Part shown: in pieces, positions 1 to 64,000 of the stretch
Layout of the letters: each line of letters starts with the position of its first letter
Numbering within the stretch: position 1 is the stretch's first letter
Origin: Pseudohongiella sp.
Lineage (GTDB): Bacteria; Pseudomonadota; Gammaproteobacteria; Pseudomonadales; Pseudohongiellaceae
Length of the DNA: 64,000 nt
Assembly: GCF_011050365.1 (NCBI RefSeq)
Contig: NZ_DRFV01000016.1
Coordinates: forward strand, 233,549-297,548
Reading direction: 5' to 3'
Program-made: the position numbers and the translations under genes
The notes under the pieces: generated by a model
What the model was told of the DNA's origin: nothing
What the model saw: only the letters and a program-made list of their open reading frames with translations
Database searches by the model: none

Positions 1-381
1 CTGTTCCGGGGCCGTGAACTGTTGCACCCGACGGGCAGTACGCGATTGCTGGCCGATGATATCCTGTGCATTATTGCACATGAGCATGATCTGCCGGCGT
101 TGGGTAAATTGTTCAGCGTGGCACCGTCCAGTGGCATGGATGACTGGTTCTTTGGTGACTTTATTCTGGATGCCTCGGCGAGTATTGCAGATCTGGCGCC
201 GGTATACGGGCTGCATCCCGACCCCTCCGTCATCGGGCTGAGCATAGGGGACTTTCTCAATGAGCGCATGGGGGGCAAACCCGTGCTCGGCGACCAGCTG
301 GAGTGGCAGGGATTTATCTGGACCATAGCCGCTATTGAGGACGGTAACGTCAAGCGCATTGGCCTGAAACTGGCGCAATAA
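1..381 (+). CDS. C-terminal end of a K+/H+ antiporter (NhaP2-like), 5' end outside window
   Basis: The reading frame is open from base 1 and ends at a TAA at 381, so only the last ~126 residues are present and the true start lies outside the window. The piece has no membrane segments. It reads as the cytoplasmic regulatory tail of CPA1-type K+/H+ antiporters (NhaP2/CvrA): the end of a TrkA_C-like segment (STRLLADDILCII, HEHDLPALGKLF) followed by a CorC/HlyC-associated domain (IGDFLNER, LEWQGFIWTIAAIEDG, KRIGLKL). In that family the tail senses ligand and gates a cation/proton antiporter of the inner membrane. Assignment rests on the tail alone; another transporter carrying the same accessory domain is the alternative. 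Confidence 0.6.
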   Translation: MFRGRELLHPTGSTRLLADDILCIIAHEHDLPALGKLFSVAPSSGMDDWFFGDFILDASASIADLAPVYGLHPDPSVIGLSIGDFLNERMGGKPVLGDQLEWQGFIWTIAAIEDGNVKRIGLKLAQ

Positions 382-449
382 CACCCTTGCCGGTTTCGTG
401 TAAACTGTTTGTTAGCAGGATTAACAGGCAAAAATAACAGGAGAGAATA

Positions 450-1487
450 ATGCTTTTATCCCGACTTTATCATACCGGTCGTTTGTTGGCGTTGGCCGGC
501 GCTGCGCTATTGGCAAGTACCAGTCTGGCAGTTGCGCAGAGCCAGCCGCCCAGTGAACCGCCGGCTGACTGGGGGCCGGTATCTGCGTCAATGGCAGAAA
601 TTCCCTATCCGCACCCGGTCGAATACATGCCGGTTACCCACATTGGCCAGGACGGTCTGAAGGCATATATGGATGTCGCACCCACCGGTCCCGCCAATGG
701 ACAGACAGCCATGCTGTTTCACGGCATGAACTTCGCGGGTATCGGTTTCGCGCCGACCATCGAGGCACTGACGGCGGCCGGCTTCCGCGTCGTGGTGCCT
801 GACCGTATCGGCTATGGCCGTTCGTCCAAAATGGACATTCCATATAACCTGCATATATTTGCGTCAGATGCGAAAAAGCTGCTTGATCATCTGGGTATAG
901 AGCAGACTGCTATCGTGGGGCACTCCATGGGTGGCATGCTGGCGGCGCGTTTCGCCATGACTTACCCGGAAACCACCACGCATGTGGTGTTCGTGAACCA
1001 GATCGGTATGAGCGACCAGCGCCCGGGTCGCCCGTGGCGGGACATTGAAGAGGCAGCGCAAAGCGTACGCGAGAACACCAGCTATCAGTCGATTCTGGCC
1101 AATCACATGCGTTACTACAACACCGAGATCAAACCGGAATACCTGGAGTTTGTGCGCTATCAGTATGGTCAGACGCTGACGTCTGCCTGGCCATTACTGG
1201 CACGTATTCGTGCCTGGCAACAAGCCATTCTGTATTTCGACCCCGTGGTCTATGACTGGCAGCATATTACCACCAAGGCGCTGGTGCTGGGCGGTGCTGA
1301 CGACAGGTTGACCCGTGACTTTGCCGGTCAGGCGCGTATGGTGGCGGAAACTTTACAGAATGCAGAGTTGAATCTGTATCCTGGCATCGGTCACAATCCA
1401 CATTTCGAAAATCCGGAGCAGTATCACGCAGACCTGATAGCATTCCTGCGATCTGATCCGGCTGTGCCGGCGAGTTCTGACTGGTAA
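450..1487 (+). CDS. Exported alpha/beta hydrolase
   Basis: 345 residues with an N-terminal signal peptide (hydrophobic stretch about 10-28, probable cleavage after AVA-Q), so likely periplasmic. The alpha/beta hydrolase fold is clear: an HGMNF oxyanion strand near residue 91, nucleophile elbow GHSMGG with Ser159, an acid in GGADDRLT near 284, and a catalytic His in GIGHNPHF near 315. An AGGAGAGA ribosome site sits just before the ATG. Substrate is unknown; the family includes esterases, haloalkane dehalogenases and epoxide hydrolases. It is followed 51 bp later by maeB on the same strand, but nothing links the functions. Confidence 0.8.
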   Translation: MLLSRLYHTGRLLALAGAALLASTSLAVAQSQPPSEPPADWGPVSASMAEIPYPHPVEYMPVTHIGQDGLKAYMDVAPTGPANGQTAMLFHGMNFAGIGFAPTIEALTAAGFRVVVPDRIGYGRSSKMDIPYNLHIFASDAKKLLDHLGIEQTAIVGHSMGGMLAARFAMTYPETTTHVVFVNQIGMSDQRPGRPWRDIEEAAQSVRENTSYQSILANHMRYYNTEIKPEYLEFVRYQYGQTLTSAWPLLARIRAWQQAILYFDPVVYDWQHITTKALVLGGADDRLTRDFAGQARMVAETLQNAELNLYPGIGHNPHFENPEQYHADLIAFLRSDPAVPASSDW

Positions 1488-1538
1488 ATACAGCGCTCCC
1501 GATAACGTCCAACATGCCAAGGAAAAGGAAGGATATAA

Positions 1539-3824
1539 ATGTCCGAAGACTCATTCAAGGATAGCGCGCTTCGCTACCACTCGGAACCCACACCGGGCAA
1601 ACTCGCCATTCGGCCCACCAAGCCGCTGGCGAATAACCGCGACCTGTCGCGTGCCTACTCGCCCGGTGTTGCCTTCGCCTGTGAGGCGATTGCAGAGAAT
1701 GCCAGTGAGGCCGCCAACCTGACCGCACGCGGCAACCTGGTAGCGGTTATCACCAATGGCACGGCGGTGCTGGGCCTGGGCAATATCGGGCCGCTCGCTG
1801 CCAAACCGGTGATGGAAGGCAAGGCAGTCCTGTTCAAAAAATTCGCAGACATTGATGTCTTTGATATTGAGATTAACGAAACTGACGTCGATAAACTGGT
1901 AGACATCATCGCGTCGCTGGAACCGACGTTCGGCGGCATCAATCTTGAGGATATCAAGGCGCCTGAATGTTTCCTGGTTGAGCGGCGGCTGCGTGACATC
2001 ATGAACATACCGGTGTTTCATGATGACCAGCACGGCACCGCTATCGTGGCCGCCGCTGCTGTTTATAATGGCCTGCGAATCGTCAATAAAAAGTTCGAAG
2101 ACATTAAACTGGTGGCCTCCGGCGCCGGTGCTGCGAGTATTGCCTGTGTCGAGCTGTTGATCAGCATGGGCGTGAAAAAAGAAAATGTGCGTATGCTGGA
2201 TCGAAATGGCGTCATCTATCAGGGCCGCACGCAAGGCATGAACCCGTGGAAAGAGCAGTTCGCGGTCGACACGCCCGACCGGACCATCGAAGACGCCATT
2301 GTTGATGCCGATCTTTTTCTTGGTCTGTCGGGCCCGGGTGTGCTCAATGGAGCCATGGTCAAGACCATGGCGCGCGACCCACTGATTCTGGCAATGTCCA
2401 ACCCGATACCGGAAATCATGCCGGAAGAGGCACGCGCAGCACGGCCGGACGCCATCCTGGCTACCGGACGCTCGGACTACCCGAACCAGGTCAACAATGT
2501 TCTGTGTTTTCCGTTCATCTTCCGGGGTGCACTGGATTGTGGTGCCACCCATATCAACGATGAAATGAAGCGGGCCTGTGTCCGGGCGATTGCCGACCTG
2601 GCAACACGGGAGATTTCCGAGACCGTGGCCAAGGCGTATATTGATGAAGACCTGAAGTTCGGCCGCGAGTATCTGATTCCCAAGCCGTTTGATCCGCGCC
2701 TGATTGAAGAAGTGCCGCTGGCAGTTGTCAAAGCGGCCATGGCCAGCGGTGCGGCGACACGGCAGATTGATGATCTGGATGCCTACCGAAATAAACTCAG
2801 CGCCTATGTCAACAGCAGCCGGCTGTTCATGCAGCCGTCTATCGATCTGGCCGCCAAACACCCGGCGCGTATCGTTTATGCAGAGGGTGAAAATGAAGAT
2901 GTACTGCTGGCGATGCAGGCGGTTGTTGACGAGGGTGTTGCCAAGCCCATACTGATTGGGCGGCCGCAGGTTATTGACACCAAGATCGAAAAAATGGGTC
3001 TGCGTCTGGTGCCTGGCAGGGACTTCGAAGTTTTTAATTCGGAAGAAGCAGATGTACACAAAAAGTACTGGCAGTTCTATCACCATCATGTGGGGCGTTC
3101 AGGTGTTTCGGTGGAGGCCGCCAGAACTGCCGTGCACAGCAATACCACAATACTGGCGGCGTTGATGGTTGCCATGGGTGAAGCGGATGGCATGGTGTGC
3201 GGCAAGGTGGGTCGTTTCGATACGCACCTGAAGGACATCCGTCCCATCATCCGGTCAACCAAACCCGGTGGCCGATTGTCGTCGGTCTGTGTCCTGTTGA
3301 TGGATGATGGTCCGCTGTTTTTGACTGACCCCTTTGTCAACGTCAACCCGAGCGTCGACGAAGTTGTTGATATCGCCAAGGATGCCATCAGTTTTGTCCA
3401 GCAGTCATTTGATATCGAACCTGTTGTCGCCTTGTTGTCGCATTCGAATTTCGGCAGCTACGAAGACGATTCGGCGATAAAAATGAAAACGGCAGCGCAC
3501 CGCTTGCGTATGCAAATGCCGGAGGTTCAGATTGACGGAGAAATGCATGCGCTTACAGCGTTGAATCCGGAGCTGCGGGCTACCGTGTTCGAAGGTTCCA
3601 ATATCAAGGGTCGAGCCAATGTGTTGGTGATGCCAAACATGGATACCGCCAGTATTGCGCTTGGGCTGTTGCGCTCGTTTACCAATGGGCGCCTGATTGG
3701 ACCTTTCCTGTGTGGCCTGGAAAAGCCGGCCCATATCCTGATCCCATCAGTATCAGGTCGCGGGATTCTGAATCTGACCGCGCTTGCCTCGGCTGATATC
3801 TTCCAGCACAAAAATAACCTTTAA
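1539..3824 (+). CDS. maeB: NADP-dependent malic enzyme with C-terminal phosphotransacetylase domain
   Basis: 761 residues, the usual length for MaeB. It converts malate to pyruvate, CO2 and NADPH in the cytoplasm, linking the TCA cycle to acetyl-CoA and NADPH supply. The N-terminal ~425 residues are the malic enzyme: Tyr40 in RAYSPGV, Lys95 in [11 protein letters not shown], metal ligands Glu137/Asp138 (NLEDI) and Asp162 (HDDQHGT), and a dinucleotide loop SGAGAAS at 194-200. Residues ~430-755 match the phosphate acetyl/butyryltransferase fold, which in this family acts as an allosteric acetyl-CoA-binding domain rather than an enzyme. The ATG is preceded by AAGGAAGG. A strong inverted repeat follows the stop codon. 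Confidence 0.93.
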
Positions 3825-3837
3825 TCATCACGAGTCA

Positions 3838-3869
3838 GTGCATGCTGGCGACCAGTCGCCAGCATGCAT
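3838..3869. terminator. Perfect 14-bp inverted repeat downstream of maeB
   Basis: Arm GCATGCTGGCGAC (3840-3852) and arm GTCGCCAGCATGC (3855-3867) are exact reverse complements separated by 2 nt, and one more T-A pair extends the stem at 3839/3868. It begins 15 nt after the maeB stop and lies before the next gene on the same strand. There is no downstream T-run, so it is not a classic intrinsic terminator; it may protect the 3' end, assist Rho-dependent termination, or bind a protein. Confidence 0.5.
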
Positions 3870-3912
3870 CGTATGACAATGTTTCTGGTATCCGGTTTTC
3901 GGGAGCGACTTG

Positions 3913-5157
3913 ATGTTGGCAGGCAAACCAGCGCTGTTTCTAATCGTTGGCACTACGATGTTGACGTTGCTATTGCCTGTCGGCGTGGCTGCCGAAAGTC
4001 CCTGGCGGGACCCGCATCCACAACGCCTGGATGGCTTCGTTGAAGGGCGTGAATTTCTTTACAATAGTTCCAGTTTTATCAACCGGTTCAGTTATCGCCA
4101 GTTGTCCGACTTGCCGGCACCGGGGGATGATGGTTTGTCAGGCACCGGCGGCAGTGTCACTGGTGATGAACTGTATCTGGAAACAAATCTGCAAAAAACG
4201 CTGTATTTTGATGATGATCGCTACGGGATCGTCGCACGGGTTCAGCGTCGCGAAGACTTTGATGGACGCTTTGATCGTCAGCTGCTTGGGGTTGTCCGAC
4301 GTTTCGGCGATAGCTGGCGCGCCATGTTTTCAGCGGATGTGTCCGGTGACAAAGGTGAGGTGGATTTTCAGTATGAGCTGACGTGGCAGCCGGATAATGA
4401 TCGCAGGCTTCGCCTGGCTCTGATTCAGGTTGACCGGCTGTATAACAATAAGGGTAATAGCGACAACAAGTACGAGCGCACCCCGGTTACCCTGTTTGCT
4501 CACTATCAGCAACGCCTGAAGTCAGGGCTGGGTGTGGATCTGGCCGTTAATTACTCTCCGCATGCGCAGTACGAGGACCGCAGCAATGCTTTGTATGTTC
4601 GCGGCGATCAGCTTCGGGTGGCCGGCGCTCTGAGTGCAGATGTGTCGCCGTCATGGCGTTCCGGGTTGTCTTTCAGACTGGAGAATACGGGGCGTGAATT
4701 TCGCGCCCTGATGGCAGACAGTGGCGCCGGTCAGGAAGATTTTGACCGCCGCCTGCGCAGCGTTACCTTGTCTGTGAGATCTGACGCGTCAACGGAATTC
4801 CATGCCGGGTTACGGCATTTTGTGCTGGAGGAGCAGGGCTGGTTTGGTCAAAACCTGGCCAGCACTGGATTCAATCGGCATAGTGAAACCTTGCTGTTCG
4901 CCGGCATGACGGTTGCCCGCCGCGCGACAAGCTGGTGGGAGCCCACGTTGACCATTGGTGGCATCGATGTTGACAGGGTGCTGCAGCAACGACCGGCGGA
5001 CAATCGCCGGGACGAAGATGTATTGGCCCGCCTGACGCTGCCCTGGCGCTATGTTGTACATCAGCAAAGTGGCGCAATCCTGACATTGAATCCGACACTG
5101 AACCTGGATTCACTGAAATTTGGTGGTGGCAATATACAGCTGCACTGGCCGTTCTGA
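3913..5157 (+). CDS. Putative outer-membrane beta-barrel protein, unknown function
   Basis: 414 residues from the ATG at 3913 (a TTG at 3910 is in frame directly before it; CGGGAGCGA serves as ribosome site). A signal peptide spans about residues 1-28 (hydrophobic core LFLIVGTTMLTLLLPVGVA). The mature part has alternating polar/hydrophobic stretches rich in Tyr, Arg, Asp and Asn, and ends in HWPF, with the terminal Phe typical of BAM-assembled barrels. I see no plug domain, TonB box or catalytic motif. A porin-like or surface protein is the best description; the family is not recognised. Confidence 0.6.
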   Translation: MLAGKPALFLIVGTTMLTLLLPVGVAAESPWRDPHPQRLDGFVEGREFLYNSSSFINRFSYRQLSDLPAPGDDGLSGTGGSVTGDELYLETNLQKTLYFDDDRYGIVARVQRREDFDGRFDRQLLGVVRRFGDSWRAMFSADVSGDKGEVDFQYELTWQPDNDRRLRLALIQVDRLYNNKGNSDNKYERTPVTLFAHYQQRLKSGLGVDLAVNYSPHAQYEDRSNALYVRGDQLRVAGALSADVSPSWRSGLSFRLENTGREFRALMADSGAGQEDFDRRLRSVTLSVRSDASTEFHAGLRHFVLEEQGWFGQNLASTGFNRHSETLLFAGMTVARRATSWWEPTLTIGGIDVDRVLQQRPADNRRDEDVLARLTLPWRYVVHQQSGAILTLNPTLNLDSLKFGGGNIQLHWPF

Positions 5158-5168
5158 TACCGACGACA

Positions 5169-6464
5169 TCATGGGCGTTCAACGATAGCTGCAACGCCCA
5201 TGCCGCCAGCAGTGCAAACCGAAATCAGTCCACGACCTTTGCCTTTCTCTTCCAGAATGGCGGCCAATGAGCCCAGTATGCGCGCGCCGGTCGCGGCGAA
5301 GGGGTGGCCGAATGCCAGTGAGCCGCCTTTGATGTTCATTCTGTCGCGATCAATGCGTCCCAGCGCGTGCGGCAGTCCCAGTTTGTCGCGGCAAAAAGCA
5401 TCATCTTCCCATGCCTTTAGCGTGCACAGTACCTGCGCCGCAAATGCCTCGTGTATTTCATAACAATCAAAGTCCTGCAGTGACAGCTGGTTTTGCTGCA
5501 GCATTTCGCTGACGGCAACGGTTGGCGCCATCAGCAGCCCTTCTCCGTGCACGAAATCGATGGCGCTGGTACGCCCGGCAGTGAGATAGGCCTGAATAGG
5601 TAGCTTGTTCTTGCGGGCATAGTCTTCACTACACAACAGCACAGCCGCTGCCCCGTCGGTCAAGGGGGTACTGTTGCCGGCAGTCAGGGTCCCGTTTTTG
5701 CGATCAAAGGCGGGTTTCAGCGTCGCCAGTTTTTCTATACTGGTGTCGGCCCGCAGATTATTGTCCCGGCTGACCCCCTGATAGGCGTTCACCAGGTTGT
5801 CGAAAAAACCGGCCTCATATGCTTCAGCTGCTTTCAGGTGACTCTCCAGTGTCAATTGATCCTGGTCCTTGCGGGCAATGCCCCACTCTCGCGCCATCAG
5901 TTCACAATGCTCGCCCATGGACAGCCGGGTGCGAGGTTCGCCGTTGGCCGGAGGTTGTGGCGCCAGTTCTGCCATGCGGAAGCCTTTGAAGGCGCGCAAG
6001 CGAGACTTGATATCCCGTGCCTGACCCAGTTTGATCAGGCGCTGTGCAAATTTGCGCTTGAATACAATAGGTGCGTCGCTGGTGGTATCGGTGCCGGCAG
6101 CGATGGCGCATTCAATCTGACCGGTAGCGATTTTGGCAGCTGACATCAGGGCTGCCTGCAAGGAGGTACCGCAGGCCATCTGCAGTGTGATACCGGGTGT
6201 CGACGGAGACAGGTCTGTGCTCAGAATTGCTTCCCGCGCCAGATTCCAGTCCTTGCTGTGTGTGGTGACTGCGCCGGCCAATACCTCATCAATTTTTTTG
6301 CCCGCCAGATCGAACTTGCTGCTCAACTGCTGCAATGTGTCAGACAGCATGTCCAGGTTGGTCAGCTCCGAGTAAGCTGTGTTTGAACGGCAGAATGGTA
6401 TGCGGATGCCGCCGGCAATCACAACGCGGCGCAGAGTCTGTGAGTTTTCTGTTGAATTAGTCAC
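5169..6464 (-). CDS. fadI: Acetyl-CoA C-acyltransferase (3-ketoacyl-CoA thiolase)
   Basis: 431 residues; catalyses the last step of beta-oxidation, thiolytic release of acetyl-CoA from 3-ketoacyl-CoA. Catalytic residues are visible: nucleophile Cys98 in MACGTSLQ, His338 in EIHEAFAAQV, His387 in GHPFAATGAR and Cys417 in CTAGGMG near the C-terminus. Length and motifs fit FadI (partner of FadJ) better than FadA (~390 residues). The start is GTG at 6464-6462, 8 nt inside the end of fadJ, with AGGAG about 10 nt upstream, which implies translational coupling to fadJ. Confidence 0.88.
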   Translation of the reverse strand: MTNSTENSQTLRRVVIAGGIRIPFCRSNTAYSELTNLDMLSDTLQQLSSKFDLAGKKIDEVLAGAVTTHSKDWNLAREAILSTDLSPSTPGITLQMACGTSLQAALMSAAKIATGQIECAIAAGTDTTSDAPIVFKRKFAQRLIKLGQARDIKSRLRAFKGFRMAELAPQPPANGEPRTRLSMGEHCELMAREWGIARKDQDQLTLESHLKAAEAYEAGFFDNLVNAYQGVSRDNNLRADTSIEKLATLKPAFDRKNGTLTAGNSTPLTDGAAAVLLCSEDYARKNKLPIQAYLTAGRTSAIDFVHGEGLLMAPTVAVSEMLQQNQLSLQDFDCYEIHEAFAAQVLCTLKAWEDDAFCRDKLGLPHALGRIDRDRMNIKGGSLAFGHPFAATGARILGSLAAILEEKGKGRGLISVCTAGGMGVAAIVERP

Positions 6465-8628
6465 GTGTTTGTTTCTCCTGCCCGGTTTTGGTTTCGGTCT
6501 CTTTTCCGCTGTCGTCGCTGTTCTCTATATCGGTGCTTTTATCGGTGCTGTTATCGGTTTCTGTGTCGTTCTCGTTCTCGGTCTCTGCCGATTTGGAGGT
6601 ACTTTCCACTTTGGGTTGGCGTTCGCGATTTTCCAGATAATGCAATGGACCGCCGCGGAAGGGCGCAAACCCGGTGCCGAAGATCATGCCTGCGTCCAGC
6701 AGGTCGGCATCTTCGACAACGCCTTCGGTCAGTGCCGCCTGACACTCATTGATATAGGCAGCGATCAGTTTGTCGGACAGTTCCGCCAGATCATGCCCGG
6801 TTGCCGCACCGTCATGTTTTTTGGGTTTGTCTTTCTCCCAGACATAGATGCCTTCACCGGACTTCTTGCCCAGTTTGCCGTCATCGACCAGGGACTTGAT
6901 AAAGGCCTTCTGCGGGCTGTCATCTGAGTCGCTCTCGCCGTCCTGCAATACGCCAGTGACCATCAGGCAGACATCAAGCCCGACGGTGTCGGCCAGTTCA
7001 ACCGGTCCCATTGGCATGCCGAAGGCTTCGGCGGCGGCATCCAGTGCTTCGGCGGGCACGCCTTCCTGATGCAGCTGCAACGCTGTCATCATGTACGGGG
7101 CCAGTACGCGGTTGACCAGAAAGCCGGGGCTGCTTTTGGCCGGCAATGGAAAGCGGCTGATTTGCTGGCAGAAAGCCGCGCCTTTCTTGCGGTATTCGTC
7201 GTCCGTGTCCGGCCCGTACACGACCTCAACCAGGGGCATCCTGGGCACCGGGTTAAAGAAATGCAGACCGATAAGGCGGGACGGATTCTGTAACACACCA
7301 GCGAGTTTCTCCAGCGGAATGGCCGATGTATTGGTCGCGAGTACGGCGCCTTCCTTCAATTTCGGTTCAAGATCTTTGAACAACGCCTGCTTGGCCTCGG
7401 CATTTTCAAAAATGGCCTCAATCACCACGTCTGCGCGGTGCACAAGACTGGCGTCCACATCGGGTCGCAGCCGTGCCAGTGCCGCTTTGACTTTGGCGGG
7501 GTTACGCAGTTTTTTGCGGAACAGCTTTTCAGCGCGCTCCAGTGCCGGTGTGATGTATTTCATCTCGCGGTCCTGCAGGCTGACGTCCATGCCGCGGAGC
7601 ACACACCAGGCGGCTATATCACCGCCCATGGTGCCGGCGCCGACGACATGGACATGACGCACGTTAAAGTCGGCTCCTTTGCCCAGAGATTTGAGCCGTT
7701 CCATCAGGTGGTAGGTGCGGCGCAACCCTTCGGCACTGGGTGATACCATCAGTTCACCAACTGCGCGGGCTTCCTCGCGCATCATTTTCTGGCGATTGCC
7801 ACCGTAGCGCTCCCAGACGTCTAGCAGGCGGTAAGGGGCCGGATAGTGGTCCGGATTGGCTCTGGGTCGGGTTTTCTTGCGCATCTGGACGGAGAGTATT
7901 TTTCGCGCCGGCCACAGATTACTCAGGCGCGCGACCAGGCCCGGCTGGCCGCTTTTCTTTCCGGCCATCACGGCACGGCGTGCGGCCCAGAGGAGCTCCT
8001 CATGGCGCCCGATAACCTCATCAATCAGGTGAACAGCTTTGGCGGCCCGGGCGCTGATCTGACGAGAGGTCAACATCAGCTCCATGGCCTTGAGCCCGCC
8101 CATGGTGTGTACCGATCGGGCCGAACCCCCGAAGCCGGGGAAGATGCCGAGCTGGACTTCCGGGAAGCCCAGTCGGGTGGATGGCACATCCTTGGCAATA
8201 CGGTAGTCGCAGGCCAGTGACATTTCCAGGCCGCCGCCCAGGCAGTAGCCTTCGATGGCAGCCACAGTTGTACAGGGCAGGTTTTCCAGGCGGGTGAACA
8301 TATCGTGTACCCGCGAAATCTCCGCAGTGACATTCTCCGCAGAGGTGAAGCCTTCGAACTCTTTGATATCTGCGCCAAACACAAAGCCTGTGGATTTGCC
8401 GGATAGCAGCACCAGGCCTCTGGGTTTTTCCTGCTCTGCCAGGATGAGCAATTGCTCAAACTCTTCCAGCACCGCGCGCGAAAGCGAATTGACGCGTTCC
8501 CCTTCGCGGTCCAGGTAGGCATAAATGATGTTGTCGCGGTCGCGGGTCAGATGCCAGTGACGGAATTTATCCGTCATGGCGTCGGGGGCTGTTGCTTTGA
8601 GATCCGTATGTGTTGATGACTCGCTCAT
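6457..8628 (-). CDS. fadJ: Fatty-acid oxidation complex alpha subunit (enoyl-CoA hydratase / 3-hydroxyacyl-CoA dehydrogenase)
   Basis: 723 residues, first gene of the fadJ-fadI pair. The crotonase domain (about 25-215) carries the two catalytic glutamates, Glu135 in GGGLEMSLA and Glu157 in PEVQLGI. The 3-hydroxyacyl-CoA dehydrogenase part starts with an NAD-binding loop GAGTMGGD (329-336) and has the catalytic His456 in GLHFFNP. After FRGGPLHYL (about 657-665) the usual C-terminus is replaced by a ~52-residue hydrophilic tail (672-723) made almost only of Glu, Thr, Ser, Asp, Asn and Lys. The GAATGTATTC element lies 28 bp upstream of the ATG. Confidence 0.9.
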   Translation of the reverse strand: MSESSTHTDLKATAPDAMTDKFRHWHLTRDRDNIIYAYLDREGERVNSLSRAVLEEFEQLLILAEQEKPRGLVLLSGKSTGFVFGADIKEFEGFTSAENVTAEISRVHDMFTRLENLPCTTVAAIEGYCLGGGLEMSLACDYRIAKDVPSTRLGFPEVQLGIFPGFGGSARSVHTMGGLKAMELMLTSRQISARAAKAVHLIDEVIGRHEELLWAARRAVMAGKKSGQPGLVARLSNLWPARKILSVQMRKKTRPRANPDHYPAPYRLLDVWERYGGNRQKMMREEARAVGELMVSPSAEGLRRTYHLMERLKSLGKGADFNVRHVHVVGAGTMGGDIAAWCVLRGMDVSLQDREMKYITPALERAEKLFRKKLRNPAKVKAALARLRPDVDASLVHRADVVIEAIFENAEAKQALFKDLEPKLKEGAVLATNTSAIPLEKLAGVLQNPSRLIGLHFFNPVPRMPLVEVVYGPDTDDEYRKKGAAFCQQISRFPLPAKSSPGFLVNRVLAPYMMTALQLHQEGVPAEALDAAAEAFGMPMGPVELADTVGLDVCLMVTGVLQDGESDSDDSPQKAFIKSLVDDGKLGKKSGEGIYVWEKDKPKKHDGAATGHDLAELSDKLIAAYINECQAALTEGVVEDADLLDAGMIFGTGFAPFRGGPLHYLENRERQPKVESTSKSAETENENDTETDNSTDKSTDIENSDDSGKETETKTGQEKQTRD
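6460..6615 (-). repeat. Low-complexity, repeat-derived region encoding the FadJ C-terminal tail
   Basis: On the coding strand this stretch is built from imperfect 6- and 12-nt repeats, for example AGCACCGATA occurring twice at a 12-nt interval and several GAGAAC/GAGACC hexamers. It encodes the acidic Ser/Thr/Glu/Asp/Asn/Lys tail of FadJ (residues 672-723). The frame stays open to the stop that overlaps fadI. It looks like a simple-sequence expansion and may vary in length between strains. Confidence 0.65.
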
Positions 8629-8656
8629 GAATACCTCGGGCAGTAGTGTTGCTGCT

Positions 8657-8670
8657 GAATGTATTCATTT
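8657..8670. promoter_or_regulatory. Near-palindromic element upstream of fadJ (GAATGTATTC)
   Basis: GAATGTATTC at 8657-8666 is inverted around its two central bases and continues into ATTT. It lies 28 bp before the fadJ ATG. Similar 10-mers are found upstream of fadE (10546-10555) and between fadE and the next gene (12868-12877), giving GAAYGNATTC. The intergenic placement next to fatty-acid genes suggests an operator, but the binding protein is unknown and the match could be chance. Confidence 0.35.
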
Positions 8671-8753
8671 TGCCTGAGGCTGTCCGCCGATACAAACGGG
8701 TGCTCACCGGAGTTGCAGTCGGGTCCGGTGTCAGTCTTTATTGCCCGAGCGGG

Positions 8754-10403
8754 TTACCAGCCCAGGGCGTGACGCATGACATGATAAATGTAGTTCTGTT
8801 CATGTGTGCTATGGAACAAATGCGCCCAGGGACCGCGGGCATAGATGGCCACATCTTCGCCGGCATGGCCTTCGGACTCCAGTGGCACCAGTGCTTCCTG
8901 GTGGAAGTCCGGGTGCGTGGTGTCGACTTCGCGCAGGTCGTGTCTGCCGCCGGCGATAGGCATCTGGTAGCGGCTGTCGCCACCGGCATCTTCAGCGAAG
9001 CCCAGTCCGTCACGGTAACCCAGTGTGGTATAAGGCATGTCGTCGGCCGCGATACTGACTCCGGCTTGTGGAAGGCCCTGGTCGTCGTTGCCGACAACTG
9101 TTCCCAGAATCGGGTTGCCGCGGGTGGCATACCCGCCAAGGGTCAACGTGTGGCTGTGATCGGCGGTAACAATGATCAGCGTGTCTTCATCGCTGGTCAG
9201 CGTCATCGCTTTCTGCACGGCGTCAGCGAACTCCCTGGTATCCTGCAGCGCCCGGTAGGCATTGCCTGCGTGGTGGGCATGATCAATACGGCCGCTTTCC
9301 ACCATCAGGAAAAAGCCGTCTTCCTGTCCCTGTTGTTGCAACAGGCGGATGGCGGTTTCCGTCATCGCGGGCAGGTCGGGTTCGCTGGCATCGTCGCCGG
9401 CGCGGTCATGGGAATAACTCATCTGGGAGCGACTGAACAGGCCTAGCACATGTGCGGTACTGGTGACGTCCACAGCTGCCAGCTGGTCCTTGTTCCAGAC
9501 AAAGGCGCTGTCGTTGTATTTCTCCAGCCATTCCCGGGTAAGGTTGCGGCCGTCCAGCCGCTGACCCGCCCCTCCCGTCAAGGGTTCAGTTTCTGTGGTC
9601 GGCACAAAGGCCGCCAGGCCGCCGCCCATGGCCACGTTGACGCCGGCGCCGAAATCAAAGGACAGCAATTGCGCGGCGATATCCTGACAACCAGCGGCAA
9701 TGGCTTCCGGGCTCAGGTTGGCGTCGCTTTCCCAGTTGCGCTCGGGGCTATGAGCATAGGTGGCTGCGGGTGTAGCGTGAGTGATACGGGTGGTGGTGAC
9801 AAAGCCGGTGGCCAGGCCACGGTCAGCAGCGTCCTGCATTAGGCTGGGCACTTCCGTGCCCAGCGAGGACTGGCAATCGCCACGGTCAGCGTATTGATTG
9901 ACCCCGATAACGCCGGCACGGGTCTTGATACCGGACATCATGGCAGTCATGGTGCCCGCAGAGTCAGCGGTCTGCTGGTTGGTGTTGTAGGTCTTGGACA
10001 GTGCCACGTAAGGGAAACTTTCGAATGTCAGCCGGTTCTCCTCGCCAGCGCTGCCGCGCAATTGACCATCGAATATGCGGGCGGCAGTGACCGTTGAGAT
10101 GCCCATACCATCACCGACAAAAAGGATGACATTTTTTGCCCTGTTGGTGATCGGTGTTCTGGCCATTGCGCGCTGGAGTTCGGCCTGTCCCTGCGCCTGC
10201 CAGTGCTCAGGTGATTCTTCAGCCGGTGCCGGGTAAAAAGTCTGTGCTGCTGCCAGCGGGGTCGCAGTGCTCAGTGCCAGGGTCAGCTGCAGACTGAATC
10301 GTATGCACGGGCTGTGATAGGCAAGACCGCGTCGTATGGTTGAGTAACAGGTTGATGCGACTGGATGAAGGTTGCTGGCTGACATGGATTGTCCTGGTAT
10401 CAT
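8754..10403 (-). CDS. Alkaline phosphatase (PhoA/PhoB-type family), exported
   Basis: 549 residues from ATG 10403; an in-frame ATG at 10385 gives a shorter leader and may be the true start. A hydrophobic stretch (about 35-52) ending in LAAAQ indicates export to the periplasm, where the enzyme releases phosphate from organic monoesters. Metal and catalytic motifs: Asp98 in FVGDGMG, nucleophile Ser148 in TADSAGTMTAMMSG, ESGRIDHAHHAG, and VTADHSHT. A Pho box with a correctly spaced -10 hexamer lies 32-65 bp upstream, so phosphate-starvation induction is expected. fadJ follows 125 bp downstream on the same strand but probably has its own promoter. Confidence 0.88.
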   Translation of the reverse strand: MIPGQSMSASNLHPVASTCYSTIRRGLAYHSPCIRFSLQLTLALSTATPLAAAQTFYPAPAEESPEHWQAQGQAELQRAMARTPITNRAKNVILFVGDGMGISTVTAARIFDGQLRGSAGEENRLTFESFPYVALSKTYNTNQQTADSAGTMTAMMSGIKTRAGVIGVNQYADRGDCQSSLGTEVPSLMQDAADRGLATGFVTTTRITHATPAATYAHSPERNWESDANLSPEAIAAGCQDIAAQLLSFDFGAGVNVAMGGGLAAFVPTTETEPLTGGAGQRLDGRNLTREWLEKYNDSAFVWNKDQLAAVDVTSTAHVLGLFSRSQMSYSHDRAGDDASEPDLPAMTETAIRLLQQQGQEDGFFLMVESGRIDHAHHAGNAYRALQDTREFADAVQKAMTLTSDEDTLIIVTADHSHTLTLGGYATRGNPILGTVVGNDDQGLPQAGVSIAADDMPYTTLGYRDGLGFAEDAGGDSRYQMPIAGGRHDLREVDTTHPDFHQEALVPLESEGHAGEDVAIYARGPWAHLFHSTHEQNYIYHVMRHALGW

Positions 10404-10434
10404 TGATTAATGTGCGGTGTTAACACTCTGTTTC

Positions 10435-10468
10435 AGCATATCTTTTGAGCTTATCAGTTAGATGACAG
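10435..10468 (-). promoter_or_regulatory. Pho box and -10 hexamer of the alkaline phosphatase promoter
   Basis: Read on the minus strand: half-site CTGTCAT (10468-10462), 4-nt spacer CTAA, half-site CTGATAA (10457-10451), 10-nt spacer, then TATGCT (10440-10435). The first half-site matches the known PhoB consensus exactly and the second at 4 of 7 bases. The 11-nt repeat period and the ~10-nt distance to the -10 are those of PhoB-activated promoters, where the box replaces the -35. The gene it precedes encodes an alkaline phosphatase. Confidence 0.65.
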
Positions 10469-10545
10469 CGTGTCGCATGGAAGTGACGGTGGTGTGCCCC
10501 GGTGCAGCTCTGCGCGAGGGGCCCTCTCGTGCGTGACAGAAAAAT

Positions 10546-10555
10546 GAACGCATTC
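10546..10555. promoter_or_regulatory. Near-palindromic element upstream of fadE (GAACGCATTC)
   Basis: This 10-mer differs from the fadJ-upstream element only by two T/C transitions and lies 69 bp before the fadE ATG. Shared consensus GAAYGNATTC. Candidate operator for coordinated fad control; not an obvious match to the published E. coli FadR or PsrA consensus as I know them. Confidence 0.35.
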
Positions 10556-10624
10556 CAATTTCAGTCAATCCCAGTTATTCTGTGGGCTACAGCTCAGCAA
10601 TGATGTTCGCGAGGAACACGATTT

Positions 10625-12835
10625 ATGTTTTCAATGATTATGAAGTTCATGCGGGATAACAATGTGCTGCCGCGTATTTCTGACACAGAGAAACAGGCGC
10701 TGGAGGCCGGCACAATCTGGATTGACGGACAGATTTTCTCTGGCAACCCGGATTTCCGCAATATGCTTGATGAGCCCTACAACCTGCTGTCCGACGAAGA
10801 GCAGGCGTTCATGGACGGGCCGACAGAAGAATTGTGCCGGATGATCGACAGTTACCAGATCACGACCACCCGCAAGGTGCCCGATGAGGTCATCGATTTC
10901 ATCAAACAGCAGGGCTTCATGGGGCTGCTGATACCCAAGCAGTACGGCGGCAAGGAATTCTCCACCCTCGCCATCTCGTCAATCATGGCGAAAGTGAATG
11001 CTTACTGCCCGACGGCCGGCACCTTCGTGGTCATTCCCAATTCCCTGGGGGCCGCGGAATTGTTGAAGCACTATGGTACCGACGCACAGCGGGATGAGTA
11101 CCTGCCGAAACTGGCCAGTGGCGAGTATGTGCCCTGTTTTGGCCTGACCGAGCTGACCGCAGGTTCTGATGCGGCTTCGATCAAGGCAGAGGGTGTGGTC
11201 TTCAAGGACGATAATGGCGAAACCAAAATCCGGATGAATTTCCGCAAGCGCTATATCACGCTGGCGCCCGTTGCCAACCTGATCTCCCTGGCGTTTCAAA
11301 TGCACGACCCGGAAAACCTGTTGGGCAAGGGCGAATACCCGGGAATCACAGTGGTCATGTTGCACAAGGGTACGCCCGGGCTCAAAAACGGCGATCACCA
11401 TCTGCCAATCGGCATGAGTTTCTATAACGGCCCCATTATCGGTGAGGATGTCATCGTCTCGCCAGAGCAGATTATCGGTGGTCCGGAATACACCGGTCAG
11501 GGCTGGCGCATGCTGATGGAGCAGTTGGCCGGTGGCCGGGCCGTGTCCTTGCCCGCCGGTGCCATTGGTGGCATGAAACTGGTGGCCGCTGCCACCGGCG
11601 CCTACTCCATGATTCGCCACCAGTTCGGCATTCAGATCGGTCTGATGGAGGGGGTGCAGGAAAAGGTGGCACGTATCGCCGCGTTTGCCTATATTTTTGA
11701 GGGCGCACGGGTGTACTCGTGCTCGGCACTGGATAATGGGCAACAGCCGCCGGTGATCTCTGCGCTATTGAAATCCAGCAGTACGGACTACGGCCAGCGG
11801 TCCCTGATTGATGGCATGGATGTGTTTTCCGGCGCCGGCGTGATGCAGGGACCGCGAAACATTCTGGGTGGCGGCTACAGCAGCGCACCGGTCAGTATCA
11901 CGGTAGAAGGGGCCAATATCATGACCCGAACCCTGATTACCTTTGGTCAGGGCGCAACGCGTTGCCACCCCTATGCGCTGCCCCTGGTCAAGGCTGTAGA
12001 GGACAATGACGCCACGGCGTTTCGCCAGCGCTTGCTGGGCTGGCTGTGGCATACCGTCAGCAATTTTTTCCGCAGCAAGGTGCGTGGTCTGACCCGCGGT
12101 TTCAGTGCCGGCAGCCCCGAGTCGGGGGAGGTCGCCACCTACTATCGCCGTCTGGCCTGGGCCTCTTCGCGGTTTGCGCTGCTGGCCGACCTGGCGCTGT
12201 ATCTGATTGGCGGCAAACTCAAGGTTAAAGGCAGCCTGGGCGGCCGTTTTGCAGATGCGCTGACCTGGCAGGTGCTGGCCATCTCCACTTTGCGTCGTTT
12301 CAAGGCCGAAGGCAGCAAGCCTGAGGATCTGCCAATCGTTAAATACAGCTGTGAGTTTGCTCTGGCGCAGATTCAGGATGCCTTCGAGGGCATTCATGCC
12401 AATTTTGATGTGCCGGTGGTCGGCTGGTGGTTGCGCGGCCCGTCATCCTGGTTCCTGCGCCTCAACCCCTTGTCGCGCGGCCCCTCAGATGAGCTGATCC
12501 CGCCGACAGCGGGCGCCATTCAGCAGCTGAATGATCAATTCAAACGCTTCACTGATGGTATTGCGCCATTCGCTGAGGACCAGCCGGGTATGGGTCATCT
12601 GATGAAAGCCTTCCGCCTGCATTCGGAAGCTGCTCCGGTAATGGAGCGGATCCATCAGGCGCAGAAGGCCCGCAAATTGCCCCGGGGATTGTCTTACGAC
12701 GTCGTCGATGAGGCACTGGACGCCAAGGTCATCAGCGCCGATGAGGCGACGCTGATGCGTGATGCCAATGCGGCAGCGATGGCAGCGATCGAAGTCGATG
12801 TGTTCGCGCCGGAAGACTACTTTCAGGAGGCATGA
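10625..12835 (+). CDS. fadE: Acyl-CoA dehydrogenase, FadE type
   Basis: 736 residues; FAD enzyme for the first step of beta-oxidation, forming trans-2-enoyl-CoA. The N-terminal part (LPRISDTEKQALEAG, WIDGQIFSG) and middle (FGLTELTAGSDAASIK, GGRAVSLPAGAIGG, and DVFSGAGVMQGPRN) are typical of gammaproteobacterial FadE; residues from ~450 form the C-terminal extension found in that group (DUF1974-like). E. coli FadE is ~814 residues with hydrophobic N-terminal segments; here those are absent, so this form may be soluble or only peripherally bound. GAGGAAC precedes the ATG. It is monocistronic, pointing away from the fadJ/alkaline phosphatase block. Confidence 0.88.
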   Translation: MFSMIMKFMRDNNVLPRISDTEKQALEAGTIWIDGQIFSGNPDFRNMLDEPYNLLSDEEQAFMDGPTEELCRMIDSYQITTTRKVPDEVIDFIKQQGFMGLLIPKQYGGKEFSTLAISSIMAKVNAYCPTAGTFVVIPNSLGAAELLKHYGTDAQRDEYLPKLASGEYVPCFGLTELTAGSDAASIKAEGVVFKDDNGETKIRMNFRKRYITLAPVANLISLAFQMHDPENLLGKGEYPGITVVMLHKGTPGLKNGDHHLPIGMSFYNGPIIGEDVIVSPEQIIGGPEYTGQGWRMLMEQLAGGRAVSLPAGAIGGMKLVAAATGAYSMIRHQFGIQIGLMEGVQEKVARIAAFAYIFEGARVYSCSALDNGQQPPVISALLKSSSTDYGQRSLIDGMDVFSGAGVMQGPRNILGGGYSSAPVSITVEGANIMTRTLITFGQGATRCHPYALPLVKAVEDNDATAFRQRLLGWLWHTVSNFFRSKVRGLTRGFSAGSPESGEVATYYRRLAWASSRFALLADLALYLIGGKLKVKGSLGGRFADALTWQVLAISTLRRFKAEGSKPEDLPIVKYSCEFALAQIQDAFEGIHANFDVPVVGWWLRGPSSWFLRLNPLSRGPSDELIPPTAGAIQQLNDQFKRFTDGIAPFAEDQPGMGHLMKAFRLHSEAAPVMERIHQAQKARKLPRGLSYDVVDEALDAKVISADEATLMRDANAAAMAAIEVDVFAPEDYFQEA

Positions 12836-12867
12836 TATCGGCGTCAGCGAGTAAACCAACGAAAAAT

Positions 12868-12881
12868 GAATGAATTCATTT
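12868..12881. promoter_or_regulatory. Third copy of the fad-type element, containing a 12-bp perfect palindrome
   Basis: GAATGAATTC (12868-12877) fits GAAYGNATTC, and the 14-mer ending in ATTT matches the fadJ element at 13 of 14 positions. The core AATGAATTCATT (12869-12880) is perfectly palindromic. It lies 32 bp after the fadE stop and 72 bp before the next ATG, so it could act on the exported protein gene at 12954. Confidence 0.35.
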
Positions 12882-12888
12882 GACCTGT

Positions 12889-12927
12889 TCTGGTACCCGT
12901 GATATCAAATATTCGCGTGGTACCAGA
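12889..12927. repeat. 9-bp inverted repeat upstream of the 12954 gene
   Basis: TCTGGTACC (12889-12897) and GGTACCAGA (12919-12927) are exact reverse complements separated by 21 nt, ending 26 bp before the ATG at 12954. No T-run follows. It could form a hairpin in the leader or serve as a bipartite operator. Confidence 0.35.
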
Positions 12928-12953
12928 CTAATAACAAACAAAGAAGTGGTCCT

Positions 12954-13967
12954 ATGAATGTTTACCTGTTGCAAACCAGGACAGCGTCGCTATCGCTGTC
13001 ATTATCTTTACTGGCCGCCGGCCTGATCAGTTCCTCCGTATACGCTGCTGATGATGGGCAAACGCCCATGACCGCCTGGGGCGTCCCTGATCTGCAAGGC
13101 ATCTGGGACTATTCGTCCAGAACCGCCGTTGAACGCCACCCCCGTTTTGAAGGCAAGCTGACTGTCAGTCAGGAAGAGGCCGAGCGCCTGGTGCCATCAC
13201 TCAAGGAATATACCGACGCGCTTGAAGAGCGTGGTGCAGAAGCGCCGGGCCCGGAGAATGTGGGTGGTTACAATGCGTTCTGGATTAACCCCGGCGATTG
13301 GCTGGCCGTTATTGACGGTGAGCTGCGTACCTCGTTGATCATAGCGCCTGAAGATGGCCGTATTCCCTGGACTGAGGGTGGCCGTGAAATCCGTGCGGCA
13401 CAGCGGGCTGCCATGGCCTACCCGGATATGGATGAAAATGATGGCCCTGAGGGACGGTCGCTGGCTGAGCGCTGCATGCTCAGTTTTGCATCCATCGTTC
13501 CCTTTACGCCATCACTTTACAATAACACCACGCAGATTGTGCAAAGCCCCACGCATGTCATGATCCTTGCTGAAATGGCGCACGATGCACGAATTGTGAA
13601 GATTGATGGCGAGCACGATCCGCACGGTGTGCCGCGCTGGCACGGCGATTCTATCGGGTACTATGAAGGTGATACGTTGGTGGTGGAGACCATCAATTTT
13701 GATCCCGAGCAGATAGCCCGCGGCAGCGGATACACCTCAGCCAATGCCAGAATCACGGAGCGTTTTTCGCGCGTCAACGAACGGGAACTGCGCTATCAGT
13801 TCACCATTGAAGATCCGGAATTGTATGAAACGGCGTGGACCGGCGAACTACCGATGTTTGCTGCGCCGGACCTGTATGAATATGCCTGTCATGAAGGCAA
13901 CCATTCCATGCCGGGCATTCTGATGGGTGCTCGTGTGCTTGAGCAGATGGCTGAAGAGGAGCAATAA
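12954..13967 (+). CDS. Exported protein of unknown function
   Basis: 337 residues with a clear signal peptide (core SLSLSLSLLAAGLISSSVYA, cleavage near AYA/ADDG). The mature protein begins with a conserved-looking block (AWGVPDLQGIWDYSS) that I associate with a family of secreted hypothetical proteins in proteobacteria and acidobacteria, and is rich in Trp, Tyr and acidic residues. Two histidine-containing segments (DGEHDPHGVPRWHGD near 220 and CHEGNHSMPG near 315) could bind metal, but no catalytic signature is recognised. It follows fadE after 118 bp that contain a palindromic element and an inverted repeat. Confidence 0.6.
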   Translation: MNVYLLQTRTASLSLSLSLLAAGLISSSVYAADDGQTPMTAWGVPDLQGIWDYSSRTAVERHPRFEGKLTVSQEEAERLVPSLKEYTDALEERGAEAPGPENVGGYNAFWINPGDWLAVIDGELRTSLIIAPEDGRIPWTEGGREIRAAQRAAMAYPDMDENDGPEGRSLAERCMLSFASIVPFTPSLYNNTTQIVQSPTHVMILAEMAHDARIVKIDGEHDPHGVPRWHGDSIGYYEGDTLVVETINFDPEQIARGSGYTSANARITERFSRVNERELRYQFTIEDPELYETAWTGELPMFAAPDLYEYACHEGNHSMPGILMGARVLEQMAEEEQ

Positions 13968-13978
13968 TCCGCCGTAGA

Positions 13979-14015
13979 GCGCCGGTGACGCCAGTCTAGT
14001 TGGTTGTCACCGCGC
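13979..14015. terminator. Inverted repeat between convergent genes
   Basis: GCGCCGGTGAC (13979-13989) pairs with GTCACCGCGC (14006-14015) with one bulged base, giving a 10-bp stem with a 16-nt loop. It overlaps the last codons of the minus-strand HlyD-like gene and lies just after the stop of the plus-strand gene. No T-run on either strand, so the role as a bidirectional terminator is uncertain. Confidence 0.3.
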
Positions 14016-15162
14016 TGCCATCCATGACCTGGTCGGATGGGAATACAATCACCTGGTCGTTTTGCTGCAAACCGTCAAGGACCTGTGCGAGGTCGCGATT
14101 ACGACGACCGATCCGTATTTGCCTGAGCACTGCCTGCTCCTGTTCTACCACGAAGACATGCCAGTTATTGTCCCTTCGGAACAGGGCACTGATCGGCACC
14201 GTCAGCACCTCATCTTCCTGCCAGACCACGATGTTCGCTTCGATACGGTATTCCGCGCCCAATAAAGGGGGGCCACCATTGCTGCCGGTCAGGCGTCCGA
14301 TGACATTGACGCGTTGCTCCTCCACACCCAGTGCAGAGTATTTGGTAAACGCCTGCGGCTCAATGTAGTCCACCGTGCCAGGCAGAGTTTCCTGGCCGCC
14401 CCACCCGGTGATCAGAATCGTATCGCCGGGGCTGACTTGCACGGCATCCTGCGTCAGCAGGTCGATCACCAGTTCCAGGGCATCGCCGTCACTGATCCGG
14501 AACAACTCTGTGCCCGCAGCTATCACCCGGTCGCCGCGCTCGTAGACGGCCTGCACGGTCCCGCTGACGGGTGCGGTCACCGTCAGGTTATTGCTGTCAG
14601 ACTGGTTGCCATCCAGGCCCATCAGCGCCGCTCTGGCGTTTTGCACATCCGCCTGTGCTGCAATTACTGCCGCGCGTGCACTGAGCAGTCGGGCTTCGGC
14701 TGCGGCCTCGGTTTGCTGATAGCTGTCACGTTCTTCTTCCGATATCAGGCGGTCCAGAAACAGGCGTTCGCGGCGTTCAGCTTCCCGCTGTGCGCGTGGC
14801 AACGCGGACTCAGTCTCTATCAGGGTGGCTTCTGCTGCGCGCTGGCGGGCCTCAGCGGCTGCGAGATTGGCCCGGATGCTGGCTTCTGTCCGGGTATCTT
14901 CGGCAAGCAATGCGATTTGCGCCAGCACATCGCCCTGTTGCACGGACATACCTTCGATCAGGTTATTACGCAACAGGTGGCCGTTGACCGGCGCGGTAAT
15001 GGTGTAGGGCAGGCGTGCCCGGGTGCGACCCTGTTCCTGCACAGTCACCGTTAGCGGCCGCGTTTGTACCACGGCAGTCTCCACCGACAATGGTGTTGAC
15101 GACAATAGCCACAGTACGGACACGGCCATCACGATGGCGGTCATGATTATCCATTTACGCAT
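13996..15162 (-). CDS. HlyD-family periplasmic adaptor (membrane fusion protein)
   Basis: 388 residues; one N-terminal transmembrane anchor (IIMTAIVMAVSVLWLLS) followed by a biotinyl-lipoyl-like segment (TARLPYTITAPVNGHLLRN), a long Ala/Glu/Arg-rich alpha-helical hairpin (about 95-185), the second lipoyl half (LTVTAPVSGTVQAVYERGDRV) and beta-barrel domains. Such adaptors bridge an inner-membrane transporter and an outer-membrane channel. It starts 3 bp after the permease gene, so it is the adaptor of that ABC system. No outer-membrane TolC partner is encoded nearby. Confidence 0.85.
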   Translation of the reverse strand: MRKWIIMTAIVMAVSVLWLLSSTPLSVETAVVQTRPLTVTVQEQGRTRARLPYTITAPVNGHLLRNNLIEGMSVQQGDVLAQIALLAEDTRTEASIRANLAAAEARQRAAEATLIETESALPRAQREAERRERLFLDRLISEEERDSYQQTEAAAEARLLSARAAVIAAQADVQNARAALMGLDGNQSDSNNLTVTAPVSGTVQAVYERGDRVIAAGTELFRISDGDALELVIDLLTQDAVQVSPGDTILITGWGGQETLPGTVDYIEPQAFTKYSALGVEEQRVNVIGRLTGSNGGPPLLGAEYRIEANIVVWQEDEVLTVPISALFRRDNNWHVFVVEQEQAVLRQIRIGRRNRDLAQVLDGLQQNDQVIVFPSDQVMDGSAVTTN

Positions 15163-15165
15163 GGT

Positions 15166-17529
15166 TCACTCCCGTGTTTTTAACACGCTGATGAGGTCGA
15201 AGCGGTCCAGTCTTCGTCGCACGGCCAGCGCGCTGGCCGTCGCAGCGGCCACGGTTATCAGCGCGGTGAACAGCCAGGTCCAGGGGTTGATCACATAGGG
15301 AATGCGAAACATGTCGGTCTGCATGCCTTCAACAACCAGCCACGCCATACCATAACCGATAAGCCAGCCCATCGGTATCGCCATCAGGGTAATCAAGGCC
15401 TGCTCACCCAGCAATAGTATTGCGACTTCTCTGCGATGAAAGCCCATGACACGCAAGCTCGCCAGCTCGCGCCCGCGCTCGGACAAGGCAATGCGGGCGC
15501 CGTTGTAGATGACGCCCACCGCAATGACGGCGGCAAAACCGACCAGAAAACCAACCGAAACAAAGATACCCTGCGCCATTTCACTTTCAAACGACGCCAG
15601 CATCTCGTCGGGTGACGCTACCCCACTGACGGCTGGCATCTGCTTGAGGTCGCGGTACAGGGCTGAAGTATCATCAGCGCTGACCGACAGGTAGGCGCCG
15701 CTGATGAACGGGCCTTCACCACTGAGGCGCTGCAGCGCGGTCAGTTCCATGGTTGCCGAGACACCCATATAATCGTCGATGACGCCCGCGATCATCGCTT
15801 CGCGCTGCTGACGTCTGCCTTCCAGTATTTCCACGGTAACGGTGTCGCCGGTCGCTACATCCAGACGTTCCGCTAACAGGCGGCTCAGCAACAGGCCTTC
15901 TGCCGGTATCGGCTGAGCGATGCCGCTGGCACCGATGACCCGTCGCAGTTCGCCGTCTGCAGACAAGCCCTGAATTACGCTATCGCGGTGGTGATGACCG
16001 TGCCGCAGCCGGACCGGGATACTGCGATAGGGCTCGACCCGGGTGACACCCGGCAATCGCCACAATTCATGTTGCACACGATCAGCCTGGTGTTCATAAA
16101 AACTGATGGCAACATCTTCCCGTTGAATTGCCCTGAATTGCAGATCCATCAGAAACCGTATGCTGTCGAACATGAACAGACCAATGACCAGAATGGCAAC
16201 AGACATGGCAACACCCAGCGCAGACATCAGGCTTTGCCAGGGTTTTCGTTCCATATTTCTGAGTATCATGCGGGTCGATGAGGGGAGCAGGCGATTGATG
16301 CCAGTGCGTTCCAGCCAGCCTGCGCGAAAATTCGCTGGTGGTTCCGGGCGCATGGCTTCGGCCGGTGGTAATCTGACCGCTTTCAGCACGGCACTGCTGG
16401 CGCCCGTGCAGGCGCCGAGCAGGCTGACCGCAGAGGCCAGCACCAGTAACCCTGGCTGCAGCCGGTAGTCCAGTCCCGGCAGGTCAAAATAGGTCTGATA
16501 GATACCAATATAGGCCTGGCCGAGGTAGACGCCACCGATGACACCAACAAGAATACCCATCAGCACGGCGACAATGGCAAACAGCAAAAAATGCATGGCG
16601 ATTTCGCTATTGTGGTAGCCGAATGCCTTCAGCACTGCAATTTCTCCACGCTGGGTACTGATAAGGCGTCCAAGTACCAAGTGTAAGAGAAAGACAGCGA
16701 CACCCAGAAAAACCGCGGGAATCGCGGTTCCCATGACCCGGTTCTGATCCAGTTCACCTTGCAGGATGCTGTGTGAGGGCTGATCCCGGCGCGGATAGGC
16801 ACCGAAGCCGCCATAGGGATAAAGCAGCTCGTTTAATCCGGCGATCACCTGCGCCGGGTTGATGCCGGGCTCAATCCTGACAAATGCTTCATTAAAGGCG
16901 CCATCCATATCAAATGCCGCACCCAGCGCGCGCTGCCCCATCCACAGAATACCAAAACGGGTATCGTCCGGCATCAATGACCCGGGAGGCATGGTATAGA
17001 CATGTTCCGGCGAGATGGCCGTGCCAACAATGTCCAGTTCGCGCGCGCGGCCATTGATGATGGCGCGAATACTATCGCCGGGATTGAGGCCACGGGCGCG
17101 TGCGAACTTTTCATTGATCAGCACCGCAGCAGTCTCACCGGGCTCAATGTAGCGTCCGCGCTGGACAACAATATCGTTGAGCAGCGGGCGCCCGGTTTCC
17201 GGCAGCGACATGAAACGCCCGGTAGCGGGTGCGTCCAGATCCTCCAGGTCCAGCGTCGCCATGAAGTTGATGCGGACATCTGCGGCTGCCACGCCCGGCA
17301 AACTGACAATCTGCGCGAGCAGGGTTTCGGGGGCGCGGCGCAGCGGTGCCCAGATATCGGCGAAGCGGGTTTGCTGATAATACCGGTCCTGGGTTATGAC
17401 CAGCGCTTCATAACTGCCGCGCATGGTGACCACGGTCATGATGCCGGTGGCGACCACCAGGGCGATCGACAGCAGTTGGCTTTTCAGGTGCCACAGCTCT
17501 CTGGCCAGTTTGCGGTTCAGAGCCAACAT
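15166..17529 (-). CDS. ABC transporter permease with two FtsX-type domains
   Basis: About 787 residues from ATG 17529; an in-frame GTG at 17565 would overlap the ATPase gene by 29 nt and is less likely. The layout is one N-terminal TM segment (SQLLSIALVVATGIMTVVT), a MacB-like periplasmic domain, three TM segments forming FtsX domain 1 (about 265-375), a second TM plus periplasmic domain, and a final FtsX domain (about 660-785). This is the architecture of MacB/LolC-related exporters that work mechanically on periplasmic substrates rather than pumping through a channel. Substrate unknown. Confidence 0.85.
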   Translation of the reverse strand: MLALNRKLARELWHLKSQLLSIALVVATGIMTVVTMRGSYEALVITQDRYYQQTRFADIWAPLRRAPETLLAQIVSLPGVAAADVRINFMATLDLEDLDAPATGRFMSLPETGRPLLNDIVVQRGRYIEPGETAAVLINEKFARARGLNPGDSIRAIINGRARELDIVGTAISPEHVYTMPPGSLMPDDTRFGILWMGQRALGAAFDMDGAFNEAFVRIEPGINPAQVIAGLNELLYPYGGFGAYPRRDQPSHSILQGELDQNRVMGTAIPAVFLGVAVFLLHLVLGRLISTQRGEIAVLKAFGYHNSEIAMHFLLFAIVAVLMGILVGVIGGVYLGQAYIGIYQTYFDLPGLDYRLQPGLLVLASAVSLLGACTGASSAVLKAVRLPPAEAMRPEPPANFRAGWLERTGINRLLPSSTRMILRNMERKPWQSLMSALGVAMSVAILVIGLFMFDSIRFLMDLQFRAIQREDVAISFYEHQADRVQHELWRLPGVTRVEPYRSIPVRLRHGHHHRDSVIQGLSADGELRRVIGASGIAQPIPAEGLLLSRLLAERLDVATGDTVTVEILEGRRQQREAMIAGVIDDYMGVSATMELTALQRLSGEGPFISGAYLSVSADDTSALYRDLKQMPAVSGVASPDEMLASFESEMAQGIFVSVGFLVGFAAVIAVGVIYNGARIALSERGRELASLRVMGFHRREVAILLLGEQALITLMAIPMGWLIGYGMAWLVVEGMQTDMFRIPYVINPWTWLFTALITVAAATASALAVRRRLDRFDLISVLKTRE

Positions 17530-17536
17530 GATGACG

Positions 17537-18262
17537 TTACCACTCGATCTGCTCGACACGGGCACGCTGCGGGTTCTGCGTGCGTTGTGTTATTTCGCCA
17601 CTGCTCATGTGCACTACCGTGTCACCAAGGGCACCAATGGCCGCATTGTGGGTAATGATGGCGGTGGTGGTGCCGGTCTCCCTGTTCACCCGTTCCAGTA
17701 CCGCCAGCACCATGCGGCCGGTGCTGGCGTCCAATGCACCGGTGGGCTCATCACACAGCAGAACGTCGGGGCGTTTGGCAATGGCACGTGCGATTGCGAC
17801 CCGTTGCTGTTCCCCACCGGAAAGTTGTGACGGGAAGTGGTCCAGACGGTCCTGCAGCCCCACCAGTGTCAGGGCTTCGCGGGGTGACATCGGTTGACGG
17901 GCAATGTCAGTCACCAGGGCGACATTTTCCATCGCCGTCAGGCTGGACACCAGGTTGTAAAACTGAAATACAAAGCCGATATGCTGGCGCCGATAATTGG
18001 TAAGCGTACGGTCATCTGCGTTGCTCAAATCGGTCTCGCCATAAATCAGTCTGCCGCTGGTGGCGACATCAAGGCCGCCCAGAATATTCAGTAAGGTCGA
18101 CTTGCCGCTGCCCGAGGCGCCCAGCAGCACAAGCAGTTCCCCCTGACTCAGTGACAGATCGACATTGCGCAGCGCGTGCACAGTGACTTCACCCATCACA
18201 TAGGTTTTACACAATTGCTCAGCGTGCAGGACACTTCTGGGGCTGGTGGTACTGGTTTGCAT
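17537..18262 (-). CDS. ABC transporter ATP-binding protein (LolD/MacB type)
   Basis: 241 residues. Walker A GASGSGKS at 48-55, signature LSGGEQQR at 147-154, Walker B and DEPTGALD at ~167-178, and a switch His in IITHNAA. The sequence belongs to the LolD/MacB branch that drives FtsX-type permeases. It lies directly upstream of the two-FtsX permease and the HlyD adaptor and 33 bp downstream of the diheme cytochrome gene on the same strand, so it is probably cotranscribed with both. Confidence 0.9.
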
Positions 18263-18295
18263 TAAGGCTCCCGAAAATCCGACCGTATCAACAGG

Positions 18296-19447
18296 TCAGT
18301 TACAATGCCCTGGCCGCTGTGCAATCCAGGTGTTGACCAGTTGTAATCCCTGTTCGTGTACCAGGCTACGGCCCAGCTCCGGCATCAGCACGCCGGTCTC
18401 CTGGCTTTCGATGCGATAACTCAGTATTGAGTTTTCCGGTTGGCCGGGCACGATGGAGAAACGGTGGCCTCCCGCGCCGCGACCGGCAGCCACCGGTGGC
18501 TTGCATACGCCCAGGCGCATGGCAGACGTTTCCGCGGCGTGCAGAAACAATCCAGAGGTGTCGCCGCTGCCACCTGGTTGATGACAATGCCCGCAGTTGA
18601 TGTCGAGATAGGCGCGGGCGCGTTGTGGCACTGAGTCATCCGCGTTTGCAGAATCCTGCCACACGGCATTCGCCGGGATCTGTTCAACTTCCGGTAATCC
18701 GGTCAGCCAGCCGCGTTGCTGCCAAAGCGTCAGTTGTCGCAGTTCACCGTTTTCATGACTGATGAGTCGATTCAGATGGCGTGCTGCCGGGCCGATAGGA
18801 GACAGGTCGCCTTTGTTCTGGTCGAGTACATGACAGCCGGCGCATTCGTTGCGGTTGGGTACGATATAGGCAAATGTGGTGCCTTCCAGTTGCAGGCGCT
18901 GGATATCACCGGTTATCTGCAAGGTGGCATCTGTCTGTTCGTCGTTCCAGACGTAGGGCAGCGCTTCCCAGCCGCTCGGCTGATGGACCAGCAGGCGGGT
19001 TTCAATAAGCCTGAAGTCGTTCAGGTCCAGTGACGTGCCTGCCGGTTCTGACTGGTTTGCGCTGGCTTTAAGCAGACGCGGCATGTCTTTGTTGTCAGCG
19101 CCAGTGTCGAGCGGATAATAAAACGTTTTGCTGATAACAGTGCCTACCGGAAAATCGAAAGGCTCGTTATCACGGTAGCGGGCGGCCGTGCCATCAGGCA
19201 ACCACACCGTGCGAAGTTTCAGCGCATAGTCACTGAACAGGGGCGTCGCCAGTTGGTAAGGTAATACGGCATCATTAAGTTCGAGCTCTCTGCCCTGAAC
19301 CTGCAGCAATTGCCAGGCCGACAGTCGCGCCGGGTAATTGCTGCTGTCGAACACGTGCGGTCCCGGATCCTGACATGAACTCAACATGCCCGATAATACC
19401 AGGGCCGCGACAGCGGACAGACGAGCGGTGAGTCGCGAAACGGGCAT
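18296..19447 (-). CDS. Diheme cytochrome c lipoprotein, SO2930 type
   Basis: 383 residues. A lipobox LSSC at 22-25 marks a lipoprotein. Two heme c motifs are present: CAGCH at 202-206 and CGHCH at 285-289, the latter in NCGHCHQPGG. Spacing and surrounding sequence match the SO2930-type diheme family (TIGR03806-like), whose gene typically adjoins a parallel beta-helix protein gene, as it does here 13 bp upstream. A periplasmic or outer-membrane-attached electron-transfer role is likely; the physiological partner is unknown. Confidence 0.82.
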   Translation of the reverse strand: MPVSRLTARLSAVAALVLSGMLSSCQDPGPHVFDSSNYPARLSAWQLLQVQGRELELNDAVLPYQLATPLFSDYALKLRTVWLPDGTAARYRDNEPFDFPVGTVISKTFYYPLDTGADNKDMPRLLKASANQSEPAGTSLDLNDFRLIETRLLVHQPSGWEALPYVWNDEQTDATLQITGDIQRLQLEGTTFAYIVPNRNECAGCHVLDQNKGDLSPIGPAARHLNRLISHENGELRQLTLWQQRGWLTGLPEVEQIPANAVWQDSANADDSVPQRARAYLDINCGHCHQPGGSGDTSGLFLHAAETSAMRLGVCKPPVAAGRGAGGHRFSIVPGQPENSILSYRIESQETGVLMPELGRSLVHEQGLQLVNTWIAQRPGHCN

Positions 19448-19460
19448 GGTGTGTGACCTC

Positions 19461-20729
19461 TTACTCTGCCATCAGTCCCGCTGGCAATTCCACTGCTGCC
19501 AGTTTGTTGTGCTGACAGCTGTGCATGCCCATATCGACATGAGGGTTGGCATTGTTGTTGGCGGCATCGATATTGAGTATTTCGGCACCTGCATTATCAA
19601 CACAAATGGCATAGCTCATGTCGGTGCGCTCGGGATGGGTAACGCCGTCCCAGATAATGTCCGGGAAACTGCCATCTGCGCCAAACAGGGCCTGGCGCAA
19701 CATGTCCAGCTCGGGCGTGCCGGGGGCGCTGCCACCATCGGTGAAACTGTTGTTATATATAAAAATGGTTTCCGGATACGGGTCAAATGCTTCGGCCATT
19801 TCCCGTTCCGAATAGCCCGCACTGAAGTAGCTGGAAATCAGAATATTGGCGGTCTGGTTATGGCCCAGATCGTTGTCGAAAATTTCCACTTTATCGTTGG
19901 AGTTGATCAGGATGCCGGAACCGGCGGGCACACTGGCCACTGCAGTGCCAGGTGGCGCAAAGTTTTCAGTGTTGTTCTGGTGCACCCGGTTGTTGTACAC
20001 ACGGGTGGTATGACCTTCGACCGGCAGGTTGGGCATGTTAAAAATCAGGATGCCGCCGGTGTTGTTGATGGCGACATTGTCATAGACATCCGCGCCAATG
20101 GTATTTTCTATCTCGATACCGGCAACATTGTATTCGGCCCGATTGCGGCGCACGATCACATTCTGCGATTGGCCGACATAAATACCGGCATCTGATGCGG
20201 CAATGGCAACTGAATCTTCAATCAGTGTGTGTTGAGTCTGCACCGGGTAAATGCCGTAGGCACCATTGCTGGTATCCGGGCCATTGGTCCATTCGGTGCG
20301 TACACGACGAATGACGATGTTATCACCGCGCGCTATTTTCAGGGCATCGCCGCGTGAGTCCTCAATGGCGAGGTCTTCAATGGTGAAGTTGCTGGCGTTA
20401 ACCAGCAGCCCCTCGCCACCCGTTATCTGATCCCTGAACGACAGGATGGTTGCGTCCATACCCGCGCCGCGTAGCGTGATGTTGTCAACATTCAGGGTCA
20501 GGCTGCGCTCGAAATTGAACACGCCGGCGGGCAGATTTATGACATCGCCCGGGGTCGCCTCCAGAAAACGCAGCTGCAAATCGGCAGACGGGTCACTGAC
20601 GACACCGTCGCTACTGACGGTGGCGTCAGATGTTGTTACAGTATCCGGTGAGCAGGCAGCCAGTGCTCCGCCCAGGGTAATAAAGAATGTGAAGATGAAC
20701 ATTCGCGAATGTGACGGGGAGTGATGCAT
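19461..20729 (-). CDS. Parallel beta-helix lipoprotein paired with the diheme cytochrome
   Basis: 422 residues with a lipobox LAAC at 23-26. From residue ~50 it shows the periodic pattern of a right-handed parallel beta-helix (for example NITLRGAGMDATILSF, NFTIEDLAIEDSRGDAL, NVIVRRNRAEYNVAGIEIE), each turn rich in Asn, Val, Ile and Asp as in pectate-lyase-like and NosD-like proteins. This fits the TIGR03805-type partner of the SO2930 cytochrome. Carbohydrate binding or processing is possible, but no catalytic residues can be assigned. First gene of the apparent five-gene minus-strand operon. Confidence 0.78.
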   Translation of the reverse strand: MHHSPSHSRMFIFTFFITLGGALAACSPDTVTTSDATVSSDGVVSDPSADLQLRFLEATPGDVINLPAGVFNFERSLTLNVDNITLRGAGMDATILSFRDQITGGEGLLVNASNFTIEDLAIEDSRGDALKIARGDNIVIRRVRTEWTNGPDTSNGAYGIYPVQTQHTLIEDSVAIAASDAGIYVGQSQNVIVRRNRAEYNVAGIEIENTIGADVYDNVAINNTGGILIFNMPNLPVEGHTTRVYNNRVHQNNTENFAPPGTAVASVPAGSGILINSNDKVEIFDNDLGHNQTANILISSYFSAGYSEREMAEAFDPYPETIFIYNNSFTDGGSAPGTPELDMLRQALFGADGSFPDIIWDGVTHPERTDMSYAICVDNAGAEILNIDAANNNANPHVDMGMHSCQHNKLAAVELPAGLMAE

Positions 20730-20777
20730 GACCGGGTGCCTCTTGCAGATGCCGATTGCCGGGAATCGAACATGATG

Positions 20778-20793
20778 AACAATCGTTATTGTT
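20778..20793. promoter_or_regulatory. Palindromic operator-like site in a divergent intergenic region
   Basis: AACAAT (20778-20783), 4-nt spacer CGTT, ATTGTT (20788-20793): a 16-bp inverted repeat located 49 bp upstream of the beta-helix gene (minus) and 79 bp upstream of the MFS gene (plus). A position between divergent genes is typical for a regulator site. No regulator gene is adjacent. Confidence 0.35.
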
Positions 20794-20871
20794 GTCGTTC
20801 TACTGCTGTCTGAAAGCTAACTCGGATTACCTGTTTTTGCAACTATTGCGCAGACAGGCTAAGCTTTTGCG

Positions 20872-22191
20872 ATGATGAAAAATACGCCTGATGACTGGAA
20901 GACCACGCTTTACGAACGCCTTGCGGAAGATGATGAAGGTCGGGTATGCAAGGACATCAGTGATGAAGCCTGCCGGGAGACACCTGGCAATTTTCTCGCC
21001 ACCCTGATCGCCAATACGGCCAGCAGTGTCGCTGATCGTCTGGCCAGTGCCAAAACCACGCTACCGTGGTTACTGTTACAGGTCGGTGCGCCGTCCTGGA
21101 TTATCAGTTTGCTGGTGCCCATTCGCGAGTCAGGCTCGATGTTGCCGCAAATGCTGATTGGTGCCTGGGTGCGTGGTCAGGCTGTTCGTAAATGGATCTG
21201 GGTTGGCGGCGGGGCTGTTCAGGGACTGGCATTGTTGCTGATGGTCTGGTGTGCGTTTGCCCTGGAGGGGCTCCGCGCAGGACTGGCCGTGGTGGCCTTG
21301 CTGGTGATGTTCAGTCTGGCCCGGGGCGCCTGCTCGGTCGCGTATAAGGACGTGCTGGGCAAAACCATACCCAAAACCCGTCGCGGTCGTTTGTCCGGCT
21401 GGATCAGTGCCATTGCCGGGCTGGCCGCTTTTGCTGCCGGGTTATTGTTGAGCATGACCGGCGGCAGCGAGGCGGCCGGGTCCTACGCGATATTGTTAGC
21501 AGCTGGCGCCGGACTGTGGCTGCTGGCCATCATTTCCTACGCCCGTATCAGGGAGTTTCCCGGCGCCACCGACGGTGGCGCCAATGGTTTTGCCGAGGCG
21601 TTTGCGCGGCTGTCACTGTTGCGCGACGACAAGGCGTTCCGGCAATTCGTCATTGCCCGGGCACTGGCCATGGGCTCCGGCCTGGTCGCTCCGTTCTATA
21701 TTGCGCTGGCGCAGGATGACCTGGGCAGTGCCGCTTCTCTGCTGGGTATTTTTATTGCTGTTGAAGGTCTGGCAGGCTTGCTCAGTTCCCCCGTCTGGGG
21801 GCGATGGGCTGACCGTTCCAGTCGTCAGGTGTTTGCGGTCGCCTGTGCGCTGGCCTCGGTTACCTCGCTGGCGGTCGCAGCCTGGGCGATATTGGCAGAT
21901 TCCGCGGCGGCTTCGCAATGGTTTTATCCGCTGGCATTTTTCATTTTGGGTGTATCGCATGCAGGCGTTCGTCTGGGCCGCAAAACCTATCTGGTCGATA
22001 TGGCCGGTGGCAACAAACGCACTGACTATGTCGCGGTGAGCAATACCGTAATCGGTCTGTTGCTGTTGGTGTCCGGCGTGTTGGGCGCGCTGGCAGCACT
22101 GGTATCCGTGCCACTGGTCATTGCGCTGTTGGGCGCCGCCGGGCTGTTAGGTGCGGGGTTGAGTTGGCGCTGGCAGGAGGTGTCGGGCTAG
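20872..22191 (+). CDS. MFS-type transporter
   Basis: 439 residues; two ATGs (20872, 20875) begin the frame and the ribosome site is weak. After a ~60-residue cytoplasmic N-terminus the protein is a chain of about 11-12 hydrophobic segments with short loops, and the central loop (SYARIREFPGATDGGANGFAEAF) is typical of major facilitator proteins. SRQVFAVACALASV follows the first helix pair of the second half. The long N-terminal extension is unusual. Substrate cannot be deduced, and its divergent neighbour (beta-helix/cytochrome operon) gives no firm hint. Confidence 0.75.
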   Translation: MMKNTPDDWKTTLYERLAEDDEGRVCKDISDEACRETPGNFLATLIANTASSVADRLASAKTTLPWLLLQVGAPSWIISLLVPIRESGSMLPQMLIGAWVRGQAVRKWIWVGGGAVQGLALLLMVWCAFALEGLRAGLAVVALLVMFSLARGACSVAYKDVLGKTIPKTRRGRLSGWISAIAGLAAFAAGLLLSMTGGSEAAGSYAILLAAGAGLWLLAIISYARIREFPGATDGGANGFAEAFARLSLLRDDKAFRQFVIARALAMGSGLVAPFYIALAQDDLGSAASLLGIFIAVEGLAGLLSSPVWGRWADRSSRQVFAVACALASVTSLAVAAWAILADSAAASQWFYPLAFFILGVSHAGVRLGRKTYLVDMAGGNKRTDYVAVSNTVIGLLLLVSGVLGALAALVSVPLVIALLGAAGLLGAGLSWRWQEVSG

Positions 22192-22203
22192 CGGCAGCAA
22201 CGC

Positions 22204-22692
22204 TCAGCCAGAGGCGGGGTCGACGTGATACGGGCCTGGTTGGGGCGTGCGGGCCAGCGCTGAATTGAAATACATGGGGTCTCCCGAAACCTCTTCGCCA
22301 ATCCAGGCGGGCAGGGCAAAGCGGGTGTCCTCACTGTCCAGTTCTATTTCCGCCAGTATCAGGCCACTGTTGTCACCCTGAAAAACATCCACTTCCCAGG
22401 TATGGCCGGCGTGCTCAACGCGGTAACGGACTTTCTCGATCAATGGTTTTTGACAGAGATCGGTCAGCATTTCCTCTGCATCCGATACCGGTACCGGGTA
22501 TTCATATTCGGCGCGGGCGTAGCCCGTGGTTGGACCTTTCACGGTGAGGAAGGCTTGCGTGCCGGCAATCCGGACACGCACCGTGATGCCTGCGCCCGGA
22601 CACAGGTAACCCTGTCGGTAGCGGACGCCGGTGTTGTCGGGTTGCCACCGGGTCTTGTCGACCAGGAATTTACGTTCGATCTCGATAGCCAT
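22204..22692 (-). CDS. CYTH-domain protein (inorganic triphosphatase-like)
   Basis: 162 residues, a single CYTH domain. The signature EIERKF at residues 3-8 and alternating charged strands (RYRQGYL, ITVRVRIAG, AFLTVKG, EYEYPV, IEKVRYRV, WEVDVF, LILAEIELDSED) line the tunnel that binds triphosphate and Mg2+ in this family. Small bacterial members are usually tripolyphosphatases rather than adenylate cyclases. The ATG lies 30 bp after the end of the upstream minus-strand gene, so the two are probably cotranscribed. Confidence 0.82.
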   Translation of the reverse strand: MAIEIERKFLVDKTRWQPDNTGVRYRQGYLCPGAGITVRVRIAGTQAFLTVKGPTTGYARAEYEYPVPVSDAEEMLTDLCQKPLIEKVRYRVEHAGHTWEVDVFQGDNSGLILAEIELDSEDTRFALPAWIGEEVSGDPMYFNSALARTPQPGPYHVDPASG

Positions 22693-22721
22693 CCGATTGC
22701 CGTGAGCCTGTTGTTGTCGTG

Positions 22722-23156
22722 TTATGAGCCCGGATTCAGGTTCACGCTGATAAAGCGGCGTAAATCTTCGACGCTCTCTGGCCGACCCATGGTTGCAAGG
22801 GCCTGACCGCTGCTGTCAAACAGCACCAGGGAACCGTCGCCAATATTGTGGGTTTGCGCAAACGCCACACCATCGGGGTGCCCGGTATGCACCAGCAGGA
22901 ACGTCATCTGGTCCTGCCAGGTCGGGTAAAGCGACTCCATCTGCGCAAGGGTCCGCTCGCCTCCCATGACATGAATTTCGCGCAACATGACTAATGCCGG
23001 TTTGCCCTGGCCCAGCTGGCTGAGGTCGCTGGAGAAAGTGGATCTGGGCAGCAACTGCCACAGGACCAGGCCGACCACCGCCAGACAGGTCAGTGTGACC
23101 AGCAGTTTTACCACGCGGGATGAGGCTGATTTGGACACGGTACGGCTTTGGCTCAT
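22722..23156 (-). CDS. Membrane-anchored thioredoxin-fold-like protein without CxxC
   Basis: 144 residues from the ATG at 23156, chosen because GAGGA lies 10 nt upstream; longer in-frame starts exist at 23171 and 23216. A TM anchor (VVKLLVTLTCLAVVGLVLWQLL) is followed by a ~95-residue domain with the strand/helix order of thioredoxin-like proteins (KPALVMLREI, MTFLLVHTG, GDGSLVLFDSSGQALATMG, SVEDLRRFI). The CxxC redox pair is absent, so a thiol-redox role is unlikely. The fold assignment is tentative. Confidence 0.5.
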   Translation of the reverse strand: MSQSRTVSKSASSRVVKLLVTLTCLAVVGLVLWQLLPRSTFSSDLSQLGQGKPALVMLREIHVMGGERTLAQMESLYPTWQDQMTFLLVHTGHPDGVAFAQTHNIGDGSLVLFDSSGQALATMGRPESVEDLRRFISVNLNPGS

Positions 23157-23283
23157 GCGGGTAATCCTCATGTCAGGGGCTGGCCGTTGCGGCCGGTAGG
23201 GTAGTAATGCATACAATTGCGGACGAAGAATAACATGCCAGTTGCGGTGTCACTACTGCCTGTATACCAGGTATCGCCACGGG

Positions 23284-23313
23284 TGGGTCAAATACGCTGG
23301 TCTGGGGTATACT
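23284..23313 (+). promoter_or_regulatory. Candidate promoter of the 23337 gene
   Basis: TATACT at 23308-23313 is a good -10 hexamer, 23 bp upstream of the chosen ATG. The best -35 is a weak TGGGTC at 23284-23289 with an 18-bp spacer. The leader would be short and contains the GAGGGG ribosome site. Confidence 0.3.
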
Positions 23314-23336
23314 GCCGGCCACGACAGAGGGGTTTT

Positions 23337-25271
23337 ATGTTTAGTTTGCCGCAATGGCTCTGGCAGCGCTCACAAAAAAAGAAAGGTATATCGCTGGATC
23401 GCGAGGACAACGAGCGTCTGGATAAATTTGCCCGTAGTGTGCGTCGGGTGCGTGTGTCGCGCAGTCTGCTGGGGCTGGCGTGGACAGCGGGCCCGGTCAC
23501 CGCGATCGGTTTGTACGGCGGTTACTACATTGGTTTCGGGCAGCCACCGTCCAACCAGCTTCTTCTATACTTTATCAGTTTCACCGTGCTTAGCGGCCTG
23601 ATGGCCCTGGCCGCCAAGATCGTTTATGACAGCACCCTGGGTCATGCCACCGAGCGGGCGCAGCTATCTGTGGTTGAAGTCATAGACAAACTGGGCGACC
23701 TGATTCTTTCATCACGGGATCTGATCATCAGTGGTTTCGAGGGGGAGGTGCGCGAACGCGAAGCTGCCATCCAGCTCCTGCAACGGGTTGATCTTTCTCC
23801 CGGCGGTGTCGCCATGGCCTGTGAACAGCTTACCGGTGATGCCGACCTGGGCCGCTTGTTGGCCATTATCGACAATTTCAGGCGCGCCGGCCTGTATTCG
23901 CGTATCGCTGATATTCAGCAGGTCCATGACCAACAGTTTGAACAGGCGATAACCGTGCTTAATCAAGTCTCGCCCCAGGCCGCAGAGGTGCTGCGTCAAC
24001 GTTGCCAGGGCGATATCGCCAATCTGCGTCATGGCATCCCGCGGACCGAGCATTTTATTTCCCGTGTGCTGGCGGCGATCGAGCAGGATAACCTGCTGCT
24101 GATTACCATGCAGGACGTTGAATCCATGCTGGTGTTGTGTTTCGAATTGATCAATGGACGCGAAATACCGATGCTGGTATTCGATTATCGGGGCCGTTGG
24201 CAGCTTGCCGAGGCGCTTGATCGGATGGAGCGGCGGCGCAGTCGTTATCGTATTGCTCAGGCCTCCGGCGGCAACAGGATTCGGGGCCTGGCGTCCTGGT
24301 TGGTAGAGGTCGATGTAATGACCTATGACGAGGTTCCTGAAGGTCTGCCAGCAGCACTTCTGGTGGAGCGTGTGGGCCAGGCTCTGGACCGGCTGGCGCT
24401 GGGCATGCGCAAGGATGTGGATGTCATCAGAAAGGGTGACATCAGTTTGCGGCCGACATTGCGTCTTAATGCCGAGATAATGACCAGCGCATTGCGGCTG
24501 TATCGTACGGCTCACGAGTCATTCAAGCGCATCGGTGAACTGCACGCTGAGTTTCTGGCCAGCACCGAGAATTGGAGTCGCATGATGGATGACGCCCATC
24601 TGGATGCCGAAGAACTGCAGATCGGACCAAAGGGACGTGGTGTCAGAATTCGTGAGAAAGTTGTAAGCCTGGACGAAGAGGAGCGCAAAGAGGTTTGCCG
24701 GATCCTGGCCCGCTACCTGCGCGAGCAACATCTGGAAGCGCATGAAACCAAGGGCCTGTTTGAGCGACGCAGTGAAAGGGATAATCCGCTGACGCTGGAC
24801 AGCGCCCGGCACTTGGTGATTGAAGTGGCACTGGCGCTGGAGCCACATGTCCACTTGTCTTTTCCTCAGGTACAGCGGGGCATCGGGTCGACGCGGGCAA
24901 CCTATCTGGGCGATCTGGAACCTGGCATGAGCGCCAGTGAGAAGAAGATGCTTGCCGAGTCGATGGCGCAGGATGTTGTGGAAGATATGAGTCAGGCTGC
25001 GGAGCACCTGGCGATGGCGCTTGTGCGCCACTATAGTATCAACCTGACTGATGAGGCCGGCCAGTTTTTGCATGAAACCTACGGCGCCCGAGAATCCGTG
25101 CTGGGTATACTGAGTCAGCATCAGAGTGCTGATGACATCTCGCAAAGTCTGCTGGCCGGCCGGCCGGTAGTCGTGCCGCCGGCCCAGCGCCGCTGGTATC
25201 GGGCGCTGGTGCATGCGAAGCGGGTGGTGGGTAGCGAACGATTTACCCCCTTGTGGGTTGAGCGGCTATAG
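23337..25271 (+). CDS. Membrane protein of unknown function, large cytoplasmic helical domain
   Basis: 644 residues from ATG 23337 (GAGGGG 4-9 nt upstream); an upstream in-frame TTG at 23217 is not favoured. Two TM segments lie near the N-terminus (about 43-63 and 72-92). The remaining ~550 residues are soluble and mostly alpha-helical, rich in charged residues with coiled-coil-like stretches (about 95-180 and 395-450). No enzymatic motif is seen. It is divergent from the thioredoxin-like/CYTH pair and convergent with the GST gene. Function unknown. Confidence 0.7.
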   Translation: MFSLPQWLWQRSQKKKGISLDREDNERLDKFARSVRRVRVSRSLLGLAWTAGPVTAIGLYGGYYIGFGQPPSNQLLLYFISFTVLSGLMALAAKIVYDSTLGHATERAQLSVVEVIDKLGDLILSSRDLIISGFEGEVREREAAIQLLQRVDLSPGGVAMACEQLTGDADLGRLLAIIDNFRRAGLYSRIADIQQVHDQQFEQAITVLNQVSPQAAEVLRQRCQGDIANLRHGIPRTEHFISRVLAAIEQDNLLLITMQDVESMLVLCFELINGREIPMLVFDYRGRWQLAEALDRMERRRSRYRIAQASGGNRIRGLASWLVEVDVMTYDEVPEGLPAALLVERVGQALDRLALGMRKDVDVIRKGDISLRPTLRLNAEIMTSALRLYRTAHESFKRIGELHAEFLASTENWSRMMDDAHLDAEELQIGPKGRGVRIREKVVSLDEEERKEVCRILARYLREQHLEAHETKGLFERRSERDNPLTLDSARHLVIEVALALEPHVHLSFPQVQRGIGSTRATYLGDLEPGMSASEKKMLAESMAQDVVEDMSQAAEHLAMALVRHYSINLTDEAGQFLHETYGARESVLGILSQHQSADDISQSLLAGRPVVVPPAQRRWYRALVHAKRVVGSERFTPLWVERL

Positions 25272-25288
25272 TTTATCCGGCCACCCGG

Positions 25289-25906
25289 TCAGGCCTTCGC
25301 TGAAGGGCGTTGTGACACCCGGTCGTACCAGGCTTGCAAATGGGTTTGTTCCGGCTGAATGCGTTGTGAGATGACGCGATTGAAGTCTATTGTGCACATG
25401 GCGTTGATATCTGCCGCGCTGAACTGATCGCCACAAATGAATTCACGTTCTGCCAGTTGTTTGTCAAGGAAGTGCATGAATTTCGACGCCTGAATCTTGC
25501 ATTCTTCGCCCCATTCCGGAAACGGTTTCATACGATCCTTGAAGTACCCGGTGGTGTGCTGGAATGCCATGCCGGTCGGGGTCATAAAATAAAAATCTAT
25601 CCAGCGCAGCCATTGGTCAATCTGTGCCTTTTCCAGCGGTGTGCGGCCCATCAACGGTGCCGAGTCGGGGTAGACTTCTTCAAAGTAACGGCAGATGGCC
25701 ACGGTCTCTGCAATGCAGGCACCATTGTCGAGTTCCAGTACCGGCACTTTTTTCATGGGGTTTCGGGTCACGAATTCCGGCGTCAGGTTTTCGCCTTTCT
25801 GCAGGTCCAGCTGAATGATTTCGACCTCGTCCAGCAGTCCTTTTTCCGCGAGAAAAATGCGAACGCGACGCGGGTTTGGTGCCGTGCGGGTTTCAAACAG
25901 TTTCAT
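25289..25906 (-). CDS. Glutathione S-transferase family protein
   Basis: 205 residues. The N-terminal thioredoxin-like domain (about 1-78) opens with KLFETRTAPNPRRVRIFL and has KKVPVLELDNGACIAETVAIC, containing the cis-Pro (VP) and the GSH-binding E-(T/S) pair. The all-helical C-terminal domain contains the conserved FSAADINAMCTIDF block (N-capping box). Cytosolic conjugation or reductase activity with glutathione is likely; the substrate is unknown. A 17-bp gap separates it from the convergent membrane-protein gene. Confidence 0.87.
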   Translation of the reverse strand: MKLFETRTAPNPRRVRIFLAEKGLLDEVEIIQLDLQKGENLTPEFVTRNPMKKVPVLELDNGACIAETVAICRYFEEVYPDSAPLMGRTPLEKAQIDQWLRWIDFYFMTPTGMAFQHTTGYFKDRMKPFPEWGEECKIQASKFMHFLDKQLAEREFICGDQFSAADINAMCTIDFNRVISQRIQPEQTHLQAWYDRVSQRPSAKA

Positions 25907-25962
25907 GATCTACTCTCTCTGATGTGGGTTGTTGTTGATTATAGTTGTCAGTCAATAGAGCA

Positions 25963-26646
25963 TCAATTGTCCCCGGCTGCGCATGTCCCGTCACTGTTTC
26001 TGGCGCGGAAACGCAGATCTGCATAGGTGGCACTGAGCCTGCTATTGCTGTCATCGCCATCGGTCATGATAGCGATGCCATCGAGATGGTCAATATCTTC
26101 GCCAAATGCTTGTTGCCAATCCTGTGCGATATCGCGGTGATGACTGACCCATTCACCGGCGTCGCTATTGCCGCTGTCAAGAGCCCACATCTGGGCATTG
26201 TCGCCGGCATAGGCATTGGGCCAGCGCTGGCCCGCCGGTTGTGATGCCGACCACACGTAGTTGATGGTTTTGGTTCGCCAGAATGCAAGGCCCCCGCGTT
26301 TTACCACGTAGACCCGGGCGGCATAGTCATCTCCCGCCTTGCTGCGTTCGTCGAGGCTGTCTGGTGCGGTCGCACTGATACGCCAGCGCCAGCTTAGACA
26401 GGGGGTTGCATCAAGATCAATACGGTCCTGGCGATAGAAAGCGCTGGCGTTGCCGCGGGTTTCGGCGACCAGGACGCGGTTCGCGTCGTCGTCAGTGGTG
26501 ATGGTGTAGTCGGTTTGGCCAGAGAAATTACGCTCACTCCAGTTTTCGAAGTCACTGACATCAAGCTCGTTGCCGACAGCGCCAGCGCCGAGCAGCATTG
26601 CGCCAGCGGCGACAAGTGACACCGGTTGTCTGCTGAATCTGTGCAT
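25963..26646 (-). CDS. DUF3047-domain exported protein
   Basis: 227 residues with a signal peptide (VSLVAAGAMLLGAGAVG). The mature domain resembles DUF3047: DVSDFENWSERNFSG at the start, CLSWRWRI near 85, ARVYVVK near 110, TINYVWS near 128 and IAIMTDGDDSNSRLSATYADL near the end. These look like a beta-sandwich, lectin-like fold, but no function is established. Its ATG touches the stop codon of the REC-EAL-GAF-GGDEF gene, so it is the last gene of the kinase/regulator operon. Confidence 0.75.
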   Translation of the reverse strand: MHRFSRQPVSLVAAGAMLLGAGAVGNELDVSDFENWSERNFSGQTDYTITTDDDANRVLVAETRGNASAFYRQDRIDLDATPCLSWRWRISATAPDSLDERSKAGDDYAARVYVVKRGGLAFWRTKTINYVWSASQPAGQRWPNAYAGDNAQMWALDSGNSDAGEWVSHHRDIAQDWQQAFGEDIDHLDGIAIMTDGDDSNSRLSATYADLRFRARNSDGTCAAGDN

Positions 26647-28803
26647 TTATTCTTTCTCTCTGTGCATGTGTTCGCTGGCGCGCAGGGCCATTTGTTGAAT
26701 ACTGTCATCGGGGTGTTCAAGTAACGTCCAGCCGGCGTTATAGCTGAAGGGGTGCTCCTGAGTGATAGCCCCGGCAACGGCGCGCAGGCGTTTGAGTGCC
26801 GTTTCCGGGCCCAGAGGATCAATGTCTACCATCAGAATGACAAAATCATCGTCATCGTATCGCGCAATGAGATCCGAACCACGGAACGTTTCGCGCAATA
26901 AACGGCTGAACTCCACCAGTGCCCGGTCGCCCGCTGCCGGCCCGTGACGCTCATTGAAGGCCTTGAAGTTGACCAGGTCAAACAGGAACAGACACACCTG
27001 GAGATTAACATCGTGACACAACATGATGGCTTCCTGAGCGCGGGTATCAAAGCCGCGCCGGTTGAGCATGCCGGTCAGCGGGTCAGTGTGCGCCAGGAAG
27101 TCCGCTGTCAATTCGTTATCGACCATCCGTGCGGCGTAGCGCAATACCGTTTCATCGTGGCGGGAGAATTCGCGCGGCTCCCGGTCAATCAGACACAGTG
27201 TCCCCAGCCGGCTGCCGGTATCGGCATGCACCGGGCAACCAGCGTAAAAACGGATTTTAGGCTCTTGCAGCACCAGCGGGTTGTTCTTGAATCGTGGGTC
27301 AAGTGTCGCATCCGGGACCACCATGACAGTGTCGTGTTCAATGGCATGTGAGCAGAAAGAAGCGTCTCGAGGCGTTTCCGTGATATCAATGCCGACGGCC
27401 GATTTGAACCATTGCCGGTCGCTATCTACCAGTGAAAACAATGCAATCGGAACCCGGAACAGGCGGGCCGCCAACCGTGTGATCCGGTCAAAGCGCTCGT
27501 CGGGCGGGGTGTCCAGTATATTCAGTGAACGCAAAGCCTGCAGGCGCCCGGATTCACTTTTCAGTCGGCTGTTGCGTAGCCAGTCGATGACTGCGTCGGG
27601 TGCCATTGGTCGCGCTATGGCATACCCCTGGGCAAGGTCGCATCCGATACTGCGCAGGTATTCCAGGGTTTCCTCGCTTTCTATGCCCTCGGCTGATGTA
27701 TACAGTCCGAGACCATGACCCAAGTCGATAATGGTCTTGATCACCGTGCGTGACTCTTTGGATTGAGCGGCAGTCATGACAAACGACTTGTCGATCTTGA
27801 TCTCGGAGAATGGTAGCCGTGCCAACTGAAGCATGGACGAGTAACCGGTGCCGAAGTCATCAATGGACAAATGGAAACCTTTCATCCGCAGCCGCGTCAG
27901 AATGTTGAGAGAGCTGATCGGGTCTTCCATGGCGCATGACTCGGTGAGTTCAAAAATAAGGCGGTCCGGCCGGATGCCCATGCTTTGACAGTACTCGTTC
28001 ATGCGTTCAAATAACTCGACGTTGTTCAGTGAGCTGGCGGAAATGTTGATGGACAGCGTGATTTCACGTAATCGGCGACGCAAATAATCAAAATCAGATG
28101 AGTCTTCCAGTTGCTGGGGCAGATGTGCTAACCAGCGCAGGCCCTGCACCATCACAGACTCCGTCAACCGGTCAATCAGACCGTAGTGCTCCGCCAGTGG
28201 AATAAATTGATCGGGGCCAACGGGTCCCAGAACCGGATGCGTCCAGCGAGCCAGCGCCTCGAACCCTGCCAGCAGGCCGGTACGGCAGTTTATTTTTGGT
28301 TGGTAAACGAGTGTAATCTGCTCATTGTGCAGCGCGCTCATCAAATCATCGCGACTGATCTCTATTTTGCTTTCTGTGGGTGTCGTAACCAGCCGGTCGA
28401 TGAAGGTGGTCGACAGGGTGTCCATTTTGGCGTTGCCACTTATCAGCGCGCGCAGTCGGGCGGGTGAAAAAGGTTTGGCCAGCACGCCGGCGATGTTGAG
28501 CCCGTGCTCGGAGGCTGAACGCGCAGCGGCGTCGAGCACGCGTCCACCAACACCGCTGGAAATGATGATCTCGGCGTGGCAGCCCAGCCTTGCCAGCTCT
28601 ACCATGACCTGAACACCGTCCATGCCCGGCATTACCAGGTCGAGCACAATGAAGTCCGGCTGCCAATCCTTTATCCGCTGAAAAAACGCCTGTGGCTCGT
28701 TGACATACTGAGCATCAACTCCTGCCAGTGCAGCAATATTGGCGATGGTCTGACCGGTCAGCAGGTCATCATCGAGAATCAGTAGTCGCGTCATGGTTGC
28801 CAT
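26647..28803 (-). CDS. Response regulator with EAL, GAF and degenerate GGDEF domains
   Basis: 718 residues. REC domain (1-125) with phospho-acceptor Asp55. EAL domain (~155-410): Glu182 of FEALARW, NIS, ELTES, SIDDFGTGYSS, IKIDKSF and EGIES are all present, so c-di-GMP phosphodiesterase activity is plausible. GAF domain ~430-560. The C-terminal GGDEF-like domain has DDDDF (650-654) in place of GGDEF, so cyclase activity is unlikely. The start has AGAGG 8 nt upstream; an alternative ATG at 28794 gives an ATGA overlap with the kinase stop. Cotranscription with the upstream hybrid kinase suggests they form a signalling pair. Confidence 0.85.
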   Translation of the reverse strand: MATMTRLLILDDDLLTGQTIANIAALAGVDAQYVNEPQAFFQRIKDWQPDFIVLDLVMPGMDGVQVMVELARLGCHAEIIISSGVGGRVLDAAARSASEHGLNIAGVLAKPFSPARLRALISGNAKMDTLSTTFIDRLVTTPTESKIEISRDDLMSALHNEQITLVYQPKINCRTGLLAGFEALARWTHPVLGPVGPDQFIPLAEHYGLIDRLTESVMVQGLRWLAHLPQQLEDSSDFDYLRRRLREITLSINISASSLNNVELFERMNEYCQSMGIRPDRLIFELTESCAMEDPISSLNILTRLRMKGFHLSIDDFGTGYSSMLQLARLPFSEIKIDKSFVMTAAQSKESRTVIKTIIDLGHGLGLYTSAEGIESEETLEYLRSIGCDLAQGYAIARPMAPDAVIDWLRNSRLKSESGRLQALRSLNILDTPPDERFDRITRLAARLFRVPIALFSLVDSDRQWFKSAVGIDITETPRDASFCSHAIEHDTVMVVPDATLDPRFKNNPLVLQEPKIRFYAGCPVHADTGSRLGTLCLIDREPREFSRHDETVLRYAARMVDNELTADFLAHTDPLTGMLNRRGFDTRAQEAIMLCHDVNLQVCLFLFDLVNFKAFNERHGPAAGDRALVEFSRLLRETFRGSDLIARYDDDDFVILMVDIDPLGPETALKRLRAVAGAITQEHPFSYNAGWTLLEHPDDSIQQMALRASEHMHREKE

Positions 28804-31136
28804 CTGTCTGACCTCTTGGAGTTTGGTGAGTTGGCAACTGCCATCGCTTTCAGTTTTGATAGCAGGTCTTCGCGGCGCCAGGGCTTGACCAGTAAGTCCG
28901 TGCCCGGTTCCAGACGTCCCTGGCGGAACATGGCGTTTTCAGTATAACCGGAGGTGAACAGGATCGTGATGTCGGGCTGTAGTTTGCGAGCCTCGCTGGC
29001 CAGTTCGGGGCCGTCCATGCCATCGCCCATCATGACGTCGGTAAACAGCAGGTCGATATGCTCCAATTGCCTGAGAATATTCAGAGCTTCGTCGCCATGA
29101 CTGGCACTGATGACGTGGAAACCGAGTGCCTGAAACTGTGTTTCTGCATATTGCCTGACCAGCGGTTCATCTTCAACCAGCAACACGGTGCCGGGTTCAG
29201 GGACAGCGGCAGGCGAGGTCTGACGATCGCTGTTGTGAGTCTGGAGGTGTTCCGGCGTGTCAGCATTGACCTGCTGCAGACTCGCAGGCAAATACATGCG
29301 AACCGTGGTGCCATTGCCGGGCTCGGAATAGATGGCAATGTGTCCGCCTGACTGTTTTACAAAGCCATAGACCATGCTCAGGCCCAGCCCTGAGCCCTTG
29401 CCGTTGACTTTGGTGGTGAAAAACGGATCAAACGCCCGCGTTTGTACATCCTGGCTCATGCCCGTGCCGGTATCACTGACCGACACCCTGACGTAAGTCC
29501 CGGGCTCCACCCCGGAGTGCTGAAGAGCATAATCGGCATCCAGTTCGCTGCGGCCAACTTCCAGCAACAATTTGCCTTGATCCGACATGGCATCGCGCGC
29601 GTTGAGGCACAGGTTCAGGACGGCGCTCTCAAGTTGCGGAGGATCGATTAGCACGGTTGGCAGGTCCTGTTCGGCTATCAGCTCTAGATTGATACGTTCG
29701 GGAACTGCCTGTCGGACCAGTGGCTGTATGTTGTTGATCAGCCTCACGATGTCGGTTGGCTGCGGCGCCAGTGGTTGCTTGCGGGCAAAGGCCAGCAACC
29801 GTTGCACCAGTTCGGCTGCCTGATGGCTGGCATCGCTGATCATGGCAACCAACGGCTTTTGTTGCGCATCCAGTGCATGGTCCTCGGTCAACAGTTCGGC
29901 ATTGCCCTGAATGACGGTCAGCAGATTGTTGAAGTCGTGTGCTACCCCGCCAGTCAGTTCGCCCACCGTTTGCAAGCGTTGAGCATGGCTCAGCTGCTCC
30001 TCCAGCTGGCGTTTCCCGGTAATGTCTGTCATGCCGCCGATCAGCCTGATGGCAATGCCATCGTTATCGCGAATGACAAAACCGTGTTCTTCAACGATGG
30101 CGATGGAGCCGTCCTTGCGAATAAACCGGTAATGGCAATGGAAGCGGTCACGATCCGAATTCAGCGCGCCATAAATTGAGGCCAGTGCCTGTTCTTTATC
30201 GTCGGGATGCAAGCGCTCGGTCCAGCTGTCCGGCTTGGCCATCATCTCCTGGCGAGTATAGCCAAACAAATTCGTCACTCCCTGGTTCCACCAGATCTGG
30301 TTGCTCTGAATGTCCCAGTCCGAAATGGCATCAACGGTGGCTTTGGCGACCATTTCAAAACGTTCGGTATTGATGCGGTTGTTGTGGATGTCAGTGGCGG
30401 ACCCACACCACTTGATGGTGTTGCCCTGCTCATCCCTCACTGGCTCGCCGTGGAGCAGGTGCCAGCGCCAGCTGCCATCGTGGCGGCGGAGTCGGCACTC
30501 CAGTTCGCTAGTGGTCTGGTTGTGCACCGCCTCCAGCCAGCGTTCGCGAAGTTGTACCAGGTCATCAGGGTGAACGAGACTGGACCAGATGTTGTCGTCG
30601 ATCAGCATAGCTCTGGGCTTGCCGGTATAGCGGCTTAGTGCCAGATTGATATATTCGATACTGCCCCGTGTATCAGCGGTCCAGATAATCTGCGGAATTG
30701 CGTCAACGAACAGCTGGAACTGTTTCGGATATTGAAACGGGGCCAGGGGATTGTCCTGACAGGGTGTCATTTCCTGCAGGGCCTGATGGCTGGCCTGCAG
30801 CTGCTCGGTATTCCGCTGCAGGCGCTGAAAGCGTTGCATGATGAAGTCACAAAGAGCAGCGATAATGATAAATTCAGCGATGGAAATTGCGCGGTTGCTG
30901 GCCCAGTATTGAAACTCAATGCCGGGTGGTGAGATGAGGGTGCCGAGCACCGTCAGCAAAGTGCTTGTGATGGTGACGCCAATGAGGAATCGGCGGCTGC
31001 CCGCAAGCGCGCCCAGGATGATGCTCAGCACGTACAGGTCGCCATGGGCGAAACCCAGCGGGGTCGCGGAATCCAGGACCAGTATCATTAATACGCTGAG
31101 CGCGCTGCCGATCTTAATCAGTCGTCGGTGTTGCAT
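28791..31136 (-). CDS. Membrane hybrid sensor histidine kinase (PAS-PAS-HisKA-HATPase-REC)
   Basis: 781 residues. Three to four TM segments occupy residues ~10-105. PAS domains ~140-255 and ~262-376 are followed by HisKA with phospho-acceptor His400 (GGVAHDFNN), a HATPase domain with N box (LNLCLNARDAM) and G boxes (DTGTGMS, GKGSGLGLS), and a C-terminal receiver with Asp700 (FTDVMM) and Lys751. The signal sensed is unknown. It overlaps the downstream REC-EAL-GAF-GGDEF gene by 13 nt. Its catalytic core and receiver closely resemble the kinase at 47934-50252. Confidence 0.9.
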   Translation of the reverse strand: MQHRRLIKIGSALSVLMILVLDSATPLGFAHGDLYVLSIILGALAGSRRFLIGVTITSTLLTVLGTLISPPGIEFQYWASNRAISIAEFIIIAALCDFIMQRFQRLQRNTEQLQASHQALQEMTPCQDNPLAPFQYPKQFQLFVDAIPQIIWTADTRGSIEYINLALSRYTGKPRAMLIDDNIWSSLVHPDDLVQLRERWLEAVHNQTTSELECRLRRHDGSWRWHLLHGEPVRDEQGNTIKWCGSATDIHNNRINTERFEMVAKATVDAISDWDIQSNQIWWNQGVTNLFGYTRQEMMAKPDSWTERLHPDDKEQALASIYGALNSDRDRFHCHYRFIRKDGSIAIVEEHGFVIRDNDGIAIRLIGGMTDITGKRQLEEQLSHAQRLQTVGELTGGVAHDFNNLLTVIQGNAELLTEDHALDAQQKPLVAMISDASHQAAELVQRLLAFARKQPLAPQPTDIVRLINNIQPLVRQAVPERINLELIAEQDLPTVLIDPPQLESAVLNLCLNARDAMSDQGKLLLEVGRSELDADYALQHSGVEPGTYVRVSVSDTGTGMSQDVQTRAFDPFFTTKVNGKGSGLGLSMVYGFVKQSGGHIAIYSEPGNGTTVRMYLPASLQQVNADTPEHLQTHNSDRQTSPAAVPEPGTVLLVEDEPLVRQYAETQFQALGFHVISASHGDEALNILRQLEHIDLLFTDVMMGDGMDGPELASEARKLQPDITILFTSGYTENAMFRQGRLEPGTDLLVKPWRREDLLSKLKAMAVANSPNSKRSDRWQP

Positions 31137-31373
31137 AGGTGTGACTCGTTAGCCTTGCCTTAACATTGTCACCAATTCTCAGTGCAAGGCTTCTGTGCAA
31201 GTGCCTCGCTAGTGTAGCAAGTTAACATCTTGGCGTCTGTGCAGCATCGGTAAAGATGCAGATGCTCGCAAGCCGCGTTATGATAACTGGCAGACACTAT
31301 CCATTTCCCGTCACCGGGCTCCCTACTGACAACCCCCTTGCTTGTCCGGCGTGACTTAACAGCGGAGAATTCT

Positions 31374-32645
31374 ATGTCCGATACCCTTGCTGGCGCACTG
31401 AGCCAACTGAAAAAGGCCGCCAGCTACACTGATGTTCCCGATGAGGTGCTTGAGGCCCTCAGTTTTCCTAAAGAAGTGCTGACTGCGCGCATCAGTGTGC
31501 GCATGGATAATGGCGCCAGGCGGTCGTTTGAGGCCTGGCGCTGCCGCTATGACGACACCCGGGGGCCAACCAAAGGCGGCATTCGTTTTCATCCGGATGC
31601 CAACCTTGAAGAGGTGGTTACTCTGGCGTTCTGGATGACCTTCAAATGTGCGGTGGCGAATTTACCCTATGGTGGCGGCAAAGGCGCCATTCGCGTCGAC
31701 CCGAGTAAGCTTTCCAGGCGCGAGCTGGAGCGCCTGTCCCGTGCTTATGTACATGCGTTTGCCAGCATGATCGGCCCGGACCGCGACATACCTGCGCCCG
31801 ACGTTTACACCAATGCCATGGTCATGGGCTGGATGGCCGATGAATACTCAAGTCTGGTGGGTTATCCATGTCCCGCTGTTATTACCGGCAAGCCCATTCC
31901 ACTGGGTGGATCCTTGGGGCGGGACGGCGCGACCGCCAAAGGTGGGTTTTACGTGTTGAATAACCTGCTGGCAGAGGTTGGTCTGGAAAACTGTGAAAGG
32001 CGTGCGGTGGTTCAGGGTTTTGGCAATGCCGGGGCGACTATCGCTGCCATGTTGCATCAGGATGGCTGGAAAATAATTGCAGTGTCGGACACGGGCGGCT
32101 GTGTCCATGATGGCTGCGGCCTGGACCCGCAGAAGTTGGCAGAAGCCAAAAAGGAACACGGTTCTGTCATTGGTTATGCCAAGGGTGTGTCCGGCGGCAA
32201 GGTCACAACCATGGAGCGTGACGAGATGTTTGCGCTGGAGTGTGATCTGTTGGTGCCTGCTGCCCTGGAGGACCAGATCACCAAGGACAACGCAGGTGCC
32301 ATAAACGCATCTGTGATTATGGAGCTTGCTAATGGGCCGGTGACCGCGGAAGCAGACAAGGTGCTGGAGGAAAAGGGTGTAACGGTGATTCCGGACATCC
32401 TGGCCAATGCAGGCGGCGTCACGGTGTCATACTTCGAATGGGTGCAAAACCGGCAAGGTTTTTACTGGACGGAAGAGGAAGTGCAACACAAACTGCGCCC
32501 GATCATGGACCGTGAAAGTGCTGCGATCTGGCGGTTGTCGCAGAAAAAGTCTATTACATTGCGAACGGCAGCCTATGTGCTTGGGCTTGAACGAATTGCC
32601 GAAGCGATACAGGCACATGGTACGCAGAACTATTTTTGCCCCTGA
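31374..32645 (+). CDS. gdhA: Glu/Leu/Phe/Val dehydrogenase (glutamate dehydrogenase)
   Basis: 423 residues from ATG 31374 (GCGGAGAA upstream; a TTG 36 nt earlier is rejected). Interconverts glutamate and 2-oxoglutarate with ammonia. The dimerisation domain has GPTKGGIRFHP and the catalytic Lys103 in PYGGGKGAIRVDP; the coenzyme domain has the Rossmann loop GFGNAGATIA (~215-224), and NAGGVTVSYFEW closes the active site. Sequence features fit the NAD-linked ~420-residue class, although coenzyme specificity cannot be fixed from sequence alone. It runs divergently from the histidine kinase operon. Confidence 0.88.
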   Translation: MSDTLAGALSQLKKAASYTDVPDEVLEALSFPKEVLTARISVRMDNGARRSFEAWRCRYDDTRGPTKGGIRFHPDANLEEVVTLAFWMTFKCAVANLPYGGGKGAIRVDPSKLSRRELERLSRAYVHAFASMIGPDRDIPAPDVYTNAMVMGWMADEYSSLVGYPCPAVITGKPIPLGGSLGRDGATAKGGFYVLNNLLAEVGLENCERRAVVQGFGNAGATIAAMLHQDGWKIIAVSDTGGCVHDGCGLDPQKLAEAKKEHGSVIGYAKGVSGGKVTTMERDEMFALECDLLVPAALEDQITKDNAGAINASVIMELANGPVTAEADKVLEEKGVTVIPDILANAGGVTVSYFEWVQNRQGFYWTEEEVQHKLRPIMDRESAAIWRLSQKKSITLRTAAYVLGLERIAEAIQAHGTQNYFCP

Positions 32646-32654
32646 TCGCCGTTG

Positions 32655-32703
32655 CCAGTGTCGAACCGCTCGCGGGCTTACCCCGGGAGCGGTTCGACTG
32701 GGC
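32655..32703. terminator. Long inverted repeat between convergent gdhA and rhlE
   Basis: GTCGAACCGCTC (32660-32671) and GAGCGGTTCGAC (32687-32698) are exact reverse complements, and the loop contains a further CGGG/CCCG pairing. It sits 15 nt after the gdhA stop and 31 nt before the rhlE stop. No T-run on either strand. A structure shared by two converging transcripts is typical of bidirectional termination. Confidence 0.5.
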
Positions 32704-32729
32704 ATCATAGATCCGGTCTGACAAATCAG

Positions 32730-34196
32730 TTACCAGGTAGAAACCAGCTTGGTGCCTTCGCTGCGACGTGGCCTGGGGTTCTGGCTATTGCCGTTGCCTC
32801 TGGCCGGGCGCGGATTTCTGGGCTTGGCAGCAACCGGTCGATCACCGTCAAAGGTGGTGTTGCCATTGCGCTGTCTGCGCTCTTCTTCACGATAGGCGCT
32901 GGTGGCGCCCTGGTGCGCAGGCGCCTGTTGTGGACGCGCGCCTGATGTGCGCGCGGTGTCTTTGCGAGCTGTGCCCGGACGGCCCGTTCCTGACCGTGGT
33001 GCACCCTGACCACGACGCTGCTGCGGTCGTCGGGTTTCGGTGTCTTTGACGTCTTCCAGGCGCTCACGCAATTCAAACCCGGGCACGATTTCACGTTTCA
33101 TGGTGGTTTTCAGCACGCGCTCTATCTGCTTCAGCTGTTTCAGCTGGTCACCGCTGAGCAGGGATATCGCAGCACCTTCGGCGCCCGCACGGGCAGTCCG
33201 GCCAATGCGGTGGACGTAGTCCTCGGGAACATCTGGCAGGTCGAAGTTGATTACATGCGGTAGCTGGTCAATGTCGATACCGCGCGCCGCGATGTCGGTT
33301 GCTACCAGTACCTGAAGTTCGCCGTTTTTGAACTGATGCAGCACTTTGGTCCGCTGTGGCTGGCTTTTGTTGCCGTGAATGGCGCCGGCATTGATGCCGT
33401 CGCGCTCAAGCATTTGAACCAGTTTGTTGGCGCCGTGTTTGGTGCGGCTGAAAACCAGTACCTGATACCAGCTGTTGGTGCGGATCAGGTGGCTGAGCAA
33501 TTCAGTCTTGCGTGACTTGTCCACCGGGTGCAGCGTCTGGGTGACGCGATCCGCGGTAGTGTTAAGCGGCGCGACATTGATCTGCACAGGATTCTGCAGC
33601 AGGCCTTTGGCCAGCTCGCGAATCTCGCCGGAAAATGTTGCCGAGAACAACAGGTTCTGTCTTTTGGGTGGCAGCAGCGCCAGAATTTTCTTGATGTCGC
33701 GGATAAAACCCATGTCCAGCATGCGATCCGCTTCATCGAGTACCAGCACTTCGAGCTGGTCAAAGCGCACTGCGTTTTGCTGGTACAGATCCATCAGCCG
33801 GCCCGGTGTCGCCACCAGCACGTCCAGGCCACCGCGAAGAATCATCATCTGCGGGTTGATCTTGACGCCGCCGAAGATCACGGCCGAGCGCACCGTCTGG
33901 TATTTGCCATAGGTTTTCAGGCTTTCGTGAACCTGGGCTGCCAACTCCCGGGTCGGTGTCAGGATCAGTGCGCGGATTTGTCCGCCGCGTGTGCGTTCGC
34001 CGCCATCCAGCTTTTGTAGCAAAGGCAGGGTAAATCCTGCGGTCTTGCCGGTGCCGGTCTGTGCAGATGCCATGACATCCGCGCCGCTTAATATAGCGGG
34101 GATAGCCTGGGCTTGAATTGGGGTGGGGGTGGTATATTGCTGGTCAGCCAGCGCTTTCAGCAGGCCTTCGGACAGGCCCATATTTTCAAAACTCAT
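32730..34196 (-). CDS. rhlE: DEAD-box RNA helicase, RhlE type
   Basis: 488 residues from ATG 34196 (AGGAAATCA directly upstream), where homology begins with [16 protein letters not shown]; an upstream in-frame start at 34397 is not supported. All helicase motifs are present: Q motif, AQTGTGKT (motif I), PTRELA, DEAD, SAT, RGIDI and [10 protein letters not shown]. After ~385 the tail is low-complexity, rich in Arg, Gly, Pro, Gln and Thr, as in RhlE proteins, and probably binds RNA. Likely roles are ribosome assembly and RNA turnover at low temperature. A terminator-like hairpin lies in its leader. Confidence 0.9.
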
Positions 34197-34215
34197 TGAT
34201 TTCCTATTGGTCTCT

Positions 34216-34247
34216 AAAAAGGGCGACGCTTTATGTCGACGGCCCTT
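34216..34247 (-). terminator. Terminator-like hairpin in the rhlE leader
   Basis: On the minus strand an AAGGGC arm pairs with GCCCTT, enclosing an inner GAC/GTC pairing, and the 3' arm runs directly into a short U-run. It ends 20 nt before the rhlE ATG, a position suited to attenuation or autoregulation rather than to ending an upstream gene. The stem has a bulge and is only moderately stable. Confidence 0.35.
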
Positions 34248-34259
34248 GTACACCTGTAA

Positions 34260-34289
34260 TGTGAACACTTGAAAAGCTATTGTGAACAC
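34260..34289. repeat. Direct repeats TGTGAACAC, 21 bp apart
   Basis: Identical 9-mers at 34260-34268 and 34281-34289 lie two helical turns apart, upstream of rhlE on its minus-strand side. The spacing would place two protein monomers on the same DNA face. No regulator can be named. Confidence 0.35.
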
Positions 34290-34610
34290 GTTCCGGACAG
34301 GGCTGGAAGAGTTGCTTCCAAACGAAGTCCTGAGGTGAGCACGCCAGTGTGGATTGTTGTCCGGCGAAGCCTTCACGGCGTGCGGACCAGCCCACATAAG
34401 TGACAGGTACCCGACAGGGCGGGTACGTGTAATGCAGTATTGCAGACCGTCGATAATACCGTATTACTCTGTAAATAGATACTTTGTCACAATTAGCGGC
34501 AATAAATTCGTTGCCTGATGCGCCGATATTGCTTACCGTACGGCCCCTTAAACACCTTTAAATATCACCCGGTTGTACCAAAACCAATAAAAAGTAAGAG
34601 CATTTTTATA

Positions 34611-36797
34611 ATGAAATCAATCACATTGCATGATTCCAGGCGTGCCGGATCACTGTCCCGGACTATCATCCGTACCTTGTCAGCATCCGTTTTGAGCCTG
34701 GGCATGTTCGTCGTCACATCTGCCGGCCACGCGCAGGATGCGGACAGCGCGGAAGATTCCACGGTGACTTACCCCGCAGCCTACTTTGAACAATGGGCAC
34801 CGGTCACCGCGCAGGATATGATCAACCGTATCCCCGGCGTAGGCTCTGTTACGGGCAACAACTTTGGTCGTTCCAGTGGTGGTCGTGGTCTGGGTGGTGG
34901 TGGCGGCAATCAGATATTGATTGACGGCAAGCGTGTCGCCGGCAAGAGCAATGAGGCGAGCAGCCAACTGGCGCGAATTCCGTCGGACAAGGTGCGATAT
35001 ATTGAGTTGATCCGCGGTACTTCGGCTGATCTGGACGTGCGCGCCGACCAGATCGTCAACATCGTGTTGACAGAGGCCTTGTCCAGTCGCTCTTTCTCCT
35101 ACGAGATTAATACCGACCGCTATATGGATTCGCATGTGCAGCCCGGTGGCAAGATCGCACTGAACGGCCAGCAGGGTGGTCTCAACTACCAGCTGAGTGC
35201 TGAAGCCGAGCCGCGCCACGATTTCCGGCCCAGCTTTGAGAGCAGTGTATTGGGTGATTTTTCCCCTAACGACATTATCAGCGAAGAGCGCACCAGGGAT
35301 CAGTACACGTACAGCTACGCTACCAACCTGGCTTATGACATCAATGCCGACAGCAGTGTGCGGCTGAATATGCTGTATTCGGATTATGACAATACCGTTG
35401 ATATTGACCGTCGTATCACTGATCTGACTGTGAGCCCGGCACAAACAGTTGTCGAGCGCGAAGTTATTCCCGGTGTTAATAATAACTGGGAAATTGGTGG
35501 TGACTACGAGCGGGTGTTTAGCAATAATCATCGTTTCAAAATTCTGTTCATTGCCAATCAAAAGAACGAAGAGTCCACACGTGAGCGCTTCGCCCGCGAA
35601 GGCAACGAAAATGAAGTCAAGGAACTCTATCTCAACTCTGATGCGACCACAGAAGAGCGTATTATCCGTACCTCCTATTCTCTGGGCCTGATGGACGGTC
35701 AGGATATGGAGCTGGGTATTGAGCGGGCGCAGACCACGCTGGATTCCAGGTTGCGACTTGGATTGCCCGGCACCGGTCCTGGCAACGACAATTTCGGTGG
35801 TTTGACTCCTGTGGCGGTGAGTAATGCCAATTCGACAGTCGAAGAGATACGTTATGAACCTTTTGTGGTGCACAATTGGCAGATCAGCCCGCGCATGACA
35901 CTGGAAAGCTCGTTGCTCTATGAAGCGTCGGAGATCACGCAGACGGGTGATGTGTTCAATCAGCGGGATTTTGGTTTTTTCAAACCCAAGCTGGATCTGC
36001 GTTATGACCTTGGCAATGGCAAACAGCTGCGCGCTACCGCAACCAAAGCGGTGCGGCAATTGAGTTTCTCCGACTTTGTGGCCTCCAGCGACACGCGCGA
36101 TGATGATGCCGAGACCATGGCGGGCAACACCAATCTGCGTCAGGAGCAGGTGTGGAATTTTGATCTGGGTGCTGAGTATCGATTGCCTAATGACCTGGGT
36201 GTCATTGACGGCAGCATCTTTTACATGCAGCACATTGATGTGATTGAGCGCATTGACGTGTCAGTAACACCCGACAATCTGGTCTCTGCCAATGGCAATA
36301 TTGGCGACGGCGATATGTATGGTCTGCGCTTGAGCGGCAGTGTGCGTATGGATCCGATCAACTTGCCTGATTTGATGATCATTTCGAGCTTTGAGGTGAA
36401 AGACTCGGAAATCACCGACCCTTTCCTGGGTATCGATCGACGTTTCGAAAACTTCGAACGTGGTCGTTTCCAGCTGGGATTTCGTCACGATCTGCCGGCA
36501 TTCAGAATCAACTATGGCATGAACTGGAACAACCGGTTTGAAGGTAATATCAAGCGTTATGATATCAACAACATCGAGAGCAGCTACGGTGATCCGAATG
36601 TCAGTGCGTTTCTGGAGTACGTGACGCCTGGCAACATACGGGTCCGTTTTGATGCCCGTAATGCGACCAATAACATCCAGTGCCGTGATCGGACCCGATT
36701 TGACGGCCGAATCAGTAACGCTGCGATATCGGAGATCGAGTATTACTGTGCTGAAGCTGCCCGCGTGGTTTCCATCAAGATCAACGGTACCTTCTGA
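34611..36797 (+). CDS. TonB-dependent receptor, plug domain plus outer-membrane barrel
   Basis: 728 residues from ATG 34611, where a signal peptide begins (core TLSASVLSLGMFVVTSAGHAQ). The plug domain (~50-165) has TAQDMINRIPGVGSV, a Gly/Ser-rich NFGRSSGGRGLGGGGG block, QILIDGKRVAG and YIELIRGTSADLDVRAD. From ~170 to the end it is barrel, with many Tyr/Asn/Asp-rich strands and a terminal Phe (KINGTF). A loop rich in acidic residues carries one of few Cys pairs near the C-terminus (QCRDRTRF, YYCAEAA). No TonB box is obvious. Substrate unknown; the convergent NosR-like gene may hint at a redox or metal link. Confidence 0.75.
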   Translation: MKSITLHDSRRAGSLSRTIIRTLSASVLSLGMFVVTSAGHAQDADSAEDSTVTYPAAYFEQWAPVTAQDMINRIPGVGSVTGNNFGRSSGGRGLGGGGGNQILIDGKRVAGKSNEASSQLARIPSDKVRYIELIRGTSADLDVRADQIVNIVLTEALSSRSFSYEINTDRYMDSHVQPGGKIALNGQQGGLNYQLSAEAEPRHDFRPSFESSVLGDFSPNDIISEERTRDQYTYSYATNLAYDINADSSVRLNMLYSDYDNTVDIDRRITDLTVSPAQTVVEREVIPGVNNNWEIGGDYERVFSNNHRFKILFIANQKNEESTRERFAREGNENEVKELYLNSDATTEERIIRTSYSLGLMDGQDMELGIERAQTTLDSRLRLGLPGTGPGNDNFGGLTPVAVSNANSTVEEIRYEPFVVHNWQISPRMTLESSLLYEASEITQTGDVFNQRDFGFFKPKLDLRYDLGNGKQLRATATKAVRQLSFSDFVASSDTRDDDAETMAGNTNLRQEQVWNFDLGAEYRLPNDLGVIDGSIFYMQHIDVIERIDVSVTPDNLVSANGNIGDGDMYGLRLSGSVRMDPINLPDLMIISSFEVKDSEITDPFLGIDRRFENFERGRFQLGFRHDLPAFRINYGMNWNNRFEGNIKRYDINNIESSYGDPNVSAFLEYVTPGNIRVRFDARNATNNIQCRDRTRFDGRISNAAISEIEYYCAEAARVVSIKINGTF

Positions 36798-36825
36798 CAG
36801 TTGAGGTTCAGGCAACAGCTGCCGG

Positions 36826-38787
36826 TCAGTCTACCTGACTCACCGGTAGCAGTTGCACCCCTCGTGACGTTAGTGATGCCACGCTGTGGCGACAAACCCC
36901 CGCCTTTTCTAACAATTTGCTTTCGCAAATATCGCAACGAACACATTCCTTGAAGTCTATTTTGTGGTTGCGTATCGCGCCAGTCGGACAGGCATGCTCG
37001 CAGACTTTGCAGACGGTGCATTGAGGTACACGTCTGATACGGCGCAGGCTGATCAATGACATCACGCCCAGGGCGGCCCCTAACGGACACATATAACGGC
37101 AATAGAAACGTTTAACCACGGCCGATGCCAGCAAAATAAGTATCAGAATCGTCCACAGCGCTATCGACGTGCTGTAGAAGAACAGGGTGCCGAAAGGCTC
37201 AAAGTACTGGAAGATACTGATGTCGCTTTGCACCAGCGCCATGATCACGATAAGTGCCAGGATGGCATATTTCAGGTACAGAGCCTTGTCGTGAATAAAC
37301 GCCGGCAGAGTTCGTTGCCAGCGTCTGGGTGTGATGCGGGTAATCATATCCTGCAGGGCGCCGAACGGGCACAAAGACGAGCAGAACACACGGCCCCATA
37401 TCAGTGTTGTGATCAGGGTAAACACCACAATCATCAATAGCGGTAAATCGCTGAGTATCATCGACGGACCCAGCTTGATGGTATTGGTGATATGCGAGAC
37501 CGACAGGAAACCGCCATTGACAAAGCCCAGGTAGAACAGCGTGATGCTCAGGGTCAGCCAGCGCAGGCGGGTATCCTTGCGCAGGAAAGATGCCATGACC
37601 AGGGTAAATATCAGTAGCAGAGGCAGAACCCGCACCCAGTTGATATCAGTAAGCAGGCCCCCGGCAGAGGCCTGCATCATATCCTCCATAGCCAGTTCGC
37701 CGGGTGCGCGGACCTCACGCCCCAGCGCCAGATCCAGAGCAATGCCCCGCAGCTGAATATCTGTTGAATACGGCTGCTGGCCGTTCTGCGGGTCATACAA
37801 TACGGTAAAAGGCTGGCTCAGATCCATGTCTGGGTCCAGGATCATGGCCACTGCGAAATTGGCCTGGCCGGCGATTTTGCCCTGATCCGCACTGCCGGCG
37901 TAAACTGTCTGGCGCCGCGGCATAGGGTAGACAGCATCGCCCTGCTGTATGGACAGGCGCTCCTGGCGGAAAGGGTCAGAGGCGTTGCCGCCAATGCCCA
38001 CCAGCATTAACCTGCCCTCGTCAAAGCGGCTGCTGGCATCACGCTCGGCGCGCGAATAATATTCATTGCCTACCAGGGTCTCGCCCAGCACCTCATTGCC
38101 CATATAGGCAAAAGACAGCGTCAGCATCGTATCGTCTGGCAACACAGCGTTCGTGATCTGCACCAGGCCTTGTGTCTGCATGTCTTGCCAGCTTAGCGGG
38201 GCCAGGTGTGCGCGCGTGTTGTTGGCCGTGTCGGCGGCAGCAGAAAACCCGCTGCCTGCAAGATAGGCCTGTGCTACACGTCTGGCTGCATTATAGACAC
38301 CGCGACTGGTGGCCCAACTGGTAATGGTGGCACGTGACACACCATCAATATCGCGGCCGACCCGAAACGGGTCGCTCAGGGGCTTGCGCCGGAACTGCTC
38401 CTGAAACGGCCTTATGGACAGGAAGTCACCGCGACTGGATAGAAACGATTCATTGTAGTCCAGGACCTTGATGGCGGTGACTGTGGCATCGGGATCAAGT
38501 CCGACCAGCACATCAATGGTGGAGCTGAAACCAATTTCTTCGGGTGGCAGATCCGAGGTCTGGAAAACGTAACCTACTATTACGTCATCACCGGATGCCG
38601 GATCTGTCTTGAAGGCGGTGAAAACGGGGGGAGTGCCGGCTTTGTCACTGAAGCGTTCGGCGGCCGGCATGACCTCTTTCAGTTGCGTCTCGTTGACCTG
38701 CGAACTAAACGGGGTTTGTGCGCCGACTGTGCCGGCCACAAACAGCAGGCATAACAACATGACACCAGCGATTAGTTGTCGTTTCAT
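36826..38787 (-). CDS. NosR/NirI-like membrane flavoprotein with 4Fe-4S clusters
   Basis: 653 residues. Signal peptide 1-24; periplasmic FMN-binding domain (~60-190) with SRATITS at 151-157 where the family binds FMN covalently to Ser/Thr; a second periplasmic region; then five to six TM segments (~375-580) with CSSLCP and CRYMCP cysteine motifs; and a C-terminal ferredoxin-like domain with CTVCKVCEHACP and CVRCDIC. In NosR this layout moves electrons across the membrane for nitrous oxide reductase. No nosZ, nosD or apbE is present in the window, so the electron acceptor here is unknown. The stop side overlaps nothing; its start overlaps the antiporter gene by 4 nt. Confidence 0.75.
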   Translation of the reverse strand: MKRQLIAGVMLLCLLFVAGTVGAQTPFSSQVNETQLKEVMPAAERFSDKAGTPPVFTAFKTDPASGDDVIVGYVFQTSDLPPEEIGFSSTIDVLVGLDPDATVTAIKVLDYNESFLSSRGDFLSIRPFQEQFRRKPLSDPFRVGRDIDGVSRATITSWATSRGVYNAARRVAQAYLAGSGFSAAADTANNTRAHLAPLSWQDMQTQGLVQITNAVLPDDTMLTLSFAYMGNEVLGETLVGNEYYSRAERDASSRFDEGRLMLVGIGGNASDPFRQERLSIQQGDAVYPMPRRQTVYAGSADQGKIAGQANFAVAMILDPDMDLSQPFTVLYDPQNGQQPYSTDIQLRGIALDLALGREVRAPGELAMEDMMQASAGGLLTDINWVRVLPLLLIFTLVMASFLRKDTRLRWLTLSITLFYLGFVNGGFLSVSHITNTIKLGPSMILSDLPLLMIVVFTLITTLIWGRVFCSSLCPFGALQDMITRITPRRWQRTLPAFIHDKALYLKYAILALIVIMALVQSDISIFQYFEPFGTLFFYSTSIALWTILILILLASAVVKRFYCRYMCPLGAALGVMSLISLRRIRRVPQCTVCKVCEHACPTGAIRNHKIDFKECVRCDICESKLLEKAGVCRHSVASLTSRGVQLLPVSQVD

Positions 38788-39770
38788 GCTGGCATGAACA
38801 CACTGTAGATCAACCAGCCGGTGTACGCCACATAGGCCGATACCAGCAACAGGCCTTCGAGCCGGTTGATACGGCCTTGCCCTCTGAACCCATAACCAAT
38901 AACAAAAAGCGACAGCGTCAGGCCTACCATGACAGTCATGTCGCGACTGAGCACTTCGTGACCGACACCCATCGGGTGGATAACCCCGGCGATGCCAACA
39001 ACAGCCAGGGTATTGAACATGTTGGAACCCAGAATATTTCCCAGCGCCATATCATGTTCACCTTTGCGTGCGGCGATGACGGAGGAGGCAAGCTCCGGTA
39101 ATGAGGTCCCCACGGCTATCACCGTCAGGCCGATGATCAGGTCGCTGACGCCCAGCCCCTGAGCGATATTAACGGCGCCCCAGACCAGAATCCGGGAGCT
39201 GACAATCAACAATAACAGGCCGACCACGGTCCACATGACTGCCTTGCGCAGCGGCAGTGTTTTTGACTCCAGCTCGACATTTATCTCCACGCCGAGCGGA
39301 TCATGACTGGCGGCGCGCTGGTCGCGCTGGCCCTGCACGACCGTCCAGATCATGATGCCGGCGAACACGCCCAGCAGTACCAGGGCATCGGCACGGCTGA
39401 TGAAGTCATCAAACAGTTGCCAGGCGGCAAGCAGGGTCACCAGGCTGAGTATCGGCAGGGTACGGCGCAGGACCTGCGAATCGACCAGGATGGGGCTTAT
39501 CAGCGCAGTGATACCAAGAATCAGCGCAATATTGGTGATGTTGGAGCCGTAGGCATTGCCCAGGGCGATGCCGGGGTTGCCCTGCCACGAGGCCAGCGCG
39601 GACACCACCATTTCTGGTGCCGAGGTACCGAAACCGATGATCACCATGCCAATAATCAGAGGTGGAATATTGAAATGCCGTGCAGTGACCGCAGCGCCAT
39701 CAACAAACCGGTCGGCACTCCAGACGAGAATAACAAGCCCAACGGCAATGGCCAGTAATGCGATCAGCAT
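38784..39770 (-). CDS. Calcium/sodium antiporter (CaCA family, YrbG-like)
   Basis: 328 residues with ten or so TM segments in two inverted repeats. Each half carries the ion-binding alpha-repeat motif: GFGTSAPEMVVSA near 50 and AVGTSLPELASSV near 215. The acidic residues in these motifs coordinate Ca2+ and Na+ in the family. It overlaps the following NosR-like gene by 4 nt (ATGA), so the two are translationally coupled, an unexpected partnership that may mean shared regulation only. Confidence 0.88.
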   Translation of the reverse strand: MLIALLAIAVGLVILVWSADRFVDGAAVTARHFNIPPLIIGMVIIGFGTSAPEMVVSALASWQGNPGIALGNAYGSNITNIALILGITALISPILVDSQVLRRTLPILSLVTLLAAWQLFDDFISRADALVLLGVFAGIMIWTVVQGQRDQRAASHDPLGVEINVELESKTLPLRKAVMWTVVGLLLLIVSSRILVWGAVNIAQGLGVSDLIIGLTVIAVGTSLPELASSVIAARKGEHDMALGNILGSNMFNTLAVVGIAGVIHPMGVGHEVLSRDMTVMVGLTLSLFVIGYGFRGQGRINRLEGLLLVSAYVAYTGWLIYSVFMPA

Positions 39771-39848
39771 GTGGTTTTTCCAGAAAGAGTGTCAGTAACG
39801 GATTCAGCAATGCAATAACGGCAAAGCGACCGCCTAGTTTAGCGATTG

Positions 39849-40250
39849 TCAGCGGAAAGACCAGTACTTGTGTCCTAAAAAACTGGTGAATACGGGCACA
39901 ACAATACCAACAGCGTGAGCGATTTCAAGCGTGAATTGCGTGACACCCAGTGCGGGCAGGACGGCGTAGGCCATCATCAGACTGACCGCCCAGGTCTGGA
40001 TAATGGCGAGCAGGTTAACCAGTGCAAACAGGATCATTGAGCGTTGCAGGGTCTGCGTGCTGGTCTTGAAGACAAAAATGCGCGCCAGTATGTAAGCGGT
40101 CACCATGCCGGTAATGTACGCCAATACAACGGCCGAAGAAAATCCCATCCAGTTGTTGTAGATGATGCGGGTTATGAAATTGACCAGCGCCGCTGTGCCG
40201 CCGGTCAGCAGGAAAGCAATAAACTGTCGGGACATGAAGGGCTGAATCAT
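39849..40250 (-). CDS. GtrA-family membrane protein
   Basis: 133 residues with four TM segments (about 8-30, 38-56, 70-94, 105-125), the size and topology of GtrA. Family members are proposed to flip or carry polyprenyl-phosphate-linked sugars across the inner membrane. It is the last gene of the seven-gene glycosylation locus and follows the flavoprotein gene by 3 bp. The conserved short segments FLLTGGTAALVNF and ILARIFVFKT support the call. Exact substrate inferred from its neighbours: a lipid-linked pentose. Confidence 0.82.
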   Translation of the reverse strand: MIQPFMSRQFIAFLLTGGTAALVNFITRIIYNNWMGFSSAVVLAYITGMVTAYILARIFVFKTSTQTLQRSMILFALVNLLAIIQTWAVSLMMAYAVLPALGVTQFTLEIAHAVGIVVPVFTSFLGHKYWSFR

Positions 40251-40253
40251 GGG

Positions 40254-41591
40254 TCAGTCTCTTGTGTGACAGGCACGCTGCGCCAATTGTCGTCCGAATT
40301 CCAGACTCTCGGAGATACCACGGTCACTGGGATAGTAGTGCGATGTGTCCGCCACCCACAAGCCCTCTACCGGCAGGTCAGCCGATGGCAATCGGTCAGC
40401 AAAACCCGGTTCGCAGATGGGCTGCGCATACCGGTAACGGCTGGCATGGATATCGATGAAATCATCATCCTGCAGGCGCGGGTTGATTTTCTTCAGGTAG
40501 CTGCGCACTTTATTTATGAAGGTGGCGTCACTGTCGGCAAATTTGGCGTGCTCGCCCGGCAGGTAAAACGGTACATAAACCAGGTGGTTTTCCATCGGGT
40601 GCAGGTTGCTGTATTCGACCAGTCCGGGAATATCCATCTCCGGATCATTGATGTTGAGCCAGAATTTGTCTGACACAGGCTGGCGCAGTTTAACGATAAC
40701 GCAAACCACAGCAATGTTGCGCAGACTGGCATAGGCAGCCCGGGTCGCCTCAGGCAGTGCGGGTATCAATCTGGGCACGTAGGGCAACGGTATGGTGCTG
40801 ATCACCCGGCTGAAGGATTGCAGCTCGCCGGGTTGATCATCGGGCGTTGCGAGCCTTACACCCGCCAATGTCTGGTCGTTGATGACGACCTCAGTCACCG
40901 GTGTGTTCAGGTGGATTTCGCCACCGCCATTCCTGATCGCAGATGCCAGTGCCTGCAACAGGGTCTCGGAGCCGCCCTCCAGGTAGCCCAGGCATTCGCG
41001 CATCAGGCTACTGCGTGAACGTCCGACGCGGTGTATCCGACTCCAGATCCAGGCCGCCGACAGATTGTCCGAGTAGTGATAAAATTTGTAGTCAAACAGC
41101 GTGCGCCACACGGCCTGCCAGGCTTCGTCGCCAACCCAGCGACGAATCCATCGCCGCGCGTCCTGTTTGTCGAGATCCTGCCAGCCCGTGCGTTTGGTTG
41201 AGACAAATGCATGCAGACCGTAACGGATTTTGGCAGCCAGGCTCAGGCCTTTGAAGCGCAGCAGTGCCAGCGGGTTACCCCAGTCCTGTAACTGATTGCG
41301 ATACCAGTAACCCATGCGGGTTTCGGTCCAGCGCATGCGGTCGGCGATGCCCAGTTCGTCAAGCATTTGCAGCAAGCCGCGATCGGACAGGCAATGAAAG
41401 TGGTAATAACGTTCAATCTGCAGGCCGTTGAAATCAAAGCTGGCGGTCATGCCGCCCAGCCTGTCGTCTGCTTCGAACACGACAGGTTGATAGCCTTCCT
41501 GTATCAGTTGATAGGCAACTGCCAGTCCCATGGGGCCGGCGCCCAGCACGGCGACCCGGTTATCAACGGACTTGGATTGCGACTGCTCCAT
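40254..41591 (-). CDS. NAD(P)/FAD-dependent oxidoreductase (amine-oxidase / UDP-galactopyranose-mutase-like)
   Basis: 445 residues. N-terminal FAD-binding fold with VLGAGPMGLAVAYQL (15-29) and a second GG motif (DDRLGGM, ~42-48). The rest has the substrate domain of the amine-oxidase/protoporphyrinogen-oxidase superfamily (ERYYHFHCLSDRGLLQML; WVADTSHYYPSDRGISESL near the C-terminus). Members of this branch are common in surface-polysaccharide loci, where they act on nucleotide- or lipid-linked sugars, but no substrate is proven. It lies 3 bp from the epimerase and 3 bp from gtrA on the same strand. Confidence 0.75.
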   Translation of the reverse strand: MEQSQSKSVDNRVAVLGAGPMGLAVAYQLIQEGYQPVVFEADDRLGGMTASFDFNGLQIERYYHFHCLSDRGLLQMLDELGIADRMRWTETRMGYWYRNQLQDWGNPLALLRFKGLSLAAKIRYGLHAFVSTKRTGWQDLDKQDARRWIRRWVGDEAWQAVWRTLFDYKFYHYSDNLSAAWIWSRIHRVGRSRSSLMRECLGYLEGGSETLLQALASAIRNGGGEIHLNTPVTEVVINDQTLAGVRLATPDDQPGELQSFSRVISTIPLPYVPRLIPALPEATRAAYASLRNIAVVCVIVKLRQPVSDKFWLNINDPEMDIPGLVEYSNLHPMENHLVYVPFYLPGEHAKFADSDATFINKVRSYLKKINPRLQDDDFIDIHASRYRYAQPICEPGFADRLPSADLPVEGLWVADTSHYYPSDRGISESLEFGRQLAQRACHTRD

Positions 41592-41594
41592 GTA

Positions 41595-42548
41595 CTAAAA
41601 CTCCAGTGCGACATCGCTGTAGCGCGAGTCATTAAACGTTTCATCAATAGCGGTTTTAAAAGGGGTATATGGCACACCAAACATGCCCGGCCAGTCGATA
41701 ACCTCAAACTCGTCTTTGGCGGTTAGCGCAGCCAATTGTTGCGTGGTAAACGGTGGCTTTTTGTCGAACAGTGCCCAGGTCCACAGCAAGGCATGAAACA
41801 GCGAATAGGGAATGCGCACAATCAGCGTGCGTGCTCTGATGGCATGTTTGATGTCACGGATCATGTCGATGTAGTTGATTTTCTCGTGACCGGAAATATT
41901 GAAAATGCCATGCCCGCGATGTGATTCAATGCAGCTGATGATGATGTCACAGAAGTCGCCGACATAAAGCGGTTGGCGCATGTAGCGCCCGTGTCCGGGG
42001 ATCGGGAATACCGGCACTTTTTTCATGAAGCGTGACAACCAGCCAAGGTGTTTGCGATCGAACCAACCAAACATCAACGTGGGGCGCAAAATAGGGCAGT
42101 CGATGCCGCTTTCCAGCACCATGGTTTCCTGCTCGCGTTTGCTGCGCGTGTAAAAATCATCGGCCACTGACTCAACCACCGAAGAGCTGATATGGACCAG
42201 GTAAGGTTGCACAGGGCAGGACTTGATAGTGGCCAGAATCAGTTGCGTGGCATCGACATTGTTGTGTTGAAAATCCGCATAGTCGATACCGCCTATCTGC
42301 GCCTGCAACATCACAACAACGTCGGCGTCACGGATATGCTGTTGCCAGTCTCCGGGTTGGGCAAGGTCGACGCATTCACAGCTAATATGCTTTTGTACCT
42401 GCTGCAATATATTCAGGTTCGGCTGGTGTTTGTCGAGCACAACAATATTGTGATACCCGCGGTCGAGCAGCCGGGCCACCAGGTTCTGGCCGACCAGCCC
42501 GGCGCCACCGGGCAGTACAATTTTAATGTCTGTGTTGAGTTCTGTCAT
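41595..42548 (-). CDS. NAD-dependent epimerase/dehydratase (extended SDR)
   Basis: 317 residues. Rossmann motif GGAGLVG at 14-20, catalytic Ser/Tyr/Lys set with HISSSVVES near 119-127 and YTRSK at 133-137, and a C-terminal substrate domain (MRQPLYVGDFCDIIISCIE, typical of sugar-nucleotide epimerases). It most likely modifies a nucleotide- or lipid-linked sugar of the same locus. Six base pairs separate it from the upstream membrane transferase, and its stop is 3 bp from the flavoprotein start. Confidence 0.8.
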   Translation of the reverse strand: MTELNTDIKIVLPGGAGLVGQNLVARLLDRGYHNIVVLDKHQPNLNILQQVQKHISCECVDLAQPGDWQQHIRDADVVVMLQAQIGGIDYADFQHNNVDATQLILATIKSCPVQPYLVHISSSVVESVADDFYTRSKREQETMVLESGIDCPILRPTLMFGWFDRKHLGWLSRFMKKVPVFPIPGHGRYMRQPLYVGDFCDIIISCIESHRGHGIFNISGHEKINYIDMIRDIKHAIRARTLIVRIPYSLFHALLWTWALFDKKPPFTTQQLAALTAKDEFEVIDWPGMFGVPYTPFKTAIDETFNDSRYSDVALEF

Positions 42549-42554
42549 ATCGTC

Positions 42555-44285
42555 CTAATTTTGTTGCGGCAGTTCTGTTAACAGTTCACATTGAGTTTGA
42601 TCGCCGATTAACATGACAGCGCTCCCCAATAACTCTTTCCTGACGTAGCCGCGGAAGCCGGACAGCTTTGCATCGGAATCTATCGCTTGTGCAACATCGG
42701 GGCGCGGTTGACCGGTAAGTGCGTAGCCGGAAATCTCACCGCTGACATCGGTCATTGTAATCAACTCAGGAGCTTTGTCGGCAGCCGGGTTGAATAACCA
42801 GCCCTGCACGGCGACGAATGTATCATTCGGGGCAATGGCGATCACTGCATCAATATGGCCAGCACATTGATTGGCTACCGCTGGTATTGTGATTTGACCC
42901 AGCGACTCTCGCAGGTCCTGCCACGGTTGTGCACCAAATATTGACAGGTTTCTCTGTGATGCAACCTCAGCAGTGCGCATCAATCCATCGGACAGCTCAT
43001 AGATCTTTCCTATCTGTGCCTCGTCGCGAATATCCAGCTCAAGCGCCAGGCCGGCGATGTTACGGTCAAAGACAAGTTGTTGCTGCGGAAGTAATGCGTC
43101 CATTTGTCCGCGCAGCATCAGAGCCAGCAATATTGCCATGACGACGGCGCAGCGGCGCGGGGCCCTGCGCATGTGATGTTGCAGCCATGGCAACACCAGT
43201 ATAAACAGGCAGGCCCAGGCCATGATGGCGGGTGTTGTGTAACGGTAGCTGACGGCCTGATAGACACCAAAGATCAGACGTCCGCCACCGGTGCCCAGCG
43301 CGGTACCGGACAGGTAGATGATGCCAAATACCAGCGCCAGGGGCAGGGCATGGGGGCCTGGCTCACGAATACTCCGGAACAGCATGGTCAGTGCGACAGC
43401 TGCCATGATGGTTGTCGCGACAACCGCGGCCACGCGGCCAATATCACCTTCTCCAAATAGGTAAAAAAATGGCGACCCGAGATACAGCAGCACATACTGA
43501 GCAAGCTCTAGCGGTTGCTGGAACAAGGCATCAAGCACCGAGCCGTGACTGGTCGGTGAGCTGTAATCATAAAAATACAACGTCAGCGTTAGCGCGGTCA
43601 GCAATAGCAGTGACACAATCTGCCACCAGCGCATACGCGCTATCAGGGCGTAAGCTACCATCAGCGGCAATGCCAGGATGCCATTGGCCATGGTGCCGGC
43701 CGAGGTGATACCCAGTAAACAGGCGGCCACAAACGTCAGCTGCGCTTTGTCATTCAATGCCGACTTGTGCAGTACGTAAAAAGCGCACAAGGGCAGCAGT
43801 TGTGCCAGGAAGAACTGACTCTGAAACGCCCACGCGAGGTTTTCCTGCTGCATCCACTGATACAGCCAGGCGACCAAAAAGCAGGTGGTGAAGAACACAG
43901 TATTGCGTCGGGCAGGGTCAGAGAGGTGCGCTAGCTGTGCCCGGCTGATGCGCCAGAACAGCACCACGGCCATTGCCACAATGACGTAGTTCATCACTAG
44001 CAGGAAAATACTCTTGCCGCCGAAGATCTCATAGTCCAGCCAGAACAACAGGCGCGAGAGCACGATACGGTGTTCATTATGCTGAGCCCACCAAAGCCAG
44101 CTGGCGCCGTCATTGACGGCCATGTAAAAGCCAAGTGTGGCGCTCCACATATCCCAGTAAGGCACCGGTGTGTACATGCGCGCGGTGCCGGTGATTGCGA
44201 GCACCACAAAGGCAGTTGCCAGCAACGCTGCGATTGCCGACGCTACCCGCGTTCTCTGTTCCTGTCCTGGTAAAAACAGTGTCAT
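42555..44285 (-). CDS. Multi-pass membrane protein, GT-C glycosyltransferase-like
   Basis: 576 residues. TM1 (~14-34) is followed by a periplasmic loop with PYWDMWS (Asp45) and QHNEHRI (68-74); GT-C enzymes keep a catalytic Asp in this first loop. About ten more TM segments run to ~400, then a soluble periplasmic C-terminal domain of ~175 residues. This is the organisation of membrane transferases that use polyprenyl-phosphate sugars. Between DprE2-like and epimerase genes it is the best candidate for the enzyme that transfers the pentose to an acceptor outside the inner membrane. No Pfam family is recognised by eye. Confidence 0.6.
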   Translation of the reverse strand: MTLFLPGQEQRTRVASAIAALLATAFVVLAITGTARMYTPVPYWDMWSATLGFYMAVNDGASWLWWAQHNEHRIVLSRLLFWLDYEIFGGKSIFLLVMNYVIVAMAVVLFWRISRAQLAHLSDPARRNTVFFTTCFLVAWLYQWMQQENLAWAFQSQFFLAQLLPLCAFYVLHKSALNDKAQLTFVAACLLGITSAGTMANGILALPLMVAYALIARMRWWQIVSLLLLTALTLTLYFYDYSSPTSHGSVLDALFQQPLELAQYVLLYLGSPFFYLFGEGDIGRVAAVVATTIMAAVALTMLFRSIREPGPHALPLALVFGIIYLSGTALGTGGGRLIFGVYQAVSYRYTTPAIMAWACLFILVLPWLQHHMRRAPRRCAVVMAILLALMLRGQMDALLPQQQLVFDRNIAGLALELDIRDEAQIGKIYELSDGLMRTAEVASQRNLSIFGAQPWQDLRESLGQITIPAVANQCAGHIDAVIAIAPNDTFVAVQGWLFNPAADKAPELITMTDVSGEISGYALTGQPRPDVAQAIDSDAKLSGFRGYVRKELLGSAVMLIGDQTQCELLTELPQQN

Positions 44286-44297
44286 CCCTGGTAAACC

Positions 44298-45053
44298 CTA
44301 TATGTCCATTTTGTTGAATATAAACCGTGGCAGGTGGCGAATGATCATCATGATCAACCACCATTTAGCCGGCGCGTAAATGACGGCTCTGCCTTTGTCC
44401 ACGCCACGCACAATCGTCGTGGCGACATCTTCGGCACTGGCCAGTTTGGCGCCATCCTGTTTCAGGTGTGCGGTCATCGGCGTATCGGTTGGGCCGGGCT
44501 TGATCAGCACCACGCGCACGTTGGTGTCCGCGAGGCGATGCTGCAAACCCTGCGCATAGCGGGTAACCAGACCTTTGGCGGCGCCGTAAACGTAATTCGA
44601 TTTACGGCCACGGTCACCCGCCACCGAACCGATCAGCGCCAGTGTGCCGGCATTGGCAGCCTGCATGGGGCCGGCAAATGCTTCGGCAAACAGCACCGGT
44701 GACAGGCCGTTGATGGTGATGGCAGCGGCCGTCATATCCAGGTGTTGCTGGCAATCCTGTTGGTCCGGCAGGGTACCATGAGCGATCAGCACAATATCGG
44801 GGGCGCCATTTGCCACAATTTTACTGACCGTTGCCTGAATATCGTCAGTGGATGTAAAGTCCGGGCACAATGTTTTGCATGACAGCGCTGGATTGCGCAC
44901 AGTGAGGTCGGCAGCTATGGCGTCCAGTTTATCCTGATCGCGACCGAGCAGGAAAAATTCCTGTTGGCCCTCGTCCCGGGCCCATTGTCGTGCACAGTGT
45001 TCGGCAATGGCTGAGGTGGCGCCAACAATGACGATACGTTTGTTTTGTGTCAT
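44298..45053 (-). CDS. dprE2: SDR oxidoreductase, DprE2-like (keto-pentose reductase)
   Basis: 251 residues. NAD(P) loop GATSAIAE at 11-18, catalytic Ser143, Tyr156 and Lys160 (YGAAK), and the DprE2-like C-terminus (YAPAKWW, RHLPRFIFNK), a hydrophobic helix that in mycobacterial DprE2 adjoins the membrane. It would reduce decaprenyl-phosphoryl-2-keto-erythro-pentofuranose to the arabinofuranose form. Lies 26 bp downstream of the DprE1-like gene. The gene symbol is by analogy. Confidence 0.75.
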   Translation of the reverse strand: MTQNKRIVIVGATSAIAEHCARQWARDEGQQEFFLLGRDQDKLDAIAADLTVRNPALSCKTLCPDFTSTDDIQATVSKIVANGAPDIVLIAHGTLPDQQDCQQHLDMTAAAITINGLSPVLFAEAFAGPMQAANAGTLALIGSVAGDRGRKSNYVYGAAKGLVTRYAQGLQHRLADTNVRVVLIKPGPTDTPMTAHLKQDGAKLASAEDVATTIVRGVDKGRAVIYAPAKWWLIMMIIRHLPRFIFNKMDI

Positions 45054-45079
45054 AGCAAATACCTTTTAGTCAGCAGACG

Positions 45080-46408
45080 TCAGGAACCCAGCAAGCGGCG
45101 CGACATGGCCGAACTGATGCCCGGATCACGAAACACGGAAAATTGCGCCAATGCAGGGTACGCCGAGGCAAACATCTGCGCTGACATGCGCGCGTCCTTG
45201 GCGGCGTAGAGGCGACCGCCAGCCTGCGTTACGACCTCGTCCAGGCGGGTAAACAGTTGCGCGGTGCGCGCCCCTTTATTGGGGAAATCCAGGGCCAGAG
45301 TGGCGCCCTCCATTGGGAAGCTCAGCAGGCCGGCGGCTGGTCGGTCGGCGAAGGTCTTCAACACGGCGAGGAATGACCCTTCTCCGGCAGCGGCGATAAC
45401 GGCCAGCATATCGGCGATCGCCTGCCGTGCCGTGGTTCGCGGCACCACGCATTGATACTGGTAAAAACCACGGCGCCCGTACATCCGGTTCCAGTGGTTA
45501 ATTTTGTCAAGCGGATAGAAGAAACTCTCGTAGTGTGCAACACCGGCGCCGGCCTTGCGTGCGTTCATGGCGAAGTAAGCGGCATTGAAGGCGCGCAGGC
45601 TGAGTTTGTTGACCAGAGACACCGGCGGCGTTAGCGGCATTGTGATGCCTGCACTGCGCGGGGGTTTGCCGCCCGCCTGCCGGTATTCCGGCATGGCCGC
45701 AAGGTCCTCAGCCCGGGCGTGGTTTGCCCGCATGAAGATGCCGCGCGTTTGTGGTCCGGCGAGGCAGTCAATCCACGATACGGTATGTTCCCAGTCTGCT
45801 TCGGAGTCATCCGCCAGCGCAAAAAAATCATCCAGACTGCTGAAGGCGACGGTGTCTGTCAGCAGCCAGGGGCTATCGATGCGACGCAACTGCAGTTGTA
45901 CGCGACTGATGACACCAGTCAGGCCAAGGCCACCGATGGTCGCGCGGAACATGTCGGCGTTGTGTTCGCGGCTGCAATCCAGTGTTGTGCCGTCTGTTCT
46001 TTCCAGTCTGAAGCCGGTGACGTGTTCACCAAACGTTCCCATGACATGATGATTCTTGCCATGCACGTCGTTGGCAATGGCGCCACCCACCGTCACCAGT
46101 TGAGTGCCGGGTGTCACCGGAAGCAGCCAGCCGCGAGGCGCAAGGCAATCCTGGATCTCCTTGAGAATCACCCCGGCTTCACAGGATAACAATCCGGTGT
46201 CCTGGTCAAAACTGATAAAGCGGTTCATACCACGGGTCTGCCAAAGCCAGCCGTCGGGGTTCAGGCAGATGTCACCGTAACTGCGGCCCATGCCATAGCT
46301 GATGCCAGGTGCGCTGTGCTGTATCTGGGCTGACAGGGTGCGATGATTCGTGATCGCGATGGCGTTATGTTGCTCATGGCGAAGGCGCCCCCAGGATGTG
46401 ATTTTCAT
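45080..46408 (-). CDS. dprE1: FAD-linked oxidoreductase, DprE1-like (polyprenyl-phosphoryl-ribose oxidase)
   Basis: 442 residues. FAD-binding domain of the VAO type with GMGRSYGD at 39-46, PVTPGTQLVTVGGAIANDVH and HGKNHH at 116-121, all matching mycobacterial DprE1. The C-terminal substrate domain keeps the active-site Lys in YAAKDARM (Lys404), the equivalent of Lys418 in M. tuberculosis. It would oxidise C2 of polyprenyl-phosphoryl-beta-D-ribose, using FAD, as the first half of the epimerisation to arabinose. The acceptor in this organism is unknown. Confidence 0.82.
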   Translation of the reverse strand: MKITSWGRLRHEQHNAIAITNHRTLSAQIQHSAPGISYGMGRSYGDICLNPDGWLWQTRGMNRFISFDQDTGLLSCEAGVILKEIQDCLAPRGWLLPVTPGTQLVTVGGAIANDVHGKNHHVMGTFGEHVTGFRLERTDGTTLDCSREHNADMFRATIGGLGLTGVISRVQLQLRRIDSPWLLTDTVAFSSLDDFFALADDSEADWEHTVSWIDCLAGPQTRGIFMRANHARAEDLAAMPEYRQAGGKPPRSAGITMPLTPPVSLVNKLSLRAFNAAYFAMNARKAGAGVAHYESFFYPLDKINHWNRMYGRRGFYQYQCVVPRTTARQAIADMLAVIAAAGEGSFLAVLKTFADRPAAGLLSFPMEGATLALDFPNKGARTAQLFTRLDEVVTQAGGRLYAAKDARMSAQMFASAYPALAQFSVFRDPGISSAMSRRLLGS

Positions 46409-46430
46409 GACAGCGATTGACCTCTCATGT

Positions 46431-47852
46431 TCAGGCTACCGACCCAATCACAAGTACCACGGCGAATCCGAGTCCGGCCAGCAGGCTGGCTTTATCCTTG
46501 ACCGCAAACACCAGAGGATCGTCATGCATGTTGCCGCGGCTGGCCTGCATCCACATCCAGCTTACCCAGAACAACATGAAAGGAATTGCGGCCCAGACCA
46601 GCGTCGGGTTGCGATACAGTTCCAGCACTTCTTCGCTGTTCAGATACAGGGCCAGCACCATCACGGCAACGTAACCCGAGGTCACACCCAGTGTCTGGAT
46701 TAGTGGCGCATCGCTTGTGTAATAACCACGACCGTGGGCCCTGTTCTCGCCATTTTGTGATTGCAGCGCCAGTTCGGCATAGCGTTTGACAAAAGCCAGT
46801 GACAGGAACAGGAACACCGATTCGGCGAGTAGCCAGAAAGAAAGATCCAGGCTGGCGGCAGCGGTGCCGGCGATAATGCGCAGTGTATAAAGCATGGCCA
46901 GGGTCAGGCAGTCGACCAGCATCAGGCGTTTTAGGCCAAAGGAGTAGGCACAGGTCAGGGCAAGATACACCAGTAACCACTGCAGGAAGGCGACATTGAC
47001 CCAGAAGGCCGTAGCCAGTCCCACAGCGAGTAACACTGGCATCAGTAACACACCTTGCCAGGCCGGTATCAGACCGGAGGCAAAGGGGCGAAAGCGTTTT
47101 CGCGGATGCAGGCGATCGCTTTCCAGATCCAGCAGGTCGTTGGTAATGTAGACCGCAGAGGCGCAGAGGCTGAAGGCCACAAAGGCCAGCATCAGCGTGA
47201 ACCAGGTGCTGAGGTCGCCGAATTTGTGGGCGGCGATCAGGGGAATAAACAACAGGAAGTTCTTCAGCCACTGATGCGCACGGATCACGTGAAGCCATGC
47301 GAGCAGGCCGCGAGGGCGTAGCGGAAACTCATGTTCGATATCGCACACGGCGCGAGCCTTGTCGCTTAGCCCGTCAACACCATTCACCACCACGGCACTG
47401 TGGGCCACCGTCCACACGGGCAGGTCCTTGTCGCAATTGCCGACATAAACAAAGCCGGTCTCGGCGAAGCGCGCTGTCAGCGCGTCGGCTTTATTGAGGC
47501 CGGACAGATTTGTTGTGCCATCGCTGGCCATGACCTCATCAAACAGCTGCAAATGATCGGCGATGGCGTGCGCGATCGACTGGTGCGAGGCGGTGCACAG
47601 AATCAGCTTGCGGCCGGCATTTTTTTGTTGCCGCAGCCAGGTCAGTAACTCTTCGTTGTACGGCAGGCTGCCCGGGTCGAACCGCGACCGGTCGGCAAGA
47701 TGCTGTTTGAGCACCGCTTTGCCTCGCACCAGCCAGACTGGTATCAATAACGTCGCCCAGGGTTGCTCACGCAGCACTTTCAATGCCGATTCGTGCAGCA
47801 TATCCGTGTGAATCAGCGTACCGTCAAGATCGACTACCAGTGGTTGAGTCAA
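46431..47852 (-). CDS. HAD phosphatase / UbiA prenyltransferase fusion (polyprenyl-phosphate phosphoribosyltransferase-like)
   Basis: 473 residues; the start is TTG at 47852 with GGGAGG seven nt upstream. Residues 1-180 are an HAD domain: VDLDGT (Asp8, Asp10), LCTAS near 85-89, Lys121 and GNCDKD (139-143), all catalytic motifs intact. Residues ~185-473 are a UbiA-type prenyltransferase with eight or nine TM segments, RAHQWLKN (191-198) and the first Asp-rich motif NDLLDLESD (238-246) as in the mycobacterial enzyme Rv3806c, which joins phosphoribose to decaprenyl phosphate. The HAD half could remove the 5-phosphate afterwards. First gene of the seven-gene run. Confidence 0.8.
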   Translation of the reverse strand: MTQPLVVDLDGTLIHTDMLHESALKVLREQPWATLLIPVWLVRGKAVLKQHLADRSRFDPGSLPYNEELLTWLRQQKNAGRKLILCTASHQSIAHAIADHLQLFDEVMASDGTTNLSGLNKADALTARFAETGFVYVGNCDKDLPVWTVAHSAVVVNGVDGLSDKARAVCDIEHEFPLRPRGLLAWLHVIRAHQWLKNFLLFIPLIAAHKFGDLSTWFTLMLAFVAFSLCASAVYITNDLLDLESDRLHPRKRFRPFASGLIPAWQGVLLMPVLLAVGLATAFWVNVAFLQWLLVYLALTCAYSFGLKRLMLVDCLTLAMLYTLRIIAGTAAASLDLSFWLLAESVFLFLSLAFVKRYAELALQSQNGENRAHGRGYYTSDAPLIQTLGVTSGYVAVMVLALYLNSEEVLELYRNPTLVWAAIPFMLFWVSWMWMQASRGNMHDDPLVFAVKDKASLLAGLGFAVVLVIGSVA

Positions 47853-47933
47853 GCAATGGCCTCCCGTGAAAGATCTCAGGGTATCAGGTTTGATGTCTTG
47901 TGGGAATTTTTTACAACCATTTCCGCGTGGTGA

Positions 47934-50252
47934 TCAGTGTTCCGTATTGGGTTCGTCGAGCACCTTGCGGACCTTGGCCGCCAGTTCCTGGCGGCGGTAG
48001 GGTTTGTTCAACAAATGCACGCCTCGATCCAGGCGACCATGATGAACGATGGCATTTTCGGTGTAACCGGAGGTGAACAGTACCCTGGTGCCCGGTCGCA
48101 ATTGGCAAGCCAGTTCAGCCAACTGGCGGCCATTCATGGTGCCCGGCATGACAATGTCGGTAAACAGCAAATCGATATCGCTCAATTGCTTAAGAATATT
48201 CAGAGCCTCGTCTGCATGGCTGGCAGTGTTAACGCGGTAACCCAGCGCCCTGAGTTCTTTGCTGACATGTTCGCGGACCAGAGGGTCGTCTTCGACCAGC
48301 AGGATATTTTCCGTGCCGCCTTCAATGGCAGGTGTCAGGTGGCCTTCATAAACGCCGTCGTCTGTGGACACGGAGCGCGGCAGGTAAAGCTTGATTGTAG
48401 TGCCTTCGCCGACTTCCGAGTAGATCTTGACGTGGCCACCGCTTTGTTTGGTAAAACCAAACACCATGCTCAGGCCCAGGCCGCTGCCCCTGCCGATCTG
48501 TTTGGTAGTGAAGAAGGGTTCAAACGCCTTTTTGAGCACGTCCGGTGTCATGCCCGTGCCGGTGTCAGACACGGAAACCATCACATATTGGCCGGGCAGA
48601 ACTTCGTCGTGACCGTCCGCGTAATGCTGATCCAATTGGGCGTTGCCGGTCTCAATGGTGAGTTTGCCGCCTGCCGGCATGGCGTCGCGGGCATTGATGG
48701 CAAGATTGAGTATGGCGCCCTCAAGTTGTCCCGGATCAACTTCCGACAACCACAGTCCTCCCGCATATACTGTTTCGATGTCGATGTTTTCCTGCAAGGT
48801 GCGGCGCAACAGGCTGTCCATGTTCTGGATGAGCTTGTTGATGTTGACGTTCTGCGGATCAAGCGGTTGTCGCCGGGAGAAAGCAAGCAAACGGTTGGTC
48901 AGTTCAGCGCCACGCTCGGCGGCAGTCGCGGTCATCTCGGCGAGGAGACGCAGTTGCTGTTGGTCGCTGAGTTGCTCAGTCAGTAGCTCGGCATTGCCAA
49001 GAATCACAGTCAACAGATTGTTGAAATCGTGAGCGACCCCGCCCGTGAGTTGTCCCACCGCTTCCAGTTTCTGGGCCTGTTGCAGGCGCTCGTCCATGGC
49101 GACGCTTTCAGTTATATCCATCATGCTACCCACCATGCGCATGGGCGTGCCTTCGGCGTCCCGGATGACAAATCCGCGATCACTGACAATTCGGGTTGAG
49201 CCGTCGGCGTGCATGAAACGATATTGATCGTGCCAACTGTTGGTGCTGCTATCAAGCACCCGCCTGACGCCATCAAGTACCCGGCTGCGGTCATCGTCAT
49301 GAATCTTGTTGGTCCAGGATACGTAGTCTGGTGCCGGCACATACGGATCATAGCCAAAGACCGTTAGCAGGTTGTCGTTCCACCACATGATGTCTGTGTC
49401 AAAACTCCAGTCCCAGATAACATCGTTGGTCGCTTTGGCAATGAGGCTGAAGCGCTCGTCGCTGATACGCAACGACTCCTCACTGGCCACGCGCTCGGTG
49501 ACGTCGCGGAAGTATACAGCGAGTCCATCTTGTGTCGGGTAGGCACTGACATCAAACCATGCGTTCAGCGGCTCCGGATAAAACTCGGTGAAACGCGTGG
49601 TACGTTGTTCTCGCATGGCCAGCTCGTAATTGTGACGGAAGCTGGTGTCACGCGCGGCAGGAAATTCGTCCCAGATATGTTTGCCTCGCAAATCGTCTTT
49701 GCGTCGCAACAGCAGGATCTCCGCCTGCGTGTTCATGAAACCGAAACGCCAGTCATGGTCGATCAGCATAAAAGCATCGCTGATGTTTTCAAGCGTCTGT
49801 TGCAACTGTCGGGACAGCGATTCGGATCGTTCGCGTGCGGCAATCAGCTCCGAGATATCCTGAAACGCCCCGTGAATCTCGATGATGGTGCCGTCGTCGT
49901 CCCTCACCGCCTCTCCGATGGCGCGCGCCCAAAGACGTTTGCCCTGTGCTGTGATCACTTGCAGCACCTCGTCAAACGACGTGCCATCCGTCATGCATTT
50001 GTCGACGGCCACGCGGATCCGCTCGCGATGCTCAGGCGCGTAAAAGTCCATTCCCGTGGCCAGGGTAGGTTGGTAGTCGGGCGGGACCTGGTGCATGGCC
50101 CGGGTTTCCGGCGACCAATGCATCTTATTGTTGACAAGGTCAAGGCTCCAGCCCCCGAGCTTGGCGGCAGCGCCGGCGATTCTCAATAGCTCACTCATCT
50201 TGAGGGTGTCTTGATGGCTCATAATAAAATCACGGGCGTTTTTCTCTATCAT
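47934..50252 (-). CDS. Soluble hybrid histidine kinase (PAS x3-HisKA-HATPase-REC)
   Basis: 772 residues without TM segments, so cytoplasmic. Three PAS domains (~20-137, ~150-255, ~265-382), HisKA with His408 (GGVAHDFNN), HATPase with N box (LNLAINARDAM), DTGTGMT and GRGSGLGLS, and a C-terminal receiver with Asp699. The start is uncertain: in-frame ATGs at 50252, 50222 and 50198 all lack good ribosome sites; 50252 overlaps the upstream REC-EAL gene by 23 nt. Closely related in layout to the kinase at 28791. Confidence 0.87.
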   Translation of the reverse strand: MIEKNARDFIMSHQDTLKMSELLRIAGAAAKLGGWSLDLVNNKMHWSPETRAMHQVPPDYQPTLATGMDFYAPEHRERIRVAVDKCMTDGTSFDEVLQVITAQGKRLWARAIGEAVRDDDGTIIEIHGAFQDISELIAARERSESLSRQLQQTLENISDAFMLIDHDWRFGFMNTQAEILLLRRKDDLRGKHIWDEFPAARDTSFRHNYELAMREQRTTRFTEFYPEPLNAWFDVSAYPTQDGLAVYFRDVTERVASEESLRISDERFSLIAKATNDVIWDWSFDTDIMWWNDNLLTVFGYDPYVPAPDYVSWTNKIHDDDRSRVLDGVRRVLDSSTNSWHDQYRFMHADGSTRIVSDRGFVIRDAEGTPMRMVGSMMDITESVAMDERLQQAQKLEAVGQLTGGVAHDFNNLLTVILGNAELLTEQLSDQQQLRLLAEMTATAAERGAELTNRLLAFSRRQPLDPQNVNINKLIQNMDSLLRRTLQENIDIETVYAGGLWLSEVDPGQLEGAILNLAINARDAMPAGGKLTIETGNAQLDQHYADGHDEVLPGQYVMVSVSDTGTGMTPDVLKKAFEPFFTTKQIGRGSGLGLSMVFGFTKQSGGHVKIYSEVGEGTTIKLYLPRSVSTDDGVYEGHLTPAIEGGTENILLVEDDPLVREHVSKELRALGYRVNTASHADEALNILKQLSDIDLLFTDIVMPGTMNGRQLAELACQLRPGTRVLFTSGYTENAIVHHGRLDRGVHLLNKPYRRQELAAKVRKVLDEPNTEH

Positions 50253-51435
50253 GCAGCCATTGCAGTGCTAACTTCGGCGCCATTGGCCGGCCGATGTGAT
50301 AGCCCTGAGCATGAGTACAGCCGAGGTCGCACAGAAACTGCAGTGTCCAGTCGTCCTCCACTCCCTCCGCGGTGACATTCAGATCGAGCGCGTTTGCCAG
50401 CCCAATCACGGCGGTGGCGATTTTTTGTGACTCGATCGAGCTGGATGCGGACATGACAAACATCTTGTCGATTTTCATTTCGGAGAATGGCAGGCGCGCC
50501 AGCTGGACCAGCGAAGAGTACCCCACACCAAAGTCATCAATGGACAGATTAAATCCCTTGATACGGAACTGTGTCAGATACTCAAGCGAGGCGACCGGGT
50601 TCTCCATGCTGCTGGTTTCGGTTATCTCCAGGGTAATCTGGGAAGGCGCGACGCCGTAACGCTCGCAGGCCTGTTTGATCCACACGGGAAATTGCGCGTC
50701 GGCCAACACGATCGGAGACATATTGATTGCCAGCTTCAGGTCGGTTTCCAGGAAATTGGCGGCAAACCAGGCCAGGCTCATGTCAAAGACCTGGCGCGTG
50801 AGCTCGGCGATGTGGCCGTGGCGTTCGGCCAGGGTGATAAACTGATCGGGAAATATCATGCCGCGTTCGGGGTGTTCCCAGCGTACCAGACTTTCAAAAC
50901 CTACGACCTTCTCTGTCGTGCACTCGATTTTAGGTTGATAGTGCACGCAAAGCTGCTTCTGCGCCAGCGCCGTTGCCAGCATGTCAGCGCTGACCGGAGA
51001 CACATACTGAACGGTTGCCGTTGGTGGTTTCTGGTCGCCCGGCTCTTGATGCAACAAACTGCGAAGCTTGGCCGGAGTGAACGGTTTGGGCAGGACGCCG
51101 GAGACTCTCAGACCGTTTTCTTCGGCAGCCCGGCTGGCTGCTTCCAGCACGCGCCCGCCCAGGCCGCTGGTGACAATGACACTGCCCTGATGACCGGAAA
51201 GTGCCAGGCGATGCAATGTTTCCACGCCGTCCACCTCAGGCATTACCAGATCGACAATCAGGTGGGTTGGTTGCCAGTCCATGACCAGTTGGAAGAACTC
51301 TTCCGCTTTTGTGGTCGCCTGGGTCTCGAACCCGGCCCGGTCCGCAATCGCGCAGATGGTCGCGCTGACATTGATGTCATCATCCAGCACCAGTAGACGG
51401 CCGGAGTGATTTGCGTTGTCTTCATTTGCCCCCAT
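50230..51435 (-). CDS. REC-EAL response regulator (c-di-GMP phosphodiesterase)
   Basis: 401 residues from ATG 51435, chosen because AGGAG lies 5 nt upstream and because the longer frame from 51468 would run into the Pho box array. REC domain with Asp62 in IVDLVMP, then an EAL domain (~150-400): ESL in place of EAL with the catalytic Glu kept, NMS, EITET, SIDDFGVGYSS, MKIDKMF and EGVED. All metal-binding acidic residues are present, so cleavage of c-di-GMP is plausible. It is cotranscribed with the hybrid kinase that overlaps its 3' end and is divergent from the TonB-dependent receptor gene. Confidence 0.87.
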   Translation of the reverse strand: MGANEDNANHSGRLLVLDDDINVSATICAIADRAGFETQATTKAEEFFQLVMDWQPTHLIVDLVMPEVDGVETLHRLALSGHQGSVIVTSGLGGRVLEAASRAAEENGLRVSGVLPKPFTPAKLRSLLHQEPGDQKPPTATVQYVSPVSADMLATALAQKQLCVHYQPKIECTTEKVVGFESLVRWEHPERGMIFPDQFITLAERHGHIAELTRQVFDMSLAWFAANFLETDLKLAINMSPIVLADAQFPVWIKQACERYGVAPSQITLEITETSSMENPVASLEYLTQFRIKGFNLSIDDFGVGYSSLVQLARLPFSEMKIDKMFVMSASSSIESQKIATAVIGLANALDLNVTAEGVEDDWTLQFLCDLGCTHAQGYHIGRPMAPKLALQWLHDREKRP

Positions 51436-51461
51436 GGAGTCTCCTTTTCCGGGACGTCGCA

Positions 51462-51528
51462 CTGTCACATTATTGTTATGAAAGTGTTATCGAACTGTCG
51501 TTCGGTTGTTATAGACAGGTCCTATAGT
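51462..51528 (+). promoter_or_regulatory. Five-half-site Pho box array and promoter of the TonB-receptor gene
   Basis: Five 7-mers recur at an exact 11-nt period: CTGTCAC (51462-51468), TTGTTAT (51473-51479), GTGTTAT (51484-51490), CTGTCGT (51495-51501) and TTGTTAT (51506-51512). TGT is invariant at positions 2-4 and all five fit the PhoB half-site CTGTCAT/C with one to three mismatches. After the last half-site come exactly 10 nt and then TATAGT (51523-51528), a good -10. The ATG is 36 nt further on. This geometry is that of PhoB-activated promoters; four or more half-sites mean cooperative binding. Highly likely phosphate-starvation control of the receptor gene. Confidence 0.75.
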
Positions 51529-51563
51529 ACCCGCTCCGAATACACTATCTGGGGTTTTACCTA

Positions 51564-53918
51564 ATGACAACCAAAAAATTGTATCGTGGCGTCTGTCTGG
51601 CGATCGGCGGCCTGGTGGCCGCGCCGTTTGCAATTGCTCAGGACGCGCCGGCGGTGGAAGAAATGGTCGTAACGTCGCAAATGCGCACCTTTGCCAGCAG
51701 CACCGTCAGTGAAGAAATGCTTAAACAGGTATCCGGAGCGTCCAGCGTGCTGGGTGCCATAGACTATATCCCTGGCGTACTGGTAAACGAAGGCGATGCC
51801 TTCGGCGGTGATGACTGGTCCACAACCATCAGCATCCGCGGTTTTCAGGTCAGTCTGGATGAGCAGCAACTGGGCATGACCATAGACGGCATTCCCAATG
51901 GTAACTCCAACTACGGTGGCGGTTCCAAGGCCAACCGCTTCCTGGACACGGAAAACCTGTTTGCTGTTGACGTCGTGCAGGGCACTTCTGATATCGCCTC
52001 CTGGTCGCACGAAGCGCTGGGTGGCAGCATGAACTTCCGCAGTGTAGACCCGACCCGGGAAGCGGGTCTGACCGCCTCCACCACCTTCGGCGATAACAAC
52101 GCGCGCAAGGTGTTCGTGCGCTATAACACCGGTGAGATCATGGATAACACCTTTGCCTGGATCAGCATGTCCGGTTCAGACATTGATTCATGGATTGATG
52201 GGTCCGGTGAATCCAATCGTGATCATATTGCTGCAAAACTGAAGGGTTACTACGATAATGTCGAACTGACCGGCTACATCTCCTACGATGATGCCCATGA
52301 AGACAACTATCAGCGCATTACACCGCAGGAATTTATCGAAGATCCGACCTGGGACCGTCTGACCGGAAACTGGACGGGCATCCCCCACGTTGATCAGCTG
52401 TATCGTCGCGCCTGGTCGACCCTGCGCAAGAACCTGCTGGCGTATGCCAAAGCCGAGTTTGAGGTGTCGGGCATCGATTTCAGTACCTCGGTTTATCACC
52501 ATGATAACAGTGGCCGCGGTGACTGGATCCCGCCTTACATCGTTGACGTGCGTAACGACGGTGCCGGCAACCCTAATTCAGAACTGAACACCGGTGCGCC
52601 AGTGTTGGGCGGCGGCCCGCTGGGAACCATTACCTTTGTGGATGCTTCGGGTCGTGCGCTGCAGCCCACGCCGGGTTGTCAAAGCTCGCTGGTATTCCCT
52701 TATGGTGGGGCCGGTCCCGCTTACGATCCAGCCTGTTTCCCCGCCGGCGCGGTGCCGGTCAGTTCCTATCGTCACACCGTGTATGACAAGCAGCGCACCG
52801 GCTTTGTCGCTGACTTCTCCTGGATGCAGGAGCTCAGTCAGTTTGATAACACCCTGCGTGGCGGTTTCTGGTATGAAGACAACAAGCGTAACGAGTCGCG
52901 CGACTGGTTAAAGGTCATAGATTCCAGGACCAGCGCCAACTTCAACCATGTGCCATATTGGACTCAGTACGATCGCACGTTCCCGCAGGAAACCATGACC
53001 TGGTACCTGGAGGACACCATTGTTGCAGGTCCTTTGACTGCACGCCTGGGTGCCAAACAATACCTGGTAGATATTGATCGTGAAGACGAGCATCAGGGTG
53101 GGCTGAGAACGGCTTCCGTCAACTCCGACTCTGACGTGCTGCTTAGTGGTGGTCTGGTATATACCCTGCCGGTGGATGGCCTGGAAGCGTTTATGGGTTA
53201 TGCCGAAAGTTTCTCCTCCATCAAGGATGGTGTACTGGAAGCCAACCAGACGGCGCTGGATTCAGTGGAACCGGAAACTGCGGACAGCATGGACATCGGT
53301 TTGCGTTACACCAGCGGCATGTTCAACGCCAGCCTGACCTACTACGATATTGAGTTCGCCAACCGTATCACCTACATTCCGGAAGGTTCTACTGACGGCA
53401 TCGATTACCTGGGTGAAAGCGATGGTGCCTATGTCAACGTCGGTGGTATTGAGTCATCGGGCGTGGAAGCCGCGATACAGGCAATGGTCACTGAGACATT
53501 GAGTCTGTATTTCTCCTACACCAAGAACGATTCCACTTATATTGGCACCCCGGACCCGGCTGCCAACACGCTGCTGGGTGTATTCCCGGGCAATACCGTG
53601 TTTGGTTCTGCTGAAGACATGTTTGTCATCTCCGCAGACTGGCGCCGTGACAATTTCTCTGCCGGCCTGACCTACAAAGACGTTGGCGACCGCTGGTTGA
53701 ATGCTGCCAATATCACGCGTATTGACGGGTATGGCGTCGCTGATCTGTATGTCGGCGTTGATCTTGATCAGTACCTGGAGGGCCTGAAAGGTGCCAGTCT
53801 TCAGGTTAACGTCACCAACCTGACCGACAAGTCCTACATCGGTGGTGTTGCCGGTGGCTGGGGTGGCTGGATCGCCCCACCGCGCACTGCCACGGCAACC
53901 CTGACAGTCGACTTCTGA
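51564..53918 (+). CDS. TonB-dependent receptor, Pho-regulated
   Basis: 784 residues. Signal peptide ends at FAIAQ; a TonB-box-like EEMVVTS follows at residues ~33-39. The plug domain (~45-160) has ISIRGFQVSLDEQQ, TIDGIPNG and VDVVQGTSDIASWSHEALGGSMNF; the remaining ~620 residues form the barrel with a terminal Phe (TLTVDF). Energised by TonB-ExbBD, it imports a scarce compound over the outer membrane. The Pho array upstream and the phosphatase genes downstream suggest a phosphorus compound such as a nucleotide or other phosphoester; iron complexes are the alternative. An intrinsic terminator follows. Confidence 0.9.
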   Translation: MTTKKLYRGVCLAIGGLVAAPFAIAQDAPAVEEMVVTSQMRTFASSTVSEEMLKQVSGASSVLGAIDYIPGVLVNEGDAFGGDDWSTTISIRGFQVSLDEQQLGMTIDGIPNGNSNYGGGSKANRFLDTENLFAVDVVQGTSDIASWSHEALGGSMNFRSVDPTREAGLTASTTFGDNNARKVFVRYNTGEIMDNTFAWISMSGSDIDSWIDGSGESNRDHIAAKLKGYYDNVELTGYISYDDAHEDNYQRITPQEFIEDPTWDRLTGNWTGIPHVDQLYRRAWSTLRKNLLAYAKAEFEVSGIDFSTSVYHHDNSGRGDWIPPYIVDVRNDGAGNPNSELNTGAPVLGGGPLGTITFVDASGRALQPTPGCQSSLVFPYGGAGPAYDPACFPAGAVPVSSYRHTVYDKQRTGFVADFSWMQELSQFDNTLRGGFWYEDNKRNESRDWLKVIDSRTSANFNHVPYWTQYDRTFPQETMTWYLEDTIVAGPLTARLGAKQYLVDIDREDEHQGGLRTASVNSDSDVLLSGGLVYTLPVDGLEAFMGYAESFSSIKDGVLEANQTALDSVEPETADSMDIGLRYTSGMFNASLTYYDIEFANRITYIPEGSTDGIDYLGESDGAYVNVGGIESSGVEAAIQAMVTETLSLYFSYTKNDSTYIGTPDPAANTLLGVFPGNTVFGSAEDMFVISADWRRDNFSAGLTYKDVGDRWLNAANITRIDGYGVADLYVGVDLDQYLEGLKGASLQVNVTNLTDKSYIGGVAGGWGGWIAPPRTATATLTVDF

Positions 53919-53939
53919 GCGACGTCAATTGGCTAAACA

Positions 53940-53975
53940 AAAAGGCCTGCAGTGTTAGCTGCGGGCCTTTTTTTT
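53940..53975 (+). terminator. Intrinsic terminator of the TonB-receptor gene
   Basis: Stem GGCCTGCAG (53944-53952) pairs with CTGCGGGCC (53959-53967) through one G-T wobble, loop TGTTAG, followed by eight T residues (53968-53975); the A-run before the stem would make it act in both directions. It lies 25 nt after the stop codon. Confidence 0.88.
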
Positions 53976-54016
53976 CCGACACGCCGACATGGCTTGTCAT
54001 GATTGCAGGAGAAAAA

Positions 54017-54251
54017 ATGAAAACCCGGCTGCCAGTTATGTTTATGCTGCCGATCTTGTCTGGCCCCATCCGGGCCGCAGAAAATGTGATACTGATAACA
54101 ATTGGTTGTCTTCGCTGGCAGGAATTGTATTGTGCCTGACAGTTGTCTCACTGCCGATGCTATTGCCGCGACCCTGATGCAGTGGCTCGGCGAGGACTAC
54201 CGGGATTACAATGACGCCATGGTCGCACCGATGAAGGAGTTCTTACCGTGA
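54017..54251 (+). pseudogene. Internally deleted remnant of an alkaline-phosphatase/phosphodiesterase-family gene
   Basis: An intact 5' end (AGGAG ribosome site, ATG 54017) encodes a signal peptide and the start of the metal-dependent phosphatase fold: NVILITIGCLRWQELY resembles the family pattern NVILITIDGLRWQE. The frame stops at 54139. From 54132 another frame reads to TGA at 54251 and looks like the C-terminal end of the same family: DAIAATLMQWLGEDYRDYN followed by PMKEFLP, compare the usual IAATIAALLGLDY...PIKE. Only 40 plus 39 codons remain of a gene that is normally over 400 codons, with a frame change at the junction. The remnant overlaps the phoD start by 4 nt (GTGA). Confidence 0.6.
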
Positions 54252-55300
54252 CAATAAGTATTGCAAGAGCAGGCACAGTGGTACTGGGTTTGATGTTGGC
54301 GATGACAATGTCGTCACAGACCTCGGCACAGAGTCGCACGGTCATCGCGTTTGGCTCGTGTGTGCATCAGGACAGGCCGCAACCGATATGGCAAGCGGTA
54401 CTGGCGGATGCTCCCGAAGTGTTTGTGTTTCTGGGTGACAACATTTACGGGGACAGTGAAGATCCCGCCGTACTGCAATCCAAATACGAGCAGTTGGGCG
54501 CCGTTGAAGGCTTCCGGCGTTTGCGTGAACAGGCCGATGTGGTCGCCATCTGGGATGACCATGACTACGGCGTCAATGATGGCGGCATTGAGTATCCGGC
54601 TAAGGAGGCCTCGCGGCAGGTCATGCTGGATTTCTGGAATGAGCCTGAAGACTCCGTACGGCGCTCGCGCCCGGACGGCATTTACACGGCGTATGAGTAT
54701 GGTGAGGCGGGTCAGAAAGTACAGCTTATCCTGCTGGATTTGCGCTGGAATCGCACGTCGTTGGTTGAAATAGAAGACACGGCCAAGCGTGAGGCGCGCC
54801 TGGCACAGGATATGGGACCATACGATGCCGATTTGTCTGCGGCGGCGACCATGTTGGGAGAGACTCAGTGGCAGTGGCTGCAACAACAGCTTGAGGTGGC
54901 GGCCGACCTGCGTATCATCGGATCCAGCATCCAGCTACTGGCAGATTTTACCGGCTGGGAAAGCTGGGCTAACTTTCCAGCCGAGCGGCAGCGTTTTTTT
55001 GAGCTGTTGCAGGCTGCGCCGCGGGTACCCACGGTGATTATTTCCGGTGATACGCACTGGTCCGAGGTCAGTCGTATTGATGATGCCGGTTTGCCATATG
55101 CGCTGGTGGAATTGACATCGTCAGGTCTGACTGAGGAATGGCACGCCATCAGCCCCAATCGTCACCGTGTAGGTGAAGCGTTTGCTGTGGCCAATTATGG
55201 TCTGTTGGAGGTGGACTGGTCCGGCGACTCCCCTGTGCTGGACATGTCCATTCGTGATGAGAGCGGGGCAACCTTACTCCAGCAAACCGTCAGTTTCTGA
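54248..55300 (+). CDS. phoD: PhoD-family alkaline phosphatase / phosphodiesterase
   Basis: 350 residues from GTG 54248 with AAGGAG 10 nt upstream. Signal peptide ends near SAQS. Metallophosphatase motifs: GSCVHQ (36-41), LGDNIYGD (62-69), WDDHDYGVNDGG (102-113) and GDTHWSE (~264-270), all expected in calcium/iron-dependent PhoD enzymes. It would hydrolyse phosphodiesters and monoesters in the periplasm. Shorter than B. subtilis PhoD (~550) but normal for the gammaproteobacterial branch. It directly follows the remnant of another phosphatase and may have inherited its promoter. Confidence 0.85.
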   Translation: MTISIARAGTVVLGLMLAMTMSSQTSAQSRTVIAFGSCVHQDRPQPIWQAVLADAPEVFVFLGDNIYGDSEDPAVLQSKYEQLGAVEGFRRLREQADVVAIWDDHDYGVNDGGIEYPAKEASRQVMLDFWNEPEDSVRRSRPDGIYTAYEYGEAGQKVQLILLDLRWNRTSLVEIEDTAKREARLAQDMGPYDADLSAAATMLGETQWQWLQQQLEVAADLRIIGSSIQLLADFTGWESWANFPAERQRFFELLQAAPRVPTVIISGDTHWSEVSRIDDAGLPYALVELTSSGLTEEWHAISPNRHRVGEAFAVANYGLLEVDWSGDSPVLDMSIRDESGATLLQQTVSF

Positions 55301-55400
55301 GGAAACCCCGGATGCGCCTGCAGCGTCAGGATGAGTTCAGGCCGGAAAACGCGTATGATGCCGGGCGTATAAACACTGAAACCATCCGGGTCTGATCACT

Positions 55401-55988
55401 ATGGAAACGTTTGCCGCCGCTGTCACCCTGTTCCTGATTATGGACCCACTGGGCAATATCCCGATATTCCTCAGTGTGCTTTCCGGGGTTGTGCCTGAGC
55501 GCCGCCGACGTATCCTGATCCGCGAATTGCTGATCGCGCTTGGTATCATGCTGTTGTTCCTGTTCACCGGACCGACCATTCTGACGGTGCTGGGCTTGTC
55601 ACGGGAAGCCATATCGATAGGTGGTGGCCTGGTATTGATGATTATTGCCATTCGCATGATCTTCCCCTCGCGCGGCGGCGTGATGGGAGATGATGGCAGT
55701 GAGGGTGAACCTTTGATTGTGCCGTTGGCAATGCCCCTGATTGCCGGGCCATCGGTGCTGGCGACACTGGTACTGCTGGCGGAAACCGGGCCTGATCGCA
55801 GTGGTGACTGGTTGCTGGCGCTGATGGGTGCCTGGACGCTGACCGCAGCAATACTGTTACTGTCGCAGCGTCTTTACAAGCTGTTGGGCGCCCGTGGCCT
55901 GAAAGCCATCGAGCGCCTCATGGGCATGATTCTGGTGACCATCTCGGTGCAAATGCTGCTCGATGGTTTCAAAAGCTACCTGGGCTGA
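55401..55988 (+). CDS. MarC family membrane protein (YhgN-like)
   Basis: 195 residues with six TM segments. Family signatures are LIMDPLGNIPIFLSVL at 12-27 and VPLAMPLIAGPSVLATLVLL in the second half, the two inverted repeats of the NAAT/MarC fold. Despite the name, a multiple-antibiotic-resistance role was not supported; the true substrate is unknown. Independent start 100 bp after phoD. Confidence 0.88.
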   Translation: METFAAAVTLFLIMDPLGNIPIFLSVLSGVVPERRRRILIRELLIALGIMLLFLFTGPTILTVLGLSREAISIGGGLVLMIIAIRMIFPSRGGVMGDDGSEGEPLIVPLAMPLIAGPSVLATLVLLAETGPDRSGDWLLALMGAWTLTAAILLLSQRLYKLLGARGLKAIERLMGMILVTISVQMLLDGFKSYLG

Positions 55989-56008
55989 CAGGAACAGCGC
56001 AACGGCGT

Positions 56009-57544
56009 TTAATCCGCGATGCTGTCTCTGTCCTGGCTGCTGCCCTGGGTCGCACCTTGTGCCTTGTCGTGGCGCTTCTCCCAAAAGGTGGCATTCTTGA
56101 TGCCCAGTTTGCGCGGATCAAAGGTGATCGGCTTGCCGCTTTTCAGTTGTTCCTCATAGTCCTTCAGACAGGCAATCGCCGGACCGGCGACGAAATAGAT
56201 CGCCAGGATACCGACAATATTGATCCAGGCCATCAGGCCGACGCCAATATCACCGATGGTCCAGATGAAACCGGCATTGTTGACCATGCCATACGCCACC
56301 ATAAACATGATCAGGAACTTCACTAGCACCAGCGGTATTCTGGCCTTGAAATAGCGATTGAGATACGCGGTGTTGGTCTCGGCGATATAGTAGTACGCCA
56401 GGATGGTAGTGAAGGCAAAGAAAAATAGCGATATCCCTACAAACATCGGTCCAAAACTGCCGAAGACGCTGCCCAGTGCCAACTGGGTAAATGCCGCCGA
56501 GTTGATTTCAGTGCCGGCATCAACGTTCTGTACGATGAACTGACCAACTTCCAGCGTGCCCTGTACGTTGTACTGCTGCGTGATCAAAATCATGAAAGCG
56601 GTTGCCGAGCACACAAACAGGGTGTCGACGTAAACCGAAAACGCCTGCACCAGGCCCTGCTGGGCCGGGTGGTCAACCTCAGCGGCGGATGCCGCATGCG
56701 GGCCGGTGCCCTGGCCGGCTTCATTGGAATAGATACCGCGGCGAACGCCCCAGCCGATAGCGGCGCCGAACCCGGCCTGCGCGGTGAAGGCGTCACTGAA
56801 GATCATGCCGATGACCCCGGGCAATTGACTCAGATTCAGGAAAATGATGATCATCGCCATGACAATGTAGCCAAGCGCCATAAATGGCACGACAATCTGG
56901 GTGAAGTGTGCGATACGTTTGATGCCACCAAAAATAATGAAGGCCAGGATCATCAGGATGACGGCCAGTGCGACCAGTTTGTTGGAGCCGACTTCACCGA
57001 ACTCGGTCACTACCATGGTACCTTCGCCAAAGACCTGGGCGACGGCGTTGCCCACGGCATTGGCCTGAACGCCGGGCAGGAACATGCCGCAGGCGATGAT
57101 TGCAGCCAGCGCAAACATGACCGCCAGCCATCGTTGTCCCAGGCAGCGCTCAAAATAGTAGGCAGGGCCACCCCGGTATTGTCCGTCTTCCTCAACCTTG
57201 TAGAGTTGACCCAGTGTTGATTCGGCGTAGGCTGTGCTGGCGCCCAGAAACGCAACCACCCACATCCAGAACACGGCACCCGGTCCACCAAAACCAATGG
57301 CTGCTGCAACCCCGGCAATATTGCCGACCCCGACTCGCCCGGACAGAGATACTGCCAGCGCCTGAAACGATGAAATACCCTGTTCGGATTCGTTGCCCTG
57401 AAATAGCAAGCGCCACATTTCGCGGAAATGGCGCAATTGCGCGAACCGCGTCAACACCGAATAAAACAGGCCGGCGGCCAGGCACAAAAAAACCAGTGCG
57501 CTGCTCCAGATAACATTGTTCAGTGACGTAACCAGACCTTCCAT
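56009..57544 (-). CDS. Sodium:alanine (AGCS) symporter family protein
   Basis: 511 residues with ~11 TM segments. AGCS signatures: SLSGRVGVGNIAGVAAAIGFGGPGAVFWMW near 66-95 and the amino-acid-binding segment GRRGIYSNEAGQGTGPHAASAAEVDHP-like block around 265-290 (sequence there: VRRGIYSNEAGQGTG). Imports alanine, glycine or a related amino acid together with Na+. The C-terminal tail beyond ~470 is hydrophilic. Its stop is 20 bp from the convergent marC stop. Confidence 0.9.
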   Translation of the reverse strand: MEGLVTSLNNVIWSSALVFLCLAAGLFYSVLTRFAQLRHFREMWRLLFQGNESEQGISSFQALAVSLSGRVGVGNIAGVAAAIGFGGPGAVFWMWVVAFLGASTAYAESTLGQLYKVEEDGQYRGGPAYYFERCLGQRWLAVMFALAAIIACGMFLPGVQANAVGNAVAQVFGEGTMVVTEFGEVGSNKLVALAVILMILAFIIFGGIKRIAHFTQIVVPFMALGYIVMAMIIIFLNLSQLPGVIGMIFSDAFTAQAGFGAAIGWGVRRGIYSNEAGQGTGPHAASAAEVDHPAQQGLVQAFSVYVDTLFVCSATAFMILITQQYNVQGTLEVGQFIVQNVDAGTEINSAAFTQLALGSVFGSFGPMFVGISLFFFAFTTILAYYYIAETNTAYLNRYFKARIPLVLVKFLIMFMVAYGMVNNAGFIWTIGDIGVGLMAWINIVGILAIYFVAGPAIACLKDYEEQLKSGKPITFDPRKLGIKNATFWEKRHDKAQGATQGSSQDRDSIAD

Positions 57545-57574
57545 TTTACTGTCCTTGGGTTGTTTTTTTGTGGC

Positions 57575-59281
57575 TCAGCCGGCGAACTGGGTAGCTTGCC
57601 CGGCAACAATATACCAGCTCACGAACAGCGCATTGACAAAAGCGCCGGGCAGATAGCTGGCGGTGCGGCGATACGTGTAAGTACTGACAATGCCAACGAT
57701 CAGCAACATGGGCACAAACTGTATCATAACAATGGTGTTCAGTGGCTCACCGGGCGTTATCAGCACGCCGCGTGTAAACAGGCTGCTGTACTGAGCAATC
57801 AGGAACAACAGAAAGCCGCCCATAAGCGCCAGTGAATTGCTGCAGTACTGAAGCAGTGGCCGGTCGCTGGCAACCGAAAGGCCGCTGTGTAATGCGCGCA
57901 GAGCCAGCACAAAAAACACGGTGAAAGGTATCAGGTAGACCAGCATGATCTGCAGTTGATCCAGGCTCATGGCCTTGACGCCGACGAACCAGAAGCGGAA
58001 GTCGACCTTGAACAGGAAGTCTGCTGCCAGTACTGATACATAGGCAATGCCTACCGTTAGCAGAGCAATGCTAATGGATGGCAGTAGTTGATGGGAATAC
58101 GTCAATTTGCCCGTACGAATTATGAATCCGAGCGCAGTGAAAATCAGTCCATTGACTACCGCCCACACCGCAATCTGGCTGGTAATGGCTTGCGGGAACC
58201 ATGCTGAGGCTGGCAGCAAGGCAGCGCCCCAACCCATGGCAGGATAGAAGGTGGCCACCGGGATGATGGCGGAGATGATGGCGGCAACCCACCATTTGCC
58301 GGTGCGGCGGACATACGCTGACGGGCTGTTGGCAGAGATGAGCCGACTGAAATAAGGGGTCAGGAGCAATACGTTGAAACTGCCCAGCATGAGCATCACA
58401 AATCCGATCAGTGCAATCAGGGTGCCGATTTCCTTGAAGAACCAGATCTGGTCATTGACCGCGTCGGGATTGCCGCCTTCCAGCGTTTGCGCAAACCAGT
58501 CGATGGCGTGTCCGATTGACGCGTGCGACAGGTGATTGCCGGGATGCGTCACCGGCGGTGATTGCCAGACCCGTGCGTTACCGTCAGCAATATTGCCATA
58601 GACTTGTCCCTCGACAATTGGGGCGCTGGTGCCAAACAAGGCCTGCAGTTTTGTGCTGTCGGCAGCATTCCGGCCTTCAGCCACCTCCCACATCAGCGGT
58701 GCAAACTCGTCGTATTGGGCGAACACCACTGACACGTTTCGTGGCCAGTCCGGCGTCCCCGGCAGTGCCATGCCACTGCCGGTGCTGGAGCCTTGCAGGA
58801 CCATGGACCGGTAAGCGTCCGGCGCAGCGGCAGCTGCCGCCAGTACGGTCCAGCCGCCCATGGAGTGACCTTCCAGGCCAATGTTGTTGGTATCGACAAT
58901 ATCCAGGCTGCGCAGATAACTCAGCGCCGCAGGGCCACCAAAGCCGTTGGCAAAAGCAGGCGCATCCGAATAACCGTGACCGGCCTGATCCAGCGCCAGC
59001 ACGACGTAACCACGTCGGGCGAATTCAATAGCAAAACCAGACTGCACTTCGCGTGAGTTGATGTAACCGTGAACCGCCAGAATGCCGGGCGCGGGCGTAT
59101 CAGCAGTGGCATTGTCGGGGATGTAAAGCAACGCGCTTAAGGTGTTGCCGTTGGCGCCGGTGAAGCGTACATCCTTGATTTCGATATTGCCGGCGGTCTG
59201 TATCTGGTGCGCCAGTAACGAGCCGGCCAGGATCAGCAGGCAGGCGACAATAAACGTGCGCCAGTTAGGTTTGTCTGACAT
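57575..59281 (-). CDS. Membrane-embedded alpha/beta hydrolase
   Basis: 568 residues. One N-terminal anchor (~10-26), an alpha/beta hydrolase domain (~35-270) with HGYIN oxyanion strand, GHGYSD and nucleophile Ser140 in EGHSMGGW, then about seven TM segments (~285-560). The N-terminal anchor places the hydrolase in the periplasm, next to the bilayer. A hydrolase joined to a multi-TM bundle suggests a lipid or membrane-bound substrate; none can be named. Its ATG lies 34 bp from the stop of the serine hydrolase gene upstream on the same strand. Confidence 0.72.
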   Translation of the reverse strand: MSDKPNWRTFIVACLLILAGSLLAHQIQTAGNIEIKDVRFTGANGNTLSALLYIPDNATADTPAPGILAVHGYINSREVQSGFAIEFARRGYVVLALDQAGHGYSDAPAFANGFGGPAALSYLRSLDIVDTNNIGLEGHSMGGWTVLAAAAAAPDAYRSMVLQGSSTGSGMALPGTPDWPRNVSVVFAQYDEFAPLMWEVAEGRNAADSTKLQALFGTSAPIVEGQVYGNIADGNARVWQSPPVTHPGNHLSHASIGHAIDWFAQTLEGGNPDAVNDQIWFFKEIGTLIALIGFVMLMLGSFNVLLLTPYFSRLISANSPSAYVRRTGKWWVAAIISAIIPVATFYPAMGWGAALLPASAWFPQAITSQIAVWAVVNGLIFTALGFIIRTGKLTYSHQLLPSISIALLTVGIAYVSVLAADFLFKVDFRFWFVGVKAMSLDQLQIMLVYLIPFTVFFVLALRALHSGLSVASDRPLLQYCSNSLALMGGFLLFLIAQYSSLFTRGVLITPGEPLNTIVMIQFVPMLLIVGIVSTYTYRRTASYLPGAFVNALFVSWYIVAGQATQFAG

Positions 59282-59315
59282 TGTTGTTCTTCCCCGCGCA
59301 GGTATGCGTCTGGTT

Positions 59316-60656
59316 TTAGTTGTTAAGCTCGTCGTAAATGATATCGATGGCTATCTGGCGCATATTGGCTGCCCCGGGTCGGTTGCCGCCCTGGCTTTGA
59401 ATCATGCCGATCCAGAACATATCGTATACCGGATCGATCCAGAACCAGGTGCCGGCCGCACCGCTCCAGTAGTAGGTGCCTTCGCCCTGTTTCGAGCGCG
59501 CCGCCTCAGGGTCGAAAATAACGGCGAAATCGACACCAAAGCCCTGTCCGGCCTGTCCCGGGCGGTTGTCGCCACCACGCAGCAGCAAGCCGTCACGCAG
59601 ACTGTTGGTGCGCATGGTCTCGACTGATTCGGGCGAGAGAATGCGCTGGCCGTCCAGTTCGCCGCCATTGACCAGCATCTGCAGAAAGCGGGCGTAGTCG
59701 TGAGTCGTGGACACCAGGCCGCCACCGCCGGATTCGAGCCGGTCGGCATCAAGGTAGCTGGGACGATCCGGTCGCGGCGGGTTGCGCATCAATTTGCCTT
59801 GTTCGCTATCCCAGCGGTAAACATCCGCGAAACGCTCGCGGTCTGCCTCGCTTACGTAGAACGCAGTGTCAGTCATGCCCAGTGGTGCATACAGGTGTTC
59901 AGCCAGGAATTCACCAAAGGGCTGGCCAGACAGTTTCTCGACGATGTACCCCTGTATATCCACGGCAACGGAATATACCCATTCATCACCGGGCTGATAC
60001 ATCAGCGGGATGTTGGACACCCGGCTGATCAGTGCATTCAGATCCGGTGACGCCAGTACTTCCAGCTCGCGAAAAGCATCGTTGACCGGGTCGTTGCCAC
60101 TCAGACCATAACCGAAGCCGGCGGAATGGTTCAGCAGCTCCCGCATCGTGGGTTGGCGCGTTACCGGGCCCAGTTCGATATTGCCGGCCTCATCGTAATT
60201 CAGCACCACCTCGAGGTCGGCAAATTCGGGGATATGTTTGCTGACGGGGTCGTCGAAATCCCACAAACCCTGCTCATGCAGCATCATCAAGGCAACACCA
60301 GTGATGGGCTTGGTCATGGAGTAAATTCGGAACAGGGTGTCTTTGGTCATCACACGCTGATCTTCGATGGAGGCAAAACCGGCGCTGTCGTAGGTGGCGA
60401 TCTGACCATCTTTGGCCAGCAGCCAGACCATGCCGGCAACGTCATTGTCGGCGACGATTTTTTCCATGGCAGCATCAAGGCGGTCGATGGTGGCGACAGA
60501 GAAGCCGGCAGCTTCGGCGCCATCGGCAGTTGTTGGCCAGCTGGTATCGGCATGGCCGAAGGTGGTCGCCAGCAGCAGACTGATGGCCAGCATGGCAGGC
60601 AATCTGAAGGTCGGGTGTCGCTGCTTGCGCGGTGACGTCATTCGCTGTGAAGTCAT
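59316..60656 (-). CDS. Serine hydrolase, class C beta-lactamase / esterase EstB fold
   Basis: 446 residues. Signal peptide core LPAMLAISLLLATTFGHA. Catalytic SxxK is SMTK at 113-116 and the second motif is YSV at 228-230 (the Tyr-x-Asn position). The third motif (Lys/His-Thr-Gly) is not clear; WSGAAGTWFWIDP occupies that region. These replacements are usual for esterases and D-aminopeptidase-like members rather than true beta-lactamases, so drug resistance should not be assumed. Probably cotranscribed with the membrane hydrolase downstream. Confidence 0.8.
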   Translation of the reverse strand: MTSQRMTSPRKQRHPTFRLPAMLAISLLLATTFGHADTSWPTTADGAEAAGFSVATIDRLDAAMEKIVADNDVAGMVWLLAKDGQIATYDSAGFASIEDQRVMTKDTLFRIYSMTKPITGVALMMLHEQGLWDFDDPVSKHIPEFADLEVVLNYDEAGNIELGPVTRQPTMRELLNHSAGFGYGLSGNDPVNDAFRELEVLASPDLNALISRVSNIPLMYQPGDEWVYSVAVDIQGYIVEKLSGQPFGEFLAEHLYAPLGMTDTAFYVSEADRERFADVYRWDSEQGKLMRNPPRPDRPSYLDADRLESGGGGLVSTTHDYARFLQMLVNGGELDGQRILSPESVETMRTNSLRDGLLLRGGDNRPGQAGQGFGVDFAVIFDPEAARSKQGEGTYYWSGAAGTWFWIDPVYDMFWIGMIQSQGGNRPGAANMRQIAIDIIYDELNN

Positions 60657-60746
60657 AGTCGTGGTGTCCTGTTAGTGTTGTTATTTACCTCCAAGAGTAC
60701 CCGTTGCGGCGGCGTTGCACAATCATCAGGCGGGCTCAGGACAGCT

Positions 60747-61331
60747 TCAGAAGTACTCAAGCAGGGCGCTCAGACCGGCTGCGCCGCCGAAGATGTAAAT
60801 GGCGCAAATGATACCCTCGCCAATGGAGGCGCCGAGCAAGGTCTTCCACAGTTTGATTCGCAGGACGCTGCATACGTAGACAATCATGTCGGTGGGCACG
60901 ACAGGGATGAATCCCCAGGCACTGATGACGATCAATTCCCGTTTTTTCAGCAGGGCTGTTAAGCGCTCTACCTGGGTCGGGTAATGCGCATGGAAATAAT
61001 GATCGAAGCGAAACTGACGGGCCATGAGATAAACGATGGCAGAGGAGGAATACACCGCCAGTTGATTGACCAGAAATAGCGGCCACGGCGGGAACACCAG
61101 AATGCCAGCGAGTACAATGGGTGTGGACGGGATCAGGGTGAACCCGCGCAACGTCGAAATGACGAAGTAGCCCAGCAGCCCCAGCGCCAGGTTATCGGAA
61201 AAAAACTGCCGGATATTTTGTGGTGCGAACAGGTCGGGGTAGAAAAAATACAGCGACAACGAAATCGCCACGACGGCCAGCCACGTGTACAAACCAAAAA
61301 AGTTGACGGTTTCCAGCTTCTCTTTATGCAC
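60747..61331 (-). CDS. VTT/DedA-type (TVP38/TMEM64) membrane protein
   Basis: 194 residues with five TM segments. The family core is visible: LIPSTPIVLAGILVFPPWPLF, reentrant Pro/Gly residues, AVYSSSAIVYLMARQF and GFIPVVPTDMIVYVCSVL. VTT-domain proteins are proposed lipid scramblases or carriers. Its start overlaps the end of the methyltransferase gene by 8 nt, so the two are coupled, which suggests action on the same lipid. Confidence 0.82.
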   Translation of the reverse strand: MHKEKLETVNFFGLYTWLAVVAISLSLYFFYPDLFAPQNIRQFFSDNLALGLLGYFVISTLRGFTLIPSTPIVLAGILVFPPWPLFLVNQLAVYSSSAIVYLMARQFRFDHYFHAHYPTQVERLTALLKKRELIVISAWGFIPVVPTDMIVYVCSVLRIKLWKTLLGASIGEGIICAIYIFGGAAGLSALLEYF

Positions 61332-61911
61332 GTTGTTCGACGGGGCCCTTGGTCATGCTGTACACAAACGCTGGCAGGATGTTCAGGGCGACAAAATCAA
61401 CGTCATCCATGGGTTTGCCGAATATCGACTCAATGTCTGCCTTGTTGCTGCGGAAATACTGATATTGCAGGTAAATCCCGCCATCTCTGAGCCCGAACCT
61501 GAGCGCTTCGATGACTTTGTGCAAAAACGCATTGTTGTCCTTCATGCCCTCGAAGTTCTTCAGTGGCAGGGACGACAGGATGACATCATACCGACCTGCT
61601 TCCGTCAGCAATTCGGTGACACAACAATTATGTAATTGCACCTGTTTGTCAGGGTTGCCGGACATCAGCTGTTCAATCCAGGGGTTGTAGTTGGCTTTGA
61701 TCTCGCACACATCCAGTTGCGACCGGTGGCACATGCGTTGAATGAGTTCGCGCGTGAATGCGCCACGCCCGCTGCCAATCTCCAGAATACGCAGTGGCCG
61801 GGAAAAATCTATTTTACCGACCATGGATTTGACCAGAAAACCTGAGCTACTGACGATAAGGCCGTCTTCGGCAATATTGCGTCTGATGTTTCTGTAGATT
61901 TTGATGAGCAT
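61324..61911 (-). CDS. Class I SAM-dependent methyltransferase (phospholipid N-methyltransferase-like)
   Basis: 195 residues. SAM-binding motif I LEIGSGRGAF near 41-50, an acidic motif II (VCEIKANY), and motif IV SSLPLKNF near 115. These resemble bacterial phospholipid N-methyltransferases (PmtA-like), which make phosphatidylcholine from phosphatidylethanolamine; the SSLP variant is common in that group. An alternative is an rRNA-adenine-dimethylase-like enzyme. Pairing with the VTT-domain gene favours a lipid substrate. Confidence 0.65.
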   Translation of the reverse strand: MLIKIYRNIRRNIAEDGLIVSSSGFLVKSMVGKIDFSRPLRILEIGSGRGAFTRELIQRMCHRSQLDVCEIKANYNPWIEQLMSGNPDKQVQLHNCCVTELLTEAGRYDVILSSLPLKNFEGMKDNNAFLHKVIEALRFGLRDGGIYLQYQYFRSNKADIESIFGKPMDDVDFVALNILPAFVYSMTKGPVEQRA

Positions 61912-62013
61912 CGTTCTCCCGGGCGCAAGCCCGCGTACCAGACTGAGTGTCGCACCTGCGCTGAGGAGAGATCATACCCTTAAAGGGCGTGTTGTTGTAG
62001 TCAATTCAAAGGC

Positions 62014-62379
62014 CTAGTCCCAGACCGCCACGAATACGGTGGTCAGCAACAGAGCAATAAGGCCGGTCACAACCATCTCGCCGGAGGGCTGCCAGAGCTG
62101 TTTTAATCCCAGTTGCCATGAGGTGCCGGAGAGCATTTGCCCGGCATGTGTGGCCCACGTTGAAGTCAGCGGCTGCAAGTGAGCCGCCCAGGTCTCAAAC
62201 TGCGTGGTGGCAACGATCAGTGCCGCCATGATTGCCAGCGCCCATAGCGCCAGCAGCGTTTGCTGACGCCGCCGCCGCTGCGCGGCAATGCGGCGCAGGA
62301 CGGCCTGGCTGAAGCCGTGGTCGGTAATGGGCGGCCGTTGCCGCAGTTGATCTTCCAGAGACTCAAGATCAATGGTCAT
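62014..62379 (-). CDS. Small two-TM protein, possible anti-sigma factor
   Basis: 121 residues. A ~40-residue N-terminal segment rich in Arg, Gln and Leu (MTIDLESLEDQLRQRPPITD) is followed by TM segments near 43-58 and 100-118. The gene overlaps the ECF sigma gene by 4 nt, the usual position for an anti-sigma factor, but no zinc-binding HxxxCxxC motif is present. Function inferred only from position. Confidence 0.55.
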   Translation of the reverse strand: MTIDLESLEDQLRQRPPITDHGFSQAVLRRIAAQRRRRQQTLLALWALAIMAALIVATTQFETWAAHLQPLTSTWATHAGQMLSGTSWQLGLKQLWQPSGEMVVTGLIALLLTTVFVAVWD

Positions 62380-62978
62380 ACTGGTTTCTCCCTGCCAGCG
62401 CTCGCTGGGTTGTGCTCTGCGGAGGCGGATAACTGCAGTTTCAGTTTCTCCAGTCCTCGCTTGATGTGCGATTTGACTGTGCCCGGTGGCAGTTGCATCA
62501 CGGTAGCGACTTCCCGGTGAGAATATCCCAGCGTCATGTTAAGGGTAATGGCGGCTGACTCTGGCGCCGGCAATCTTAGCAGGGCACGCTCCAGGTCGAT
62601 GTGCATGGGGTCTGCGTCCGGTGTCGAGTTGCCGTTTGCCAGTTCTTGCCAGGCTCCGTACTCGGCATGAACGTCACGTTCCCGTTTCCGTTGACGGTGG
62701 TTCTGCAAGTACTGGCGGTAGGCAATGCTGCACAACCATGCGCTAAAACGCCCCTTACCTCTATAATCAGACAATTTCTGATAGGCAATGACAAAAACGT
62801 CCTGGGCCAGATCGTCTGCCGTATGAATGTTGTCGCACAAGCGGCGTAACAGCGCCCGCACCCGGCTCTGATGCATGACCACCAATTGCCCGAACGCCCT
62901 GTCATCCGCACCGCCGAGCGCTCGCAGAATCAGGCCCGCCTCCAGCGACCCGTTGTCAGTCACGCCAGTGTCCGTCAA
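62376..62978 (-). CDS. ECF-family RNA polymerase sigma factor
   Basis: 200 residues. Sigma-2 region (~25-100) with DDLAQDVFVIAYQKLSDYRG and FSAWLCSIAYRQYLQNHRQRKRER; sigma-4 region (~135-185) with helix-turn-helix GYSHREVATVMQLPPGTVKSHIKRGLEKLK. No sigma-3. Directs RNA polymerase to a set of stress or envelope genes. Stop and start codons overlap its neighbours by 4 nt on both sides (DUF6249-like upstream, two-TM protein downstream), so the three are one coupled operon. Confidence 0.88.
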   Translation of the reverse strand: MTDTGVTDNGSLEAGLILRALGGADDRAFGQLVVMHQSRVRALLRRLCDNIHTADDLAQDVFVIAYQKLSDYRGKGRFSAWLCSIAYRQYLQNHRQRKRERDVHAEYGAWQELANGNSTPDADPMHIDLERALLRLPAPESAAITLNMTLGYSHREVATVMQLPPGTVKSHIKRGLEKLKLQLSASAEHNPASAGREKPV

Positions 62979-63343
62979 TCCAGTTCCTGCCGACCACCTT
63001 GATGACTGTTACCATATTTCATCACTACCAGATACGCCAGTCCTGCGCACAACAGTATGCCGCCAACAAAAATCGCGGCGGTCCAGTTACCTTGCACGAT
63101 AAAACCCAGAATCACCGGCAAGCTGATCGCTATCAGGATGAGCCCTTTGCGCATGTCATTAACAGCTTTATTGTTTTCGCCCAACAACTGCAGCATCTGG
63201 TCAGTGACCTGGCCACCATGCTCGGCCAGCTTCAGTACCGTGTCCATTTTGCGGACCTGGCCAAGATGGCGCAGGTAGAGGAATACGATCAGACATGCAG
63301 CGATGCACAGAAACAGCACGATAGGGATCCACTCTTCATACAT
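62975..63343 (-). CDS. DUF6249-like membrane protein
   Basis: 122 residues from ATG 63343, which has AGGAG 7 nt upstream (longer in-frame start at 63364 disfavoured). TM segments near 4-20, 72-88 and 92-110 flank a cytoplasmic helix containing KLAEHGGQVTDQML, the hallmark of DUF6249 proteins, which commonly neighbour ECF sigma factors. First gene of the sigma operon; its stop overlaps the sigma start. Confidence 0.7.
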   Translation of the reverse strand: MYEEWIPIVLFLCIAACLIVFLYLRHLGQVRKMDTVLKLAEHGGQVTDQMLQLLGENNKAVNDMRKGLILIAISLPVILGFIVQGNWTAAIFVGGILLCAGLAYLVVMKYGNSHQGGRQELD

Positions 63344-63507
63344 GGTCATTCTCCTGTCTTTCAATAATTGTGTTGTGTTGTTATATGATGCATGTCAGTG
63401 CAGGTTTGGATGCAGCTCCTTTACATTTGGGTGTACAGCGGCGGTGTCCGGCAGCTAGACTTGCGTTTTGCCATCAGTTGAATGCATTGCTTTCAGGAGA
63501 GTCAGGG

Positions 63508-63996
63508 GTGTCCGCGTTACTGGAGTTTGAACATATCATCGAGGTCAATGATCTGACGAACCCGGACTTGATTGCACTGAGCCGCGAGGTCTTGTGGCAA
63601 GGGCTGGTGTATCGAGCAAGTTATCCCGATCACTTCAATCCTGCGCTCAGCTGCACGCTGGAGCCGGATGCTGACGACCGGTTTGTGCGTTACATTGAGG
63701 TCGGCGAAGTGCAGCTGCGTGATGAAGTGACGCTGGTGCCGATGCAGGAAATTGTGACCCTGATAGATGGTCGTACGCAGGCGATGCACGCCGAAAGTAT
63801 CACCGCGATTGAAGAGCCGGAGCCGGGACGGTTATTTGTCCGCTTCCGTTACCGGCGCGACGCCATCGTGGTTGAAGGCGGCCTCAACGCCAATGACTAC
63901 CTCAAGGAAGCGTATCGCCAGCAGGATCGGGACGCCATCGTCACTATCCGCGAGATGGCGGCTAACAAGCAGTTGACCGTCAACAGCGGGCACTAA
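63508..63996 (+). CDS. DUF1857/SRPBCC-like protein
   Basis: 162 residues from GTG 63508 (CAGGAGAG upstream); the long open frame from 63370 has no ribosome site. FEHIIEVND near the start, EVLWQGLVYRASYPDHF and CTLEPDADDRFVRYIEVG fit the DUF1857 family with a START/SRPBCC-like ligand-binding fold. The last residues match the reading frame to TAA, 4 bases before the window ends. Binds an unknown hydrophobic ligand, if family knowledge holds. Confidence 0.7.
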   Translation: MSALLEFEHIIEVNDLTNPDLIALSREVLWQGLVYRASYPDHFNPALSCTLEPDADDRFVRYIEVGEVQLRDEVTLVPMQEIVTLIDGRTQAMHAESITAIEEPEPGRLFVRFRYRRDAIVVEGGLNANDYLKEAYRQQDRDAIVTIREMAANKQLTVNSGH

Positions 63997-64000
63997 AGGA

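Follow-up and report, generated by a model that had tools for sequence, protein, structure and literature searches.

Upstream of a TonB-dependent receptor gene of Pseudohongiella sp., five TGT-centred 7-mers follow one another on the plus strand with an exact period of 11 nt, and after a further 10 nt comes TATAGT (51462-51528). Is this array the operator of a phosphate-starvation promoter, and, if so, which of the flanking genes does it serve? Direct reading of the sequence bears out each element that the sequence-only reading had described, that is, the five half-sites, the 11-nt period, the 10 nt and TATAGT. All positions refer to the window, the whole stretch of 64,000 nucleotides that was analysed (Table 1).

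Table 1. Features of the predicted PhoB-controlled promoter and the adjoining genes (window coordinates).
Feature	Position	Strand	Evidence or remark
Predicted PhoB half-site 1 (distal), CTGTCAC	51462..51468	+	matrix score 10.4
Predicted PhoB half-site 2, TTGTTAT	51473..51479	+	matrix score 7.7
Predicted PhoB half-site 3, GTGTTAT, weakest of the five	51484..51490	+	matrix score 3.1
Predicted PhoB half-site 4, CTGTCGT	51495..51501	+	matrix score 7.5
Predicted PhoB half-site 5 (promoter-proximal), TTGTTAT	51506..51512	+	matrix score 7.7
Minus-10-like TATAGT, 10 nt past half-site 5	51523..51528	+	TANNNT at the same spacing in 8/8 genus rows
TonB-dependent receptor, 784 aa, predicted PhoB target	51564..53918	+	Pfam TonB_dep_Rec_b-barrel 9.4e-34, Plug 2.5e-12
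Hairpin and U tract after the receptor gene	53939..53977	+	RNA fold z -3.9
Type I phosphodiesterase gene remnant	54017..54250	+	tblastn with the L003 protein
PhoD-like phosphatase, 350 aa	54248..55300	+	Pfam PhoD 4.7e-17
Divergent REC-EAL gene, 401 aa from the likely ATG	50230..51435	-	Pfam EAL 2.2e-67, Response_reg 2.5e-11

The units of the array are unequal. Three of the five have T in place of C at position 5 of the half-site, and unit 3 is low-scoring, so that number may compensate for quality; this suggests an array in which many units make up for weak ones, not a uniformly strong site. In the three closest relatives, half-site 3 reads CTGTTAT (rows L086-L088). The 10-nt stretch between half-site 5 and TATAGT is AGACAGGTCC. 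At the pstS site of the same genome, TACAGT is found at the identical spacing, and that site, which was found without requiring a minus-10 element, nonetheless has one there. A sigma-70 consensus pair was not found on either strand in 51380-51600. In PhoB-activated promoters, the spacing between the proximal half-site and the minus-10 element is constant and a minus-35 consensus is lacking; those of E. coli resemble the receptor promoter in this respect.

The genome encodes both PhoB (TIGR02154, 329 bits, cut-off 296.2) and PhoR (TIGR02966, 410.8, cut-off 334.2), and PhoU (TIGR02135) and PstS (TIGR02136) likewise pass their NCBIfam cut-offs. A genome search for half-site pairs followed after 10 nt by TANNNT, one mismatch being tolerated, yielded 16 matches versus 6 for the backwards control. 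Eleven of these are at phosphate genes, namely pstS, the interval between pstS and the next gene (two matches), phoU, a PhoD, a PhoX, a GDPD, a Porin_O_P porin, a Na/Pi cotransporter, a PhoA and the TonB receptor itself; the remaining five are at genes without an assigned phosphate role. The gene after pstS is, by position alone, pstC. The PhoX and GDPD sites overlap the longest open frame, and a later start codon must therefore be assumed there.

The receptor promoter thus combines at least two CTGTCAT-like half-sites at 11 nt (five here) and a minus-10 element at a fixed distance with an encoded PhoB/PhoR pair, occurrence of the motif at accepted Pho genes and conservation in related genomes. 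Together with the phosphatase genes of the operon described below, this upholds the view of the sequence-only reading that a PhoB-type array stands before a TonB-dependent receptor gene. Judged from sequence, the array is very probably the operator of a PhoB-activated promoter for the receptor gene and, in many relatives, for a receptor-phosphodiesterase-PhoD operon.

In E. coli, PhoB replaces the minus-35 element and recruits the sigma-70 polymerase, and we carry this over to the receptor promoter. Under phosphate starvation, PhoR would phosphorylate PhoB, which would occupy the 11-nt repeats head to tail, the mode of binding described for PhoB on 11-nt units (PMC4415409, PMC6194859). The promoter-proximal units would substitute for the absent minus-35 element and recruit RNA polymerase to TATAGT, and the additional upstream half-sites, several of them sub-optimal, would increase occupancy through cooperative binding. 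We infer PhoB binding, its cooperativity and the response to phosphate from this arrangement. The substrate then taken in by the receptor would be an organic phosphorus compound, to be split by the phosphatases.

Two of these matches at phosphate genes can be described more closely. Within the window, a PhoA-type alkaline phosphatase gene (8754-10403, minus strand) is preceded by a Pho-box-like site and a minus-10-like element (10468-10435). Elsewhere, the promoter of a Porin_O_P (phosphate-selective porin) gene has four half-sites in register with at most three mismatches (L116; G000 contig C9, about 54100-54173) and, by eye, a further half-site pair that is 3 nt out of register. With the receptor array, long arrays are accordingly found at two outer-membrane uptake genes of the genome.

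The genes downstream of the receptor fit a role in phosphorus acquisition in the form of phosphodiesterase and PhoD-like genes, presumably read on a single transcript with it. In the window the phosphodiesterase gene is a remnant that retains both ends, recognisable as residues 5-42 and 334-376 of its relative in L003, which has 376 aa. In L003 itself the frame is full-length (Pfam Phosphodiest 2.5e-06), and in L007 it encodes 372 aa. Among 75 receptor-family loci from named records, a type I phosphodiesterase gene follows the receptor in 46, a PhoD-like gene in 53, and both, the phosphodiesterase before PhoD, in 44, in one of which PhoD lies 1255 nt further on; these counts are lower bounds, the gene caller dropping overlapping frames and some contigs ending early, and neighbour families were assigned from one Pfam-tested representative per cluster. 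Among the open-access papers listed, none describes this gene set in its title or the start of its abstract, which is weak evidence of absence. The recurrent order of the set points to TonB-driven uptake as a route by which marine gammaproteobacteria could obtain dissolved organic phosphorus. The nearest solved relatives of the receptor by sequence are metallophore receptors (a weak resemblance, best E 1.5e-10), and the substrate could therefore be a metal chelate.

The hairpin after the receptor gene is present in all loci that were folded, that is, the window, L003 and L007; the pattern-based scan listed no terminator at this position. It is possibly a partial terminator that lowers the expression of the distal genes. 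In Streptomyces lividans, terminators between pstS and pstC have been suggested to lower distal expression (PMC7866108).

Is the array maintained in evolution? Receptor matches were detected in 14 of 15 genomes of the genus, one genome having none. Close orthologues (at least 77% identity, nearly full length) are present in eight of the 15, the source genome included, that is, in seven of the 14 other genomes searched; the remaining six matches are distant (24-35% identity), leaving seven of the 15 genomes without a close orthologue. Relatives of the receptor gene include named records of Pseudohongiella, a genus of Pseudomonadales, at 86% and 77% identity, as well as gammaproteobacterial assemblies at 86-94%. 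The array is clear in six of the eight orthologues, eroded in one (G008) and doubtful in one (G014), and in all eight the best-scoring placement of five units has TANNNT 10 nt beyond its last unit.

In the four closest genomes (G000, G001, G005, G011), none of the 15 TGT columns varies and the array lies 102 nt from the receptor start; the 11-nt period, the loss of which in close relatives would have counted against a regulatory site, is thus retained. However, the spacers are almost as constant, with 16 of 20 columns invariant, and these four genomes are therefore too near to show selection alone; the mean majority-base share in the 11 nt preceding the array is 0.64. Across all eight orthologues, 7/15 TGT columns are invariant versus 4/20 spacer columns. 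In G003 and G007, the TGT core is lost in two array units; the units of G008 are eroded (score 40.5 of 52.5), and the score of G014, 35.5, is near background, given that 37 of 84,546 positions in the genus loci, arrays included, reach at least 35.

In the wider set of 75 loci, 25 loci from nine groups, as labelled by us, have a run of three good period-11 units (score at least 25.2 of 31.5) on the strand of the gene, including eight Rheinheimera and five Pseudohongiella loci, versus two loci for the other strand and 0 to 3 for each of six other periods. The remaining 50 loci fall short of this threshold, including 23 of 25 Pseudoalteromonas and the four Verrucomicrobia-type loci.

The divergent REC-EAL gene is the other candidate target. 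Its most likely start, chosen by eye behind an AAGGAGA ribosome-binding site, is 51435. The array does come close to this gene, but it does not fill the space up to it as had been thought, because 26 nt separate the likely ATG from half-site 1. It overlaps the beginning of the gene for a PAS hybrid histidine kinase, and the pair (47934-51435, minus strand) may therefore form one operon.

Under a two-way switch, PhoB on 51462-51512 would activate the receptor and also block or activate REC-EAL and the histidine kinase, tying phosphate starvation to cyclic di-GMP. The 26-nt gap argues for such a switch, since the REC-EAL promoter must overlap the array or lie beyond it, and overlap with the promoter region makes repression possible; the neighbour is, moreover, retained in four of the eight genus loci (G000, G001, G005, G011). 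However, at the other four the upstream neighbours are different genes, and the array is kept, clearly or recognisably, in G003, G007 and G008, G014 being doubtful, so that the array is not confined to loci with the divergent gene. Furthermore, no array faces REC-EAL, the best period-11 score on the minus strand of the window being only 4.4, and the absence of a sigma-70 consensus pair from 51380-51600 holds for both strands. As a weak hint in the same direction, the distance to the receptor is 102 nt in all four loci with the neighbour versus 24-26 nt, by eye, to REC-EAL. The suggestion that one PhoB filament serves both directions is therefore not supported, and we regard a two-way switch as unlikely; the idea that the array serves REC-EAL was set aside on the REC-EAL-free genus loci that retain it.

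A bolder combination can be formulated, in which five mostly sub-optimal half-sites would form a steep, cooperative switch controlling a previously undescribed operon of gammaproteobacteria for the uptake of organophosphates (TonB receptor, phosphodiesterase, PhoD) and, in the REC-EAL-bearing branch of Pseudohongiella, would also shut off that cyclic di-GMP phosphodiesterase. We consider it quite improbable; if true, phosphate starvation would directly shift surface attachment.

Of the four genus genomes that lack REC-EAL beside the receptor, three encode similar proteins at other places (38-55% identity) and G014 has none at E 1e-60. In G003 (contig C5, about 1093367) and G007 (contig C1, about 1636303), the 55%-identity REC-EAL-like gene lies about 23 kb from the receptor. 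In another gammaproteobacterium (L151), a four-unit Pho-like array (two mismatches; 1501, minus strand) lies 56 nt upstream of an EAL-CBS-GGDEF frame, a possible link between phosphate and cyclic di-GMP.

The operator of the receptor promoter could also belong to another regulator of the OmpR family with a similar 11-nt direct repeat, given that regulators of this family in general bind tandem repeats. The half-sites, however, resemble those at the pstS, PhoA, PhoX, PhoD and porin genes of the same genome, as well as the PhoB consensus CTGTCAT (PMC4415409), which makes such a regulator a very remote prospect.

Several comparisons bear on whether the array could arise without regulatory function. 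On both strands of the window, runs of TGT at periods 8-15 have at most three members, with the sole exception of the run of five at period 11 in the receptor array. Throughout the genome (3,632,751 bases, 17 contigs), four TGT at 11 nt occur only at this array, as two overlapping matches; the backwards control of this search is uninformative because TGT at a fixed period is the same pattern read backwards. A shuffle test of the array pattern, which allowed three mismatches and does not bear on the exact match, was not significant: there were four matches, three of them registers of the receptor array, and 11 of 100 shuffles equalled that number.

The matrix of Table 1 was trained on 20 half-sites from 10 other sites of the same genome. 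Because these came from TGT-based patterns, with five matches at non-phosphate genes excluded, the matrix is independent of the receptor array but not of the assumption that PhoB sites hold TGT. The scan of the window with this matrix bore out the 11-nt periodicity, with a five-unit score of 36.3 at 51462, compared to a best score of 14.5 at any other period between 7 and 16. The runner-up forward scores at period 11, 23.2 and 23.1, are taken to be shifted registers of the same array, their positions being assumed. Chance, or a plain tandem duplication without regulatory role, which could have produced the TGTTAT core common to three of the five units, is of nearly negligible probability given that 60 Markov-simulated windows reached no more than 16.3 at period 11, that the spacers between units are not identical to each other and that the array is present in relatives down to 77% receptor identity.

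How unusual is a PhoB array of this length? A four-unit TGTCAY pattern with at most three mismatches was found in 56 of 185 gammaproteobacterial genomes, the source genome included, versus 1/185 for the backwards control, and the notion that long arrays are exceptional was therefore dropped. In a subset of 30 of the matching loci, 20 are followed within 450 nt by the start of a correctly oriented gene; the other 10 have no such start, and two of them are inside an open frame. By Pfam, 12 of the 20 assignable genes are of Pho type (five PBP_like_2, taken as PstS, six Porin_O_P and one alkaline phosphatase), three are of other phosphoesterase types (Phosphodiest, Metallophos, PAP2) and five belong to other families or none (EAL, pyruvate kinase, a reductase and two without a family). 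A strict search for YTGT five times over in 369 genomes of the class matched 10 genomes, in stretches that by eye are repeats or TGTGGATAA-like, not Pho-like; it does not gauge the frequency of five-unit Pho arrays and leaves the receptor array uncounted because unit 3 starts with G.

Comparison with known systems places the receptor promoter among PhoB operators with several units. It shares with the E. coli Pho box the CTGTCAT-like 7-mers at each 11 nt (PMC4415409, PMC6194859) but, whereas the basic Pho box has two repeats, the receptor array has five in one register, several of them with TGTTA in place of TGTCA. Multiple Pho boxes are described at E. coli ugp (PMC4415409); the available text of another paper gives a consensus without half-site counts (PMC3465305). 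Many 11-nt repeats are also a feature of the PhoP operators of Streptomyces: the footprinted protected region of pitH2 contains four core and two weaker repeats, six in all, and glpQ2 has five, some poorly conserved; binding at such operators is stepwise (PMC7866108). PhoP is, however, another regulator, the consensus of which, GTTCACC, is unlike the receptor array (PMC4415409).

TonB-dependent receptors have been linked to phosphate starvation as well. In Caulobacter crescentus, the PhoB regulon includes such receptors, proposed to import alternative phosphate donors (PMC11208175); the likeness, compared by description, is that of a TonB-dependent receptor under PhoB, in a different bacterial class. 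Counting against the PhoB reading, the Caulobacter receptor Cc0171, found in phosphate-starved stalks, is constitutive (PMC2996285). In Flavobacterium, the outer-membrane TonB transporter of the PusCD phosphate utilisation systems is induced by phosphate depletion and encoded beside phosphodiesterases or phosphatases (PMC8115612), but that system, from another phylum, has a SusD-type partner. No SusD-like protein was found among the five window neighbours (REC-EAL, histidine kinase, PhoD, MarC, symporter) or among 10 representatives of the neighbour clusters of the relatives, so that the paired SusD/PusD lipoprotein of a PusCD-type phosphate utilisation system is missing from the neighbours scanned. 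The available text of a paper on copepod-associated phosphatases does not mention TonB (PMC7261903).

With the PhoB reading, the Pho regulon predicted for this marine genus gains a receptor gene, and the array offers a test of the trade-off between the number and the quality of half-sites. Because four-unit arrays are common, five and six repeats occur in Streptomyces, and PhoB-linked TonB receptors are known, the receptor promoter is a good, conserved example of an already known kind of phosphate-starvation switch.
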